A stretch of 64,000 bases of DNA, from NCBI GenBank assembly GCA_030446805.1, contig JAUJMO010000001.1, forward strand, positions 194,138-258,137. Reading direction: 5' to 3'. Of this stretch, positions 1-64,000 are shown piece by piece. How positions within the stretch are numbered: position 1 is the stretch's first letter; the number at the start of each line of letters is the position of its first letter. The stretch is from Caulobacteraceae bacterium (lineage in GTDB: Bacteria > Pseudomonadota > Alphaproteobacteria > Caulobacterales > Caulobacteraceae). The notes beneath the pieces were generated by a model that saw nothing but the letters and a program-made list of their open reading frames with translations, did no database searches and had not been told where the DNA came from. The position numbers were made by a program, and so were the translations under genes.

Positions 1-89
1 GCGAAGAGGCCGGGGTGAGCCGGCGAAGGTGCGCGAGACCGCCTTCCAGGGAGGGTGCGCTGATACTCGCACGGGGCCGGGAAGGCAAG

Positions 90-479
90 CTACAGGGCGG
101 AGCGGACGTCCGTGCGTGGGAAATCCTCGCCCTTGTAGAGCAGGGGCAGATCTCCGGATCGGGCGAGAGCATAGGCGAAGCAGTCGCCGAGGTTCAGGTC
201 TGCGGGCGTACCTCGACCAAACCGCGCAAAAGCCGATGCCGCCGACCAGGCGTGCTCTTCGCTGGTCCCGACCACCTCGACTTCCAGGGCGGCGAGCAAG
301 GTTCGAAGCTCTTGCACGCCGGCTTGACCACGGCTCCTTTCAAGCCGGACGGCCGCCTCCCAAAGATTGACCGGCGACAGAAGCACACGGTCCACGGCCA
401 GCAGCTTCTCCCGATAGAGCGCGCCCTCCGGTTCATCCAGAGCGATGGCCAGCAGCGCAGACGCGTCGACGACGATCAA
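90..479 (-). CDS. vapC: VapC-type PIN-domain toxin
   Basis: Small PIN-domain ribonuclease of 129 residues, the usual VapC length. The acidic residues expected for the metal site are visible: D5 in the opening MIVVDAS, E41 in NLWEA, D99 in LNLGDCFAYALA and D119 near the C-terminus. Family knowledge: VapC toxins cut tRNA or rRNA and are held inactive by a bound VapB. Its start codon overlaps the stop of the upstream gene (ATGA, 476-479), so toxin is translated after antitoxin. The RNA target cannot be read from the sequence. Positions 1-89, between this stop and the window edge, show nothing I can assign. Confidence 0.88.
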   Translation of the reverse strand: MIVVDASALLAIALDEPEGALYREKLLAVDRVLLSPVNLWEAAVRLERSRGQAGVQELRTLLAALEVEVVGTSEEHAWSAASAFARFGRGTPADLNLGDCFAYALARSGDLPLLYKGEDFPRTDVRSAL

Positions 480-751
480 CGGCTGCTTTCCTTCGGCAGG
501 CCGTCCGGATCGTAGAGGTCGTGGTCGGTGGGCATCGGGCCGACGACGGGCAGGGCCTGGATGCGGGCGACCGTCGCCTTGACGGCGGCGCGTCGCGCCT
601 CGACCTCCGCTTCCGCCCGCGTTCGAAGACGACGCAATTCCCCGTCAACCGCTTCCGCCACCGTGTCGGTGACCGATTTGCCTTTGAGGATGGCGAGTTC
701 GCGCAGGTTGCGGACGACCTCGGGTCTGCGGATTTGGATGGGGCCGTTCAT
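476..751 (-). CDS. vapB: VapB-type antitoxin
   Basis: 91-residue protein upstream of and overlapping vapC by 4 nt. The N-terminus (IQIRRPEVVRNLRELA, then a helix with VTDTVAEAVDGEL) resembles the Rv0623/PSK-type VapB transcription factors, which repress their own operon and bind the toxin through a C-terminal tail. Here the tail carries the DHDLYDPDGLP stretch typical of that family. The middle is a charged helix rich in Arg, Glu and Ala. Assignment rests on this pattern and on the toxin partner. Confidence 0.82.
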   Translation of the reverse strand: MNGPIQIRRPEVVRNLRELAILKGKSVTDTVAEAVDGELRRLRTRAEAEVEARRAAVKATVARIQALPVVGPMPTDHDLYDPDGLPKESSR

Positions 752-836
752 GATGGCGCCAGTCTATCATGACGTCGCTTGCCGCAACAGACGCCTTCGC
801 CTAACCCGGCTGGGCTTGTCTTGGAGCCTCGCCACC

Positions 837-1778
837 ATGAGCCTCGCCTTCATCTTCCCCGGACAGGGCAGCCAAGCGGTCGGGATGGGGGCGGAACTGG
901 CCAAGGCGTTCCCGAGCGCGCGCGCGGTCTGGCAGGAGGTCGACGAGGCCGTGGGGCGCAACCTATTCCGGCTGATGTGCGACGGGCCCGAGGACCAGCT
1001 CACCCTGACGGAGAACGCCCAGCCGGCGCTGATGGCGGCCAGCATGGCCGTGGTCCGAGTGCTGGCCGAGGACTTCTCCATCGGCGTGGAGGGCGCGGCC
1101 TTTGTGGCGGGCCATTCTCTGGGCGAGTATTCGGCCCTGGCCGCGGCGGGGTCGCTGTCGCTGGCCGATACGGCGCGGCTGCTCAAGCTGCGCGGCCAGG
1201 CCATGCAGCGGGCCGTGCCCGTGGGGCAGGGCGCCATGGCCTCGTTGATCGGGCCCAAGGCGGACGTGGCCCTGGCCGAGCAGGCGGCGGCGGCGGGTTC
1301 GGCGGTGGGCGTCTGCGCGGTCGCCAACGACAACAACCCAGGCAATATCGTCATTTCCGGCGATCGGGCCGCCGTCGATCGAGCCATTGAGGCGGCCAAG
1401 GCGCTGGGCGCGCGCGCCATCCTGTTGAACGTTTCGGCGCCGTTCCACTGCCCCTTGATGCAGCCGGCCGCGGACGAGATGGCCGTAGCGCTGGCCGAGG
1501 CCGTCATCTCTGAGCCGGTCGCGTCCGTGGTGGCCAATGTGACGGCATGCCCGGTGCGCAACGTCGACTCGATCCGGAGCCAATTGGTGGAGCAGGTCAC
1601 AGGACGGGTGCGCTGGCGCGAAAGCGTGCAGTTCATGGCGACTGCGGGCGTGACGCGCTTCGTCGAGGTGGGCGCGGGCAAGGTGTTGACCGGCATGGTC
1701 AAGCGGATCGCGCCGGAAGCCGAAGGTGCGGCGCTGAACACGGTGGCCGAACTGGAAGCCTTTGCGCGCTCCATCTGA
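837..1778 (+). CDS. fabD: Malonyl-CoA:ACP transacylase FabD
   Basis: 313 residues, the normal FabD length. It moves the malonyl group from CoA to acyl carrier protein, the step that supplies extender units for fatty acid synthesis in the cytosol. The N-terminal FPGQGSQ motif, the nucleophile in GHSLGEYSA (S94) and the catalytic histidine in SAPFHCPLM (H204) are all present. The frame stays open upstream to 528, but homology begins at the ATG at 837, and the upstream part overlaps vapB on the other strand. First gene of the fab cluster; its TGA overlaps the ATG of the decayed rhomboid gene. Confidence 0.96.
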   Translation: MSLAFIFPGQGSQAVGMGAELAKAFPSARAVWQEVDEAVGRNLFRLMCDGPEDQLTLTENAQPALMAASMAVVRVLAEDFSIGVEGAAFVAGHSLGEYSALAAAGSLSLADTARLLKLRGQAMQRAVPVGQGAMASLIGPKADVALAEQAAAAGSAVGVCAVANDNNPGNIVISGDRAAVDRAIEAAKALGARAILLNVSAPFHCPLMQPAADEMAVALAEAVISEPVASVVANVTACPVRNVDSIRSQLVEQVTGRVRWRESVQFMATAGVTRFVEVGAGKVLTGMVKRIAPEAEGAALNTVAELEAFARSI

Positions 1779-2390
1779 TGCTTGTGCAATTCAGGCGGGC
1801 CCCGGCGGCCTGGGTCTGGGGCCTCAGTCGCAGACTTCGCTTTGGTGGCGGCGGACTTGGATCAGCCGCTCACGGCGACGCAGCATTCGCGGGATCTGAC
1901 GGCTTACGGCGTTTTCAAGGGGCGGGATCTTGAGGTCGGCGAAAGCTGGCGGCTACTGGCCTCCCAATGGCTTCACGTGAAGCCGAAACATATGCTGTTC
2001 AACGCGGTCATCATCACCATGGTCGGCGGAGCTTTGGAGAGCGGACTGGGTCTTTGGCGCTCCTCACGGTGGGCCTGATCGGGGGCGCTCTGGACCAGCT
2101 CGCGGGCGCCTGGCCTATCCTCACGCCTTCATATCCGGCGTCTCGCAGGCCTATCTGGCCCTATGCGGTGTTGCGCTCCTAACGTCGCCCCTCAGGCAGC
2201 GGGCTTGGTGGGTGGCGGTTCTGGGCGTAGTGGTCGCCGTCGGGCTCGACCTGTTCGGAGCAGCCATGGCGGCCTCAAAGCCGGCCACGTGGTCGGCTTC
2301 TTGACGGGAATCGCGGCAGGGCTGGCTCTCCGCTGGAGCCGTGCGGGCGGATCGCCCGACGGCGCTCGGCTTTCCGCACGATTTCGGTGA
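1778..2390 (+). pseudogene. Rhomboid-family intramembrane protease, frameshifted relic
   Basis: No single frame spans this interval, yet a coherent rhomboid protein can be read by changing frame four times. From an ATG overlapping the fabD stop (TGATG) comes MLVQFRRAPAAWV; then another frame gives GESWRLLASQWLH and HMLFNAVIITMVGGALE, the usual rhomboid TM1/TM2 region; then LLTVGLIGGALDQLAGAW; then HAFISGVSQAYLAL with the catalytic-serine type GVS motif; then GHVVGFLTGIAAG with the second catalytic histidine. The changes fall near 1825, 2045, 2113 and 2285. None of the pieces has a premature stop, so the decay looks recent. Working rhomboids cleave within membranes; this copy should make no functional protein. 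Confidence 0.75.
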
Positions 2391-2401
2391 GACTGCACAG
2401 C

Positions 2402-3142
2402 ATGTTCCATCTTCAAGGCAAAACGGCGCTGGTCACGGGCGCGACAGGGGGCATCGGAGGCGGGATCGCCCGCGCGCTGCACGCCCAGGGAGCCCATGTG
2501 GCGCTGTCCGGCACGCGCGAGCCGGTGCTCCGCGAACTGGCCGACCAGCTTGGCGAGCGGACCAGCGTGGCGGCGGCGAACCTGTCGGACTCCGCGGCCG
2601 TTGACGGCTTGGTGGCGCAGGCGGAGGCGGCTGCCGGCGCGCCCGTCGACATCCTGGTGGCCAATGCGGGGATCACGCGCGACGGCTTGTTGCTGCGCAT
2701 GAAGGACGAGGACTGGGAGCAGGTGCTCCGGGTCAATCTGGAGAGCTATTTCCGGCTGTCGCGCGCAGCGCTGAAAGGGATGATGAAGCGCCGGGCGGGG
2801 CGGATCATCGGCATCACCTCCGTGGTGGGCGTCACCGGCAATCCGGGGCAGGCCAATTATGCGGCCTCCAAGGCCGGCATGATCGGATTCAGCAAGTCCC
2901 TGGCGCAGGAGGTGGGCTCGCGCGGGGTGACGGTGAACTGCGTGGCGCCGGGCTTCATCGCCAGCCCCATGACGGACGCGCTGAACGAGGCGCAGCAGGG
3001 GGCCATCCTGGGCCGCATCCCGGCGGGGCGGTTGGGAAGCGGCGAGGAGATAGCGGCCGCGGTGGTCTATCTGGCGAGCGACGAGGCGGCCTATGTCACC
3101 GGGCAGACCCTGCATGTGAACGGCGGCATGGCCATGATCTGA
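2402..3142 (+). CDS. fabG: 3-oxoacyl-ACP reductase FabG
   Basis: 246-residue short-chain dehydrogenase that uses NADPH to reduce 3-oxoacyl-ACP. Shown by the glycine-rich cofactor motif [12 protein letters not shown] near residue 12, the NAG motif in [16 protein letters not shown], the catalytic serine in ITSVVG and the YAASK tyrosine-lysine pair, all in the order and spacing of FabG. A GTG at 2387 is in frame 15 nt upstream, but the ATG at 2402 matches the usual FabG N-terminus. It lies between fabD and acpP, broken from fabD only by the rhomboid relic. Confidence 0.95.
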
Positions 3143-3174
3143 ACCTCCCCGTCAGAGCCAGGGGCCGTCCGGGG

Positions 3175-3180
3175 TTGACA
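3175..3180 (+). promoter_or_regulatory. Possible -35 element upstream of acpP
   Basis: A perfect TTGACA lies in the 113-nt gap between fabG and acpP. A matching -10 is not obvious in the GC-rich sequence 16-18 nt downstream, so this is only a candidate for the separate strong promoter that acyl carrier protein genes commonly have. Confidence 0.3.
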
Positions 3181-3255
3181 GGGCGCGCTGGGGCGGGAGA
3201 AGGCGGGTCCACCGAAACGGCGGCGCGCGGCGCCGGACAACAAAGAGAAGCAAAC

Positions 3256-3495
3256 ATGGCCGACACCCTGGAGCGCGTGCGCAAGATCGTCATCGAGCAC
3301 CTGGACGCCGATCCCGAGAAGGTGACGGACAAGGCCAGCTTCATCGACGACCTGGGCGCCGACAGCCTCGACAACGTCGAATTGGTGATGGCTTTCGAAG
3401 AGGAGTTCGACATCGAGATCCCTGACGACGCGGCCGAAACCATCCAGACGGTGGGCGACGCGGTGACCTTCATCGACGGCAAGCTGAACGCCTAA
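3256..3495 (+). CDS. acpP: Acyl carrier protein
   Basis: 79-residue acidic protein that carries growing acyl chains on a phosphopantetheine arm. The attachment site is the serine of [18 protein letters not shown], and the acidic helix II that follows is the surface recognised by Fab enzymes. The ATG at 3256 follows an AAAGAGAAG purine run that can serve as ribosome binding site and gives the standard ACP start ([12 protein letters not shown]). The frame is open further upstream to 3175 but that part is not ACP-like. It sits between fabG and fabF as in many bacteria. Confidence 0.97.
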
Positions 3496-3503
3496 GCGTG
3501 TCC

Positions 3504-3610
3504 GCTCCCCACGCGGGAGCTGTCCGCGAAGCGGACCCAGGGGGCTTCCGGAGAGAACGGGGCCCCCTCCACCGTGCTTCGCACGGTTACCCCTCCCCCT
3601 GAGGGGGAGG
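3504..3610 (+). repeat. Row of four hairpins between acpP and fabF
   Basis: Four perfect inverted repeats lie end to end: GCTCCC/GGGAGC (3504-3509 with 3515-3520), GTCCGC/GCGGAC (3522-3527 with 3531-3536), ACCGTGC/GCACGGT (3571-3577 with 3581-3587) and CCTCCCCC/GGGGGAGG (3592-3599 with 3603-3610). Loops are 3-5 nt. No T-run follows any of them, so they are not classical terminators. Such mosaics resemble the repeated intergenic palindromes of Caulobacteraceae genomes; whether this one is repeated elsewhere cannot be seen from one window. Confidence 0.7.
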
Positions 3611-3629
3611 AGACTGTAAGGATCATCCC

Positions 3630-4913
3630 ATGCGTCGCGTTGTCGTCACCGGCCTGGGCCTGCTCACTCCGCTCGGAAACGGCGTCGATGTGAGCTGGCG
3701 GCGGCTGCTCGAGGGCCGGTCGGGCGCTGGTCCGATCACCGCGTTCGACGCATCCGAGATGGGCTGCCGCATAGCCTGCGAAGTGCCGCGCGTGGACGGC
3801 CGGGGCGGGGGCGGGTCGGATGTCGAGGGGGCGTTCGACCCTTCGGCCGTCATGGCGCCCAAGGAGCTGCGCAAGGTCGACGACGTCATCCTGTACGCCG
3901 TGGCAGCCGCCGACGAGGCGGTTCGCGACTCGGGCTGGGTTCCCCAGTCGGAGGAGGATCGCGAGCGCACGGGCGTGATCATCGGCTCGGGCATCGGGGG
4001 GCTCGGCACGATCGCGGCGACTACGCTGGAGCTCCACGAAAAGGGCCCTAGGCGGGTGAGTCCCTTCTTCATTCCCTCGGCCCTGACCAACCTCACCGCC
4101 GGACAGGTCTCCATCCGCCACGGGTTCAAGGGACCGAACCATTCAGTGGTGACCGCCTGCGCCACCGGCACCCACGCCGTAGGCGACGCCTCGCGGCTGA
4201 TCATGTTCGGCGACGCGGACGTCATGGTGGCCGGCGGTTCGGAAGCGGCGGTGGTCCCGCTGGGGATCGCCGGGTTCGTGGCCTGCCGAGCGCTCTCCAC
4301 CGGTTACAACGACCAACCTGAAAAGGCCTCCCGGCCCTACGACAAGGGGCGCGACGGCTTCGTCATGGGCGAGGGCGCGGGCATGCTGGTGCTTGAGGAA
4401 TACGAGCACGCCAAGGCGCGCGGGGCCAAGATCTACGCCGAGGTGAAGGGCTACGGCCTGTCCGGGGACGCGTATCACATCACCGCGCCCACGCCGGACG
4501 GCAACGGCGGCTTCCGCGCCATGCAGTCGGCGCTCAGGCACGCGGGCATGGCGCCGGCGGACATCGACTACATCAACGCCCACGGCACCTCGACCCAGTT
4601 GGGCGATGAGCTGGAGCTGGGCGCCGTCGAGCGGCTGCTGGGCAATGCGGCGGGCAAGGCCTCCATGAGTTCGACCAAGTCCGCCATCGGGCATCTCCTG
4701 GGCGCGGCGGGCGCGGTGGAGGCGGCCTTCACCTGCCTGGCCATCCGTGACCAGGTCGCGCCGCCGACCATCAACCTGGACGATCCGTCGGTGGCGACCG
4801 CGATCGATCTGGTTCCGCACAAGGCCAAGCCGATGCAGATCAGGGCGGCGCTGTCCAACAGCTTCGGCTTCGGCGGCACCAACGCTTCCCTGGTCTTCGC
4901 GCAGGTCCAGTGA
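3630..4913 (+). CDS. fabF: 3-oxoacyl-ACP synthase II FabF
   Basis: 427-residue condensing enzyme that elongates acyl-ACP with malonyl-ACP. The Cys-His-His triad is complete: C177 in [12 protein letters not shown]318 in [12 protein letters not shown] and H355 in [11 protein letters not shown], with the C-terminal [10 protein letters not shown] loop. Length and motif order fit FabF rather than FabB or FabH. The start follows a TAAGGATC ribosome binding site. Its TGA overlaps the GTG start of mltG (4910-4913), so the two are translationally coupled. Confidence 0.95.
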
Positions 4914-5941
4914 GCGAGAGCTCCAAGAGGGGCCGGCGCGGCGCGGCCCGACTGGTTCTGGCGGGGGCGGTCGCCTTCGCCGTCGTGGCGGGGCTCTGGG
5001 CGGTCTACACCTACGCCGGGCCAGGGCCGCGGGCGGAGCAGGGCGAGATCACCAGCGTGGTGCTCCGGCGAGGCGCGGGGTCCTCCGAGATCGCGGCGGC
5101 CCTCGACGAGGCGGGTGCGGTGCGTTCGGCCACCCTGTTCAAGATCGCCGCACGCCTGACCGGCGCCGCGCCCGAGCTGAAGGCCGGGGAATACGAATTC
5201 GCGAGCGGCGCCTCCATGGCCTCGGTCTTGGACAAGATCCGGCGCGGCGAGGTGGTCCGCCACTTCGTGACCGTGCCGGAGGGCGTGACCTCCGCCCGCG
5301 TGGCCGCCATCTTGAGCGCCAACGACGTGCTCGAAGGCCCGGTGACCGCACCCAGGGAGGGCTCCGTCCTCCCTGAAACCTACGACATCCATCGGGGCGA
5401 GAAGCGCGCCATGGTGCTGGAGCGCATGACGAAGGCCCAGGACCGCCTGCGCGCCGAGCTCTGGCCCAAGCGTCAGTCCGGCTTGCCCGTGGACAGCTGG
5501 GAGGAAGCGGTGACCCTGGCCTCCATCGTGGAGAAGGAGACCGGCGTACCCAGCGAGCGCCCGCGTGTGGCGGCGGTGTTCGTGAACCGTCTCCGGCGGG
5601 GGATGAAGCTCGAATCGGACCCGACCATCATCTACGGCCTGAGCGGCGGAGAACCCCTCCTGGACGCTCAGGGGCGCCGTCGCGGTTTGCGCCGCTCGGA
5701 GCTGGAGCGGCCCAACCCCTATTCCACCTACCAGATCGCGGGCCTGCCGCCGACGCCGATCGCCAATCCAGGACGGGAATCGATCGCCGCCGTGCTGAAC
5801 CCGCCGGAGACCGACGAGCTGTTCTTCGTCGCCGACGGGACCGGCGGACACGTGTTCGCCCGGACGTTCCAGGAGCATCTCGCGAACGTCGCCAAATGGC
5901 GGGCCGTCGAGCGCAGCCGCGCCCAGGCCAAGGCGGGCTGA
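4910..5941 (+). CDS. mltG: Endolytic murein transglycosylase MltG
   Basis: 343-residue YceG-like protein. A single transmembrane helix (about residues 14-34) anchors it in the inner membrane with the catalytic domain in the periplasm. The YceG domain carries the signature ASIVEKET with the catalytic glutamate at E208, followed by FVNRLRRGMKLESDPT and the PNPYSTY motif. Family knowledge: MltG cleaves nascent glycan strands and helps set their length. GTG start overlapping fabF by 4 nt; its TGA overlaps the ATG of gmk by one base. Confidence 0.94.
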   Translation: MSESSKRGRRGAARLVLAGAVAFAVVAGLWAVYTYAGPGPRAEQGEITSVVLRRGAGSSEIAAALDEAGAVRSATLFKIAARLTGAAPELKAGEYEFASGASMASVLDKIRRGEVVRHFVTVPEGVTSARVAAILSANDVLEGPVTAPREGSVLPETYDIHRGEKRAMVLERMTKAQDRLRAELWPKRQSGLPVDSWEEAVTLASIVEKETGVPSERPRVAAVFVNRLRRGMKLESDPTIIYGLSGGEPLLDAQGRRRGLRRSELERPNPYSTYQIAGLPPTPIANPGRESIAAVLNPPETDELFFVADGTGGHVFARTFQEHLANVAKWRAVERSRAQAKAG

Positions 5942-6576
5942 TGGCCAGGGCGCCCCGTCGCGGGCTCATGCTGATCGTGTCCAGCCCCTCGGGAGCTGGC
6001 AAGACCTCCCTGTGCCGCCGTCTGTTGGCGGACACCGCCGAGCTGCATCTGTCGACTTCGGCGACGACGCGGGGGCCTCGCCCCGGCGAGCAGGACGGAC
6101 GCGAGTACCACTTCATCGACGACCCGACCTTCCAGGCCATGGTCGAACGCGGCGAGTTCCTGGAACACGCCCTGGTGCACGATCACGCATACGGCAGCCC
6201 CAAGGCGCCCGTCGAGGCCGCGCTCAGCGCCGGGCGCGACGTCCTGTTCGACATCGACTGGCAGGGCGCGCGCCGCCTGGCCCAGGCGGCTCCGGCCGAC
6301 GCCGTTCGCGTGTTCGTTTTGCCGCCCTCGATCGAAGAGCTGCGCCGAAGGCTTTATGCGCGCGCGCAGGACGAGGCGGCGGTGATCGAGCGGCGGGTGT
6401 CCCGCGCTCGCGACGAGATCGCCCACTGGGGTGAGTACGACTATGTCTTCGTCAACGACGACTTCGACCGCAGCTACGCCGAGCTGGCCCACATCTACCG
6501 CGGTGAGCGCGCGCGACGCGAGCGGAACATTTGGGTCACCGCCTTCGTCGATGGCCTGATGACCGAGGGCGGCTAG
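5941..6576 (+). CDS. gmk: Guanylate kinase
   Basis: 211 residues, standard Gmk size. Phosphorylates GMP to GDP with ATP. The P-loop is SSPSGAGKTSL (residues 14-24), followed by the GMP-binding region STSATTRGPRPGEQDGREYHF and the DIDWQGARRL stretch. The frame is open upstream to 5896, but the ATG at 5941 is the expected start and is coupled to mltG (TGATG). Last gene of the fab-mltG-gmk transcription unit as read here. Confidence 0.96.
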   Translation: MARAPRRGLMLIVSSPSGAGKTSLCRRLLADTAELHLSTSATTRGPRPGEQDGREYHFIDDPTFQAMVERGEFLEHALVHDHAYGSPKAPVEAALSAGRDVLFDIDWQGARRLAQAAPADAVRVFVLPPSIEELRRRLYARAQDEAAVIERRVSRARDEIAHWGEYDYVFVNDDFDRSYAELAHIYRGERARRERNIWVTAFVDGLMTEGG

Positions 6577-6666
6577 GCTAAGAGAGAGCTGGCACCTTGG
6601 CGCGCCGGCGCCGAACTGGCGTCAGCAGCGATCATCCGGAAAGCTCCTGAGAGGCTCGAACGCAGC

Positions 6667-8079
6667 ATGACCCCGCTTCGGCTTCTGAAGCATCTACGGG
6701 CTCAGCGGACGCCACATCCAGCCGCGATCAAGTCCGCAGCCGAGCCTTGGAGCCCTCCACCCGCCAACCCGCTGACGCTTGCGTTAGAGGAGGCGGCCCG
6801 CCGCCGCGACAAGGAAGAAACACCCATGCTTTTCGAGAGGGTGATGGGTACGCCAGGGCTGGGTGAGTTCGAACGCCTGGCTGCGGCGGTGACCTTGAAG
6901 GAGTGCCAGTTTCCCGAACTTGCCGAACGCTTGCTGCTCCAACTCCTGCGGGATCAGCCGAACTACCCCTACGCCCACTACGAGATCGGGGCCTCCCGCC
7001 GCTGGATGGGACGAACGGAGGAGGCCTTGCCGGCCTACCGCCGCGCGGTCGAGCTCGCACCCGACATCTTCGCCTTCCGCTTGGCTCTCGTGGAGGTGCT
7101 GCATGGTTTAGGGCGCCATGAGGAAGCCGACGCCCAAAGCGCGCTATTCCGACCGCAAACCACCAATGAGCGGGACCGCCTCGACTTGCTATGGTCCCTG
7201 GCCGAATACCTTCGAGTTTTCCCGAAAGCCTACGCCCGGACCGCCTTGGCGCAAGTTCGGACCGAGTACGACTGGATCGGGCCTCGTGAGGTCGCGGCGC
7301 GGATCGAAGCGGCGGTCAACAACGCTCGGCCCTTCTCCCTGATTCGCCTGGGAGACGGTGAAGGCGCTTTCGCCCGAATCAGCGACGCGGATGAAGCGCG
7401 GTTCGCCAGGCTATACGGCTGGATGCGCGCGGAGTGGGTCCGTTTCCTGTTCGGACCGGATTTCGACGCCGAAGCCAGCGGCTATGCGGACCTGACGCGT
7501 GGCCTGATGGCCGCCGCAACCGAGGCGGACGTTCTGGGCGTCCCTTATCCAAGCTGGGTGGAGCATGAGTACGCTCTAGTCAGTGGGCGCGGCATCCCCT
7601 GCCTGCTCAACGTTCACCGTGATCTTCTGATGCACCCACCCAGCCTGAGACCCGCCGTGTGCGACCAGCTTGTTCACGTCCATCTGCACAACGAAGGGCT
7701 TATCGAACCCGTCCTGCGCAAAGCCCGTGGCCTCACGATCATCTCCTGCCTCCCAGGTCTGGACGAGCTCATCCGCGGGCGCTTCAGCTTGGATGACGTC
7801 GAACTTCTGCCGGTGCCGAGCGAGTTCACCGCACCCCACCTGCGCGAGGCAAACCACAGAGGCGGAGAGGCCTTCCCGGCGGCCTACAAGCAGATCATGC
7901 GACAGTTGTCGCAGCCGCAAGGCGGTCGTGTCTTCATTGTTGCAGCTGGTACGCTCGGGAAGTTCTATGCGACCGCTATCAAGCGTCACGGCGGGATCGC
8001 GCTGGATCTCGGCTCCCTCGTCGACGGTTGGATGAGGCTTCCCAGCCGCCCCGACTACGACGGCAACCTGGCCCTGTGA
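6667..8079 (+). CDS. TPR protein with GT-D-type glycosyltransferase domain
   Basis: 470 residues in two parts. Residues about 80-165 look like tetratricopeptide repeats (YAHYEIGASRRWMGRTEEALPAYRRAVELAP). Residues about 222-455 match the GT-D fold (formerly DUF1792): an opening FSLIRLGDGEGAF with the acidic DGE motif at D230-E232, and the closing AGTLGKFYATAIKRHGGIALDLGSLVDGW, both hallmarks of that family. Family knowledge: GT-D enzymes transfer sugars to protein-linked glycans in streptococci; related domains occur in surface-polysaccharide loci. No partner glycan genes are adjacent, so substrate is unknown. Its GC content (about 63% in one stretch counted) is a little below its neighbours, and it separates the fab unit from a minus-strand core cluster. 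Confidence 0.72.
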   Translation: MTPLRLLKHLRAQRTPHPAAIKSAAEPWSPPPANPLTLALEEAARRRDKEETPMLFERVMGTPGLGEFERLAAAVTLKECQFPELAERLLLQLLRDQPNYPYAHYEIGASRRWMGRTEEALPAYRRAVELAPDIFAFRLALVEVLHGLGRHEEADAQSALFRPQTTNERDRLDLLWSLAEYLRVFPKAYARTALAQVRTEYDWIGPREVAARIEAAVNNARPFSLIRLGDGEGAFARISDADEARFARLYGWMRAEWVRFLFGPDFDAEASGYADLTRGLMAAATEADVLGVPYPSWVEHEYALVSGRGIPCLLNVHRDLLMHPPSLRPAVCDQLVHVHLHNEGLIEPVLRKARGLTIISCLPGLDELIRGRFSLDDVELLPVPSEFTAPHLREANHRGGEAFPAAYKQIMRQLSQPQGGRVFIVAAGTLGKFYATAIKRHGGIALDLGSLVDGWMRLPSRPDYDGNLAL

Positions 8080-8170
8080 CCGTGCGGATGCTCCAGGAGG
8101 GGGTTGGGGTGGCGGAAGCGGCGACAAGTTCGCCCGATCAGTTCGTCGCCGAGTTGGAGCCCTGCCCGAG

Positions 8171-8989
8171 TCAGAGCGCCGCCGCGAGGCGAAGGAAGCC
8201 GGCCACGTCGACCGTCTCCGCACGAACGGCGGGATCCACGCCCGCCGCACGGCAGAGATCCTCTCCGCCCAGAGGTTTGAGACTTGAGCGGAGCATCTTG
8301 CGACGCTGGCCGAACGCCGCCCCGGTGACGCGTTCGAGCCGCGCGAGTTCGGCTGGGGCAGGGCGATCCGCGCGCGGGTCCAGGCGCACCACGGCCGAGT
8401 CGACGCGGGGCGGCGGGGTGAAAGCGCGGGCCGGCAGGGTCATGACGATCTCCGCCCGGCTGACAGCGCCCGCGATGACCGCCAACCGCCCATAGGCCTC
8501 CGTGCCCGGTTCGGCCGTGATCCGTTCGGCCACCTCCTGCTGGAACATGAGGGTCAGGCTGGTCGGGGGATCGGGGCGGGTGAGCCACTTGATCAGCAAG
8601 GGCGTGCCGACATTGTAGGGCAGGTTGGCCACCACGCTCCAAGGCTCGGCCCCAGCCAGGGCGGCTTCATCCACATTCAGGGCGTCGGCCTCCACAACGA
8701 TCAATCGGCCCGCGCCGGCCTCGGCCAGCTCGTGCAGGAGCGGCAGGAAGCGGGGATCCTTTTCGACCGCCACCACCCGGGCCGCGTCGGTCTCCAGCAG
8801 GGCGCGGGTCAGGCCGCCGGGGCCCGGCCCCACCTCCAACACCGTCCGACCCGTCAGCGGGCCGGCCAGGCGGGCGATCTTGCGCGTGACGTTGAGGTCG
8901 AGCAGGAAATGCTGGCCGAAGCTCTTCTTGGCCGACAGTCCATGCGCATCGAGCGTCTCACGCAGGCTGGGAAGATCCTCCAGGTTCAA
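8171..8989 (-). CDS. rsmA: 16S rRNA dimethyladenosine transferase RsmA (KsgA)
   Basis: 272-residue SAM-dependent methyltransferase that dimethylates two adjacent adenines near the 3' end of 16S rRNA during 30S assembly. The N-terminal [10 protein letters not shown], the SAM motif [11 protein letters not shown] (51-61), the acidic VEKD motif and the catalytic NLPY (121-124) are all present. Its start overlaps the pdxA stop by 4 nt, giving the widespread surA-pdxA-rsmA order. Confidence 0.96.
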
Positions 8990-10041
8990 GCGGCGGCGGC
9001 GCCCAGTCCCGAGACCGGCGCACGGGAGCGTCGCGCGGCGATGGCGTCCGCGGCGCGAATAGCCGCGATCAGGCTGTCGGCGCGGGCCAGACCTCGGCCG
9101 GCGATCTCGAAGCCGGTGCCGTGATCGGGCGAGGTGCGCACCACGGGCAAGCCCAGGGTGACGTTGATGCCGCCCCAGAAATCGAGCGTCTTCACCGGGA
9201 TCAGGGCCTGATCGTGATAAAGGCAGATGACCGCGTCATAGCTGCGACGCGCCTGCTCGTGGAACAGGGTGTCGGCCGGCCGGGCGGGGCCGCAGGAGAT
9301 CCCCAGCGAGCCCAGTGCGGCGGCCGCGGGATTGATGATCTCGATCTCCTCCTCCCCAAGCGCCCCGTTTTCGCCGGCGTGGGGGTTCAGGGCCGCCAGG
9401 GCGATGCGGGGCTGGTCGACGCCGAAGTCGCGTTGCAGCGAGTCGTGCAGCACCCGCCCGGCACGGACGATCCTGTCGATGCTCAGGCTGCGGGGAACGT
9501 CGCGCAGGGCGCAATGGCTGGTCACAAGAGCCGTGCGGAGCGGCACGGCGGGAGAGGGGGCGGCCAGCATCATCACGGGCCCACGCGGCCCCGCAAAAGC
9601 CTCGCCAGCCACCAGGTCGGCCAGAAACTCGGTGTGGCCCGCGAAGGGAAAGCCTGCATCATAGAGCGGCTTTTTGGCGATGGGCGCCGTCACCACGCCG
9701 CGCACGGCCCCCGACAGCGCCAGACCTACGGCCGTCTCGATCCACCGGATCACGCTGGCGGCGTAGGCCGGGGACGCCCGCCCGGCCACCACCGGCTTGT
9801 TGATGGGAACGTCGATCAGGGGGACGGCGTCGGCGAACACGGAGCCGGCCTCGAAGGGCGCTCCGATGCGCCGAACAACGCCCGCGCCGCCGGCTCCGGC
9901 CGAAGCCAGCGCCTGATGGTCACCGATGACGATGAACTCAGGGCCCGTGGAGCGCAACGCCGCCCACGCCTTCATCACGATCTCGGGGCCGACCCCAGCG
10001 GGGTCGCCCATGGTGATCGCGAGCGGCGCGGTTGGCCTCAC
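8986..10041 (-). CDS. pdxA: 4-hydroxythreonine-4-phosphate dehydrogenase PdxA
   Basis: 351 residues; oxidises 4-phosphohydroxy-L-threonine in the DXP-dependent route to pyridoxal phosphate. Recognised from [13 protein letters not shown] at the start, the metal-ligand regions [10 protein letters not shown] and [13 protein letters not shown], and the closing [15 protein letters not shown]. Expected length. It lies 9 nt after surA and overlaps rsmA, so all three are probably one transcript. Confidence 0.95.
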
Positions 10042-10050
10042 CCTGTTTCC

Positions 10051-11391
10051 TTAGCGCGACTCGATCGTAGCCGAGTTCCTGAGGTCGCGCATATAACGGC
10101 GCGACGCCATCGCCAACTGCTGCTGGTAAAGGCGGTCCTCGACCTGGTCGGGCGTGGGGGCGGCGACGCCGCCGGTCCGCTTGGCGCACACGGCGACGAG
10201 GTGCAGCCCGACGGAGGTGCGGATGGGCTCGCTCACCTGGTTGGGGCTCAAACGCTGAGCGGCCTCGCGGAACTGCGCGTCCAGGTCGCCGATCTCCGCT
10301 TCGCCCAGATCGCCCGCGACCACGCCCGGCACGGCGGCCGCCTTGGCCTCCAGGTCGGTGCAGCTGGTGATCTGACCGCGAAGGCTGGCCAGCTTGGCTC
10401 GGGCGGCGGTCACATCGGCCTCGGCGGCCTGGGTCGGCAGGCGAACGGCGGCCTGTTTCAGATTGACCAGGGTGGCGGAGGCGCCCGCGCGCTTGTCGCG
10501 GAGCTGGATGACGTAGACGCCGTCCGCCACCGGGATGGGCGCGGACAGTTGGCCCGGCTGCAGCTGCTGGACGGCCGCCAGCACCTGCGGGTCCAACTCG
10601 CTTTCCTGCAGCCAGCCGGCGTCGCCGCCGGCGGCCGCCGTGGCCGCCGCGGAGAACTGGCGCGCGACGGCGGGGAAGGGCGCCCCGCCCTGAATCTGAG
10701 TGATGAGCTGCTGGGCGCCGCCGAGCGCCTCCGCCTGCCCGCCCACTCGTGAGGCGTCGATGTAGATCTCGTTCACGCGATAGGACGGACGGCTCGCGGC
10801 CTCATTCATGCGCTGCACGGTGGCCGCGATCTGCTCGGGTCCGATGCGGACATACTGGCCGTAGCGGCCGCCGATCCATCGCTCCCAGCTGAGGTCGGCG
10901 CGAGTGGCGTCGCGCAGGGTCTGGATGTTCACGCCGGCCTGGGCCAGCGTCGCTGCGAGCTGGTCCACGGTCAGGTTGCTCTGCTTGGCGATGCGGACCA
11001 GCGCGGCCTCGACCTGGGCGTCGGTGGCGATGAGTTTGCCCGGGATCTTGCGCTCGGTCTCCTGACGGCGGAGCTCCTGCATTTGCAGCTTCTCGTCCAC
11101 CAGCCGCTGCAGGGCTTCGCGCTGGAACTGGCGGAACTGAGCCTCGGTCGGCTGGACCCCCGACTGGATCAACAGCAGCAGGAGCCGTTGGCGGAGATCA
11201 TAGGTCGAGATCAGCTCGTCGTTGACGACGGCCGCGATGGTCTCGCCCTGCGCAGGCGGCGCTTCCGGCGCCGCTGCCGCCGGCGCAGGCTCGGCGGGGG
11301 CGGTCACGGCGGGCGGGGGTGTCTGCGCCGAAACGGCTTGGCTCAGGAGGGCGGCCAGGGCGGCGCCCATGACTACGCGGGATCGCAACAT
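10051..11391 (-). CDS. surA: Periplasmic chaperone/peptidyl-prolyl isomerase SurA
   Basis: 446 residues with a signal peptide (cleavage likely after AVSAQ near residue 23) followed by a Pro/Ala-rich linker. The SurA N-terminal chaperone domain spans about 50-170 (AVVNDELISTYDLRQRLLLLL), then a parvulin-type domain (about 190-300, with GGDAGWLQESELDPQV) and a second, more divergent one. SurA escorts outer-membrane proteins, including LptD, to the BAM complex, which fits its place right after lptD. Confidence 0.92.
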   Translation of the reverse strand: MLRSRVVMGAALAALLSQAVSAQTPPPAVTAPAEPAPAAAAPEAPPAQGETIAAVVNDELISTYDLRQRLLLLLIQSGVQPTEAQFRQFQREALQRLVDEKLQMQELRRQETERKIPGKLIATDAQVEAALVRIAKQSNLTVDQLAATLAQAGVNIQTLRDATRADLSWERWIGGRYGQYVRIGPEQIAATVQRMNEAASRPSYRVNEIYIDASRVGGQAEALGGAQQLITQIQGGAPFPAVARQFSAAATAAAGGDAGWLQESELDPQVLAAVQQLQPGQLSAPIPVADGVYVIQLRDKRAGASATLVNLKQAAVRLPTQAAEADVTAARAKLASLRGQITSCTDLEAKAAAVPGVVAGDLGEAEIGDLDAQFREAAQRLSPNQVSEPIRTSVGLHLVAVCAKRTGGVAAPTPDQVEDRLYQQQLAMASRRYMRDLRNSATIESR

Positions 11392-11422
11392 TCGGTCTTG
11401 TTCCTTGTTGGTCCGGGGCGCA

Positions 11423-13843
11423 TCAGCGGTCCTCCTGACCCCGTGCAGCAGTATCCCCCAAAGTGGCCAAGATTAGGCGCACTCCGATGCTCTCGTCCGG
11501 CCCGAGCCTGGGGTCACGCTCGCCGCGTTGATAAATGACCTCGAAGCGCAGGCACTCGTCTTGGTAATAGATGCCCGCGTCGCGCCGGCGGAAGACGTAT
11601 TCGTCCCGCACGGGGTCCCGGCTGGCGTTGCCGGCGGCCAGCACGCCGATGCGCTTGGTGATCTTGGCGTCGGCGAAGAAATCGAGCTCGTCGCGGGCGG
11701 TGCCTCTGTTGTCCAGCACGTCCTTAAGATGGGCCACGGCGAAGAAGACGCGCTGGTTGGCGTAGCTGGCCCGCGTCTCCGAGCGCTGCAGCTCCAGCGT
11801 GTCCGTGTCCAGGCGCGAGCGGTTGAAAAATGACAGGCCGTAACCGGGATTGACCTGGGCGGCGACCACCCAGTCCGAAGCCTTCTCGCGCAGGCCCACG
11901 CGTTCGGGGAAGATGGGATCCTCCTCCGTCCGGAAGCTGCGGCCCACCAGCAGGCTCCCGCCGCGACCGGCGCCGATGTCGTAGGTGGCGCGCAGCCCGG
12001 CGTTCAGCCGAAGGCCGCCCTCGAACCTGTCGAAGCCCGGAAACCGGTTCGGCTCGAACAGATTGGTTTCGTCGAACTCGAAGGAGATGCTGTCCTCGTT
12101 GGGAACGGTCTCGTCGCGGTCGCTCTCGTTGGAGGCGACGAGCTGGGCCATGGGCTCCAGCACGACCGAGCCGGTCCTGAGCGGGCGGATGAAGGGCATG
12201 GACAGATCCACGCCCGCCGTGAAGTAGCCCCGTGTCTTGCCGCCTGAGCCGCCCGTGACGTCCTCGAAGCTGTAGGCGTCGGCGCGGGCGGTGCTGAAAG
12301 GCTCGATCCGCACGCCGCTGGGCAGGGTGAAGCTGCGACGCCAATCGACTTCGGCCGTGGCGCGCCGGCTGGCCTCCGCCAGGGCGTCGAGGCGCTCGGT
12401 CCGCGGACGGCCCTCGCTGCGCTCGAGTACGACGGCCGAACCCCGCGCCCGCAGGCGGCCCCCGAGGACGGGATTTTCCGGTTCGTAGCGCGCCTCCACC
12501 AGGGGCGCCACGAGCGGGAAGAATTCATTGCGGTCCTCGAAGCGCAAACCCTGGAAGGAGAGCACGGCGGCCGAGACGTAGCTGCGCTCGGTCTGGTGCT
12601 GGGTGTAGAGCTGCGACAGCAGGCGCCGGTTGTCCGGCTCGTACAGGCCCCGCGTCTCATAAACGTCGTCGATGCCGTATTTGTCGAAGATCAGGTCGTC
12701 GGAGGTACGCTCCGCCGAGAAGCCCCAGCGCCACTCGGGGGTGAAGTTGAAGACGCCTCGCCCAAGGATGTAGCTGCGGTGCGTCAGGTCGCTGAAGTCG
12801 GGCCTACCGTCGCCGTTGAAGTCCCGGGTTCCGTCGAAGCGGCCCTCGTCGTTGAAGTCGCGCTCGTAGGTGTAGCCCAAGCGAACGTCGATCGCGCCGG
12901 AGTAGAACCGCTGCCGATACTGCAGGTTCAGGAACGGGTTCACCGCCGTGTTGATCTGGGGGCTGACCACCACGTCCGCCGAGGGCGAGATCACATACAC
13001 GTACGGCTGTTCGTAGGTGAAGCCGCGCCGGTCGGAGATGTTGAACTCGGGCGCGAGAAAGCCCGAGGCGCGCACCGCCTGGGGATCGGGGTGCGCGAAG
13101 TAGGGGGCGTAAAGCACGGGAACGCCGGCGATCTGCAGCGCGGCGTTGCGGTAGAAGATCGCCTGGAGATCGCGGTTCTGGGTGATGCGTTCGGCTCGGA
13201 CCGAGAAGGTCGGCGTCTTGTTGCGCCCGTTGTCGGTGCACAGGTTGCACGGCGTGTAGACGGCGCGGTTGAGCTCGGTGATGGACGGGCTGCGCCGCAC
13301 GGCGGAGGCGGCGGCGATCTTTGCGTTGGTCCCGCCCTGAGGGCTGGGCAGGCGCGTGGCGAAGCCCAGGGCCACGCCGGCCGAGAAGTCCTCGTCCAGC
13401 TGGACCTCGTCGGCGTACTGGACTGAGCCGTCCTGGTTGATGATCCGGGCGTCGCCGCGTGCGGTCACGACACGCGTACGGGTGTTGTAGACCACCTCAT
13501 TGGCTCGAACGGTGCGGCCCTGGTAGCGCGCCTCGACCGCCCCCGTGGCGGTGCGCACGCCGTTGTCGTCGATCACTTGGTCGGCTTCGAGGTAGATCCC
13601 GTTCGGACCCAGGCCGTCGTCGCCCTCCGCGCCTTCAGGCGTGGTGGTGGTGAGCGGCGGGACCTCGCGGCAGAGCACGTTCTGGCAAGCGGAGCCGCCG
13701 CCCGGCTCCGGCGGCAGAACCCGGAACTTGGAGAAGTCCTGGGCCCGGGCTTCGGTGGCGCCCACGCCGGCCAGCATGGCGAAGGCCGCCGCGCCGTAGA
13801 AGAAGCGCAGCTTGCCGTGTGCGGGCGGCGGACCGTGACGCAT
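11423..13843 (-). CDS. lptD: LPS-assembly outer-membrane protein LptD
   Basis: 806-residue precursor with a signal peptide (FFYGAAAFAMLAGVGATEARA). An OstA/LptA-like domain follows (NEVVYNTRTRVVTARGDARI, about 95-180) and then a long beta-barrel rich in aromatic-ended strands. LptD with LptE inserts lipopolysaccharide into the outer leaflet. The frame opens at 13897, but the ATG at 13843 is preceded 5 nt upstream by AGGAG (13849-13853) and leads straight into the signal peptide. Two cysteine pairs (SACQNVLC and CNLCTDN) could form the disulfides LptD needs. Confidence 0.94.
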   Translation of the reverse strand: MRHGPPPAHGKLRFFYGAAAFAMLAGVGATEARAQDFSKFRVLPPEPGGGSACQNVLCREVPPLTTTTPEGAEGDDGLGPNGIYLEADQVIDDNGVRTATGAVEARYQGRTVRANEVVYNTRTRVVTARGDARIINQDGSVQYADEVQLDEDFSAGVALGFATRLPSPQGGTNAKIAAASAVRRSPSITELNRAVYTPCNLCTDNGRNKTPTFSVRAERITQNRDLQAIFYRNAALQIAGVPVLYAPYFAHPDPQAVRASGFLAPEFNISDRRGFTYEQPYVYVISPSADVVVSPQINTAVNPFLNLQYRQRFYSGAIDVRLGYTYERDFNDEGRFDGTRDFNGDGRPDFSDLTHRSYILGRGVFNFTPEWRWGFSAERTSDDLIFDKYGIDDVYETRGLYEPDNRRLLSQLYTQHQTERSYVSAAVLSFQGLRFEDRNEFFPLVAPLVEARYEPENPVLGGRLRARGSAVVLERSEGRPRTERLDALAEASRRATAEVDWRRSFTLPSGVRIEPFSTARADAYSFEDVTGGSGGKTRGYFTAGVDLSMPFIRPLRTGSVVLEPMAQLVASNESDRDETVPNEDSISFEFDETNLFEPNRFPGFDRFEGGLRLNAGLRATYDIGAGRGGSLLVGRSFRTEEDPIFPERVGLREKASDWVVAAQVNPGYGLSFFNRSRLDTDTLELQRSETRASYANQRVFFAVAHLKDVLDNRGTARDELDFFADAKITKRIGVLAAGNASRDPVRDEYVFRRRDAGIYYQDECLRFEVIYQRGERDPRLGPDESIGVRLILATLGDTAARGQEDR

Positions 13844-13848
13844 TGGGT

Positions 13849-13853
13849 CTCCT
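13849..13853 (-). promoter_or_regulatory. Ribosome binding site deciding the lptD start
   Basis: Reads AGGAG on the minus strand, 5 nt before the ATG at 13843. It rules in favour of that start over the longer frame opening at 13897. Confidence 0.7.
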
Positions 13854-13889
13854 GATCGGGGGTGCGGACTCACGGCCCGGCGCGCGGGC

Positions 13890-14972
13890 CTAACCATCTT
13901 CGGTGAAGGCCAGCAGGGTCAAGCCGGCCAGCATGGCCAGCACGGGCGAGGCCCAGGCCGCGGCCGCAGGGGGCAGCAGTTCGGCCGAGCCCATGGCGCT
14001 CAGCAGCTCGTTGGCGAAGAACAGGATGAAGCCCAGGGCCACCGCCGCTCCCGCCAGCCCCGCCAGTCCGCCCAGCCGGAGCAGGCGCAGGGAGAATCCC
14101 GCCGCAAGGATCGACATCGCGGCGTAGAGCAGGGGCGAAGCCAGCAGCTGATGCCAGCGCAGCCGGTACTTGAGGGAGGACAGGCCCGCCTCCTCTGTCC
14201 GCTCCACCCGGTGCGGGAGCTCCCAGAAGGAGACCACATTGGGTTTGGCGAACCGCTCCAGAACCGCGCGGGCGTCCAGGGTGCTGGGGATGGACAGTGT
14301 GGGCGCGGCGACCGCGGGCTGTCCGGGGTTGCCGATACGCACCTTGGTGAGCCGCCAGGCGCCCCCGGCCAGGGTGGCGCGTTCGGCGTCGATGCGCCGG
14401 ACGAAGATCAGGCCGCCGTCCTCGTCCTTCAGGTAGAAGCGGACGGTCACGCCCGTGAGCTCGGTCCCGAGTTCGTTGCGGTCGCTGGAGTGGAACAGGA
14501 CCTGGCTACGGCCGCCGCCCTGAGCCAGCCAGACCTCGTCGGGCTGGCTGCCGTCATCGCCCTCCAGCACCGCCCGGGCATCCTCGAACCGCTGGTTTAG
14601 CTCGGTGGCGAGCGGGTTCACCGCCGTGACGATCAAGCCGCCGATCAGAAACGCCGCAAGCGCCGCGGGCATGATGAAGCGCCAGGCGGAGACGCCCGCC
14701 GCGCGCATGGCGATCAGCTCGCTCTTGCGGTTCAGCCCGGTGAAGGCGGCCAGCACGCCGAACAGGAATACGAAGGGCAAGACCTGAAGGATGATCAGCG
14801 GCGAACGCAACAGGGTCAGCCCGATCAGGTCCACCACGCTGAGTTCGGCGTCGCCGAGATTGCGGCCGAGCTCGACCACGTCGATCAGGACGATGATGGA
14901 GGTGATCACCAGCAGGGCCACCGCAACCGAGCTCAGGGTTCGGGCCAGCACATAGCGTTCCAGCCGTTTCAT
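13890..14972 (-). CDS. lptG: LPS export permease LptG
   Basis: 360-residue YjgP/YjgQ-family inner-membrane protein. It opens with KRLERYVLARTL, has transmembrane helices at about 12-35, 60-85 and 98-118, a periplasmic jellyroll region in the middle, and three further helices near the C-terminus. With LptF and LptB it extracts LPS from the inner membrane. The ATG at 14972 overlaps the lptF stop by 4 nt; the frame is open further upstream but that part lies over lptF. Confidence 0.93.
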   Translation of the reverse strand: MKRLERYVLARTLSSVAVALLVITSIIVLIDVVELGRNLGDAELSVVDLIGLTLLRSPLIILQVLPFVFLFGVLAAFTGLNRKSELIAMRAAGVSAWRFIMPAALAAFLIGGLIVTAVNPLATELNQRFEDARAVLEGDDGSQPDEVWLAQGGGRSQVLFHSSDRNELGTELTGVTVRFYLKDEDGGLIFVRRIDAERATLAGGAWRLTKVRIGNPGQPAVAAPTLSIPSTLDARAVLERFAKPNVVSFWELPHRVERTEEAGLSSLKYRLRWHQLLASPLLYAAMSILAAGFSLRLLRLGGLAGLAGAAVALGFILFFANELLSAMGSAELLPPAAAAWASPVLAMLAGLTLLAFTEDG

Positions 14973-16120
14973 CGCGCAGGCGCTCCGGCCAGGGCCAGGG
15001 GCGTGGGCTCGGCCCGCCGGCGCCCGGCGATCTCGCCGGAAGCGCGCCGCCGGAAGAGATCGGCGTAGGCCAGATAGGCCAGGCCCAGGGGGATGGCGTA
15101 CTGGAGCAGGTTGAGCGCCGGGTTTTCTTCGCACGCCGCCTGGGCGCCGAAGGCGATCACCCGCGCCGCCCCGGCCAGGGCGGAGGCGTAGATGATGCGT
15201 CGGCCGTAGCCCAGCCGGCTGAATTGGCCGCCGATCACGGCCGACAGCGCAAGCATCAGGAATGTGAAGCAGTACAGGGGCGTGGCCAAGCGTGCGTTGG
15301 CCTCGGCCAGCATCTTGGTCCGATTGTCCTGCTCCCACCGCTGCCGCATGTCGGGGAAGACCAGCTCGTGCAGGTAGCGGTCGGAGATCTTGTAGAAGAG
15401 CTGATCGGTGGTGTTGACGAAGGGCTTGAGGTCGAAGACGTTCTCGTCGAACACCAGAAAGGTCAGGGTTCCGAACTCGTCATACTCCTCGCTGGACCCG
15501 TTGTTCATCAGCAGGGCGGGGGCCTGGTCCCGGGTGATGATCCGGCCTTCCTTTGCGGCGAAGGTGCGCGGCCCGTCGACGGGCCGGTCTTCGTGGATGA
15601 AGACGTTGATCAGCCGCCCGTCGCGCTCGACCCGCTGGGCGTAAACCGTGAGGTTGGGCGCCGGCTTGTTGAACTCGCCTTCCCGTACCAGGGTCGCGGT
15701 CAGGTCCGTGCGAATGGAGAAGAGCTCGGCGCGGACCTGCCGGGCGGCCCAGGGCGTGGCGAACAGGTTCAGCGCCAGGACCACCAGAGCGGCGATGGCG
15801 GCCAGGCGGATGAAGGGCGAGATCACCCGCCACCGGCTCATGCCGCTGGCGAAACAGACCACGATCTCCTGTTCCGTATGCAGCCGGTTCAGCCGCACCA
15901 GCGCGGCCACGAACAGCGAGATGGGCAGGATGAGCGCCAGCAACCCCGGCAGGGCCAGGGCCGTGATGCGCCCGAACACGGCCGCGCTCTGCCCGTACTC
16001 CACAATGAGTTCGAGCCGGCCCAGGCTGGTGCTGAGGATGGCCACGCCGGCCAGGGCGGCGACGGCCGCCAGGGTGGGGCCGAGCAGCTGCCGGAAAAGA
16101 TAGCGCTCGATCAGTTTCAT
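14969..16120 (-). CDS. lptF: LPS export permease LptF
   Basis: 383 residues, YjgP/YjgQ family, partner of LptG in the LptB2FG transporter. The start MKLIERYLFRQLLGPTLAA, a PISLFVAALVRLNRLHTEQE loop and the periplasmic beta-rich centre are typical. The ATG at 16120 is chosen; a GTG two codons earlier (16126) is possible. The gene leads a run lptF-lptG-lptD-surA-pdxA-rsmA on the minus strand, coupling LPS transport with outer-membrane protein folding. Confidence 0.93.
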   Translation of the reverse strand: MKLIERYLFRQLLGPTLAAVAALAGVAILSTSLGRLELIVEYGQSAAVFGRITALALPGLLALILPISLFVAALVRLNRLHTEQEIVVCFASGMSRWRVISPFIRLAAIAALVVLALNLFATPWAARQVRAELFSIRTDLTATLVREGEFNKPAPNLTVYAQRVERDGRLINVFIHEDRPVDGPRTFAAKEGRIITRDQAPALLMNNGSSEEYDEFGTLTFLVFDENVFDLKPFVNTTDQLFYKISDRYLHELVFPDMRQRWEQDNRTKMLAEANARLATPLYCFTFLMLALSAVIGGQFSRLGYGRRIIYASALAGAARVIAFGAQAACEENPALNLLQYAIPLGLAYLAYADLFRRRASGEIAGRRRAEPTPLALAGAPAR

Positions 16121-16256
16121 CGACACAGAGGTTGCGGTTGCGGCCCCCCGCGTCGCGGCCCATCATCTAGACGGCTTCGGACGCCGACGCCACACAGGTG
16201 CGCGCTTCGTCGCGGCCGCCCCGCCTATTCTTCGCCGCTTGTTGCAGGAGTGCTGC

Positions 16257-17735
16257 ATGGACCTCGCCTTCGTCTCCGCCCCCCAGAGCGCATCGGGACC
16301 CGATGCAATCCGGGCGGTGCTCGCCTTTGACGGCGGCGCGCTGTCGCCGGCTGCGGAGGCGCTGGGCGGGGTCGCGGAGGCCTTGGCGCGTGCGCCCCGG
16401 TTCACGGGCGCCAAGGGGCAGACGCTGGATCTTCCGGCTGGGGCGGGGGACGGCCGAGTCCTGGTGGTTGGCGCAGGCGTCCGGGACGCCTTTGGTCCGG
16501 CCGAGGCGGAAGCCGCCGCGGGCCACGCCTTCAACGCGGCCAAGGGCTCGGGCGCCCGGACGCTGGTTCTCGATCTCCGCGGGCTGTCGCGGGAGCTCGC
16601 CGCCCGCGCCGCCTTGGGCGCTGAGCTCGCGAGCTATCGGTTTGATCGCTATCTCACGCGGGAAAAGCCGGAGAAGAGGCCCTCCGTCACTCGGGTCGAG
16701 ATCGTCGCCGACGACGCCTCTGGAGCGGAGGAGGCCGCCTGCGATCTCCAGGCCTTGGCCGCCGGCGTCAGGTTCACGCGGGATCTTGTGTCGGAGCCCG
16801 CCAACATCCTTTTTCCCGCCGAGTTCGCGCGACGCCTCCAGGCCATCGCCATTCCTGGCCTGGAGGTCGAGGTGCTGGGCGAAGCGCAAATGGCCGAGCT
16901 GGGCATGGGCGCCTTGCTGGCGGTGGGGCAGGGCAGCCGGCGCGAAAGCCAGTTGGTGGTCATGCGCTGGAACGGCGCGGACGACGCGACCGCCCAGCCG
17001 ATCGCCTTTGTGGGCAAGGGCGTGTGCTTCGACACGGGCGGTATCTCCATCAAACCCGCCGCGGGCATGGAGGACATGAAATGGGACATGGGGGGCGCGG
17101 GCGTCGTCGCCGGCCTCATGCACGCGCTGGCCGGCCGCCGGGCCAAGGTGAACGCCGTGGGGGTCCTGGGCCTGGTCGAGAACATGCCGGACGGAAACGC
17201 CACCCGCCCGGGCGACATCGTGACCTCCATGTCGGGCCAGACCGTCGAGGTGCTGAACACCGACGCCGAAGGCCGGCTCGTGCTGGCCGACGCGCTCTGG
17301 TACTGTCAGGAGCGGTTCAAGCCCCGCTTCATCGTGGACCTGGCCACGCTGACGGGCGCAATCATCATCTCGCTCGGCAACGACCTGGCCGGACTGTTCA
17401 GCAACGACGACGCTCTCGCGGGCGATCTGCTGGCCGCTTCCGCCGCGGAGGGTGAGCAGATCTGGCGCATGCCGATGCCCCCCGCCTACGACAAGCAGAT
17501 CGACAGCCCCGCGGCGGACATCAAGAACATCGCGGCGCCGGGGGCGGGCGGGGGCTCGATCCTGGCGGCGCTGTTTCTGCAGCGCTTCATCGGAGAGGGC
17601 CTGCCTTGGGCGCACCTGGACATCGCGGGCGTCACCTGGCGCAAGAAGAGCGACCACCCCAGCTACCCCGAAGGGGCCTCCGGCTTCGGCGTACGCCTGC
17701 TGAACCGGCTGGTGGCGGACAGGTTCGAGGGGTGA
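16257..17735 (+). CDS. pepA: Leucyl aminopeptidase PepA (M17 family)
   Basis: 492-residue cytosolic metallo-aminopeptidase. The C-terminal catalytic domain shows the metal-binding stretch VGKGVCFDTGGISIKPAAGM, the lysine and aspartates of that region, and the family signature NTDAEGRLVLADAL. The N-terminal macro-like domain covers about 1-160. Start chosen because GCAGGAG at 16244-16250 lies 6 nt before the ATG; an in-frame TTG at 16239 would include this site in the coding part. Divergent from lptF. A stem-loop follows its stop. Confidence 0.95.
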   Translation: MDLAFVSAPQSASGPDAIRAVLAFDGGALSPAAEALGGVAEALARAPRFTGAKGQTLDLPAGAGDGRVLVVGAGVRDAFGPAEAEAAAGHAFNAAKGSGARTLVLDLRGLSRELAARAALGAELASYRFDRYLTREKPEKRPSVTRVEIVADDASGAEEAACDLQALAAGVRFTRDLVSEPANILFPAEFARRLQAIAIPGLEVEVLGEAQMAELGMGALLAVGQGSRRESQLVVMRWNGADDATAQPIAFVGKGVCFDTGGISIKPAAGMEDMKWDMGGAGVVAGLMHALAGRRAKVNAVGVLGLVENMPDGNATRPGDIVTSMSGQTVEVLNTDAEGRLVLADALWYCQERFKPRFIVDLATLTGAIIISLGNDLAGLFSNDDALAGDLLAASAAEGEQIWRMPMPPAYDKQIDSPAADIKNIAAPGAGGGSILAALFLQRFIGEGLPWAHLDIAGVTWRKKSDHPSYPEGASGFGVRLLNRLVADRFEG

Positions 17736-17744
17736 TTCCACCCC

Positions 17745-17766
17745 GGGCTTCCTCCGGCGGAAGCCC
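17745..17766 (+). terminator. Stem-loop after pepA
   Basis: Perfect 8-bp inverted repeat GGGCTTCC/GGAAGCCC (17745-17752 with 17759-17766), 9 nt after the pepA stop. There is no T-run, so it would be a weak or Rho-assisted terminator, or an mRNA-stabilising hairpin. Confidence 0.4.
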
Positions 17767-17873
17767 CGGCCGGTGCTTGCGGCAGGCCTTTCCCGCGCCG
17801 GCGTTCCTGCCGTTCGAGCCCCGCGCCGCCCCTATCGCGGACAGGGGGGCGGGTGCAGCGCCTCCCACCCGCC

Positions 17874-18323
17874 GTGTCTGAGGTCTGGTTCTACCACCTG
17901 GAGCGCACCGCGCTGGAGCAGGCCTTGCCGGAGCTCCTGGAGAAGACGCTCGGCCGTGGCTGGCGGGCGCTGGTGCGTTGTCGCACGCCGGAGCGCGCCG
18001 CCGATCTGGACGGGGCGCTGTGGACCTATCGCGACGACAGCTTCCTGCCCCACGGCCTGGAAGGCGAGCCGGGGGCGGAGCGGCAGCCCGTGCTCGTCTC
18101 GGCCGGCGAGGGCAACCCGAACGCCGCCCAGGCGCTTTTCCTGATCGACGACGCCGAACCGGGGCCGCTCGAGGATTATGCCCGGACGGTGGTCTTCATC
18201 GATGGTCGGGACGAGGCGGCCGTTGTTGCGGGCCGGGCGCGCTGGACCTCGCTGAAGGGCGCCGGGGCGGCCGTTTCGTACTGGAAACAGAAGCCCGAAG
18301 GCGGGTGGGAGAAGCGTGCATGA
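17874..18323 (+). CDS. holC: DNA polymerase III chi subunit HolC
   Basis: 149 residues starting VSEVWFYHLERTALEQALPELLEKTLGRGWRAL, which matches the HolC opening where chi contacts the clamp-loader psi subunit and SSB. Other family landmarks are LDGALWTYRDDSFLPHG and QALFLIDD. The GTG at 17874 fits the family start; another GTG at 17853 is in frame and could add seven residues. Position just after pepA is the common bacterial arrangement. Its TGA overlaps the ATG of the next gene. Confidence 0.92.
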   Translation: MSEVWFYHLERTALEQALPELLEKTLGRGWRALVRCRTPERAADLDGALWTYRDDSFLPHGLEGEPGAERQPVLVSAGEGNPNAAQALFLIDDAEPGPLEDYARTVVFIDGRDEAAVVAGRARWTSLKGAGAAVSYWKQKPEGGWEKRA

Positions 18324-18697
18324 AGCGAAGCCTGGTTATGATCGGTCTGGCCGCCTTGGCCGCCTGCGCCCCGTCTTCGCGGCAGGAAGCCGCCCGCCGC
18401 CCTCAGCCGGTCGCCATTCAGCCGGCCCCGGCCCGCTATGACACGCCCACGCCCTATGTTACGCCGCGGCAGTCGTCCCAGCCCAGGCCCCCGGCCACGG
18501 CGGCGGACGCCTGCGGCGCGGCGGCCCATACCTATCTGGTCGGCAAGAACCGCTCGGAGATCCCCGTGCCCGTTGATCCGTCCAACCGCCGGGTCCACTG
18601 CAGCACCTGCCCCGTGACGCAGGACTTCAACCCGCGTCGGCTGAACATCATCTACGACGCCGACAGCGGAAGGGTGACCCAGGTGAAATGCGGCTGA
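18320..18697 (+). CDS. I78-family peptidase-inhibitor-like lipoprotein
   Basis: 125-residue exported lipoprotein: signal MKRSLVMIGLAALAAC with a clear lipobox ending in LAAC (C16). A proline-rich linker follows, then a C-terminal domain (about 65-125) with the layout of Peptidase inhibitor I78: ACG...AHTYLVGK...CPVTQDFNPRRLNIIYD...GRVTQVKCG. I78 proteins are small serine-protease inhibitors. Here the central loop holds a CSTC pair in place of the usual residues, so inhibition is not assured. Coupled to holC by a 4-nt overlap. Confidence 0.75.
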   Translation: MKRSLVMIGLAALAACAPSSRQEAARRPQPVAIQPAPARYDTPTPYVTPRQSSQPRPPATAADACGAAAHTYLVGKNRSEIPVPVDPSNRRVHCSTCPVTQDFNPRRLNIIYDADSGRVTQVKCG

Positions 18698-18699
18698 GT

Positions 18700-18727
18700 T
18701 TGCGCGGGGGCGCGACCTCTCTATAAG
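18700..18727 (+). promoter_or_regulatory. Candidate sigma-70 promoter for ndk
   Basis: TTGCGC (18700-18705) and TATAAG (18722-18727) are separated by 16 nt, 35 nt before the ndk start codon. This fits an alphaproteobacterial housekeeping promoter and would give ndk its own transcript. Confidence 0.4.
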
Positions 18728-18762
18728 CGCGCTCCCTCCCGACATCCTCCCCTGTGAGCACC

Positions 18763-19182
18763 ATGGCCGAACGCACCTTCTCCATTCTCAAGCCTGACGC
18801 GACCGAGCGGAACCTGACGGGCGCGGTCAACGCGGTCATCGAGAAGGCCGGCCTGCGCATCGTGGGCCAGCGCCGCATGCGCATGAGCCGCGAGCAGGCC
18901 GAGCAGTTCTACGGCGTCCACCGCGAGCGCCCCTTCTTCGGCGAGCTGGTCGAGTTCATGACCTCCGGCCCGGTCGTGGTGCAGGTGCTGGAAGGCGAAG
19001 GCGCGGTCGCGCGCTACCGCGAGGTGATGGGCGCCACCAACCCGGCCCAGGCCGAGGAAGGCACCATCCGCAAGCTGTTCGCCCGCTCCGTGGGCGAGAA
19101 CACCGTGCACGGCTCCGACAGCGCCGAGAACGCCGAGACGGAGATCGCCCAGTTCTTCACGGACGATCAGATCGTCGGCTGA
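18763..19182 (+). CDS. ndk: Nucleoside diphosphate kinase
   Basis: 139 residues, the standard bacterial length. Transfers the gamma phosphate from ATP to other nucleoside diphosphates through a phosphohistidine. The ATP-binding lysine (FSILKPDA) and the active histidine in the family signature [10 protein letters not shown] are present. A GTG three codons upstream (18754) is in frame, but [12 protein letters not shown] is the usual start. Its last 26 nt overlap the 3' end of purN on the other strand. Confidence 0.97.
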
Positions 19183-19741
19183 CGAACTCGGCCAGGGCCG
19201 CCGGATAAAGCGCGTGCTCGGCCTCGAGCACGCGCGCGGCCAGGCTTCCCTCCGTATCGCCCGGCAGGACGGGAACGCGGGCCTGGGCCAGCACAGGGCC
19301 TTCGTCCACCCCTTCGGTGACCAGATGCACGGAGCAGCCCGCCTCCGCGTCGCCGGCCTCCAGGGCGCGCCGGTGGGTGTGCAGGCCGGGATAGAGCGGC
19401 AGTAAGCTGGGGTGGATGTTCAGGATCCGCCCCCGCCAGGCCTCGATGAAGGCCGGCGACAGCAGGCGCATATAGCCGGCCAGAGCCACCATTTGCACAG
19501 CAGCGCCCTGCAGGGCGGCCGTGAGGTCCGCCTCGTGTGAGGCCTTGTCCCGGCCACGATGGTCGATGGCGCGGGCCTCGACCGCAGCCGCTCGCGCCGT
19601 TTCCAGCCCGGGGGCGGCGGGATTGTTCGACAGGACCAGGACCACTTCGGCCGGATAGGCGGGGTCGCGCGCCGCCTCCAGCAGGGCCGCCATGTTGGAG
19701 CCTCGCCCGCTGATCAGCACGCCGACCCGGGCGCGCCTCAC
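19157..19741 (-). CDS. purN: Phosphoribosylglycinamide formyltransferase PurN
   Basis: 194 residues; uses 10-formyltetrahydrofolate to formylate GAR in purine synthesis. Shows the N-terminal [14 protein letters not shown], the catalytic [16 protein letters not shown] (Asn and His) and the closing aspartate in [12 protein letters not shown]. The GTG at 19741 is the best start; it lies 13 nt after the purM stop, so purM-purN are one unit. The frame stays open upstream across purM but that part is not homologous. Confidence 0.94.
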
Positions 19742-19754
19742 GCTCCGAACCCGC

Positions 19755-20756
19755 TCATGCGGGGGAGAGTTCGCCGCAGACAAAGGCGTCCGGGATCGCT
19801 GAGAGCGCATCGCCCACCGCTTCGGGGCCGACCACCAGGACGAAGCCGATGCCGCAATTGAAGGTGCGCCGCAGCTCTTCGTGAGCGATGCCGCCCTCCC
19901 GTTGCAGCCAGTCGAAAATAGGCGGCAGCGTCCAGGCGCCCTCGTCGAAGCGGGCGCGCAGGCCGGGCGCGATCGCACGGGGCGGGTTCTCGACCAGCCC
20001 GCCGCCTGTAATGTGGGCACCCCCCTTCAGCAGCCCGGCCCTGGCCAGCGGGAGCACCTCGGGCACATAGATGCGCGTAGGCTCCAGAAGCTCATCGGCG
20101 AGCGCGCCCCGGCCGAACGGCGCGGGAGCATCCCACCCCAATCCCGAGCGCTCCACCACGCGGCGGATCAGCGAATAGCCGTTGCTGTGCGGGCCGGAGG
20201 AGGGCAGGGCGACCAGCAGGTCCCCCGCTCTTTGTGCATCGAGCCGGGGCAGCACGGCGCCGCGCTCGACGGCGCCCAGGGCGAACCCGGCCAGGTCGTA
20301 GTCCCCTCCGGCGTAGAGGCCCGGCATCTCGGCTGTCTCTCCGCCGACCAGGGCGGCGCCCGCCCTGCGACACCCTTCCGCAATTCCGGCCACCACCGAG
20401 CGTGCTACCGCCACGTCCAGCCGCGCCGTGGCGTAGTAGTCCAGAAACAGCAGCGGCTCGGCGCCCTGCGCCAGCAGGTCGTTGACGCACATGGCCACCA
20501 GGTCGATGCCGATGGTGTCGTGCCGGCCCGTGTCGATGGCGATGCGCAGCTTGGTGCCGACGCCGTCCGTGGTGGTCACCAGCAAGGGGTCGACGTATCC
20601 GGCCGCCTTGAGGTCGAAGACCGCGCCGAAGCCGCCCAGCGACGGTTCGGCCCCGGCCCGGCCTGTGGCCGCAGCCAGCGGCTTGATCGCGTCTACCAGC
20701 GCCGCCCCGGCGTCTATGTCCACGCCGGCGTCCGCATAGGTCAGGCCGTTGGTCAT
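19755..20756 (-). CDS. purM: Phosphoribosylformylglycinamidine cyclo-ligase PurM
   Basis: 333 residues; ATP-dependent closure of the imidazole ring (AIR synthase). Family stretches: [13 protein letters not shown] at the start, [40 protein letters not shown]-like region, [10 protein letters not shown], and the [15 protein letters not shown]-site loop. The ATG at 20756 gives the normal N-terminus. Divergent from rnd, whose start lies 48 nt away. Confidence 0.96.
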
Positions 20757-20804
20757 GCTGCGCTCGGTTGCAAAGGCGGGGGCGGTGCGGGCTATAGCGG
20801 CGGG

Positions 20805-21956
20805 ATGGAGCCGATCACAACCACCGCCGAGCTCGAAGCGCTCTGCGCCCGCCTGTCCGGGGCGTCCTTTCTGGCGTTCGACACCGAATTCATGCGCGAA
20901 ACCACCTACTGGCCCAAGCTGTGCCTGATCCAGGTGGCTTCGCCGGACGAGGCCGCGATCATCGATCCTCTTTCCGAGGGCCTGGATCTCGAGCCCCTGC
21001 TGGCCCTGATGCGCGACCCAGGGCTGACCAAGGTCTGTCACGCCGGCCGGCAGGACGTGGAGATCTTCAACAACCTCGGCGTGATCCCCCGGCCCATCTT
21101 CGACAGCCAGATCGCGGCCATGGCGGCCGGCTTCGGCGAACAGGTCGCCTACGACGCCCTGGTCCGCCAGATGCTCCGTGTGGACCTGGACAAGAGCAGC
21201 CGGTTCACCGACTGGGCGCGGCGCCCCCTCAGCACCGCCCAGCTCAGCTATGCGCTGGCCGACGTGGTGCACCTGGCCGAACTCTACCCCCGTCTTCGCG
21301 AACGGCTGGAGACCAAAGGGCGCCTGGCCTGGGTGGCGGACGAGATGGCGGCGCTGGCCGATCCGGCCGCCTACAACCTGGACCCGGAAAACGCCTGGCG
21401 ACGGTTGAAGCCCCGCAAGTTCAGCGCCCGCTACCTTTCGGTGTTCCAGGCGGTCGCCGCCTGGCGCGAGCGCACAGCCCAGGCTCGAGACCAGGTCCGC
21501 AGCCGGCTGCTCAAGGACGAGGCGATCGACGAGATCGCCGCCCAGGCGCCCACGGACCCGGCCGCGTTCGACCGCCTGCGCTCCGTGCCCAAGGGGTTCG
21601 GGGGCGGCAAGTTCGGCGCCGAGGTGGCCGAGGTGGTCAAAGCGGCCCTGCAGTCGGCCGAGACCAGGGCTCCCGTCGTGGACCGCCCGCCGCCCGCGGC
21701 CCAGGCCCCCGGCGCGGTGGTGGAGCTGCTGAAGGTGCTGCTGAAGGCCCGGTCGGAGGAGGCCAACGTCGCCCCCAAGCTGATCGCCACGGTGCCCGAG
21801 CTCGAGAAGATCGCAGCGAGCGACAAGGCCGACAGCCCCGTGCTCCACGGCTGGCGCCGCGAGCTGTTCGGCGAGGACGCGCTGCGCCTGAAGCGTGGCG
21901 AACTGGCGCTCGTGCTGGAAGGCGCCCGCGTGCGGGTGCGGGAGGTAGGGCCCTAG
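20805..21956 (+). CDS. rnd: Ribonuclease D
   Basis: 383-residue 3'-to-5' exoribonuclease that trims tRNA and other small RNA ends. The DEDDy exonuclease domain occupies about 1-170: D26 and E28 in [10 protein letters not shown], an aspartate in [11 protein letters not shown], then the YALADV tyrosine-aspartate motif. An HRDC-like region follows (about 210-290). A TATAGC at 20793-20798 is only 6 nt before the ATG, so the mRNA may be leaderless. Its TAG overlaps the ppx stop on the other strand through a CTAG palindrome. Confidence 0.94.
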
Positions 21957-23443
21957 GCTGTTCGCATCACCGGGGTCAGCTCCAGGTGCGCCGCCACGGC
22001 GCTCAGCCGTTTGCGGGTCTGCTCTCCCAGCAGCAGGTCGGCCGCCTCAGGCTCGGCCGTGAGCACCAGGTCGTGGGACTCGATACGCAACCTCGAGCGG
22101 CCGAGCAGGGCGGCGCTCCGCCCGGAAAGATCGCAGCCCAGCCGCAGCGCCAGGCCCATGGCGCGGGCCCTGACCAAGCGCTCAGGCGACAGCACGCGCC
22201 CTATGGTGGACGCCTCCGGCATGGCCTCGTCCGCGCCGTAGCGGTTGAAGATGGCTGCCGCCAGGAAGGCCCGCTCGCCATGCGTCTGCCCCGCGATGGG
22301 CGCGCGCAGGACCTGGTTGAAGGCCAGCGCTCCCCGGTGGTCGGGGTGCAGCCGGGCGCCGATGTCGGCCAGTCGCGCCGCGGCCGCCAGCAGGGTGAAG
22401 CCGCGCTCCCCTCTGAAGGTGGGCGGAAGGGCGGCCAGCACGGGGGCCAGCCACTGCTCCAGAGCCTGCCCCAGCCCGTCCGCGACCCCCAGGCGCGCAC
22501 CCAGGGCTGCGCAGCCCTCCACAAGGGGATCGCGCGCGCGCAGCTCCGGCGCCATGGCGTCGTAGATCATCCCTTCCCTGACGCCGTAGGCGGAGAAGAC
22601 CACCCGCTCGCAGCCCAGCCGCTCGATGACGGTCTCCAGCAGCACGGCGGCGTGGGGCAGGGTTTCGAGACGCTTCCTGGATACGCCCGGCATGCGCTCC
22701 AGCGAGCTCCGGGACTGCCGCGCGATCAGCCTGGCGAGCTCCAGCGCCTCGCGGGCGTCCAGCCGGTATTGGTGCACCACATGGAGCGGATAACCGGCCA
22801 TGCGCATGTGCAGCAGGGCCAGGTTGCGCCAGGCGCCGCCGACGGCGTGGAAGACCTCCGTCCCGTAGCTGTCCGCCACCGTCTCCAGACGCTTCAGCGC
22901 TTCCTTGCGGGCGCGACCCACGTCGTAGTCCTTGGCGGCCCCCATGGCGAAAGGGCCCAGCGGCAGGGTGACGCCCTGGCCGACCTCGCCCCCGCCGATG
23001 CGCATCAGCTCCAGACTGGACCCGCCCAGGTCGCCCACCACCCCGTTCGCGCCCGGTGCGCCGGCGATCACGCCCAGGGCCGCCCAACGCGCCTCCTCCT
23101 CGCCGGACAGCACCCGGAGCTCAAGGCCCGCCTGCTCCCGCACGCGGGCCACGAAGTCCGGTCCATCCTCCGCCTCACGGACCGCCGCCGTCGCCGCCGT
23201 ATGGATCTCCGCAGGGCGCGCGCCGTCCAACACCGCCCGGAAACGCCGCAAGGCGGCCAGCGCGGCGGCCGCGCCTTCAGGGTTCAGGCGGCGGCTCGCG
23301 TCCAGCCCGCGCCCGAGGCCCGCCAGGACCTTCTCGTTGTGAACAGTCCAGATGGCCCGGCCTTCGACGCGGTACAGGACCAAGCGAACGGAGTTGGACC
23401 CGACGTCGACGACCGCGACGTCGCGAGGCTGCGGTGCGCTCAC
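21953..23443 (-). CDS. ppx: Exopolyphosphatase / guanosine pentaphosphate phosphatase (Ppx/GppA)
   Basis: 496-residue actin-fold phosphatase. Opens with [20 protein letters not shown] (phosphate-binding loop) and has [15 protein letters not shown] (second phosphate motif), then an HD-like C-terminal domain (about 310-480). It hydrolyses terminal phosphates of polyphosphate and in some bacteria pppGpp. It follows ppk by 4 nt, so synthesis and breakdown of polyphosphate are made from one transcript. Confidence 0.93.
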
Positions 23444-23447
23444 GGGA

Positions 23448-25700
23448 TCAGCGCTTCGGGCCGACGTATTCGAAGGCGCGCGGCAGGTCCTTCACCTTCC
23501 GGCCGCGTCCGGACAGACTGGGATGGGTCATGAAGTACTCGTGGACCGAGAAGGCTTTCCCTCCCAGGTCCGAGTTGCGGCGGCGGTAGCTCCCGTCCGG
23601 CGACAGGTCCCAGCTCTGCGCCTCGTCGTTCAGGTAGGCGACCATGATCTGGTCCAGCACCTGACGGTGCACGGTGGCGTTGAGGACCGGCACCAGGGTC
23701 TCGACGCGCCGGTCCAGGTTGCGCGGCATCCAGTCCGCAGAGGAGATGTAGACCCGGGCATGCGGGCCGGGCATGGCCTCGCCGTTGGCGAAGGCCACCA
23801 CGCGGGAGTGCTCCAGGAAGCGGCCCACGATCGATTTGACGTGGATGTTCTCCGACAGCCCCGGCACGCCCGGGCGCAGACAGCACACGCCCCGCACCAT
23901 GAGCTCGATCCGCACGCCGGCCTGGCTGGCCCGGTACAGGGCGTCGATAATGGCCGGGTCGACGAGCGCGTTCAGCTTGGCCCAGATGGCGGCCGGCTTG
24001 CCGGCCTGGACGTTCTCCACCTCGCGCTCGATGCGGCGTATCAGCCGAGTCTTCAGGGTGACCGGGGAAAAGGCGAGCTTCTCCATGGTGTCCGGCACGG
24101 CGTAGCCCGTGATGAAGTTGAACACGCGACTGGCGTCACGGCCCAGCCGCGGATCGTTCGTGAACAGAGAAAGGTCCGTGTACACCCGCGCCGTGACCGG
24201 ATGATAATTGCCGGTGCCGAAGTGGCAGTAGGTGGACAGCGAGTCGCCCTCGCGCCGCACCACGACGCTGATCTTGGCGTGGGTCTTGTACTCCACGAAG
24301 CCGAAGACGACGTGCACGCCCGCCCGCTCCAGGTCGCGCGCCCATTTCAGATTGGCCTCCTCGTCGAACCGGGCCTTGATCTCCACCAAGGCGGTGACGT
24401 TCTTGCCGTTCTCCGCCGCCTCGATCAGGGCGGCCACGATGGGGCTGTCCTTGCTGGTGCGGTAGAGCGTCTGCTTGATGGCGATCACGCAGGGATCAGT
24501 GGCCGCCTGACGCAGGAAGTTCACCACCACGTCGAAGCTCTCGAAGGGATGGTGGACCAGGATGTCCTTTTCGCGGATGGCGGCGAAGGCGTCCCCGCCG
24601 TGGTCGCGGATGCGCTCCGGATAGCGCGGCTCATAGGGCTTGAACTTCAGGTCCGGCCGGTCCGGCGGGATCAGCTGCGCCAGCTGGGCCAGGCCCAGCA
24701 TGCCGTCGATCACCACCACGTCGTGCGGCTCCGCCTCGATCTGCTCCACGATGAAGGCCCGCAGGTCCGCCGGCATGTGTGCGTCGATCTTGATGCGGAC
24801 GACCGATCCCAGGCGCCGCGTCTTGAGCAGGGCTTCGAACTCGCGGACCAGATCCTCCGCCTCCTCCTCCAGCTCGATGTCGCTGTCGCGGACGACGTTG
24901 AAGCTGCCCTTGCTGATCACCTCCATGCCGGGGAACAGGTGGTCCAGGAACAAGGAGACCACGTCCTCCAGCAGGATATAGCGCCGGACCCGCGCAGCCT
25001 GTTGCCCGCGCTCGTCCTGCGGGGAGGGGAGCCGCCAGAAGCGGTCCACCTGGGCCGGCACCGGCACCAGGGCGTAGAGGGTGCGCCCGTCCGTGCGGCG
25101 CCGCAGCTTCAGCCCGAGCGCGAAGCCAAGATTGGGAATGAAGGGAAAGGGGTGCGCCGGGTCGATGGCCAGCGGCGTCAGCACCGGGAAGAGCTTCTCC
25201 TGAAACTGCGTCAGCAGCCATTCGTGCTCGTGCGGATCGACCTCGTCGGAAGCCAGCACATGGAGGCCCTCGCCCGCCAGCTCCGCGCGCAGGTCGCGCC
25301 AGCGGGCCTGCTGCCGCTCCATCAGCGCGGCGGCCGCCTCGTTCACCCGGTCCAGGACCTCGTCCGGGGCCAAACCGTCCTGGCTGAGCTTGCGCACGCC
25401 CTCGCGCACCTGTCCCTGCAGGCCCGCGACCCGGACCATGTAGAATTCATCCAGATTGTTAGCCGAGATGGACAGGAAGCGGAGCCGCTCCAGCAGCGGA
25501 TGACGCGGGTTCTCGCTCTCCTCCAACACACGCTGGTTGAAGGCCAGCCAGGTGAGCTCGCGGTTGAAGAAGCGCTCGGGCGAGGCCAGCAGCGCCTCGT
25601 CCAGCTCCAGCACGCGCGGCTTGGCGCTTCCGCGCTTCGGCGTTGGCGTCCGCAGCGCCATCTCGGCGGCGGGGGCGACGGTGTCGGCGTGCGCGGGCAT
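23448..25700 (-). CDS. ppk: Polyphosphate kinase 1
   Basis: 750 residues. Reversibly builds inorganic polyphosphate from ATP. N domain begins [18 protein letters not shown] (about 43-60); the catalytic half contains the phosphohistidine motif [13 protein letters not shown] with [10 protein letters not shown] after it, and the second conserved histidine in [21 protein letters not shown]. Full length. A purine-rich GGGGGA precedes the ATG. It sits between hdaA and ppx, an order known from Caulobacter. Confidence 0.96.
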
Positions 25701-25735
25701 TCCCCCGATTTGGCGCGCACAGGTTACGAAAGCAA

Positions 25736-26377
25736 TCAGTCGGACACCTCGCCCGCGGCTTCCAGAACCTCGCGGGCCAGCGCCCGGGTCACCGGTCGGT
25801 GCAGGGCGGCGGCCTCCTCGTCCAGCTGCTCCACCACCGCCCGCGCCTGCGGGACGGACCTTTCGATGCGTTTGACGAGGTAGGGGATCAGATCCTCGGG
25901 CGGGGTGATGCTGCGTTCGGCGAACAACCGCGCCAGCACCCCCGACAGCACCAGATCGTCCGGCTCCTCGATCTCGGCCACGGCCAGGGCGTTCAGCCGC
26001 GAGCGGAGGTCGGGCAGATGCGCCGGCCAGCCGGCCGGGCGGGCCCTGGCGGTCAGCAGCAGGCCATGGCCCTCCGCCGCGCGGTTAAGCAGGTGGAAGA
26101 GCACCTCCTCCGACCCGCGCCGGTCGGCGTCCTCCAGCAGCACCGGTCCTTGAGACGTGCGCCCGTCCCAGGCGACCGCCCCGGTTCGCGCGACCCAGAT
26201 CGCGGCCAGGTGGCTCTTTCCCGACCCCGCGGGACCGACCAGGCACAGGGCGCCGCCCGGCCATGCCGGCCACGCGTCCACCGCGCCCAAAGCCTCCGCA
26301 TTGGCCGGAGACACCACGAAGTCCGATCGGCCGGAGCGCAGCGCGCGATCCAGCCTGAGACGCAACTGCCGTCCCAA
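25736..26377 (-). CDS. hdaA: DnaA-related replication regulator HdaA
   Basis: 213-residue AAA+ protein without the DnaA DNA-binding domain. Walker A is [11 protein letters not shown] (48-58); the sensor regions [23 protein letters not shown] and the C-terminal lid follow. An N-terminal QLRLRL at residues 4-9 sits where Hda proteins carry the clamp-binding QL-type motif. Family knowledge: with the sliding clamp, HdaA stimulates ATP hydrolysis by DnaA after initiation. Upstream of ppk, divergent from aspS. Confidence 0.88.
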
Positions 26378-26445
26378 ACCCAGCTCTCTGTTGGCGAACC
26401 CGGACTCTAACAGAGCGTCCCGGGCCCGTCACCAAGGTCGCTTCC

Positions 26446-26451
26446 TTGACA
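26446..26451 (+). promoter_or_regulatory. Possible -35 element upstream of aspS
   Basis: A perfect TTGACA 65 nt before the aspS start in the hdaA-aspS divergent gap. No clear -10 follows, so this is only a candidate. Confidence 0.25.
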
Positions 26452-26515
26452 AAGGCGCCCGGCCCGTGGCCCCTCCGCCGCTCCGCCCACACGCTCCCCG
26501 GCAAGCTCCCCGATC

Positions 26516-28288
26516 ATGCACGCCTATCGCACCCACACCTGCGGCGCCCTGCGCCGGACCGACGCCGGCCAGGCCGTGCGGCTTTCAGGCTGGATCCATC
26601 GCAAGCGCGACCACGGCGGGCTGATGTTCGTGGACCTGCGCGACCATTACGGCGTGGCCCAGCTTGTGCTGGCCCCCGACAGCGAAGGCTTCGCCGTGCT
26701 GGAGCGGCTCCGGGCCGAGAGCGTGATCCGCATCGAAGGCGAGGTGGTGGCTCGCTCGCCCGAAACGGTGAACCCCAACCTGCCCACAGGCGAGATCGAG
26801 ATCCGCGTCCGCACCGCCGATGTCCTGTCCGAAGCGGCCGAACTGCCGGTCCCGGTGTTCGGCGAGCCCGACTATCCCGAGGATCTGCGGCTCAAGCACC
26901 GCTACCTCGACCTTCGCCGCGAGACCCTGCACCGAAACATCGTGCTGCGCTCGCAGGTGATCAGCTCGATCCGCCGCCGGATGACCGACGCCGGCTTCAA
27001 CGAGCTCCAGACCCCCATCCTGACCGCCTCCAGTCCCGAAGGCGCCCGCGACTTCCTGGTCCCCTCCCGCCTGCACCCGGGCGAGTTCTACGCGCTCCCC
27101 CAGGCGCCGCAGCAGTTCAAGCAACTGCTGATGGTGTCCGGCTTTGATCGCTACTTCCAGATCGCCCCCTGCTTCCGGGACGAGGACGCCCGCGCGGACC
27201 GCTCGCCGGGCGAGTTCTACCAGCTCGACCTCGAGATGAGCTTCGTCACCCAGGAGGACGTCTTCAACGCGCTCGAGCCCGTGCTCCACGGCGTGTTCGA
27301 GGAGTTCGCCGAGGGCAAGGCCGTCACGCCGTACCCGTTCCCGCGCATCCCCTATCGGGAAAGCATCGCCAAGTACGGCACCGACAAGCCGGACCTGCGC
27401 AACCCGATCCAGATGCAGGACGTCTCGGACCATTTCCGCGGGGCGGGCTTCGGCCTGTTCGCCCGCATCCTCGACGCGGACAGCAAGCACCGCATTTGGG
27501 CGATCCCGGCGCCCGGGGGCGGCGCCCGCGCCTTCGCCGATCGCATGAATTCCTGGGCCCAGGGCGAGGGCCAGCCCGGTCTCGGCTACATCTTCTGGCG
27601 CGAAGGCGAGGAGGGGGGGGCAGGGCCGATCGCCAAGAACATCGGCCCCGAGCTCACCACCGCCGTCCGGGACCAGTTAGGCCTCCAGGTGGGCGACGCC
27701 GCCTTTTTCGTCGCCGGCGACCCTGCCGCATTCTACAAGTTCGCCGGCCTGGCCCGCACCAAGGTCGGCCAGGAACTGAATCTGGTGGCCGAGGGCCGCT
27801 TCGACTTCTGCTGGATCGTCGACTTCCCGATGTTCGAGTGGAACGAGGACGAGAAGCGCATCGACTTCTCGCACAACCCCTTCTCCATGCCGCAGGGCGA
27901 GCTGGAGGCGCTCAACGGCCAGGACCCGCTCGACATCCTGGCCTACCAGTACGACATCGTCGTCAACGGGGTTGAGCTCAGCTCCGGCGCCATCCGGAAC
28001 CACAAGCCGGAAATCATGCTCCGCGCCTTCGAGATCGCCGGCTATGGGCCGGAGGTGGTCGAGGAGCAGTTCGGCGGCATGCTCAACGCCTTCCGCTACG
28101 GCGCCCCGCCGCACGGCGGCTCGGCCCCCGGCATCGATCGGATCGTCATGCTGCTGGCGGGCGCGCAGAACATCCGCGAGGTCATCGCCTTTCCGCTGAA
28201 CCAGCAGGCGCGCGACCTGATGATGAACGCCCCGGCGCCCGTGAGCGCGCGTCAGCTCAAGGAGCTGCACATCCGAGTGCAGCCGTAA
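26516..28288 (+). CDS. aspS: Aspartyl-tRNA synthetase
   Basis: 590-residue class IIb synthetase with an OB-fold anticodon domain (about 1-110: [20 protein letters not shown]), class II motif 2 ([20 protein letters not shown]), the bacterial GAD insertion (about 285-425) and motif 3 ([16 protein letters not shown]). Charges tRNA-Asp; in alphaproteobacteria with GatCAB it often also charges tRNA-Asn. Motif 2 reads SPGEFYQLD, slightly different from the common QPEFTQ form. Confidence 0.96.
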
Positions 28289-28480
28289 TCGGCCGCACTT
28301 CTGTCCTCGGCTGACCCAAGTCCGTCCTTGCCGGGGACGATGATCGGTTCGAGGCGCCCGAGCCGAGCTGTCGGTCCGCAACCTCGTAATACTTCAGGGC
28401 GCTGAGGACGGTGCACGCGTGGCTTGCCGACCACCCCAGCCCGGAGCAGAAAGAGCCAGGCAACTCGACCGGGCCGAACG
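28289..28480. other. Intergenic gap between aspS and the GNAT gene
   Basis: 192 nt without a gene I can support. A GGTTCGAGG string near 28348 is not part of a tRNA: no acceptor stem pairs with its surroundings. Confidence 0.5.
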
Positions 28481-29029
28481 ATGATTACACGTGTGGCGGC
28501 TGCAGAGGATGCGGGCGCGATCGCCCGTGTCCACGCAGCCAGTTGGCGCGATGCCTACTCAGAGATCCTCGACGCTCAATTCCTTGCGGGCCCTATCGAA
28601 GACGAACGCCTCAGCTTTTGGAGTCGCCGGCTAGCTCAGGCTCACGGACGCCTGAGAGTCACAATGGCGCTGGAAGGTCATGCGGTAGTCGGATTCATAT
28701 GCATCATCGCAGACGACGACCCGCTCTGGGGAAGTCGGGTCGACAACCTCCACGTTGTGCCCTCGCTTCGAGGCGGGGGCATTGGGGAGCGCCTGCTCAG
28801 ACAGGCTTCGGCAGAACTCGCCGACACGTCTGAGAGCGGAGGCCTGTACCTGTGGGTGTTCGAAGCCAACACTAAGGCCCGACGCTTCTATGAGCGTCTA
28901 GGCGCAAAGACAGTCGAGCGCAGCTCTTCGCAAATCCCCAGTGCGCGCGGAAATCCGATTGTCCGTCTTCACTGGCCAGACGTTCGCACACTAGCAGGGG
29001 CGAGCTCGTGCAGGCGCTCCGGCCTCTGA
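28481..29029 (+). CDS. GNAT-family N-acetyltransferase
   Basis: 182 residues with the GNAT fold: an N-terminal helix AAAEDAGAIARVHAASWRDAY, beta strands around VVGFICI, the acetyl-CoA motif A as LHVVPSLRGGGIGERLL (90-106) and the motif B pattern VFEANTKARRFYERLGAK. This pattern is typical of small acetyltransferases related to phosphinothricin or ribosomal-protein acetyltransferases; the substrate is unknown. The gene has lower GC (about 63% in one stretch counted) than its neighbours and stands alone between aspS and a broken regulator, which suggests acquisition. Confidence 0.85.
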   Translation: MITRVAAAEDAGAIARVHAASWRDAYSEILDAQFLAGPIEDERLSFWSRRLAQAHGRLRVTMALEGHAVVGFICIIADDDPLWGSRVDNLHVVPSLRGGGIGERLLRQASAELADTSESGGLYLWVFEANTKARRFYERLGAKTVERSSSQIPSARGNPIVRLHWPDVRTLAGASSCRRSGL

Positions 29030-29066
29030 CCTGGTCCATGCTGTTCACGGGCGATCCTTCAACGCT

Positions 29067-29402
29067 TCAGCGCTCGCCATCGGCGCGCAACCCCGAAACC
29101 ATCATCTCCGCATAGGTCTCGCCGATCTCCCGCGCGGTCTGCGGCGAGGTCTGGGGACGGAACCAGCGGTGCGTCCAGCCGACCACGCCCAGCATGCCGT
29201 AGGCCACGACCCGCGACGGGCCGACGTTGCGCAGGCTTCCATCGGCATAGCCTTGCTCGATGATCTGGATAAAGGCGTTCTCGATCACCAGATCAATCTG
29301 GCGCATGTCCGAGGCCCACTTGGAGCGGCGGTCGGGCACGCGGCTCAGGTGCTTGCGGATGTAGATGAAGAGCAGCCGATACTGCTCGCCGCAGGAACCC
29401 AT
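29067..29402 (-). pseudogene. TetR-family regulator, C-terminal fragment without HTH
   Basis: 111 codons matching the ligand-binding half of a TetR/AcrR regulator (RSKWASDMRQIDLVIENAFIQIIEQGYADGSL, then VVAYGMLGVVGWTHRWF). The roughly 50-residue helix-turn-helix that should precede it is missing: directly upstream lies the end of the pentapeptide gene at 29436. Such a fragment could dimerise but not bind DNA. It is most likely what remains after a deletion at its 5' end. Confidence in the family is good; whether anything is translated is unknown. Confidence 0.7.
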
Positions 29403-29435
29403 ATTCGAAGCAGGCTGAACCCGCCGGCCCGGGCT

Positions 29436-30362
29436 CTATCGCTCCGGCGGGCGCGGCGGATGCGGCGGCCTGGGCAGGCTGATCATCGAGCCGTGAGTAG
29501 TCACCTGCGTGCGGCCGTTCGGGCCGATGGTGACCGTCACCACCCGGCCGTCATGGCTGCGGGTGGTCACCGTGCGGATCTTGGAGATCGAACGCCCGAC
29601 GCACTCCCGGACGGTGAGCCCCCGCGGGGCCAGGGTCTCGGCGCTCCCGCAGGCGAGGTCCAGCTGCGCCTGCTTGAGCCCGCGCACCCGCGACAGATCG
29701 GCCGCCTTTATATTGACCCGCCGGAGGGTGGCCCCGCGCAGATCGGCGGCTCCGAACTCGGCGCCCGAGGCATTGACCCCAGTGAGGTCGGCCCCCACGA
29801 AGCTGGCCCGGTCGAACTCGCCGCCGCTCAGGTTGGCCCCTGTGAAATCGGCGCTGGCGAAATTGGCCCCGACCGCCTCCGTTCCGCTCAAGTTGGCGCC
29901 GTGCAGCTCCGCGCCGCTGAGGTTGGTTCGCCTGAGCGTGGTTCCCGAAAGATTGCTCGCCTTGAGCCCGGCCTTGCCGGCATTGGCGCCGGTGAAGTCG
30001 GCCCCGCTGAAGTTCACGCCGAGGCTCACGAGCCCCACGAGGTTGGCGCGGCTGAAGTCGGCGCCGCTCAGATTGGAGCCGTTCAGCGTCGCGCCCGCCA
30101 GGTTCGCCCGGGTGAAGTCGGCGCCGCTGAACTGGACGCCCAGCATCTCCGCCCCGCGAAGGTCGGCGTCGGCCAGCACCGAACCTGAGAAGTTGCCGCC
30201 CCTGAACTTGGCGCCTTGAAGCTGCCGGCCGGAGAACTCGCAGCCCGAGCACGATCCCCCGAAAGTGATGGCGCGCGCCACCTCCCGCTCGGCCGGAACC
30301 ATCGCCTGGGCGGCTCCGGCGCAAAGAAAAAAGGTGAAAACGGCGGCGGCGGTACGCGACAT
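29436..30362 (-). CDS. Exported pentapeptide-repeat protein
   Basis: 308 residues with a signal peptide (VFTFFLCAGAAQA, cleavage near residue 20). Residues about 48-240 are tandem A(D/N)LXX-type pentapeptides (GADFTRANLAGATLNGSNLSGADFSRANL), which fold into a right-handed square beta-helix. A CSGCEFSG motif (two cysteines three residues apart) opens the helix. The end, after the helix, reads LKQAQLDLACG and then a basic tail. No function is known; family members include gyrase-mimicking proteins, but those are cytosolic whereas this one is exported. Confidence 0.85.
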   Translation of the reverse strand: MSRTAAAVFTFFLCAGAAQAMVPAEREVARAITFGGSCSGCEFSGRQLQGAKFRGGNFSGSVLADADLRGAEMLGVQFSGADFTRANLAGATLNGSNLSGADFSRANLVGLVSLGVNFSGADFTGANAGKAGLKASNLSGTTLRRTNLSGAELHGANLSGTEAVGANFASADFTGANLSGGEFDRASFVGADLTGVNASGAEFGAADLRGATLRRVNIKAADLSRVRGLKQAQLDLACGSAETLAPRGLTVRECVGRSISKIRTVTTRSHDGRVVTVTIGPNGRTQVTTHGSMISLPRPPHPPRPPER

Positions 30363-30458
30363 GAACTGACCTGAACTTCGCCCACCCTCGCGAGGGGACT
30401 AGACCGAGGTAAGCCGCTCGCTTCGCCGACGCCACTTAATTCGCGGTAATCCGGTAGC

Positions 30459-30944
30459 TTAGCGGCAAGGCGCGATGCGCAAACCGCCGGGCAGGGCGGT
30501 GGCGGCGTCCCCGCAGGCGCCGTTCAGCTGGGCCTGGGTGAGGCCGCCCGCGCCGGCCAGCTCCGCGCCGGAGAAGTTGGCCCCGGCAAGCTTGGCGCCG
30601 CGCAGGTTCGCGCCGCCGAAGTGGGCGCCCACCCACGAGGAATTGGTCAGGTCGGCGCCGGAGAAGTTGGCGGAAGAGAACACGCCCGCAAAGGCGTTCA
30701 CGTCGCGCAGATCCGCACCGGCGAAGTTGGCCCGACCGAGAACGGCCATGGACATGTCGGACTGACGCAAGCGGGCGCGGGCGTAGTTGCGGCCGTTCAG
30801 CTCCACGCCCGACAGGTCGGCCTGGAAGAGATTGCAGCCGGGGCAGTTGGCGCCGGCCTTGGCCTGGGCGATCTGGCCAGCGCTTTGAGCCAGGGCGGGG
30901 GAGGCGAGGGCGGCCAGAGCCGCGGCGATCAGGATCGGTTTCAT
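30459..30944 (-). CDS. Exported pentapeptide-repeat protein, short paralogue
   Basis: 161 residues with a signal peptide (MKPILIAAALAALASPALAQ). The mature part starts with a GANCPGCNLFQADLSG motif, then about 90 residues of pentapeptide repeats (RANFAGADLRDVNAF, GANLRGAKLAGANFSG), and closes with LTQAQLNGACGDAATALPGGLRIAPCR. Beginning and end match the longer neighbour at 29436-30362, so the two are paralogues of different helix length. The frame opens at 31064, but the ATG at 30944 leads directly into the signal peptide. Confidence 0.85.
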   Translation of the reverse strand: MKPILIAAALAALASPALAQSAGQIAQAKAGANCPGCNLFQADLSGVELNGRNYARARLRQSDMSMAVLGRANFAGADLRDVNAFAGVFSSANFSGADLTNSSWVGAHFGGANLRGAKLAGANFSGAELAGAGGLTQAQLNGACGDAATALPGGLRIAPCR

Positions 30945-31074
30945 TTCGGGACGGCCTTTTGGGGTTCCTCCCTCTCCGACCGCAAGTTGCACGCCACGGG
31001 CGAACCGGCCCGCGCTGGACGGCTCGGCAGGGCGGGGCGTATAGCCGAAGGCGTAGAAGCCCACGGGTCACCCC

Positions 31075-31467
31075 TTGCTCGAGAAGATCTTCACCTGGTG
31101 GAACGGCGCCACGATCGGCACCCTGTTGACCGTCAAGCGCCGGGGCTCCCAGGTGGGAGCCGACAGCTTCGGCAATCGGTATTTCGAGTCGCGCGATCAC
31201 AAGAGCTACGACGGGCGCAAGCGCCGCTGGGTCCTTTACAACGGCTATGTGGATGCTTCCAAGGTGCCGGCCGAGTGGTTCGGCTGGCTGCACTATTCCG
31301 TTGACGAGGCCCCTACGGAACAGAACACGCCTCGCCGCTCCTGGATGAAGGCCCATGTGCCGAACCTGAGCGGGACCCCCTTCGCCTGGCGCCCGCGAGG
31401 CTCGATCGCCCGCGGCGGCCAGCGTGCCTCCGCCTCCGGCGACTATCAGGCGTGGAAGCCGGACTAG
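31075..31467 (+). CDS. NDUFA12-like subunit of respiratory complex I
   Basis: 130 residues homologous to the mitochondrial 17.2 kDa subunit (NDUFA12, B17.2): FTWWNGATIGTLL, VGADSFGNRYFESR, RRWVLYNG and ASKVPAEWFGWLHYSVDEAP are the family landmarks. It is a supernumerary subunit of NADH:ubiquinone oxidoreductase found in alphaproteobacteria and mitochondria. The start appears to be TTG at 31075; no better start is in frame nearby. Followed by the mlaD-like gene 5 nt later, a common alphaproteobacterial pairing. Confidence 0.93.
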   Translation: MLEKIFTWWNGATIGTLLTVKRRGSQVGADSFGNRYFESRDHKSYDGRKRRWVLYNGYVDASKVPAEWFGWLHYSVDEAPTEQNTPRRSWMKAHVPNLSGTPFAWRPRGSIARGGQRASASGDYQAWKPD

Positions 31468-31472
31468 GCGCA

Positions 31473-31970
31473 ATGCGGCGCGAGCACCTGATGGAGACGG
31501 TGGTCGGGGCCGCGGTCCTGCTCACCGCCGCGGGATTCCTCACCTATGCGCTCGGGGCCACCCGAGGCGCGGGCGACCGCGACGGCTACGCCTTGTCGGC
31601 CCGCTTCGGTCAGGTCGGCGGCCTGGCTCCCGGGGCCGACGTCCGAGTGGCCGGGGTCAGGGTCGGCTCCGTCTCCGCTGTGGAACTCGAGCCCCAGACC
31701 TATTTCGCCGTAGCCCGGCTGCGCTTGCACCGGAGCGTGAAGCTGCCCGCGGACTCGACCGCCAGGATCAGCTCTGACGGCTTGCTCGGGGGCGCCCACG
31801 TGTCCGTGGAACCGGGCGGGGCGACCGAGCTGTTGGCTGCTGGCGGCGAAATCACCAACACGCAGGGGGCGGTGGACATCTTCGGCGTGATCGGCGGGGC
31901 CTTGCGCCCGCCCGCCACAGGACAGACCTCCACCCCAGACGCCTCCACCGCCGCTCCGGAGCCCGAGTAG
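31473..31970 (+). CDS. mlaD: MlaD-family phospholipid-transport substrate-binding protein
   Basis: 165 residues: one N-terminal membrane helix (VVGAAVLLTAAGFLTYAL, about 10-27) and an MCE domain (about 38-118) containing YALSARFGQVGGLAPGADVRVAGVRVGSV. MlaD forms a periplasmic hexamer that shuttles phospholipids between the membranes to keep outer-membrane asymmetry. No mlaE or mlaF lies nearby, so the rest of the complex is elsewhere. ATG at 31473; a second one at 31491 would trim six residues. Confidence 0.88.
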   Translation: MRREHLMETVVGAAVLLTAAGFLTYALGATRGAGDRDGYALSARFGQVGGLAPGADVRVAGVRVGSVSAVELEPQTYFAVARLRLHRSVKLPADSTARISSDGLLGGAHVSVEPGGATELLAAGGEITNTQGAVDIFGVIGGALRPPATGQTSTPDASTAAPEPE

Positions 31971-31971
31971 A

Positions 31972-32712
31972 ATGCGCGTGAACCCGCTGACCGCCGGCCT
32001 TCTGGCCGCCGCCCTGGCCGCCGCCGGCGCGGGGCTGGTGACCGCGCAGGAATCGGAGCTGCCGCCCATTCCCACCCCCCCGGAGGAAAGCGCAGCCGAA
32101 CCCCCGCCGCCCGCCGCACCCACCCCGCCCGCCTCTCCGGCCGAGGGCGAATCGGCGCCGCCCCGGGGCATCCCCGACCCGGCGCCCTATACGGTGTTGG
32201 GCCCCGAATCCCGACGCGCCCAGGCCGAGGCGCCGCCGGCTCCCCCTACCTTGGAGGAGGTTCTGCCCGAGGTGGTCGAGCCCCCCGTCGTCGAACCCGG
32301 CCCCCCTCCGCCTCTGCCGCGCCGTCCGCGCCACCCCGGCGCCATCGTCCAGGCTCTGGACAAGGTCACGGCCGAGACCCTTCGCTTCGAGGTCGCGGCG
32401 GGCCAGCCCGTGCGCTGGAAGTCCCTCGTGTTCCGCGCCAACGCCTGCGAGACGGAGGCGATCAACGAACCGTTGAAGGAGGCCTCGGCGCATCTGATCG
32501 TCACCTCGGAGCCCGCGGCCAGGCCCGGCCGCGCCGCGCCGGAACCCGCCCAGGTGTTCCGTGGCTGGATGTTCGCTTCCTCGCCTGGTCTGAATCCTTT
32601 CGAGCACCCGGCCTATGACGTGTGGCTGGTGGGCTGCCGGGTACCGGTCGCACCGGAGCCCGCGCCCCTCCCGGGCGCTGCGCCCGCTCCGGACGCCGCT
32701 CCCGCGGCCTGA
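31972..32712 (+). CDS. DUF2155-domain protein, exported
   Basis: 246 residues. Signal peptide (LTAGLLAAALAAAGAGLVTAQ), then a long low-complexity Pro/Glu/Ala linker to about residue 115, then a DUF2155 domain (about 122-222) with ALDKVTAETLRFEV, FRANACETEAINEP, VFRGWMFASSPGLNPFEHPAYDVWLVGC. The two cysteines in NACE and VGCR probably pair. Function unknown. The gene is part of the conserved NDUFA12-mlaD-DUF2155-aat order of alphaproteobacteria. Confidence 0.88.
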   Translation: MRVNPLTAGLLAAALAAAGAGLVTAQESELPPIPTPPEESAAEPPPPAAPTPPASPAEGESAPPRGIPDPAPYTVLGPESRRAQAEAPPAPPTLEEVLPEVVEPPVVEPGPPPPLPRRPRHPGAIVQALDKVTAETLRFEVAAGQPVRWKSLVFRANACETEAINEPLKEASAHLIVTSEPAARPGRAAPEPAQVFRGWMFASSPGLNPFEHPAYDVWLVGCRVPVAPEPAPLPGAAPAPDAAPAA

Positions 32713-32715
32713 CTC

Positions 32716-33369
32716 TCAGGCCGGCTGGCGGATCGTCTCGAGGACCGTCGCTCCGTCCGCCGAGGGCGGGAACAGGTAGAAGTCGCCGTCGCTGTCCAGC
32801 GCGACGTCGAGCCGGCGGTGATACTCGGCCCGCCCGATCTCCTCGGCGCCGAACTGGGCCAGGTGTTCCGTCATGAACTGGGTGTCGAGCAAGCGGTAGC
32901 CGCCGAAGCGGAGCCGCGCGACCAGATGCACCAGCGCCGTCTTGCTGGCGTCCCGCGTGGTGCTGAACATGCTCTCGCCGAAAAAGGCGGCGCCCATGGC
33001 GACGCCGTAGAGCCCGCCCACCAGCACGCCCTCGCGCCAGCATTCCACGCTGTGCGCCAGCCCCGCGCTGAACAGCCGGTTGTAGAGCCCCTGGATCGGT
33101 CGGTTGATCCAGGTGTCCTGCGCATAGCTGCGTTCGGCCGCGCAGGCCTCCAGCACCTGCGGAAAAGCTGTATCGATTCGAACCTGGAACATCTCGCTTC
33201 GCACCGTGCGGGCCAGCCGCTTGGGGACGTGGAAGCGCTCATCCAGCGAAAGCACCCCGCGCCGCTCGGGATCGACCAGGAACACCCGGTCGTCCTCCCG
33301 GCTGTCGGCCATAGGGAAGACGCCGCGGGCGTAGCACTGGACCAGGTCGCGCCAGGTGAAGGCCGTCAC
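32716..33369 (-). CDS. aat: Leucyl/phenylalanyl-tRNA-protein transferase
   Basis: 217 residues. Adds Leu or Phe from aminoacyl-tRNA to N-terminal Lys or Arg of proteins, marking them for ClpAP through the N-end rule. Recognised from [45 protein letters not shown]-type core, [32 protein letters not shown] and [22 protein letters not shown]. Convergent with the DUF2155 gene, 3 nt apart. Confidence 0.95.
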
Positions 33370-33396
33370 GGCCGGCGTCTCACGACCTGGGCGGCC

Positions 33397-34755
33397 CTAG
33401 GCGGCGGATTGCGCGGCCATCCACTGCTCCAGCCAGTGGATGTGGTAATCGCCGGCCTCGACGTCCGGCTCCTTGAGCAGCTCCTGGAAGAGCGGGATGG
33501 TGGTGTCGATCCCGCCCACGACCATCTCGCCGAGCGCCCGACGGAGCCGCGCGATGGCTTCCGGCCGGTCACGCCCGTGGACGATCAGCTTGCCGGCCAA
33601 ACTGTCGTAATAGGGCGGGATCACGTAGCCGGCGTAGAGCGCGCTGTCCAAACGTACGCCCAGCCCGCCTGGCGCGTGGAAGTCCGTGACCAGACCCGGC
33701 GAGGGCGTGAAGGTGCGTGGGTTCTCCGCATTGATTCGCGCTTCGATCGAGTGCCCCCGGAAGACGATGTCCTCCTGGGTGAACGAGAGCGGCAAGCCCG
33801 CGGCGACGCGGATCTGCTCGCGGATCAGGTCCACGTCCGTGATCATCTCCGTCACGGGGTGCTCGACCTGGATGCGCGTGTTCATCTCGATGAAGAAGAA
33901 TTCGCCGTCCTCGTAAAGGAACTCGATCGTGCCCACGCCGAGGTAGCCGATCTTGCGAATAGCCTCGACCACCACCGAGCCGATGCGCGCGCGCGCTTCG
34001 GCGCCGATGGCGGGGGAGGGCGCTTCCTCCAGAACCTTCTGATGTCGCCGCTGCAGCGAGCAGTCCCGCTCGCCCAGATGCACCACATGACCGTGGCTGT
34101 CGGCCACGACCTGAACCTCGACATGGCGCGGCCTCTGGAGATAGCGCTCCATATAGACCGTGCCGTCGCCAAAGGCCGCGGCGGCTTCGCTCTGCGCGGT
34201 GGACACCGCCTCGGCCAGCGCCTCGGGCGTCCTGGCCACCTTCATCCCGCGTCCGCCTCCGCCTGACGCGGCCTTGATCAGCACCGGAAACCCGATCGCC
34301 TCGGCCGCCGCCATGGCCTCCTCGGGCGTCGACACCCCGCCGTCGCTGCCCGGCACCACGGGTATGCCCGCATCCCGCGCCGTCTGCTTGGCCGTGATCT
34401 TGTCGCCCATGATCCGGATGTGCTCCGGCCGGGGACCGATGAAGGTGTAGCCGTGGGCTTCCACGATCTCGGCGAACCGTGCGTTCTCGCTCAGGAAGCC
34501 GTAGCCGGGATGGATGGCCTGGGCGCCGGTGATCTCCGCCGCCGCGATGATCGAGGGGATGTTGAGATAGCTCTTGGCCGCGGGCGCCGGACCGATGCAG
34601 ACGCTTTCGTCGGCCATGCGCACATGCATGGCGCTGCGATCGGCCTCCGAGTGCACGGCCACCGTGCCGATGCCCATCTCGCGGCAGGCCCGCAGCACGC
34701 GGAGCGCGATCTCGCCCCGATTGGCGATCAGGACCTTGTCGAACAGCTCGCTCAC
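33397..34755 (-). CDS. accC: Acetyl-CoA carboxylase, biotin carboxylase subunit
   Basis: 452 residues. ATP-grasp enzyme that carboxylates the biotin on AccB. Opens with [22 protein letters not shown]; the glycine-rich ATP lid [15 protein letters not shown] and the catalytic region [21 protein letters not shown] are intact. Overlaps the accB stop by 4 nt. Together with the carboxyltransferase genes elsewhere it makes malonyl-CoA, the FabD substrate. Confidence 0.97.
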
Positions 34756-35240
34756 TCGATGATCACCAGGGGGGCTCCGAACTCCACCGGCTGCTCGTTC
34801 TCGACCAGCACCTCGACCACCGTGCCGGCCTTGGGCGCTGGAATGGGATTCATCGTCTTCATGGCTTCGATGATGAGCAGGGTCTGCCCTGCGGCGACCT
34901 TGTCCCCCGGCTGCACAAAGGCGTCCGCCTCCGGGCTGGAGGAGAGATAGACCGTGCCCACCATGGGCGATTTCACCGCGTCGCCGCGCGTGGCCAGGGG
35001 CGCCGCTGCCGCTTCGCTCGCCGTCGCGGGCGTGACCGGCGCCGGGGCCGGGGTCGCCGGGGCGAGATAGGTCGCCGGCGCCGCCGAAGCCGGCGCGCCC
35101 GTGAGTTCGCGCGCCACCCGCACGCGCAGATCGCCCCGTTCCACCTCGATCTCGGTCAGGCCCGTGTCCTGGAGGATGTCCGCCAGTCGGCGCACCAGGC
35201 GCGTGTCGATGGGATCGGTCCCGTTCTTTGCGGCGGCCAT
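34752..35240 (-). CDS. accB: Acetyl-CoA carboxylase biotin carboxyl carrier protein
   Basis: 162 residues. An N-terminal helical region (1-50), a Pro/Ala-rich linker (50-85) and the C-terminal biotinyl domain (about 86-162) with the biotinylation lysine in [11 protein letters not shown] (K128) and the thumb region typical of AccB. The ATG at 35240 follows AGGACCAACA, a better ribosome binding site than that for the in-frame start at 35270. Confidence 0.96.
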
Positions 35241-35266
35241 TGTTGGTCCTTGGTCTTGGCCGGAGG

Positions 35267-35707
35267 TCACGTGCGGGCGAGCTTCACGGCGGCGTCGAGG
35301 GCGAGCGTGTAGCTCAATGCGCCGAAACCGGAAACTGTGCCGCGGGCCGCCTCGGCCACATAGGAGCGGCGGCGATAGGGCTCGCGCGCGGCCGGGTTGG
35401 ACAGATGCACTTCGATCACGGGAATGCTCAAGGTTCGCAGAGCGTCCAGCAGGGCGATGGAGGTGTGGGTGTATCCGGCGGCGTTGATGATCAAAGCCTG
35501 GCCGGCCCGGCCCGCCTCCTGGACCCAGTCGATCAGCTCGCCTTCGTGATTGGTCTGGCGGAAGACGACCGAGGCCCCGATCCGAGCGGCATGCTCGTCG
35601 CAGAGGCGCTGGAGATCCCCCAGCGTGTCGTGGCCGTAGATTTCCGGCTCACGCTGGCCCAGAAGGTTCAGGTTCGGCCCGTTGAGGACATATATCGGCG
35701 CGGCCAT
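35267..35707 (-). CDS. aroQ: 3-dehydroquinate dehydratase, type II
   Basis: 146 residues, the size of the dodecameric type II enzyme of the shikimate pathway. Motifs: [20 protein letters not shown] (catalytic arginine and tyrosine region), [17 protein letters not shown] (substrate phosphate site) and [15 protein letters not shown]. The ATG at 35707 gives the family start. It precedes accB, the usual aroQ-accB-accC order. A close promoter suggests a leaderless or nearly leaderless mRNA. Confidence 0.95.
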
Positions 35708-35715
35708 GGCGCGCC

Positions 35716-35743
35716 TGTATAGGGCCGCGCTCCGGCCCGGCAA
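35716..35743 (-). promoter_or_regulatory. Candidate promoter for aroQ-accB-accC
   Basis: On the minus strand TTGCCG (35738-35743) and TATACA (35716-35721) are separated by 16 nt. Only 8 nt lie between the -10 box and the aroQ ATG, so transcription would begin at or almost at the start codon. It lies in the gap divergent from thiS. Confidence 0.5.
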
Positions 35744-35752
35744 GGATTGGAC

Positions 35753-35953
35753 ATGCGGCTGACCATCAATGGCGAGGAGCGGCAGGTGCCGCCGGTGACC
35801 ACGGTGACGGAGCTGGTGGCGGCGCTTGAGCTCGACACGCGCAAGGTCGCCGTCGAACGGAACCTCGAAATCGTCCCGCGCTCCTTACATGCGCAAACAC
35901 CGGTGGCCGACGGCGACCGGATCGAGATCGTCCATTTCATCGGAGGCGGCTGA
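35753..35953 (+). CDS. thiS: Sulfur carrier protein ThiS
   Basis: 66-residue ubiquitin-like protein ending in Gly-Gly (HFIGGG), the tail that is adenylated and thiocarboxylated to carry sulfur for the thiazole ring of thiamine. Begins [13 protein letters not shown]. An in-frame TTG two codons upstream is possible. Its TGA overlaps the thiG ATG. Confidence 0.95.
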
Positions 35954-36759
35954 TGAACGCTCGCGTCGAGCCGGCCTCGCTGGCCCAAACCGAAGACAGC
36001 TGGACCGTCGCCGGCCGCACCTTCCGTTCCCGCCTGATCGTAGGCACGGGCAAGTACAAGGATTACGCGCAAAACGCCGCCGCGGCCGAGGCTGCGGGGG
36101 CCGAGATCGTGACGGTGGCGCTGCGCCGGGTGAACCTGTCGGATCCGAACCAGCCCATGCTGGCGGACTTCCTCGACCCCAAGCGCTTCACCTATCTGCC
36201 GAACACCGCCGGCTGTTTCACGGGCGAAGACGCCGTCCGCACCCTGCGCCTGGCGCGCGAGGCCGGCGGCTGGGACCTGGTCAAGCTGGAGGTGTTGGAC
36301 CAGCAGGCGCACCTCTTCCCGGACATGGAGGAAACGCTACGCGCCCTGAAGCTGCTCGTGGCCGACGGGTTCCAGGTGATGGTGTATTGCAGCGACGACC
36401 CCGTCTACGCCCGCAAGCTGGAGGACGCGGGCGCCGCCGCCATCATGCCTCTGGGGGCGCCCATCGGTTCCGGCCTGGGCGTCCAGAACCGCGTGAACCT
36501 GCGTCTGATCATCGAGGCGGCCCACGTGCCCGTGCTCGTGGACGCCGGCGTGGGCGCCGCCTCCGAAGCCGCCGAGGCCATGGAGCTGGGCTGCGACGGC
36601 GTGATCACCAACACGGCCATCGCCGAAGCCCGCGACCCCATCCGCATGGCCCGCGCCATGAAGCACGCCGTCATCGCCGGCCGGGAGGGCTACCTCGCGG
36701 GCCGGATGCAGCGCCGCATGTACGCCAGCGCCTCCTCACCCTTGGCCGGGCTGATCTGA
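35953..36759 (+). CDS. thiG: Thiazole synthase ThiG
   Basis: 268 residues, TIM barrel. Condenses DXP, dehydroglycine and ThiS-bound sulfur into the thiazole phosphate of thiamine. Family marks: [15 protein letters not shown], the Schiff-base lysine in [23 protein letters not shown] and [29 protein letters not shown]. Coupled to thiS (TGATG). No other thiamine genes are near, and no TPP riboswitch is apparent in the short upstream gap. Confidence 0.96.
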
Positions 36760-36782
36760 GGCGGGGTCCGTCGACGTTGTGG

Positions 36783-38054
36783 TCAGGCCGGCCGCACCAG
36801 CATGATCTTCTTCTTGCCGACCGCCAGCTTGAGCGCGCCTTCCGGCCCCAGGTCCGCGAGGGTCACGAGCCGGTTCACGTCGGTCTGGGTCACGTCGTTC
36901 AGCCGCAGTCCGCCCCCCTGCAGCAGCCGCCTGGCCTCCGAGCTGGAACCCGTCAGGCCGATCTGATTGGCCAGAACGGGCAGGGGCACGCCCGCCTGGA
37001 GTTGATCGCGGGCGACCTCGACGGTCGGCAGGTCGCTGGAGACCTCCCCCCGGACGAAGGCCGACTCCGCCGCGGCGGCGGCGGTGTCCGCCGCCTCGCG
37101 CCCATGCACCAGGGCGGTGGCGTGGTTGGCGAGCACCTTCTTGGCTTCGTTGATCTCCGCGCCCGGCAGCACCTCCAGCCGCGCGATATCGTCGAGCTCC
37201 AGTTCGGTGAACAGGCGCAGGAAGCGGCCCACGTCCGCGTCCGCCGTGTTCCGCCAGAACTGCCAGTAGTCGTAGGGGCTCAGCATGTCGGCGTTCAGCC
37301 ACACAGCGCCCGCGGCGGTCTTGCCCATCTTGGCCCCGCCGGCCGTGGTGATCAGCGGCGTGGTCAGGCCGAAAGCCTGCTGCTCCTGAAGCCGGCGCAC
37401 CAGTTCCACGCCGTTGACGATGTTCCCCCACTGGTCCGACCCGCCCATCTGCAAACGGCAGCCGGCCCTCCGGTTGAGCTCGAGAAAGTCGACCGCTTGC
37501 ATGAGCATGTAGTTGAATTCGAGAAAGCTCAGCGGCTGCTCCCGCTCGAGTCGCAGCCGCACGCTGTCGAAGGTGAGCATACGATTGATGGTGAAGTGCG
37601 GCCCGTAGGTCCGCAGGAACTCGAGATAGCCGTATCCCGACAGCCAGTCGTCGTTGTCCAGCATGATCGCCCCGGTCGGGCCATCGTCAAACGCCAGCAG
37701 CCGCCCGAACACGGTCCGAATCGAGGCGATGTTGGCGGCGATCTGCGTCCCTTCCATCATCACGCGGGAGGTGTCGCGGAATGTGGGGTCCCCCACCTTG
37801 GTGGTGCCTCCGCCCATCAGCACGATCGGCCGATGGCCCGTCTTCTGCAGCCAGCGCAGCATCATGATCTGCACCAGACTGCCTACGTGCAGGCTGGGCG
37901 CGGTCGCATCGAAGCCGATATAGCCGGTGACCACGCCCTCGGCGCTCGCCCGGTCCAGCGCCTCCGCGTCGGTGATCTGGTGAACGAAGCCGCGCGCATG
38001 CAGCGTGCGGACGAACTCGGACTGGAAAGCTTGCGGCGCCATGGCCGGGCTCAT
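36783..38054 (-). CDS. tyrS: Tyrosyl-tRNA synthetase
   Basis: 423-residue class I synthetase. The HIGH-type motif is LHVGSLVQ and the KMSKS-type loop is [16 protein letters not shown]. The tyrosine-binding [10 protein letters not shown]-like stretch reads [14 protein letters not shown], and an S4 RNA-binding domain closes the protein (about 360-420). The ATG at 38054 has GGAGG 4 nt upstream; the frame is open to 38114. Confidence 0.95.
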
Positions 38055-38089
38055 ACCACCTCCGCTGGCCGCCGGGAGGGGTTTGGACG

Positions 38090-38662
38090 TTGCTGGCCCT
38101 AATACGCCATCCACAGTCGCGCGGGGCCCAGGCCGTCGAGGTCGAGGTCGAGGTCGTGCGGCCGCGACCTCACCAGCTGTTGCTTCGGTACTTGCTGACG
38201 GGGGCGGTTGGCCGCCTGCGTCTTCCAGCCGAGCAGACGCCCGCGCGGGCCGATGAACTCTGGCGTCACACCTGTCTGGAGGCCTTTCTGCGCACGGCGG
38301 GCCGAGCCTATTACGAGTTCAACTTCGCACCTTCCTCGCTATGGGCGGCGTACCGGCTGGAGAGCTACCGGGCCGGCATGACGTCCCCCGAGGCGGTCCG
38401 CACGCCGCAGGTGACCCTGCAGGCCGGACCTTCCGGCTATGAGGTGCGGGTGGAGCTCGACCTGGGGCTTCTGCCGGAGCTTCCGTCCGCGGCCGCCTGG
38501 CGCCTCGGCCTGTCGGCCCTCCTTGAGGACGTCGAAGGCGGGATCTCCTACTGGGCCTTGGCCCACCCTCCGGGTAAGCCGGACTTCCACCACCCCGACT
38601 CGTTCGTTCTCGACCTGCCGCCCCCAGAGACGTCCCAGGACCCCCATGAACTTCGGCCTTGA
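38090..38662 (+). CDS. DOMON-like protein of the murB-linked type
   Basis: 190 residues predicted as a single beta-sandwich: [21 protein letters not shown], then [47 protein letters not shown] and [23 protein letters not shown]. This matches the DOMON-like family often found beside murB or NamZ-type genes, whose members may bind a sugar or heme; the function is not known. It overlaps the following muramidase gene by 17 nt, pointing to a joint role in peptidoglycan-sugar recycling. Divergent from tyrS. Confidence 0.75.
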
Positions 38663-39848
38663 CCGCCTGCTCGCCGATCCTGCCCTGCGCGCGCCGCTGC
38701 AGGGCAAGCGCGTGGCCTTGCTGGCCCACCCCGCCTCGGTGACGGCGAACCTGACCCACTCTCTCGATGCCCTGGCCGGCACGGGCGACATCCGCCTGTT
38801 CGCCGCCTTCGGCCCGCAGCACGGGATGCGGGGCGACAAACAGGACAACATGGTGGAGACGGAGGATTTCACCGATCCGCGTCACGGTATCCCCGTCTTC
38901 AGCCTTTATGGGGAGGTGCGCCGGCCGAGGGGCCAGTCGATGGGCACCTTCGACGTGATCCTGGTCGACATGCAGGACCTGGGCTGCCGCATCTACACCT
39001 TCATCACCACCCTGCTCTACGTGCTGGAGGCCGCCGCCCAGCATGGCAAGGCGGTGTGGGTCCTGGACCGTCCCAATCCCGCCGGTCGTCCGGTCGAGGG
39101 GCTGACGCTGCGGCCGGGCTGGGAAAGCTTCGTGGGCGCGGCGCCCATGCCCATGCGCCATGGCCTGACCTTGGGCGAACTGGGCCGCTGGTTCATCGAC
39201 CGATTCAAGCTCGATCTCGATTACCGGGTGATCGAGATGGAGGGCTGGCGGCCGGACGAGGCTCCTGGCTTCGGCTGGCCCATGGGCGAGCGCGCCTGGG
39301 TCAATCCCAGCCCCAATGCGCCGAACCTGTGGATGGCGCGCGCCTATGCAGGCACGGTGATGCTGGAGGGCGCGACGCTCTCCGAAGGCCGCGGCACCAC
39401 CCGCCCGCTGGAGCTGTTCGGCGCCCCGGACATCGACGCCCGTCGCATCATGACCGAGATGCAGGCGCTGGCGCCCCAGTGGCTGCAGGGCTGCCGCCTG
39501 CGCGACATCTGGTTCGAGCCCACCTTCCACAAGCACCACGGCAAGCTGTGCAACGGGGTGCAGATTCACGTGGAGGATCAGGCCTACGACCACGCGGCGT
39601 TCCAGCCCTGGCGGCTCCAAAGCCTGGCCTTCAAGGCGATCCGGCGTTTGTATCCCGACTACGACCTTTGGCGCGATTTCCCCTACGAGTACGAACTGGA
39701 GAAGCTGGCCATCGATGTGATCAACGGCGGCCCGGCGCTGCGCGAGTGGGTGGACGACCCCGCAGCCACCCCCGGCGACCTGGACGCCCTGACCACGCCG
39801 GACGAGCAGGCGTGGCGGGAGGAGATCCGGCCCTACCTGTTGTACTGA
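38646..39848 (+). CDS. NamZ-like exo-beta-N-acetylmuramidase (DUF1343)
   Basis: 400 residues. N-terminal Rossmann-like domain (GKRVALLAHPASVTANLTHSLDAL, FGPQHGMRGDKQDNM, GIPVFSLYGE, DLGCRIYTFITTLLYVLEAA) and C-terminal domain with LEGATLSEGRGTTRPLELFGAPDI and FEPTFHKHHGKLCNGVQIHV, as in the NamZ family (GH171), which frees terminal MurNAc from peptidoglycan fragments. No signal peptide is visible, so it would act in the cytosol on recycled fragments, unlike exported NamZ proteins. Confidence 0.85.
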   Translation: MNFGLDRLLADPALRAPLQGKRVALLAHPASVTANLTHSLDALAGTGDIRLFAAFGPQHGMRGDKQDNMVETEDFTDPRHGIPVFSLYGEVRRPRGQSMGTFDVILVDMQDLGCRIYTFITTLLYVLEAAAQHGKAVWVLDRPNPAGRPVEGLTLRPGWESFVGAAPMPMRHGLTLGELGRWFIDRFKLDLDYRVIEMEGWRPDEAPGFGWPMGERAWVNPSPNAPNLWMARAYAGTVMLEGATLSEGRGTTRPLELFGAPDIDARRIMTEMQALAPQWLQGCRLRDIWFEPTFHKHHGKLCNGVQIHVEDQAYDHAAFQPWRLQSLAFKAIRRLYPDYDLWRDFPYEYELEKLAIDVINGGPALREWVDDPAATPGDLDALTTPDEQAWREEIRPYLLY

Positions 39849-39852
39849 GCCG

Positions 39853-40512
39853 CTAGAGCACCTTGTCCGCGCTGGCCGCCATGCGCGCGTCCACATAGGC
39901 GCCCACCCGCGTCTCGATCGCGGCGACGTGCTCCAGGAAGAAGTGCGTGGCTCCGTCGACCAGCTGGTAGTCGATCACGATGCCCTTCTGCGTCCGGAGC
40001 TTGGCCACCACACGCTCCACCTCGTTGGGAGGGGTCACCGTGTCGGCGCCGCCGTGCAGGAACAGGCCCGAAGCCGGGCAGGGGGCGAGGAAACTGAAGT
40101 CATACATGTTGGTGGGCGGCGCGACCGAGACGAAGCCGTCCGTCTCCGGGCGCCGCATCAACAGCTGCATGCCGATAAAAGCGCCGAAGTCCCACCCGGC
40201 CACCCAGGTCTCGCTGGCGCCCGGGTTGGCGCCCTGCAGCCAGTCCAGCGCGGAGGCCGCGTCGGCCAGCTCGCCCAGCCCCATGTCGAACTCGCCCTGG
40301 CTCTTGCCCACGCCGCGGAAGTTGAAGGCCAGAGTGGCGAAGCCGCGCTGCATGAAGATGCGGTATAGCTGCACCACAGGCGGAAAGTTCATGCTGGCCC
40401 CGGCCTTGGGGTGGCCGTGCAGGATCAATGCAACGGGCGCGTTCGGGGTCTTGCCGGGCGAATAGCGACCCTCGATGCGGCCGGCCGCGCCGGGAAAAAT
40501 GACTTCAGGCAT
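39853..40512 (-). CDS. Alpha/beta hydrolase with Asp at the nucleophile position
   Basis: 219 residues of alpha/beta-hydrolase fold: HGHPKAGASMNFPP (oxyanion region), FATLAFNFRGVGKSQGEF, then the nucleophile elbow VAGWDFGAFIG, where aspartate D108 stands in place of the serine usual in this family (GxSxG). The acid D157 (HGGADTVTPP) and histidine H190 (DGATHFF) are in place. Aspartate nucleophiles occur in dehalogenases and epoxide hydrolases of the same fold; whether this one is active that way is open. The ATG at 40512 is the family start; the frame opens earlier at 40665. Divergent from the suf operon. Confidence 0.82.
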   Translation of the reverse strand: MPEVIFPGAAGRIEGRYSPGKTPNAPVALILHGHPKAGASMNFPPVVQLYRIFMQRGFATLAFNFRGVGKSQGEFDMGLGELADAASALDWLQGANPGASETWVAGWDFGAFIGMQLLMRRPETDGFVSVAPPTNMYDFSFLAPCPASGLFLHGGADTVTPPNEVERVVAKLRTQKGIVIDYQLVDGATHFFLEHVAAIETRVGAYVDARMAASADKVL

Positions 40513-40545
40513 GTGCGAACCTTGGGCGTAAATGAGGCCGAGTAG

Positions 40546-40574
40546 TTGATCGCGCTGCTGGGTTTTCCTATCTG
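40546..40574 (+). promoter_or_regulatory. Candidate promoter of the suf operon
   Basis: TTGATC (40546-40551) and TATCTG (40569-40574) are separated by 17 nt, about 78 nt before the iscR-like gene. An IscR-type repressor would be expected to bind here, but I see no site I can name with confidence. Confidence 0.35.
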
Positions 40575-40651
40575 GAGCCCAGTCGCGGTCAGCAACGGCC
40601 GGCGGCTCTAACATAGGCGCTCCAACGGCGGGCGTTTTTTCGGGACAGGTG

Positions 40652-41134
40652 ATGCAACTCGGCACCAGAGGTCGTTACGCCGTTATGGCCATGACCGATC
40701 TGGCCCGGGCGGAGGCCGAGGTCGGGGGCGCCTGTCGTCGGGCCGTGACCTTGGCCGATATCGCCGCCCGCCAGCAGATCAGCTTGAACTACCTGGAGCA
40801 GATCTTCGCCCGGCTGCGCCGTGAAGGTCTGGTGGTGAGCGCCCGCGGTCCCGGCGGGGGTTACCGCCTGGCGCGAGCGGCCGGGGACACCTGTGTGGCG
40901 GACATCATCCGGGCCGTGGACGAACCCATTCACGCGGTCCGTTGCGGCGCTGCAGCCCGTCAGGGCTGCATGGCCGGAGGCGCGACCTGCCTGACGCACG
41001 ACCTCTGGGACGCACTCGGCCGCACCATCCACGAGTTCCTGGCCGGCGTGTCCCTGGCCGATGTGATCGAGCGCCGGGTGGGGTCCCCCGCGCCTCGCGC
41101 CACCGAATCGGCCCCGGCCGAGGTGGCCGCGTGA
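40652..41134 (+). CDS. iscR: IscR/Rrf2-family Fe-S-responsive regulator of the suf operon
   Basis: 160 residues. Winged helix at the N-terminus (MQLGTRGRYAVMAMTDLA, then ISLNYLEQIFARLRREGLV and RGPGGGYRLAR) as in IscR. The cluster-binding region has C98, C106, C113 and H116 in the CLTHDLW context of IscR. Spacing between the first two pairs is longer than in E. coli IscR. Family knowledge: such proteins sense cellular Fe-S status and repress their own operon. Starts the suf operon; its TGA overlaps the next GTG (41131-41134). Confidence 0.9.
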   Translation: MQLGTRGRYAVMAMTDLARAEAEVGGACRRAVTLADIAARQQISLNYLEQIFARLRREGLVVSARGPGGGYRLARAAGDTCVADIIRAVDEPIHAVRCGAAARQGCMAGGATCLTHDLWDALGRTIHEFLAGVSLADVIERRVGSPAPRATESAPAEVAA

Positions 41135-42270
41135 GCGCCGTCTATCTGGACTGCAACGCGACGGCGCCCGTCCGCCCCGAGGCGGCGGAGGCGGTCGCCC
41201 GCGCGCTGATGAGCGCCGGCAACCCCAGCTCGGTGCACAAGGCCGGCCGCGGCGCCCGCGCGACCCTGGAGGCGGCCCGCGTGCAGGTCGCCGCCCTAGC
41301 GGGCGGCTCGCCCGCTCGAACCGTCTTCACGGGCGGCGGCACCGAGGCCAATGCGCTGGCCATTTCGAGCGCAGTGGCGGCGGGGTCTCGCCGGCTGTTG
41401 ATCTCCTCCTGCGAGCACGATTGCGTGCGCCATGCGGCCGCCGAATCCGGCGCCGCCCTCGAGATCTGGCCCGTGGACGCCGAAGGCCGCGCCGATCTCC
41501 GCTGGCTGACCGATCGGCTGAACCGGTGGGACTTGGCCGCCGACGGGCCGCCCTTCGCCGCGCTCATGCTGGCCAACAACGAGACCGGCGTGATTCAGCC
41601 CGTGCACGTGGCGTCCGGCGTTCTCCACGCATGGGGCGGCCGGCTGCACATCGACGCCGTTCAGGCCGCCGGCAAGATCCCGGTCGACATGACCGAGCTC
41701 GGGGCCGACACCCTGGCGCTCTCCGCCCACAAGCTGGGCGGCCCTCAGGGCGTGGGCGCCCTGATCTACGCTGCGGGCGTGCCCATCACCCGCGCCAGCC
41801 ACGGCGGCGGCCAGGAAAAGGGCTTGCGCGCCGGCACGGAGAATGTGCCAGGGGCCGCCGGTTTCGGCGCCGCGGCCGAAGCCGCTCGCCGCGGCCTCTC
41901 CAAGCTGGAGGCTCAATCCGAATGGCGCGACGAAGCCGCACGCCGCTTGGTCGCGACCGCCGACGTCACCATCTTGGGGGAGGCGTCGAAGCGCTTGCCG
42001 CAGACGCTCTGCTTCGCCGCCCCGGGCTTCGGGGCCGAGCGCCAGGTGATGGCGTTGGACCTTGAGGACGTCATGGTGGGCGCAGGCTCGGCCTGCTCCT
42101 CCGGCAAGATCGCGCCGTCGCACGTGCTCACCGCCATGGGGTTGGACGGGCTTGCCGGATCGGCCCTTCGCGTCAGCGGGGGCTGGAATACGACGCGGGC
42201 CGACTGGGCCCGCTTCACGGATGTTTGGCTGGACGCCTGGGCGCGCTGGAAAGCGCGTCGGGCGGCCTAG
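41131..42270 (+). CDS. Cysteine desulfurase, NifS/IscS type
   Basis: 379-residue class V aminotransferase-fold enzyme. PLP lysine in [11 protein letters not shown]; the long mobile loop with the catalytic cysteine, [15 protein letters not shown], marks group I (NifS/IscS-like). Substrate-binding histidine stretch [12 protein letters not shown] is present. It takes sulfur from cysteine for cluster building. A second, group II desulfurase (sufS) is in the same operon. GTG start coupled to the regulator gene. Confidence 0.93.
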
Positions 42271-42280
42271 GGGTACTCAG

Positions 42281-43746
<1,466 letters not shown>

Positions 43747-43750
<4 letters not shown>

Positions 43751-44010
43751 GCGACAAGATAGAAGACCAGGTTGGTGAACTCATCTGGCCGCTGCTTGAG
43801 AGCCTCCGCTCTATGTCCACCGAGCACTACTTCCGAAGAGCAATCGCCGAATTTGCTCTTCGTGAGTTGGCGTGGGGCGCTGTCGAGCAACTTGATCTCA
43901 TAAACGAAGAGATCGCGGAGCACCTGGATATTCTCGCCTCAGCTCTCCGGACAACCAAAATCCGGCCATCCTCTGGAGAGGATCACCCTAACTCCGGGAG
44001 GGACGAGTGA
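43747..44010 (+). CDS. Unrecognised small protein inside the suf operon (1)
   Basis: 87 residues, acidic, predicted mostly helical ([31 protein letters not shown]). I do not recognise the family. The gene starts with GTG overlapping the sufB stop by 4 nt and ends overlapping the next small gene (TGATG). GC content is about 53-57% in the spans I counted against about 70% nearby, and its codons are more A/T-ended. SufB and sufC are usually adjacent, so this looks like an inserted gene that kept translational coupling. Confidence 0.6.
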
Positions 44011-44287
44011 TGGTTCATCCAGGTTTCGTGACGGAGTGGAATCAGCCGAGTCCGAATATCGGTGGTGCCGCTTGGGAGCTGCGACAGCATGGCTACCTGA
44101 CTTCGTTCATCAATCATAAAACAGCGATAATGATCGAGTACAGCGACGAGACGGGGGTGAGCTTCCCACCACTCCTCAAGCTGCTTCGGACTCTGATCTA
44201 CCCGACTGTCGGCAGCGTCCTGATCATCAGCAAGCGTAGTGGGAAGCATGGCGTCGTTAAACGAGGCCGAAAGTTCAAGTGGTCTTG

Positions 44288-44288
<1 letters not shown>
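44010..44288 (+). CDS. Unrecognised small protein inside the suf operon (2)
   Basis: 92 residues, basic at the C-terminus (SKRSGKHGVVKRGRKFKWS), with a hydrophobic strand TVGSVLIIS. Family not recognised. The ATG overlaps the stop of the preceding small gene and its own TGA overlaps the sufC ATG (TGATG at 44286-44290). One counted 60-nt stretch here is 47% GC, the lowest I found in the window. An acidic protein followed by a basic one in a coupled pair could form a complex, but that is inference only. Confidence 0.58.
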
Positions 44289-45036
<748 letters not shown>

Positions 45037-45037
<1 letters not shown>

Positions 45038-45384
45038 TGGCGCTGCGCGACCGTTACGTGGCGGAGGTGGCCAGGGCGTCGGAAGTCGAAGCGCCTCGCC
45101 GGAGCGCGCTCGACGAGCTGCGCACCTTCGCGGCCGGCCTGCCCGAAGAACTCCGGGCCATGGAGATCACGCCCTTCGAAGTGGAGCTGTTCGAGGAGGA
45201 ATCCGAGCTCCGGGTCGACACCGGCCCCTGCATGGTGATCGTCCGCGCGCAGCCCCACGGCGGGTTCCGGCTGGCGCATGAGGTTAAGTCGGCCGTCGAC
45301 TACACGGAGATCGAGACGCCTGGCGTCGACACCGTGGAGCGGCTGGAGGCCGAGATGGCGCGCATCCTGGCCGCGTTCCGATGA
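45037..45384 (+). CDS. Unrecognised 115-residue suf-operon protein
   Basis: 115 residues, GC-rich like the rest of the operon, with overlaps at both ends (TGATG with sufC, ATGA with sufD). Predicted alpha/beta: a helical first third (LRTFAAGLPEELRAM), then strands (FEVELFEEESELRVDTGPCMVIVRAQPHGGFRLAHEV) and a C-terminal helix (VERLEAEMARILAAF). I cannot name the family. Its composition and position suggest a long-standing member of this operon, unlike the two low-GC genes upstream. Confidence 0.68.
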
Positions 45385-46409
45385 GCCTTCATCCCAATCC
45401 GCTCCAGTTCGCCGCGGGCTTGACGCGCGGCGCCCCGCTGCCCTCGCGCCGGCACGAGGCTTGGAAATACTCCGACCTCCTGCGCGTCCTGCGCGAGCTG
45501 CCGCCCGGCTCGCCCGCCGCCGAGCCGAGCGGGCAGGGACCTTTCGCCGGTTTGGCCGATCTCGCGCTGGTGTTCGTCAACGGACGTGGGCCTGAGGCTG
45601 CGACCCTCGGCGGCGTCACGGCTGTACGCTTCATCTCCGATGCGACCGGCACGGCGCACGAGTCCCGCTTGCGCTTGCGCGTGCCCGAAGGCGTCTCGGC
45701 CACCCTGCTGGAGTCCTACGAGGGCCACGGCTCCGCCTATTTCGCCAACACCCTGCTCGAGATCGCTCTTGAGCCTGGCGCCCGCTTGGAACGCATCGTC
45801 CTGGCGGACGAGCCTGAGACCGCCGTCTCCGTCTCCACCGCCGACGTTCGTCTTTCGACCGGGGCGTCCTACGCCCAGACCGTGCTCACCTCCGGCGCGC
45901 GTCTGCAGCGCCTGGAGACCCACGTCCGCCACCCCGGCGCGGGCGCGGCCGTGCGCCTGGACGGCGTCTACGTCCTGGCGGGAGCCCGCCACGCCGACCT
46001 CACCACCGCGGTGGATCACGAAGGTGAGACCGGGACCACCTCTCAGCTCACCAAGGGGGCGGTCCGCGACACCGCCCGCGGAGTCTTCCAAGGCCGCATC
46101 ACCGTGCGCAAAGGCGCTGACGGCACCGACGCCCGCATGGGCCACCACGCCCTGATCCTCTCCGACCGCGCCGAGGTCGACGCCAAGCCCGAGCTCGAGA
46201 TCTGGGCCGACGACGTGTCCTGCGCCCACGGGAACACCGTCGGCTCCTTGGACCAGGACGCCCTTTTCTACGCCCGCGCCCGCGGCATGGACGAGGCCAC
46301 CGCCAAGGCGCTCCTGACCGAAGCCTTCCTGGGCGAGGTGCTCGATCGCATGGAGCACGACGGCGCGCGGGAGCTGGCGCGCGCCTGGCTGCAGGAGCGG
46401 CTCCAGTGA
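45381..46409 (+). CDS. sufD: Fe-S scaffold subunit SufD
   Basis: 342 residues, a little shorter than E. coli SufD. SufB/SufD beta-helix family: RHEAWKYSDLLRVLREL at the N-terminus, the TTAVDHEGETGTTSQLTKGAVRDTARGVFQGRI strand region, and the closing CAHGNTVGSLDQDALFYARARGMDEATAKALLTEAFLGEVLD. It pairs with SufB to bind iron and sulfur at their interface. Coupled to sufS by GTGA. Confidence 0.94.
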   Translation: MSLHPNPLQFAAGLTRGAPLPSRRHEAWKYSDLLRVLRELPPGSPAAEPSGQGPFAGLADLALVFVNGRGPEAATLGGVTAVRFISDATGTAHESRLRLRVPEGVSATLLESYEGHGSAYFANTLLEIALEPGARLERIVLADEPETAVSVSTADVRLSTGASYAQTVLTSGARLQRLETHVRHPGAGAAVRLDGVYVLAGARHADLTTAVDHEGETGTTSQLTKGAVRDTARGVFQGRITVRKGADGTDARMGHHALILSDRAEVDAKPELEIWADDVSCAHGNTVGSLDQDALFYARARGMDEATAKALLTEAFLGEVLDRMEHDGARELARAWLQERLQ

Positions 46410-47623
46410 GCTTCGACCCCTACGCCGCCCGGGCCGAGTTCCCGATCCTGTCGCGTCAGGTGAACGGCCGCCCTCTGGCCTATCTCGACAGCGCGGCCTC
46501 CGCGCAGAAGCCCCAGGCCGTGATCGACGCCATGGTTCGGACCATGACGCACAGCTACGCCAATGTGCACCGCGGCATCCACACGCTCGGCAACGAGGCA
46601 ACCGAAGCTTATGAGGGCGCCCGCGAGACCGTGGCCCGCTTCATCAAAGCCGCTGGTCCGCACGAGATCGTTTTCACCAAGGGCGCGACCGAGGCCATCA
46701 ATCTGGTCGCGTCGTCCTTCGGCCGCGATTTCCAACCCGGGGACGAGATCGTCCTGACCGAGATGGAGCACCACGCCAACCTGGTGCCCTGGCGCATGCT
46801 GGCCGAACGCACGGGTGCGGTGATCCGCTATGTTCCCGTCACGGAGGAGGGCGCGCTGGACCTCGCCGCCTTTCGCGCCCTGCTGAACCCGCGCACGCGG
46901 ATGGTGGCCGTGGTCCACATGTCCAATGTGCTGGGGACGGTGAACCCGGTCGCCGAGATGGCCGCCGCTGCCCGCGAGGTCGGCGCGGCCGTCCTGCTCG
47001 ACGGTTGCCAGGCCGCCGTCCACGCCGAGGTCGACGTCCAGGCGCTCGGCTGCGACTTCTACGCCTTTTCCGGCCACAAGCTCTACGGCCCCACGGGCAT
47101 CGGCGTCCTTTGGGGCAAGGCCGAGCGCTTGGAGGCCATGCCCCCCTACCAGGGCGGGGGCGAGATGATCGAGTCCGTCTCCCTTGAGCGCGTCACCTAT
47201 GGTCCGCCGCCCGGCCGCTTCGAAGCGGGCACCCCCCAGGTGATCGAAGCCGCCGGCCTGAAAGCCGCCATCGACTGGCTCCAGGCCCAGGATCGTTCCG
47301 CCATCGCCGCGCACGAACGGGCGCTCTACGACCACACCCTGGAGCGCCTGCGAGGCGCCAACGACATCCGCATCTTTGGCGAGGCGCCCGACAAGGGGGC
47401 CATCCTCTCCTTCGAGCTCCAGGGCGCCCACGCCCACGACGTGGCCCAGATCCTGGACCGGTACGGAGTGGCCGTCCGCGCCGGCACGCACTGCGCCGAG
47501 CCGCTCATGCACCGTTTCGGTGTGACCAGCACCGCGCGCGCCAGTTTCGCCCTATATAACACCCGGGAGGACGCCGACGCCTTTGTGGACGCCCTCGATA
47601 AAGCCCGGACCTTCTTCGCGTGA
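46406..47623 (+). CDS. sufS: Cysteine desulfurase SufS
   Basis: 405-residue group II desulfurase. PLP lysine in FYAFSGHKLYGPTGIGVLWG; catalytic cysteine in the short loop VRAGTHCAEPLMHRFGV; start FDPYAARAEFPILSRQVNGRPLAYLDSAASAQKP is typical SufS. No sufE or sufU gene follows, so the sulfur acceptor is elsewhere or is SufB itself. GTG starts coupled at both ends. Confidence 0.95.
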   Translation: MSFDPYAARAEFPILSRQVNGRPLAYLDSAASAQKPQAVIDAMVRTMTHSYANVHRGIHTLGNEATEAYEGARETVARFIKAAGPHEIVFTKGATEAINLVASSFGRDFQPGDEIVLTEMEHHANLVPWRMLAERTGAVIRYVPVTEEGALDLAAFRALLNPRTRMVAVVHMSNVLGTVNPVAEMAAAAREVGAAVLLDGCQAAVHAEVDVQALGCDFYAFSGHKLYGPTGIGVLWGKAERLEAMPPYQGGGEMIESVSLERVTYGPPPGRFEAGTPQVIEAAGLKAAIDWLQAQDRSAIAAHERALYDHTLERLRGANDIRIFGEAPDKGAILSFELQGAHAHDVAQILDRYGVAVRAGTHCAEPLMHRFGVTSTARASFALYNTREDADAFVDALDKARTFFA

Positions 47624-48030
47624 CCCTTGATACGGATAAAGCCGTCCCGATCGCTCCCGATCCCTTCGCGTTTCAGGCGGAGGAGCTGGCGCAGGCCGAA
47701 GCCTCGGCGCTGAGCCAGGCCGAACTGGACGAATTGACGGACAAGCTGATCGCCGCCTTCAAGAGCGTCTACGATCCCGAAATCCCCGTCGACATCTTCG
47801 AGTTGGGGTTGATCTACCGGGTCGACGTCAGCGACGATCGCGATGTGGTGGTGGACATGACGCTGACGGCCCCCGGCTGCCCCGTCGCCGGCGAGATGCC
47901 CGGCTGGGTGTCCGACGCGGTGGAGGGTGTGGAGGGCGTGCGCTCCGCGACCGTGAACCTCGTCTTCGAGCCGCCCTGGGATCAAACCAAGATGAGCGAC
48001 GAGGCCAAGCTCGCGCTGAACCTATTCTAA
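47620..48030 (+). CDS. sufT: SufT-type Fe-S maturation protein (MIP18/DUF59)
   Basis: 136 residues. The DUF59 core is KSVYDPEIPVDIFELGLIYRVDV with TAPGCPVAGEMPGWV holding the conserved cysteine. About 35 extra N-terminal residues precede the core. Family knowledge: SufT helps load clusters onto target proteins. GTG start overlaps sufS by 4 nt. Confidence 0.9.
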   Translation: MTLDTDKAVPIAPDPFAFQAEELAQAEASALSQAELDELTDKLIAAFKSVYDPEIPVDIFELGLIYRVDVSDDRDVVVDMTLTAPGCPVAGEMPGWVSDAVEGVEGVRSATVNLVFEPPWDQTKMSDEAKLALNLF

Positions 48031-48039
48031 GGAGGGGTC

Positions 48040-48450
48040 ATGGTCGCCGCCAATCCAACCATCGTCAGCCGCCCGCGCCGCCCCCGACCCAAGGTCGTCA
48101 CCCTCAGCGACGCCGCCGCCGAACGCGTCCGCACCATCATGGCCAGGCCTCGGGAGGGTGGGGCCGAGAAGTCCTACGCCGGCCTCCGCGTCGGTGTGAA
48201 GAACGGCGGCTGCGCCGGCCAGGAGTACGTCCTCGACTACGCAGAAACCGCCAACCCGCTGGACGAGGTCGTGGAGGACAAGGGCGTCCGTATCCTGATC
48301 GATCCCAAGGCCGTTCTGTTCCTGATCGGGACGGAGATCGACTACGAGACCACCAAGCTCGCCTCCAAGTTCGTTTTCCGCAATCCAAACGAAACCGACG
48401 CCTGCGGCTGCGGCGAGAGCGTGACCATCATCCCCGCCACCGGGGATTAG
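48040..48450 (+). CDS. sufA: A-type Fe-S carrier SufA
   Basis: 136 residues. The three cluster-ligand cysteines are present: one in NGGCAGQEYVLDYA and two in the C-terminal DACGCGESVTI. An AGGAGG ribosome binding site lies just before the ATG. Last gene of the suf operon; its TAG overlaps the plsC stop on the other strand. Confidence 0.95.
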   Translation: MVAANPTIVSRPRRPRPKVVTLSDAAAERVRTIMARPREGGAEKSYAGLRVGVKNGGCAGQEYVLDYAETANPLDEVVEDKGVRILIDPKAVLFLIGTEIDYETTKLASKFVFRNPNETDACGCGESVTIIPATGD

Positions 48451-49214
48451 GCGGGGGCCCCTTCCATCGGCGGCTCGCCCAAGACCGCCGGAGCGATCGG
48501 ACGGCCGGTCGCCTCCGCGACCAGTTCCGCGGTTCGCCCTTCGATCGCGCTCTCCAGCCGCGACATGAACTCCCCTCGAGCCAGCCCGGGCGGGATGGGC
48601 TCTAGGAATTCCAGCACCGCCGTCCCGGGCCGCTTCCTGAACTCAGTCCCGGGCCAGAACAGTCCAAGGTTCGTCGCCGCAGGGACTACGGGCAGCCCGA
48701 AGGTCCGGTACATGTGGAACGCTCCCGATCGGTACGGATAGCGCGTGCCCACCGGCGCCAGATGCCCTTCCGGATAGATCAGGATGCGCCGCCCCTCCGC
48801 GCGCACCCCGGCCGCTTCCACCATCAACGCTCGTTGGGAAGCGCGCCCGCCGGCCTGGTCCACGATGATGCACCCCAGCTTGCGCAGGATCAGGCCCACG
48901 CCGGGGTAGTTCTCCATGTGCGCTCCGATGACGAAGGCCAGGTCTTCGAACTGGGCGTACATGCAAAAGCCGTCGCCCCAGCTCTGGTGCTTGGCGGCGA
49001 TGAGGAAGGCGCCCTCTGGACGAAGCTGCGCGCCGCGCACCTCCAGCCGGATGCCGGCCAGGGTGCGCATGCACCACACCATGCGGCGCACATACCGCCC
49101 GATGACCCAGGTCGTGGGCCTCCGGCCGGGCAGGGCGGCCGCTCCAAGCGCCAGAAGGCCGTAGACGATGTTGAGCGCCCAATAGGCGATGACGAACGCC
49201 CAGCTCCGCAGCAC
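48447..49214 (-). CDS. plsC: 1-acyl-sn-glycerol-3-phosphate acyltransferase (PlsC family)
   Basis: 255 residues. N-terminal membrane helix (LRSWAFVIAYWALNIVYGLLALG), catalytic HX4D as KHQSWGD, and YPEGHLAP in place of the usual FPEGTR. Makes phosphatidic acid in the inner membrane. The start is taken as GTG at 49214 because GGAGG (49222-49226) lies 7 nt upstream; ATG codons at 49244 and 49256 are in frame but lack a ribosome binding site and overlap the divergent TfoX-like start. Confidence 0.87.
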   Translation of the reverse strand: MLRSWAFVIAYWALNIVYGLLALGAAALPGRRPTTWVIGRYVRRMVWCMRTLAGIRLEVRGAQLRPEGAFLIAAKHQSWGDGFCMYAQFEDLAFVIGAHMENYPGVGLILRKLGCIIVDQAGGRASQRALMVEAAGVRAEGRRILIYPEGHLAPVGTRYPYRSGAFHMYRTFGLPVVPAATNLGLFWPGTEFRKRPGTAVLEFLEPIPPGLARGEFMSRLESAIEGRTAELVAEATGRPIAPAVLGEPPMEGAPA

Positions 49215-49221
49215 CCGCTTT

Positions 49222-49226
49222 CCTCC
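49222..49226 (-). promoter_or_regulatory. Ribosome binding site deciding the plsC start
   Basis: Reads GGAGG on the minus strand, 7 nt before the GTG at 49214. Confidence 0.6.
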
Positions 49227-49254
49227 CTGGCCGCCCCGAGTCATGGGAGAAGCC

Positions 49255-49644
49255 ATGACGACCGACGCCTACGTCGAACATGTTCGCGACCTGCTGGCGA
49301 GCATACCCGATTTGCGCCTCCGCAAGATGTTCGGTGGGGCAGGGGTGTATAGCGGGTCGCGCATGTTCGCCCTCCTCGCCGCCGATCAGCTCTACATCAA
49401 GGCGGACGCGGCGAGCCGATCCCGGTTCGAGGCCGCGGTCTCCGCGCCGTTCACCTTTCAGGGGGCGGGCGGACGCACCACGGTCACCAGCTACTGGCCC
49501 CTTTCCCTCCCGGCCGAGGACGAACCGGAAGAGGTCGAGCGCTGGGCTCGACTGGGCCTCGAAGCCGCCGGCCGCGCGAGCAAGCCCATGCGGCCCAAGG
49601 CCGTCGCCCACCTAGATCTTGGTCCGGGACCCTGGGATGGTTGA
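49255..49644 (+). CDS. TfoX N-terminal-domain protein
   Basis: 129 residues. Matches the TfoX N-terminal domain: YVEHVRDLLASIPDLRLRKMFGGAGVYSGSRMFALLAADQLYIKAD, then FTFQGAGGRTTVTSYWPLPxE-like segment. The C-terminal TfoX domain is absent, as in many small homologues. TfoX/Sxy is a competence regulator in gammaproteobacteria; the role of single-domain versions is unknown. GGGAGA precedes the ATG. Overlaps the following gene by 8 nt. Confidence 0.85.
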   Translation: MTTDAYVEHVRDLLASIPDLRLRKMFGGAGVYSGSRMFALLAADQLYIKADAASRSRFEAAVSAPFTFQGAGGRTTVTSYWPLSLPAEDEPEEVERWARLGLEAAGRASKPMRPKAVAHLDLGPGPWDG

Positions 49645-50560
49645 GGCGGTCTCGACAACGCGTGTGGTCGTCACGGGCGGCGACGCCGGTTACTTTCCCC
49701 TGATCGAGGAACTCGCCGCCTCCATCCGGGCCCACCGCACGGCTGAGCAGCTTGGGCTGGCCGTCATCGACGCGGGACTGGAACCTCGCCAGCGCGAGCA
49801 CCTGGTGCGCCGCTACGGGGTGCGCCTGCTGGACGTCGGCTGGGAGCTCGAGATCCCCGCCTCGCGCGTGCGGGGCCGCGACCACCTCAAGGTCCAGGTC
49901 GCCCGCGCCTTTCTCGACCGCTACCTTCCCGAAACGGAGCTGATCAGCTGGGTCGATGCGGATGCCTGGGTTCAGGATCCCGCCGCGCTGGACCTGCTGT
50001 TCCGAGGCGCCGGACTCGGCCGGCTGGCCATCGTCTCCCAGACCTCGCGTTATTCGGAGGTGGCCATGACCCTCCGGTGGGGTCCGTTCGGCTGGGCTCA
50101 GGTCCGGTCCATACTTTACAAGAATGCGCGCAGGGCAGGGGTGCCCGAGACCCAGGCCCGGCGCATCGGGGACCGTCCCACGCTCAACTCGGGCGTCTTC
50201 GCCCTGCACCGGGAAGCCCCGCACTGGGCTCTGTGGCGCGCCCGCCAGGCGGAGGTGATCCGGCGGGGGCGCATCTTCACCTCCGACCAGCTGTCCTTGG
50301 CGCTGGCCGTCTATGTGGACGGCGCGCCGGTGGAGTTGATGCCCGAGACCTGCAACTACATGGGCCCGCTGTGGACCTGCTCGGCCGACGAAGGGACCCT
50401 GGTGGAGCGCTATCTCCCCAACGCGCCGGTGGGCGTGGTCCACATGGCCGGCTACGACGCCATGCGCCGGGATCTGGCGGTCACCGCTCCGATCCGGACT
50501 CTGGACGGTCGCGTCGTCCAACGCTCGCTGCGCCGTCCAGCCTGGGTCAGCGCCCCGTGA
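49637..50560 (+). CDS. Glycosyltransferase-like protein (GT-A fold)
   Basis: 307 residues. An N-terminal nucleotide-binding-like region (RVVVTGGDAGYFPLIEELAASIRAHR), the KVQVARAFLDRYLPETELISWVDADAWVQDP segment with a DAD metal motif at 107-109, then RPTLNSGVFALHREAPHWALW and FTSDQLSLALAVY, as in nucleotide-sugar transferases of the GT8-like sort. Donor and acceptor are unknown. No signal peptide. ATG at 49637 preferred to TTG at 49619. Confidence 0.75.
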   Translation: MVEAVSTTRVVVTGGDAGYFPLIEELAASIRAHRTAEQLGLAVIDAGLEPRQREHLVRRYGVRLLDVGWELEIPASRVRGRDHLKVQVARAFLDRYLPETELISWVDADAWVQDPAALDLLFRGAGLGRLAIVSQTSRYSEVAMTLRWGPFGWAQVRSILYKNARRAGVPETQARRIGDRPTLNSGVFALHREAPHWALWRARQAEVIRRGRIFTSDQLSLALAVYVDGAPVELMPETCNYMGPLWTCSADEGTLVERYLPNAPVGVVHMAGYDAMRRDLAVTAPIRTLDGRVVQRSLRRPAWVSAP

Positions 50561-51341
50561 AGCGCGGGGCTCGCTTCTGCTGGAAGGCGGTGACGCCCTC
50601 CAGGAAGTCGCCCGTGCGGCCCGCCTCGCTTTGCGCCCTGCGCTCGGATTCCAGCTGCGCATCAAGCGGCTGATCCAGCGCCTCCCACACCAGGGTCCGC
50701 ATGAGACCGAGGGACCGGGGCCCGGTCGCCAACTTGCCGGCCAGCGCGCGGGCCGCCTCCATCAGCTCGGTTTCCGGCACGACCCGGTTGACCATGCCCC
50801 AATCCAGCGCCGTCCGCGCCGGCACGTCCTCGCCCAGCAGCATCATCTCCAGCGCCCGCGCCTTGCCCACGATCCGCGGCAAAAGCCAGGTCAGTCCGCC
50901 GTCGGGGACCAGGCCGATACGGCGAAAGGCCAGGATGAAGCGCGCGCCTTCGCCGGCGACGATCAGGTCGCAAGCGAGCGCGAAGGCCATGCCGATGCCG
51001 GCGCAGGGGCCGTTCACCGCCGCAATCACCGGCACGGGAGAGTTCCGCAGCCCTTCGATGAAGGGTCGATAATGGCTTTCCAAGGCGAGGCCCAGGTCCG
51101 GGACGCCGCTCCCGCCCACAGCCGTTGTGCGCGGATCGTTGAGGTTGGCTCCGGAGCAGAAGCCCCGGCCTTCACCCGTGAGGATCACGGCCCGCACCGC
51201 ACCGTCTTCGGCGAGCCGCCGGAAGGCCTCGATCAACTCCTCGACCATGTCCAGCCCCGCCGCGTTCAGGGTCGCGGGGTCGGACAGGGACACGGTTGCG
51301 ATCGCGTCCGAGACGTCCAGCTTGATCTTGCGGTGGGCCAT
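50547..51341 (-). CDS. Enoyl-CoA hydratase/isomerase family protein
   Basis: 264 residues, crotonase fold. Oxyanion-hole segments GRGFCSGANLND and AAVNGPCAGIGMAFALACDLIVAGEGARF are clear; FRRIGLVPDGGLTWLLPRIVG follows with the acidic/glycine positions of PaaG-like hydratases. Probably acts on an unsaturated acyl-CoA in beta-oxidation or phenylacetate breakdown. The ATG at 51341 is the family start. Its stop overlaps the glycosyltransferase 3' end by 14 nt. Confidence 0.9.
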   Translation of the reverse strand: MAHRKIKLDVSDAIATVSLSDPATLNAAGLDMVEELIEAFRRLAEDGAVRAVILTGEGRGFCSGANLNDPRTTAVGGSGVPDLGLALESHYRPFIEGLRNSPVPVIAAVNGPCAGIGMAFALACDLIVAGEGARFILAFRRIGLVPDGGLTWLLPRIVGKARALEMMLLGEDVPARTALDWGMVNRVVPETELMEAARALAGKLATGPRSLGLMRTLVWEALDQPLDAQLESERRAQSEAGRTGDFLEGVTAFQQKRAPRFTGR

Positions 51342-51361
51342 GCCGCCCACCCTAGCCGGGC

Positions 51362-52417
51362 TTAGGCCGCGGCGGGCAAGCTTTCGGCGTTGCTCACGCG
51401 GTTGCGGCCGTTGCGCTTGGAGCTGTACAGCGCCGCATCCGCACGCTCGGTCAGGGACGCGCACTTTTCGCCGGTCCGCAGCACCGCCACACCCATGGAG
51501 ATGGTCACCGCGCCCAGGTCCTCGTTGGTCGAGCGCCGCTTGAGCACGCGTCCGGCGATCTCCTCACGGATGGTCTCCAGCGCCGACATGACCTGAACAG
51601 GGCTTTCCCCGGCGAACAACATGGCGAACTCCTCGCCGCCATAGCGGGCGGCGAAGCGGGGGCTCTTGCCGTGCCGCGCCAGCACGCTGGCTACGAAGCG
51701 CAGCACCTGATCGCCCGTCTGGTGGCCCCAGGTATCGTTGAACTTCTTGAAGTGATCGATGTCGAGCAGGGCCAGGGTCAACGGCCCACGCCCATTCTGC
51801 GACAGTCCGCGCAGCCGTTCGAAATGCTCGTCGAAGCTCTTGCGATTGCTAAGCTGGGTCAGGCCGTCGGTGGTGGCGTCCCGTCGCGCCTCCTCCAGGC
51901 GGTTGCGGAGCACGTCCACCTCGGTCGTGGTGGCCGCCAGTCGCTGCTCGAGCGTCTTGCTGTGGGATTGAACCTTCTTGGTCGCCGCAGCCAGGGTGTC
52001 GACCAGGGCCTTGAACGCCGGCGCTTCGCCGCCGGCCGTCAGCCCTTGGCTCGCGCCTTCCAGCGTCTTGCCGTACGCAGCTTGGTTGCGCTGGGCCGCC
52101 TCGACCGCCTGGCTCACCGCCGCCAGCTCGCGGCTCAGGGCCTCGCTGGCGTCCTTGATCTGGTCCTGCAGCCCGCCCCGGGGCAGGTGGTCGGCCGCGA
52201 GCTGTTCGCTGACGGCCTCCGTGATCGGCGTCTTGAACTCGAGCAGGTCCTGGATCGCACGACCCAGCTTGCCGTCCGGTTGCCGGGCGTAATGCAGCCA
52301 TAGCTCATAGTTCAGCGCGGTCGGCCAGACCTGCGCTTCCTGCATGAGCTGCAGCGCGCGACCCGCCAGACTATAGGCCTGAGGGCCCCGGATTGTGGTT
52401 TCGACGTCTTCGGCCAT
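51362..52417 (-). CDS. Diguanylate cyclase, DgcB-like
   Basis: 351 residues. N-terminal helical region with a long coiled coil (about 60-185, SEALSRELAAVSQAVEAAQRNQ and LEQRLAATTTEVDVLRNRLEEARR), then a GGDEF domain (about 186-345) with DGLTQLSNRKSFDEHFE, LLDIDHFKKFNDTWGHQTGDQVL and the active-site loop RYGGEEFAML. It makes c-di-GMP from two GTP. The RxxD inhibitory site that often lies just before GGEEF is absent (KSPR there). Architecture and neighbourhood resemble Caulobacter DgcB, a surface-attachment cyclase. ATG at 52417. Confidence 0.88.
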   Translation of the reverse strand: MAEDVETTIRGPQAYSLAGRALQLMQEAQVWPTALNYELWLHYARQPDGKLGRAIQDLLEFKTPITEAVSEQLAADHLPRGGLQDQIKDASEALSRELAAVSQAVEAAQRNQAAYGKTLEGASQGLTAGGEAPAFKALVDTLAAATKKVQSHSKTLEQRLAATTTEVDVLRNRLEEARRDATTDGLTQLSNRKSFDEHFERLRGLSQNGRGPLTLALLDIDHFKKFNDTWGHQTGDQVLRFVASVLARHGKSPRFAARYGGEEFAMLFAGESPVQVMSALETIREEIAGRVLKRRSTNEDLGAVTISMGVAVLRTGEKCASLTERADAALYSSKRNGRNRVSNAESLPAAA

Positions 52418-52478
52418 CACGTTCCTCGACGCGAGGACCCTAGGGCGAGATCGCAAACGCAGGGTTAAAAGCGGGCGG

Positions 52479-54068
52479 TCACGAAGCCTCGGCCAGAGTT
52501 TCCGGCGCGGCTTTCACCGTGCGGCGACGCCGGGCGGGCGCGGCCGGCTCGGCCGCCTCCGCCGCACGAGGCGCCCGCAGCAGGAAGGCTGGAGTGTCCG
52601 CCCCAAAACCCACGACCTTGGGCTCGCGATCCTCCCGGCCGGAGCCGTCGCGCCCTCCATAGGCCGCCCGCGATTCGCGGGTGGGACCGGTCGGCGGGCG
52701 CTCCACTTGACGCGAGCCGTAGGCGTTCGTGGATTGAACCGCCGGCGCTGCCGCCGGAGCGACGGGCGGCGTGGCCTCCACCTCCGTCGCCACAGGCTCA
52801 AGGACGGTCTCCTCGCGAGCGGCCTCGCGCGGCCGTACCGCCCGGGCGCGCCGCGGCGCCCGCGCACCATCCTCGGCCTTGGTCTCGTCGCGTTTGGGCT
52901 CCGCGGTTCGACGAGGCTCGCCGGCCCCACCGCCGTGGCCCAGCTCCAGCGTCATCTCCTCCGGCGTCTTGCCGATGAGCTTGACCACCTTGTCCCAATT
53001 TTTCGCGTCGTTGGGCGTGATCAGAGTGTAGGCCTCGCCCGTGCGACCGGCCCGGCCGGTGCGCCCGATCCGGTGCACATAGTCTTCCGCATGGTGCGGC
53101 ACGTCATAGTTGAAAACATGGCCCACAGCCGGGATGTCGAGCCCTCGCGCCGCCACATCCGAAGCGATGAGCAGCTTCAGACTACCGGCCCGGAAGCCTT
53201 CCAGCGTCCGGGTCCGGGTGGACTGATCCAGGTCGCCATGGATGGGGGCGGCGTCGAAGCCGTGCCGCTTCAACGACTTGGCTACTACATCGACTTCGCT
53301 CTTGCGGTTGCAGAACACGATGCCGTTCACGACGTCGGTGCCGGAGATCAAGGTGCGCAAGGCCAGCCGCTTGGCCTTGGGATCGGAGGAGGGGACCCTG
53401 GCCCCCACCTGGCGGATCGTCTCGGCCGTGCTCGCCTGACGCGACACCTCGATCCGCACGGGATCCTTGAGGAACTGCTTGGTCAGCCGGGTGATCTCCG
53501 GCGGCATGGTCGCGGAGAAGAACAGTGTCTGTTTGGCCGGGGGCGTCAGTTTGAAGATGCGCTCCAGGTCGGGGATGAAGCCCATGTCCAGCATGCGGTC
53601 AGCCTCGTCGACCACCATGATCTGAACGCCTGTGAGCAGGATGCGTCCTCGCTCGAACAGGTCCAACAGGCGACCGGGCGTGGCGATCAGCACGTCCACG
53701 CCGCGGTCCAGCTTCTTGACCTGCTCGTCCATGGACACGCCGCCGATGAGCAGCGCCCAGGAGAGCTTGTGGTTGGCGGAGTATTTATCGAAGGCCGCCG
53801 CGACCTGGTCGGCCAGTTCACGCGTGGGAGCGATCACCAGCGAACGGGGCATACGCGCCTTCGAGCGGCCGTTGGCCAGGCGCTGGATCATGGGCAGGGT
53901 GAAGGCTGCCGTCTTGCCGGTGCCGGTCTGGGCGATGCCCAGTACGTCCTTGCCCGTGAGTGCGACCGGGACGCCTTGTTCTTGGATCGGGGTAGGGACG
54001 GTGTAGCCGGCGGCCTCGACCGCTCGGACGATGTCGGGGCTGAGCCCCAGGTCGCTAAAGGATGTCAT
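52479..54068 (-). CDS. DEAD-box RNA helicase, RhlE-like
   Basis: 529 residues. Q motif (FSDLGLSPDIVRAVEAAGYTVPTPIQEQ), AQTGTGKT, PTRELADQV, VVDEADRMLDMGF, SAT and HRIGRTGRAG are intact across residues 1-370. The tail (about 375-529) is low complexity, rich in Arg, Pro and Glu, likely for RNA binding. The gene probably aids RNA unwinding in ribosome assembly or decay. The ATG at 54068 gives the family N-terminus; the frame is open to an ATG at 54131. Confidence 0.92.
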   Translation of the reverse strand: MTSFSDLGLSPDIVRAVEAAGYTVPTPIQEQGVPVALTGKDVLGIAQTGTGKTAAFTLPMIQRLANGRSKARMPRSLVIAPTRELADQVAAAFDKYSANHKLSWALLIGGVSMDEQVKKLDRGVDVLIATPGRLLDLFERGRILLTGVQIMVVDEADRMLDMGFIPDLERIFKLTPPAKQTLFFSATMPPEITRLTKQFLKDPVRIEVSRQASTAETIRQVGARVPSSDPKAKRLALRTLISGTDVVNGIVFCNRKSEVDVVAKSLKRHGFDAAPIHGDLDQSTRTRTLEGFRAGSLKLLIASDVAARGLDIPAVGHVFNYDVPHHAEDYVHRIGRTGRAGRTGEAYTLITPNDAKNWDKVVKLIGKTPEEMTLELGHGGGAGEPRRTAEPKRDETKAEDGARAPRRARAVRPREAAREETVLEPVATEVEATPPVAPAAAPAVQSTNAYGSRQVERPPTGPTRESRAAYGGRDGSGREDREPKVVGFGADTPAFLLRAPRAAEAAEPAAPARRRRTVKAAPETLAEAS

Positions 54069-54219
54069 CTCGGATTGGGAAGCGGCCGGGGCGCGATCAC
54101 TTGGACGCGGGCCAGCCTGGATACTCTCCATTTAGGTCCAAACGCCCGAGTCGTCAAGATTTAGGGTTGGACATCGCGGCCCATACTGGCTCGGACGGTG
54201 GTCTGAACCCTCCCGCGTT

Positions 54220-54915
54220 TCAGGCCAAAGCAAGCTCCCGCGCCCGCACCACGGCGTAGCACTCGCAAGCAGCGCGCTCCAGTCCCGCCCGATCGAGAAC
54301 CTCCAGCACCCCGCGCTGATAGCGGATCAAGCCCGCCCGCTGCAGATCGCCTGCGAGCTCGGTGACCGTGGTTCGCTGCGAGCCGATCATCTGGCCCATC
54401 ACCTCCTGGGTGAGCGGCAGGCGATCGCCGTCAACACGGTCGTGGCACCGCAGCAGCCACTTCGCCAAGCGGGGACGGACCCTATGGACCGTGTTGCAGG
54501 CCACCGATTGGGCCAGGTCGGAGTGGACATGATTGCGATGACGGTCAACGATCTGGGCCAGCTTCAAAGATCTTCCGATCACGGCGCGGAAAGCCTTCGC
54601 CTCGATCTTCAGGGCGCGCCCGGGGATCTGCGCAATGGCGCGGGCGTAGCTTTGACAGGGTTCGAAGGCCGCCAAACAGCCCACCACCCCTTCGCGCCCG
54701 ACGAGCAGGGCCTCGATGTTCGCTCCGCTGTCGAGCACCACCACCGCGGAGATCGCGCCCTCCTCGAGGAAATAAAGGTGAGTGATTTCCGTCTGCGGCT
54801 CGAAGAACACGTGGCCCGACTCGAAGCTGACGGGCGTGAGGTGAGGATCCAGAATGGCGCGGTCATAGGGGTCCAGGCGCCCCAACAAGCGGTTTCCCAA
54901 GGTGGTCTGAGACAT
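54220..54915 (-). CDS. Crp/Fnr-family transcription regulator
   Basis: 231 residues. Cyclic-nucleotide-type beta-roll (about 15-120: FESGHVFFEPQTEITHLYFLEEGAISAVVVLDSG), dimer helix, and an HTH (about 155-215: LTQEVMGQMIGSQRTTVTELAGDLQRAGLI). The cysteines needed for an Fnr-type cluster at the N-terminus are absent. The effector is unknown; a similar subgroup is common in alphaproteobacteria. Stands alone between the helicase and parE. Confidence 0.9.
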   Translation of the reverse strand: MSQTTLGNRLLGRLDPYDRAILDPHLTPVSFESGHVFFEPQTEITHLYFLEEGAISAVVVLDSGANIEALLVGREGVVGCLAAFEPCQSYARAIAQIPGRALKIEAKAFRAVIGRSLKLAQIVDRHRNHVHSDLAQSVACNTVHRVRPRLAKWLLRCHDRVDGDRLPLTQEVMGQMIGSQRTTVTELAGDLQRAGLIRYQRGVLEVLDRAGLERAACECYAVVRARELALA

Positions 54916-54994
54916 GCCGCGGCCCTGAACGCTGCAATTTCTGAATGTAAGTCGTTAGGCCGACCTGGAAGGAACATCCAAGCGAGGCTTGGTC

Positions 54995-56992
54995 TCAGAC
55001 GTCAAGTTCGTCGTGCACGAACTGCGCGTGCTCCTGGATGAAGCGGAAGCGATGCTCCGGCTTGCGGCCCATCAAGGTCTCGACCAGCGCCGCCGTGTCG
55101 ATCTCGTCCTCAGGCAAGGTCACCCGCGCCAGGATACGCTTGCGCGGATCCATGGTGGTCTCCTTCAACTGGGCCGGCATCATTTCGCCCAACCCCTTGA
55201 AGCGCCCGATCTCGGGCCGCTTGCCCTTGAACACGGTTCGGATCAGCTCGTCCCGGTGGGCGTCGTCACGCGCGTACTCCGTCTTCCCGGCCCCGGTCAG
55301 GCGGTAGAGCGGGGGCAGGGCCATGAACAGCCGTCCCGCGCGCACCAGCCCGGGCAGCGTCCGATAGAAAAAGGTGATGAGCAGGCTGGCGATGTGGGCG
55401 CCGTCCACGTCGGCGTCCGTCATGATGATCACCCGCTCGTAACGGAGATCCTCCTCCTTGAACTTGGGCCCGACCCCCAACGCCAGCAGGAGGTCGGCCA
55501 GCTCCTTGTTCGCGCCCGCCTTGTCGCCGGAGGCGGAGGCCACGTTCAGGATCTTGCCCCGCAAGGGGAGGATGGCCTGGGTCGAGCGATCGCGCGCCTG
55601 TTTGGCCGATCCGCCCGCGCTGTCGCCCTCGACGAGGAAGATTTCGGTGTTGGATCGGTCCGCATTGGAACAGTCCGCAAGCTTGCCCGGCAGGCGCAGC
55701 TTCCGCGTGGCGCTGGCGCGGGCCACGTCGCGGTCCTTGCGCCGGCGCACGCGCTCTTCGGCGCGCTCGATCACGAACTGGAGCAAGAGGTTGGCGACCT
55801 TGGGGCTTTCCGTCAGCCAGTGGTCGAAGGGATCGCGCAGCGCCGTTTCAACCAGCCGCTGGGCGTCGGCCGACGACAGCCGTTCCTTGGTCTGGCCCTG
55901 GAATTCGGGGTTGCGGATGAAGACGCTGATCATCGCCCCCGCGTTGGCCACCACATCTTCGGCCGTGATCAGCGAGGCGCGCTTTTCGCCCGTGAGCTCG
56001 GCGTAGGCGCGCAGACCCCGCACCAAGGCCCAGCGCAGGCCCTGCTCGTGCGTCCCTCCTTCCGGCGTCGGCACGGTGTTGCAGTAGCTCTGCATGAACC
56101 CGTCGTGCTCGCCGAAGCCTTGGGCGGTCCAGGTGACGGCCCATTCCACCGCGCCCGCCTCGCCCTGTCGTTCGATGCGCCCGGCGAAGGGGGAGGGCGT
56201 GACCGGCTCGACGTCCCTTGTGCGCTCGGCCAGGAAGTCCGCCAGCCCGTTCGGGAAGTGAAACACCGCCTCTTCGGGCACGCCCTCGCTCAGCCGCTCG
56301 GGCGCGCAGGACCAACGGATGGTGACCCCCCGGAACAAGTAGGCCTTTGAGCGGGCCATGCGCAGCAGCCGGGCCGGCTTGAAGCTCACGCCTTCCCCAA
56401 AGATCTCCGGGTCCGGGTGGAAGGTGATGGCCGTGCCCTTCTGCCCGCGTTTCTGCGGCGCGACCTGCTGCAGGGGCGCCAGCGGCTTGCCTCGGGCGAA
56501 CATCTGCCGCCACTCAAAGCCGTCGCGCCAGACCACCACCTCCAGCTTGTCGGAGAGCGCATTGACCACCGACACGCCCACGCCGTGCAGGCCGCCGGAG
56601 GTCTCATAGGCCTTGCCCGAGAACTTTCCGCCGGAGTGCAGGACGGTCATGATGACCTCCAGCGCCGACTTGCCCGGGTGCTTGGGGTGGGCGTCGACAG
56701 GCACGCCGCGCCCGTCGTCACGGACCGTCAGCCGGCCGTCCGCGTGCAGCCGCACCTCGATCGACTTGGCGTGGCCGGCCACCGCCTCGTCCATGCTGTT
56801 GTCCAGCACCTCGGCGAACAGGTGGTGCAGCGCTCGCTCGTCGGTGCCGCCGATGTACATCCCCGGCCGCATGCGCACGGGCTCGAGTCCCTCCAGGACT
56901 TCGATGTCCTTGGCGGAATAGGCGGAAGCCGCCGCCGGCAGGTGCGGGGGGTCCAGCGCGTCGTCGAACAAGGAAGGAACGGCTTGGGCCAT
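54995..56992 (-). CDS. parE: DNA topoisomerase IV subunit B
   Basis: 665 residues. GHKL ATPase (EVLDNSMDEAVAG, DDGRGVPVD, GGLHGVGVSVVNALS), transducer domain, then the Toprim domain with LVEGDSAGGSAKQARDR and DADVDGAHIASLL. Length and sequence around MRPGMYIGGTDERALHHLFAEVLDNS fit ParE rather than GyrB. It separates replicated chromosomes with ParC. The ATG at 56992 gives the usual N-terminus; the frame is open to 57109. Confidence 0.94.
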   Translation of the reverse strand: MAQAVPSLFDDALDPPHLPAAASAYSAKDIEVLEGLEPVRMRPGMYIGGTDERALHHLFAEVLDNSMDEAVAGHAKSIEVRLHADGRLTVRDDGRGVPVDAHPKHPGKSALEVIMTVLHSGGKFSGKAYETSGGLHGVGVSVVNALSDKLEVVVWRDGFEWRQMFARGKPLAPLQQVAPQKRGQKGTAITFHPDPEIFGEGVSFKPARLLRMARSKAYLFRGVTIRWSCAPERLSEGVPEEAVFHFPNGLADFLAERTRDVEPVTPSPFAGRIERQGEAGAVEWAVTWTAQGFGEHDGFMQSYCNTVPTPEGGTHEQGLRWALVRGLRAYAELTGEKRASLITAEDVVANAGAMISVFIRNPEFQGQTKERLSSADAQRLVETALRDPFDHWLTESPKVANLLLQFVIERAEERVRRRKDRDVARASATRKLRLPGKLADCSNADRSNTEIFLVEGDSAGGSAKQARDRSTQAILPLRGKILNVASASGDKAGANKELADLLLALGVGPKFKEEDLRYERVIIMTDADVDGAHIASLLITFFYRTLPGLVRAGRLFMALPPLYRLTGAGKTEYARDDAHRDELIRTVFKGKRPEIGRFKGLGEMMPAQLKETTMDPRKRILARVTLPEDEIDTAALVETLMGRKPEHRFRFIQEHAQFVHDELDV

Positions 56993-57141
56993 GAGCGGTG
57001 CTGTCGTGATTCGGGCTGCGATGTTAGCCTGTTCGGCGGGTTCGAGAGACGCCTCTGGGCAAGGCCGGTCTGCACCCGCCAGCCTCCCAAGAGGCTGGGC
57101 GTGCATCACCCGTCACGTTGGAACCGGCCCAGGCGGGCGGT

Positions 57142-58455
57142 TCACCGATAGGCCGGCGGCATCACCCCTTCGCCGCGCATGTAGCGATCACGCAGGTCGA
57201 GCTGCCGTGAGCGCAAGGGTTGCTCCACGCCCCGGATGACCACCGCCACGGGCTGGGTCATGGGCTCGAACGGGTCGCCGTCCCAGACCACCAAATCGCC
57301 GTCCTTGCCCACTTCCAGGGAGCCGAAACGGTCCTGCACGCCGTAGATGCGGGCGGGGTTGATGGTGATCGCCTTGAGGGCCTCGTTCATCGGCAGACCG
57401 TTGGTCACCGCGATCCCGGCGTTGTAGCGCGTCTGCCGCGCATAGTGGCCGGTGCGGTCGCCCGCAATGGCCACCAGCACGCCGGCGCGCTGCAGCCGCG
57501 CGGCGTTCTCCAGCGATGAGCCCTGGTTCTCGAAGCGGGACGGCAGGTCCGCCGTGGGGTTCAGGATCACCGGCGTCTGCGCTTCAGCGAGCTGCCGCGC
57601 GACCAGGTGCGCCTCCTCGCCGCTTTCGACGATCAGACGGAGCTTGCGTTCGCGCGCGATCTTCAGGATCTGCAGGATGTCCGATGCGCGGCTCACGCTG
57701 ACCAGCAGCGGCATACGGCCTTCCACCACCGGGATCAGGGCTTCCAGATCGGCGCGCGACAGGCCCAAGTCGCGCGACTCGCCCCGCTCAAAGGCGGCGC
57801 GGTTGCGCTGATAGGCCCGCACATCGTCCAGCGCCGAGATCAGCGCAGACACGTTCGCCCCGCGCGAGCCGCCCACCGACTGCGCACCAACGTCGCCCAA
57901 GGGCGCGACCTGCGCCACCCCCGCCCGCACCAGCAGGTCCGGGCCCTGACCCAGGTGGATCACCGCCGCCTGACCCCCGAACAGCCGGTCCCGCGTGGCC
58001 CCGCCGCGGCCGCCGTCGGGCCCGTTGGCGCCGCCCCCAAGCTCGGGCGTTACGATCGCGCGCGTGATCCCGCCCAGCCGCGCCACCGGGATCACCACGG
58101 AAGCGGGATTGATTCCGTACTGCACGTCGTAGGCCGCCGTGACGTTGGCGCTGGTCGAGCTGAAGTCGTTGGTCTCCCCGTATTGCTCGATCTCGCTGAC
58201 CGACAGGGTGGAATTCGTGGACACCAGCCCGGGCGTGACGATCCGACCGCCCGCGTCCACGGTCCGAATGCCGGCGGGCACCGGCGCGTTCGGCCCGACC
58301 GCGGTGATCCGGCCCCCGCGCACCACCACCGTGCCGGAGGCGATCTCGCCCGCGGGCCCGGCCGTCAGGAGCCGGGCGTTGGTGACCGCAAAGTCCTGCG
58401 CGGCCACGGGCAGGGCGACGGCCAGCGCCGCCGCGGCAAGAAGAAGTGCGCGCAT
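57142..58455 (-). CDS. Exported amidohydrolase-family protein lacking the HxH metal motif
   Basis: 437 residues with a signal peptide (MRALLLAAAALAVALPVAAQ). The amidohydrolase framework is clear: VVRGGRITAVGP, GRIVTPGL, ending INPARIYGVQDRFGSLEVGKDGDLVVWDGDPFEP. Where active members have HxH after TPGL(I)D, this one reads STNSTLS, with Asn81 and Thr83 at the histidine positions. So at least the usual binuclear site is not formed. The start overlaps the stop of the intact amidohydrolase upstream; the two may form a complex in which this is the non-catalytic partner. That is inference. Confidence 0.83.
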   Translation of the reverse strand: MRALLLAAAALAVALPVAAQDFAVTNARLLTAGPAGEIASGTVVVRGGRITAVGPNAPVPAGIRTVDAGGRIVTPGLVSTNSTLSVSEIEQYGETNDFSSTSANVTAAYDVQYGINPASVVIPVARLGGITRAIVTPELGGGANGPDGGRGGATRDRLFGGQAAVIHLGQGPDLLVRAGVAQVAPLGDVGAQSVGGSRGANVSALISALDDVRAYQRNRAAFERGESRDLGLSRADLEALIPVVEGRMPLLVSVSRASDILQILKIARERKLRLIVESGEEAHLVARQLAEAQTPVILNPTADLPSRFENQGSSLENAARLQRAGVLVAIAGDRTGHYARQTRYNAGIAVTNGLPMNEALKAITINPARIYGVQDRFGSLEVGKDGDLVVWDGDPFEPMTQPVAVVIRGVEQPLRSRQLDLRDRYMRGEGVMPPAYR

Positions 58456-59966
58456 CACTGGGATCCCGTCTCGACGCCGGACTGCCCGGCCTGGCCCAGC
58501 TCGAAGTCCGAGCGGGGCTGGAAGGCGCGGTTGCGCCGGTCATAGGTGAGCGCGCCGTCCACATAGACCTGCTCGGCCTGGGCGTAGACGCTGAAGGGGT
58601 CGCGGCTCCAGAGCACCACGTCCGCCATCTTGCCGGGCGCCAGACTGCCGGTCCGGTCGCCCACGCCGACCGCCTTGGCGGGGTTGAGCGTGATCCACTG
58701 GATGGCTTCCGCCTTGCTGATGTTCATGCCCGCCCGATTGCCGGCGGACAGGGCCGCCGCGGTCTCCTGGTTCAGGCGCTGGATGATGTTGGCGTCGTCC
58801 GAGTGGATGACCGCACAGGCGCCCGCCTTGTGCAGGATGGGGGCGTTCTCCTCGATGCCGTCGAAGGCCTCCAGCTTGAAGCCCCACCACCCCGCCCAGG
58901 TCGCCGAACAGATGCCTTCCCGTGCCAGCACCGGCGCGATCTTGTAGCTCTCCGAGGCGTGGTGGAACATGGCGATCTTGAAGCCGAACTCCCGGGCGAT
59001 ATCCATCATCACAGCCATTTCGTCGGCACGGTAGCAGTGGTTCTGGATGCTGATCTCGCCGTTCAGCACTCCGGCCAGAGTGTCCAGCTCCAGGTTCCGC
59101 TCCGGGGGATCGGGCTCCTTGGCCTTGCGGTCGCCCGCTTGCGCCTTGCGCTCATATTCGGCGTAGCTGTCGCGGTACTTGTCCCACTTGCGCGCATAGC
59201 CGGCCGCCGCGATCCAGGCCGTGCGGTAGCCGGCGACATTGCCCATGCGCGTGGCCGGCGAGGTGTTGCGGGCTCCGTAGACCCGCTTCGGGTTCTCGCC
59301 GCAGGCCATCTTCAGGCCCTGCGGGGCCCCGGGGAACTTCATCCCCTGATAGGTCGTCGCGGGCACGTTCTTGACCACCACGGTGCGCCCCCCGAACAGG
59401 TTGGCGCTGCCGGGCATGATGTGGAGGCTGGTGACCCCGCCCTCCCGAGCGCGATTGAACCCGGGGTCCTGAGGCCAGATGGAGTGCTCGGCCCAGACCT
59501 CGGCCGTGTTGGGCTGGGTGGCTTCATTGCCGTCCGACAAGGCCTGCACGCCCGGCGAGGCGTACACGCCCAGGTGGCTGTGGGCGTCGATCAGCCCGGG
59601 CGTGACCCAGCGCCCGGCTGCGTCGATCACCTGCGCCCCGGCCGGGGGGGTGACGCCTGCGCCCACGGCGGCGATCTTGCCGTCCGCCATGACCACCGTG
59701 CCGCCTCGGATCTCCCGGCCGTCGCCGGTCAGGATGTTGGCGTTGATGATGGCTGTGGGACGGGAGGGCAGGGGACGGTATGTCGAGGGGAACACGGTCC
59801 CGCTCGCCTGGGCGTCCAGCCCGGCGCGCAACGGCTTGGGCGCGGCGGCCGGCCCGCCCGCATCCGCTTCGGGCCCGCGCGTTCCGGCGCCGGTGGAGGC
59901 GCACCCCGAGAGCAGAAGGGCGGCCGCCGCCGCCAAGAACGATGAGCTTCGGACCAACACCAGCAA
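58455..59966 (-). CDS. Exported amidohydrolase-family lipoprotein
   Basis: 503 residues with a lipoprotein signal ending LLLSGC (C22). Amidohydrolase fold with the metal-binding histidines in VTPGLIDAHSHLGVY, later ligand regions in AMFHHASESYKIAPV and VIHSDDANIIQRL, and the closing LNPAKAVGVGDRTGSLAPGKMADVVLWSRDP. Resembles imidazolonepropionase-like or dipeptidase-like amidohydrolases that act outside the cytoplasm. Substrate unknown. Coupled to the following gene (GTGATG). Confidence 0.87.
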   Translation of the reverse strand: MLVLVRSSSFLAAAAALLLSGCASTGAGTRGPEADAGGPAAAPKPLRAGLDAQASGTVFPSTYRPLPSRPTAIINANILTGDGREIRGGTVVMADGKIAAVGAGVTPPAGAQVIDAAGRWVTPGLIDAHSHLGVYASPGVQALSDGNEATQPNTAEVWAEHSIWPQDPGFNRAREGGVTSLHIMPGSANLFGGRTVVVKNVPATTYQGMKFPGAPQGLKMACGENPKRVYGARNTSPATRMGNVAGYRTAWIAAAGYARKWDKYRDSYAEYERKAQAGDRKAKEPDPPERNLELDTLAGVLNGEISIQNHCYRADEMAVMMDIAREFGFKIAMFHHASESYKIAPVLAREGICSATWAGWWGFKLEAFDGIEENAPILHKAGACAVIHSDDANIIQRLNQETAAALSAGNRAGMNISKAEAIQWITLNPAKAVGVGDRTGSLAPGKMADVVLWSRDPFSVYAQAEQVYVDGALTYDRRNRAFQPRSDFELGQAGQSGVETGSQ

Positions 59967-60125
59967 ACCTCGCGCCTGATCCCTCGTGCTTAGAACCTCC
60001 GGCTCGGCCGCGTCCAGTGAGTGCGGCGCCCCTTGCGTGATTTCCTTGTCGATCCCCGTCCGGAGGGCCTGGCTTCAGGCCTGCGAGCTTGCGCGGCAGG
60101 TAAGCGCCAACGTAAGCGGGCGTCC

Positions 60126-62723
60126 ATGGCGGATGCACGGGAGGCCTTGGACCATCTTTCGCCGGAGGCGATCGATGCGCTCGAGCTCGGCGTGGTGCAG
60201 CTTGACCCCCAGGGCCGGATCCTTCTCTGGAACCGGGCGCAGGCCGGCTTGTCCGGCGTGGCCTGGGCCGACGCCCTCGGGCGCAACTTCTTTCGCGACG
60301 TCGCGCCCGAGACGCATCGGCCCGAATTTCATGGCCGCTTCCTCGAAGGCGTGCGGCGGGGAGACCTGGACGAGGCGTTCCGCTTTACGCTCAGCGGCGG
60401 TCCTCGGCCGACGCACGTGGCCGTGCGAATGTTCGAAGCCCGAGCGCCCGGCCGCCACTGGATCACAGTCCAGCCCCTGAGCTGGCCGGAGCCTCGAGGT
60501 CGTGGCGGCGCCGCCCACGCTGTGAGCCGCCGCGCCCTGGCCGAGGGCGACCTGGACATCGACGTCTGCGCTCGCGAGCCAATCCACATCCCAGGCGCGG
60601 TCCAACCGCATGCCGCCTTGCTCGCCTTCGACGCCGGAACGCGTCGGGCGGTTGTGTGCAGCGCCAATGCGGCGGACATTCTGGGGTGGGGGACCGAAGC
60701 TTTTCTTGGCCGACCCATTGAGGCGGTGTTGCCGGCCGATCTCGTCTCCAGGATCGACGCCGCAGCGGCCGCCGGGCGTCTCTCAGCCTCCGTCCCGCTC
60801 CGGTGCGAAACCGCCATCGGCAAAGACCATGTCCCCTTTGTCGCCCTGGCCCATGCCCGGGGCGACCGCTGGATCATCGAGCTGGAGCCTGCGCCGATCC
60901 GCGGAGAGGACTTCGGCGCACCGAGCCTCAGCGTCCTTACGCAGGCCCTAACCCAGATTCGGGGAGCCCCTGACCTTGCCAGCTCCGCTTCCCGGGCGGC
61001 GGAGCTGATCCGCGAGGTGACCGCGTTCGAGCGGGTCATCATCTATCGTTTCGATCGCGACTGGAACGGGGAAGCCATCGCAGAGGCGCGCGATTCCGAC
61101 GCCTACGACAGCCTGCTGGGGCTCCGGTTTCCGGCGTCCGATATCCCCGCCCAGGCTCGGGCCTTGTACGTGGAGGCGCCGTCGCGTTTCGTGATGGACC
61201 GCGACTACGTTCCCGCGCCCCTGATCGGCGACCCGGAAGCCGGCAACGCGCCCCTGGACCTGACTTTCGCCGCCGCCCGCAGCCTCTCGCCGATCCACCT
61301 GGAATATCAACGGAACCTGGGCGTGAACGGCTCCATGTCCGCCTCGATCGTGGTGGACGGCCGCCTCTGGGGTCTCGTCATCGGCCACCATCGCCGTCCG
61401 CATTATCTCGCGCCCGACACACGGGCGGCGGCCTCTTCGCTGTCCGAAGCGCTGGGCATGCGCATCGGCAAGCTCACCATGACGCAACGCTGGCACGAGC
61501 AGGAGCGGCGCATGGGTGTCGAGACCGCCCTGCTGGAGCGCATGGCCGGCGCGGACGACCTCGCCGAGGCGCTCCTCGGGGGCCGCCCCACTCTCCTCGA
61601 TCTCTTTGACGCAACCGGCGCGGCCATTGTGGACGGCGACACGGCGACGGTGGCCGGGGTCACGCCTCCGCCCGAAGCCGTGCTGGAGCTGGCGACCTGG
61701 CTGACGGCGGCTCAGCCCGGGCGCGCGGCGGCTTACGAACAGCTGTCGCGGGACTTCCCTGGGGCCGAACGTTACCGCGCGGAGGCCAGCGGCCTGCTGG
61801 CCGCGTTCACCGCCGACGATCGCGGGCGTCTGCTCCTTTGGTTCAAGCCGGAGGAGGTGAGCACGGTCGCCTGGGGCGGCGACCCCAACAAAGTCGTGCT
61901 GGTGGAGGCCGGCGCCGCGGGCGTCCTGCCGCGGCGCAGCTTCGAACGCTGGGTCGAGGAGCGGCGGGGCGCCTCCACGCCCTGGCCGGAGTGGCAGGCC
62001 AAGGTCGCGGCCAGGATCGCCGGCGCCGTTGAGGCCGTGGCTCTGCGCCAGAACCGCCGCATTGCGGCGCTCAAGCTGCAGCAAGACGCCTTGGTGGTCG
62101 CCCTGGCGGACAAGGAGAGCCTGCTGGCGCAGAAGGATCTGCTCACGCGCGAGATCGACCACCGGGTCAAGAACTCGCTCCAGATCGTGGGCTCGTTCGT
62201 GCAGATGCAGGCCCGGCTGGCCAAGGATCCGGCCTCTCGCGAGGCTTTCGGTGAGACCTATGGGCGGGTGATGAGCGTAGCTCGCATCCACGACGCCCTG
62301 TACCGTTCAGAGGATGTGGGCGACGTCGACGTCGGCCAGGCGATCGAGTCGCTGTGTCGCGACCTGGCCGGCATGGCGGGCGAAGGCCAGACGCTCGAGG
62401 TGAAGACCGCGCCAGGCATCCGGCTGCCCTACCAACAGGCCCTGGCGTTCTCACTGATCGCCACGGAGCTGGTCACCAACGCCTTGAAATACGCTTATGC
62501 GCCGGAAGAGCCGGGGGCCGTGGAGGTGGACCTGCGCGCCCAGCCCGACCGAAACGTCTGCCTCACCGTCTCCGACCATGGCCGCGGCCTCCCGGACGAC
62601 TGGGCCAGCGGCGCGCGCCAAAGCGGGCTCGGCATGAAACTGATCCGCGCCATGCTGAGCCAGGTCGACGGCGAGATGCGGGTGGAGAACGGCCCGGGCG
62701 CCCGGTTCGTGGTGTGCGCCTGA
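60126..62723 (+). CDS. PYP-phytochrome hybrid sensor histidine kinase (Ppr-like)
   Basis: 865 residues. Residues about 10-118 align without gaps to photoactive yellow protein (LGRNFFRDVAPETHRPEF against GKNFFKDVAPCTDSPEF), but the chromophore cysteine is E62, and PYP Tyr42 and Glu46 are W35 and Q39. Then a bacteriophytochrome core: bilin cysteine C148 (VCAREPIHIPG), GAF domain with PASDIPAQAR (D339), H391 (SPIHLEY) and H421, PHY domain with the tongue motif LPRRSF (602-606) and WGG. The output is a HisKA_2/HWE-type kinase with phospho-acceptor H679 in EIDHRVKNSLQIV, N785 in ELVTNALKYAY and GLGMKLI. Likely cytosolic red/far-red sensor. No response regulator adjoins. ATG at 60126; the frame opens at 60021. 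Confidence 0.9.
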   Translation: MADAREALDHLSPEAIDALELGVVQLDPQGRILLWNRAQAGLSGVAWADALGRNFFRDVAPETHRPEFHGRFLEGVRRGDLDEAFRFTLSGGPRPTHVAVRMFEARAPGRHWITVQPLSWPEPRGRGGAAHAVSRRALAEGDLDIDVCAREPIHIPGAVQPHAALLAFDAGTRRAVVCSANAADILGWGTEAFLGRPIEAVLPADLVSRIDAAAAAGRLSASVPLRCETAIGKDHVPFVALAHARGDRWIIELEPAPIRGEDFGAPSLSVLTQALTQIRGAPDLASSASRAAELIREVTAFERVIIYRFDRDWNGEAIAEARDSDAYDSLLGLRFPASDIPAQARALYVEAPSRFVMDRDYVPAPLIGDPEAGNAPLDLTFAAARSLSPIHLEYQRNLGVNGSMSASIVVDGRLWGLVIGHHRRPHYLAPDTRAAASSLSEALGMRIGKLTMTQRWHEQERRMGVETALLERMAGADDLAEALLGGRPTLLDLFDATGAAIVDGDTATVAGVTPPPEAVLELATWLTAAQPGRAAAYEQLSRDFPGAERYRAEASGLLAAFTADDRGRLLLWFKPEEVSTVAWGGDPNKVVLVEAGAAGVLPRRSFERWVEERRGASTPWPEWQAKVAARIAGAVEAVALRQNRRIAALKLQQDALVVALADKESLLAQKDLLTREIDHRVKNSLQIVGSFVQMQARLAKDPASREAFGETYGRVMSVARIHDALYRSEDVGDVDVGQAIESLCRDLAGMAGEGQTLEVKTAPGIRLPYQQALAFSLIATELVTNALKYAYAPEEPGAVEVDLRAQPDRNVCLTVSDHGRGLPDDWASGARQSGLGMKLIRAMLSQVDGEMRVENGPGARFVVCA

Positions 62724-63253
62724 CCGGTAGGTCCCTTCGCCTGACGCTTCGGGCCGCCACCCGGGATGCGCACGAGCGCGTGGACCGGGGCTTCGCGCGA
62801 TTCGACTTGGCGCGACCAGACGACTACCAGGCCTTTCTCCAGGCGCACGCCCGCGCGCTGCTGCCTCTCGAGACCGCTCTGGAAGGCGCCGGCGCCCAGG
62901 CCCTCCTACCCGACTGGCCCGAGCGCCGACGCGCCCCCGCCTTGATCGCCGATCTCCAGGAGCTTGGCGCAGGGCCGCCGCCTCCGCCCGCCGAACCGCC
63001 GAGGGTTGGTGGGGCCGCCCAAGTCTGGGGCGTGCTCTATGCGCTGGAGGGGTCGCGCCTAGGGGGCAGGGTTCTGGCCCGAACCACGCGTGGTCCCGAT
63101 CGCTATCTCGCCCACGGCGAGGGGCGTCGTTTTTGGCCGGAGTTCCTGAGCGCCCTCGAGGCCTCCGGGGCGGACCCGGCCGGGGCGGCGGCCGGCGCCT
63201 GCCTGGTCTTCGCCCGTTTCGAGGCCGCGCTCGATCCGCCTCAGCTGGAATAG
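62714..63253 (+). CDS. bphO: Heme oxygenase of the BphO type
   Basis: 179 residues. Proximal heme ligand H20 in [13 protein letters not shown] and the distal-helix stretch [16 protein letters not shown] (GSxLGG) are those of bacterial heme oxygenases. It would open heme to biliverdin, the chromophore for the phytochrome encoded just upstream. The GTG at 62714 overlaps the kinase gene by 10 nt, so the two are translated together. The 3' end overlaps glnA on the other strand by 13 nt. Confidence 0.88.
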
Positions 63254-64000
63254 TAGAGGTCGAACTCCACCGGGTGCGGATGCAGCTGCAGCCGGGCGAC
63301 CTCCTCCATCTTGAGCTCGATAAAGGCGTCGATGAAGTCGTCGTCCATCACGCCGCCCTTCTTGAGAAAGGTCCGATCCTTGTCCAGGCTCTGCAGCGCC
63401 TCCCGCAGCGAGCCGCACACCTCCGGCACCTTGGTCCGCTCGCGCGGCGGCAGGTCGTAAAGGTTCTTGTCCAGAGCGGCGCCTGGGTCGATGCGGTTCT
63501 CGATCCCGTCCAGCCCCGCCATCAGGAGCGCCGTAAAGGTCAGGTGGGGCGAGCCCATGGCGTCGGGGAAGCGCACCTCGATCCGCTTGGCCTTGGGGCT
63601 GGTCACATAGGGGATGCGCACCGACGCCGAGCGATTGCGCGCCGAGTAGGCCAGCTTAACGGGCGCCTCATAGCCCGGCACCAGCCGCTTGTAGCTGTTG
63701 GTCGTCGAGTTCGCGAAGGCGTTGATCGCCTTGGCGTGGCGGATGATCCCGCCGATGTACCACAGGCACATCTCCGAGAGCCCCGCGTAGCGGTCCCCCG
63801 CGAATAGCGGCTGCCCCCCCTTCCAGATCGACTGGTGGCAGTGCATGCCCGAGCCGTTGTCGCCGAACATGGGCTTGGCCATGAAGGTCGCGCTCTTGCC
63901 GTATGCCGCGGCCACGTTCTGAACCACGTATTTGTACAGCATCATCCGGTCGGCCATGGTGAGCAGGTCGCTGAACTTCAGCCCCAGCTCGTGCTGGGCG
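63241..64000 (-). CDS. glnA: Glutamine synthetase type I, C-terminal part
   Basis: The gene runs off the right edge, so only the last 252 or so residues are seen. Present are [17 protein letters not shown] (catalytic metal and ammonia site), [32 protein letters not shown], and the adenylylation tyrosine in [10 protein letters not shown], which shows a GlnE-regulated GSI-beta enzyme. It joins ammonia and glutamate using ATP. The frame continues without a stop to base 64000; the ATG at 63957 is internal. Confidence 0.95.

Follow-up and report, generated by a model that had tools for sequence, protein, structure and literature searches.

The window, a 64,000 nt stretch of a Caulobacteraceae contig, contains an operon which we take, with gene names assigned by eye, to consist of iscR, a cysteine desulfurase gene, sufB, ORF1, ORF2, sufC, a spacer gene, sufD, sufS, a sufT-like gene and a sufA-like gene. 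All window features described here lie on the + strand. The sufB gene (42281..43750), assigned from its open reading frame and by tblastn against relatives, with an exact start codon that is uncertain, forms the left flank of a short slot, and sufC (44288..45037) forms the right flank. Between them lie ORF1 (43747..44010), which starts with GTG and encodes an acidic protein of 87 aa with a pI of 4.7, and ORF2 (44010..44288), which starts with ATG and encodes a basic protein of 92 aa with a pI of 10.2; both proteins lack cysteine. The genes overlap at all three joints, as ORF1 starts over the sufB stop codon at a GTGA (43747..43750), ORF1 and ORF2 share a TGATG (44008..44012), and a second TGATG (44286..44290) joins ORF2 to sufC, the ATG of which overlaps the ORF2 stop codon. 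These two small genes, their overlaps and a drop in GC content had been described in a sequence-only reading of the window, and each of the three was borne out. The slot (43751-44287) has a GC content of 55.1%, against 65.0% in sufB and 70.1% in sufC, and only 1 of the 1270 stretches of 537 bp in the window was as low, which is probably the slot itself. GC at codon positions 1, 2 and 3 was 63.6, 40.9 and 62.5% in ORF1 and 52.7, 44.1 and 65.6% in ORF2, and third-position GC was about 90% in sufB and sufC; codon-position bias was kept in both ORFs, although it was weaker than in the flanking genes.

Putative translation signals were found for both ORFs. A Shine-Dalgarno-like GAGGGGAG (43733-43740) lies within the end of sufB, six bases 5' of the ORF1 GTG, and a second such element for ORF2, GGGAGGG (43996..44002), lies within the end of ORF1. 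The predicted duplex energies, for which we used an assumed anti-Shine-Dalgarno sequence in place of the genome's own, were -8.3 kcal/mol upstream of ORF1, -10.8 kcal/mol at the ORF2 site and a weak -2.8 kcal/mol at sufC. Between sufC and sufD, a further gene encodes a spacer protein of 115 aa (45037..45384), which has a 37% identical relative in the sufB-sufC slot of genome G041 (locus L095).

SufC was detected in 357 of 390 genomes of the family (Caulobacteraceae). Junction lengths were determined in the window and in 100 operons among the matches listed, which were ordered by similarity to the window sufC, an ordering that skewed the sample, with 73 of the 100 operons coming from a single genus, g3 (probably Brevundimonas, by our guess). 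The sequence-only reading had assumed that sufB and sufC are normally adjacent, which does not hold in Caulobacteraceae: among the matches listed and the window, the gap between them exceeded 120 bp in 80 of 101 operons. At the six other junctions of the same operons, again among the matches listed and the window, gaps of this length made up 0-15%, with 1/87 at iscR-iscS and 0/100 at iscS-sufB upstream, and 13/101 at sufC-sufD, 15/101 at sufD-sufS, 0/101 at sufS-sufT and 6/101 at sufT-sufA. Because the spacer family also occurs in the sufB-sufC slot of G041, and because of these 13 sufC-sufD gaps, sufC-sufD may be another slot that is filled less often. In other families of the class, the sufB-sufC gap exceeded 120 bp in 10 of 49 genomes overall, namely in 7 of 40 (taken from 71 with a SufC match; median gap 37 bp) and in three of nine further genomes that were read with 1.5 kb flanks only. 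In other families of the order, eight loci were fetched and sufB was reachable in seven, all of which had gaps longer than 400 bp, two of them without a convincing ORF.

Family and order together provided 136 distinct sufB-sufC junctions, of which 28 were at most 30 bp long, 4 measured 31-150 bp and 104 were longer. Slot GC was below flank GC in 76% of the 104 long junctions, with a median difference of -3.95 points, and the difference in the window (-13.2) was the fourth lowest. The first slot ORF of at least 50 aa began at -4 over the sufB stop codon in 79/104 long junctions, and the last slot ORF finished at -1 over the sufC ATG in 32/104, so that kept overlaps are common in the census and not peculiar to the window. 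Two loci, L004 and L083, belong to the same genome, where the junction was read only to a sufC' fragment, short of the full sufC; L083 was counted as a long junction in the cargo, census, turnover and overlap counts and was left out of the boundary-linkage and Shine-Dalgarno analyses.

Candidate cargo ORFs were present in 101 of 131 distinct junctions, which does not support the view of the filled slot in the window as a single unusual event. The 141 candidate ORFs, some of which are surely spurious, fell into 65 BLASTP clusters, 41 of them singletons. When 106 slots were searched by tblastn, the 'spacer' family was found in 14, VOC/glyoxalase in 11, ParE-like genes in 8 (mostly with a ParD-like partner), GIY-YIG in 6, a 215-aa family in 6, MUG113 in 1, a DUF559-like family in 2, the ORF1 family in 6 and in L182, and the ORF2 family in 2. 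About nine of 58 representative cargo proteins, scanned as a pooled table, matched Pfam at E ≤0.001: two 2OG-Fe(II) oxygenases, DUF1330, a MUG113 protein with a homing-endonuclease repeat, SnoaL, Imm32, GIY-YIG, ParE and glyoxalase. NCBIfam added a RelB/ParD-type antitoxin, the ParE and RelB/ParD matches being one member each among the 58. PADLOC matched the 2OG proteins only, and PHROGs returned 11 families among the cargo, mostly without known function. Lipoprotein-like and small membrane proteins were also recognized by eye, and certain slots contained only short or doubtful ORFs or repeats. For a cargo protein of cluster 2, nothing was matched at E 1e-6 among 119 sampled genomes, a search so insensitive that the slot member of G013 (27% identity), although in the sample, fell below the threshold, and the 'HSSGH' cargo family occurred in 2/119 genomes, within the slot in G153 and with no suf gene within 3.3 kb in G305.

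We compared contents between related junctions. Among 105 family junctions, pairs with flanks at least 93% identical and both slots occupied had different cargo in 54 cases and common cargo in 9, where 'different' means no blastp match at E 1e-4 and fast divergence may pass for replacement. Cargo was also common to pairs with flanks less than 80% identical, including ORF2 with its relative in G100 and members of the ORF1 family. The congener G001, the sufB DNA of which is 93.7% identical to that of the window over 1550 bp and ends in the same final codons, carries a gene other than ORF1 that begins at the same -4 overlap and has a relative in the cargo of L110 (55% over 38 aa). The contig of G001 (L267, G001:C65 end) stops 450 bp past sufB, so its slot is seen in part, and its tail, judged by eye, resembles an unrelated gene in reverse orientation and is likely a chimeric end. 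Foreign-looking cargo set into a conserved operon with the overlaps kept, as the sequence-only reading had it, was upheld, and within the genus the contents differ. Related genomes share the same conserved flanks and differ in gene contents, as is typical of insertion hotspots flanked by core genes; most sampled genomes have an occupied slot, and its contents differ between close relatives. That the slot exists and turns over quickly is, in our view, almost certain.

The C-terminus of SufB reads SLEGSVG in 132 of the 132 junctions compared, and the DNA at the end of sufB differs by slot state, being mostly GGGAGCGTGGGRTGA at occupied slots and GGCTCGGTCGGNTRA at empty ones. Within genus g3 (53 occupied and 18 empty junctions), the excess of within-state over between-state identity was 0.153 for the final 30 nt of sufB ahead of its stop codon (43718..43747 in the window) and 0.137 for the initial 30 nt of sufC, and at both ends 0/2000 label shuffles reached these values. 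In the other 30-nt windows, up to 600 nt either side, the excess was at most 0.022; the residual linkage was 0.002 at sufB -60 to -31, a value reached by 68/2000 shuffles, and 0.005 at sufC 31-60, reached by 9/2000. Label shuffles take no account of relatedness, and a better control is provided by the other windows. In g3, occupied and empty strains were mixed in the gene bodies and separated at the extreme ends. The simplest reading of these alignments is that slot state changes through exchange, with breakpoints that would fall within about 30 nt of the gene ends. Instead of joint transfer, selection that acted repeatedly on a ribosome site or on further local features could also account for the end linkage; the two readings are not exclusive.

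Signals for coupled translation also followed slot state. An (A/G)TGA overlap was present in 84/104 occupied junctions and in 1/28 empty ones (Fisher 2e-14). The median Shine-Dalgarno energy at the end of sufB was -8.7 kcal/mol in 83 occupied junctions and -6.2 kcal/mol in 20 empty ones (p 7e-9), while a control window did not separate the two states (p 0.64). The empty g3 junctions (e.g. L081, L085 and L125) carry an A-rich leader that ends in a AAGAAGAA-like sequence before sufC, and SufC often begins with MLK there and mostly with MLS at the occupied junctions shown.

A less directed process was considered as the origin of these patterns, in which the junction is a tolerant spot where non-adaptive insertions drift in and decay, and selection later refines the overlaps and the sufB-end codons. 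Selection could explain the Shine-Dalgarno difference, and the slots with only short or doubtful ORFs or repeats, as well as decayed sufC' fragments, are consistent with such a process. However, an ORF of at least 50 aa begins exactly at -4 in the 79 of 104 long junctions mentioned above, long gaps are far fewer at all six other operon junctions among the matches listed, and certain families recur, such as VOC (11 slots), 'spacer' (14) and ORF1, all of which argues against it, and we regard this explanation as unlikely.

Fragments of the flanking genes were detected in several slots. The 2085 bp slot of L171 (G211) is a cassette array with two sufC'-sufB' chimeric mini-ORFs that have the same join point; it opens with a cargo gene, a 43-aa chimera of the SufC start and the SufB end, a second cargo gene and a 42-aa chimera, and continues with a small membrane protein, a SufC-start fragment and a further cargo gene, followed by sufC. 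SufC-start fragments were also found upstream of ParDE-like pairs in L107, L140 and L150, at the slot start in L159 and, by eye, before a ParDE-like pair in L004. Short matches to the sufB or sufC end in other slots (e.g. L116, L139 and L165) were taken for chance and rejected as scars. GIY-YIG genes occupy the first part of the slot in L076, L094, L127, L138, L143 and L151, and in L076, L094 and L127 the ten codons that end SufB are repeated 3' of the gene; in L138, L143 and L151 no second sufB-end copy was found. Several of the GIY-YIG genes adjoin repeat peptides of the HPRACPEDP/GTSPRMT type. The slot gene of L098 (G187) matched MUG113/T5orf172 and, below threshold, a homing-endonuclease-associated repeat. 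In the window's own slot, the scar comparison of slots revealed no recombination scar, and no endonuclease gene was matched. Judged from the sequences compared, it is probable that slot contents move as units by recombination.

ORF1 aligned with an 85-aa slot protein of G185 at a Smith-Waterman score of 69, which is 9.7 s.d. above shuffles (0/2000). A two-row profile gave matches in 10 of the 390 family genomes at E ≤0.05, with E ≤1.1e-15 in the window, G100 (the ORF2 part), G185, G075, G265, G229 and G330, and E 0.03-0.05 in G271, G004 and G138. G004 (E 0.037) and G138 (E 0.049) were excluded and G271, a weak match backed by blastp to L178, was kept, which gives an ORF1 family in 7/390 genomes (the window, G185, G075, G265, G229, G330 and G271), all seven between sufB and sufC; in six of these genomes, one of them the weak match, ORF1 relatives occur without ORF2. 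A search of 338 genomes at the order level added nothing solid, matches in G119 (E 0.006) and G245 (E 0.009) not being counted, and a candidate at L049 was rejected (z 2.4). Named relatives came from an Asticcacaulis MAG, a Caulobacter MAG, Caulobacter ginsengisoli and a Phenylobacterium MAG, the slot proteins of which are identical to those of four family genomes and are probably the same records. The fifth named relative, in Roseomonas genomospecies 6 ATCC 49961, had no suf gene within 7 kb; at this locus (L190, ~3434-3689) a recombinase-like ORF, recognized by eye, lies about 3 kb off on the other strand.

Other searches with ORF1 gave few leads. No Pfam match was obtained for ORF1 or ORF2 up to E 10, no NCBIfam match in the ORF1 family, 0 families in ORF1's own table in the cargo family scans, and nothing below E 0.2 in a PDB sequence search with both ORF profiles. 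For ORF1 and ORF2, 40 relatives returned nothing beyond the window itself, and plasmids returned chance-level matches only. The Roseomonas protein had nothing convincing in plasmids and phages (one Moraxella match, E 0.02), nor did the ORF1 family in viral contigs. The AlphaFold model predicts a three-helix bundle for ORF1 (pLDDT 66).

The location of the ORF1 family in a suf gene neighbourhood, in all seven members examined, fits an earlier suggestion of a lineage-specific Fe-S factor. In one such reading, ORF1 would be a SUF accessory or regulatory factor, kept in the slot through its action on SufB/SufC, and ORF2 a passenger. In the accessible part of a report on the C. crescentus operon, where a small gene lies in the sufB-sufC junction, the genes are co-transcribed over those junctions that were tested and are regulated by iron, with an IscR ChIP peak at the sufB end (PMC11475020), and co-transcription with iron regulation would suit such a factor. 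However, the family occurs in only 7/390 genomes, the congener has another gene at the same place, the Roseomonas relative has no suf gene nearby, and neither ORF1 nor ORF2 contains a cysteine for ligand or sulfur-transfer functions. We consider this role for ORF1 rather improbable.

ORF2 resembled the sole cargo gene of G100 (L037) with a score of 78 and a z of 12.8 (0/2000 shuffles), and this relative occupies the same sufB-sufC slot without ORF1. The profile found no ORF2-family member besides that of G100 in the 390 family genomes. None of the other genomes among these 390 carried both genes together, a result that speaks against a toxin-antitoxin pair. No close relatives of ORF2 beyond the window were found in 84,980 species genomes or in viral contigs, and matches in phages were at chance level only. 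Weak matches appeared at 15 places in 15 other genomes (E 0.001 to 0.08), and of six loci that were read only L037 held: the frames in L034, L035 and L043 run antisense to an unrelated gene, and L041 and L045 were not convincing. The family scan that covered ORF2 (58 pooled cargo members) yielded a pooled table and not one of its own. A single-sequence model predicts an alpha-beta-beta-alpha-beta-beta arrangement (pLDDT 67.8), for which Foldseek matches to BolA, KH and other alpha-beta folds were weak and mixed (best E 0.053), and the best VIA match had a Z of 6.6 (rmsd 3.2, 84 aligned) with many unrelated rows at like Z. This arrangement of elements is common, and we made no assignment to a fold family.

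These relatives bear on whether ORF1 and ORF2 could be partners in a toxin-antitoxin or comparable addiction system, kept by lock-in to an essential operon. The order of a small acidic protein and then a basic one, the overlapping genes and the low GC content are in keeping with such a pair, as is the presence of ParE-like genes in 8/106 other slots, three with an upstream sufC' fragment (L107, L140 and L150). Against it, the ORF2 relative stands alone in G100, six genomes, with one weak match among them, have ORF1 relatives and no ORF2, the Pfam (E 10) and NCBIfam searches described above gave no match for either ORF and for the ORF1 family, respectively, and the ORF2 model has weak, mixed structure matches only. 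With neither the joint conservation nor the similarity to known families that mark type II systems, an addiction pair appears very doubtful to us.

Taken together, our results lead us to propose, with a probability of about 0.72, that ORF1 and ORF2 make up the current cargo of a sufB-sufC slot that is hypervariable in this family, that this cargo is replaced as a unit and coupled in translation, and that the two genes were separately acquired. Incoming DNA would recombine while anchored in the conserved flanking genes, by which the slot contents would be replaced as a unit; GIY-YIG or other homing-type endonucleases in the slot may help replacement in some lineages, or the process may finish as an addition on one side only, with sufC' and sufB' fragments left behind. 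The cargo would be translated from a Shine-Dalgarno-like site in synonymous codons at the end of sufB together with the (A/G)TGA overlap. Ribosomes terminating on sufB would find GAGGGGAG and start on ORF1, ORF2 would be reached through its own strong site, and sufC, with its weak site, would rely, at least in part, on re-initiation once translation of the last cargo gene ends, thereby tying the cargo and sufC together. These predicted sites would probably allow ORF1 and ORF2 to be produced in parallel with SufB, and the yield of SufC probably depends to some degree on termination at the end of ORF2. The two small proteins would have been acquired separately, with no obligate partnership between them. 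An accessory or conflict-related role is more likely for them than a core step in Fe-S assembly, given the company they keep in the slot (ParDE-like pairs, Imm32, lipoprotein-like and small membrane proteins, and endonucleases).

The original observation on the window was right and its frame too small, because, as far as our searches show, the pair is one filling of a larger, undescribed cargo slot. More tentatively, Caulobacteraceae might possess a dedicated cassette-exchange site, in which the end codons of sufB and sufC would serve as boundaries and cassettes of 1-3 small genes, some of them toxin-antitoxin, immunity-like or endonuclease genes, would pass from one strain or species to another with no site-specific recombinase involved, each cassette bringing its own coupling ribosome site. 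If this is true, the site would be an integron-like gene bank with a core operon as promoter and anchor. Operons that encode core machinery are generally regarded as closed, and the suf operon appears to act as a platform from which exchangeable small genes are expressed, in a host family that is large, well studied and includes Caulobacter. The slot would account for lineage-specific genes inside a core operon, offers a testable case of how foreign genes can enter an operon whose genes overlap and leave it intact, and is a defined place to seek new small-protein functions, as most of the scanned cargo has no known family.

The closest description is that of C. crescentus, which in the accessible part of the report concerns the same junction and operon, with one genome, one gene and an organization that is called conserved (PMC11475020). 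In the openly licensed full-text literature searched, we found no description of the sufB-sufC junction as variable. Integration hotspots flanked by core genes have conserved flanks and fast-changing contents, which are presumably exchanged via homologous recombination in the flanks. The suf slot resembles them in its conserved flanks and quickly changing contents; unlike them, it lies inside an operon of overlapping genes, its cargo comprises a single small gene or a few, its ribosome site is apparently in the upstream gene, and strong flank linkage ends within 30 nt. Free-standing homing endonucleases spread in phages by intronless homing, and GIY-YIG genes in 6/106 suf slots and a MUG113/HNH-repeat protein in another recall them, whereas most suf slots, that of the window included, hold no recognized endonuclease. 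In contact-dependent inhibition, orphan toxin/immunity modules form arrays in which the modules are separated by fragments of the flanking gene. Although the flanks of the suf slot are Fe-S assembly genes and its cargo is mostly of unknown kind, the modules of L171 are, like those of the arrays, set apart by fragments of the flanking genes.
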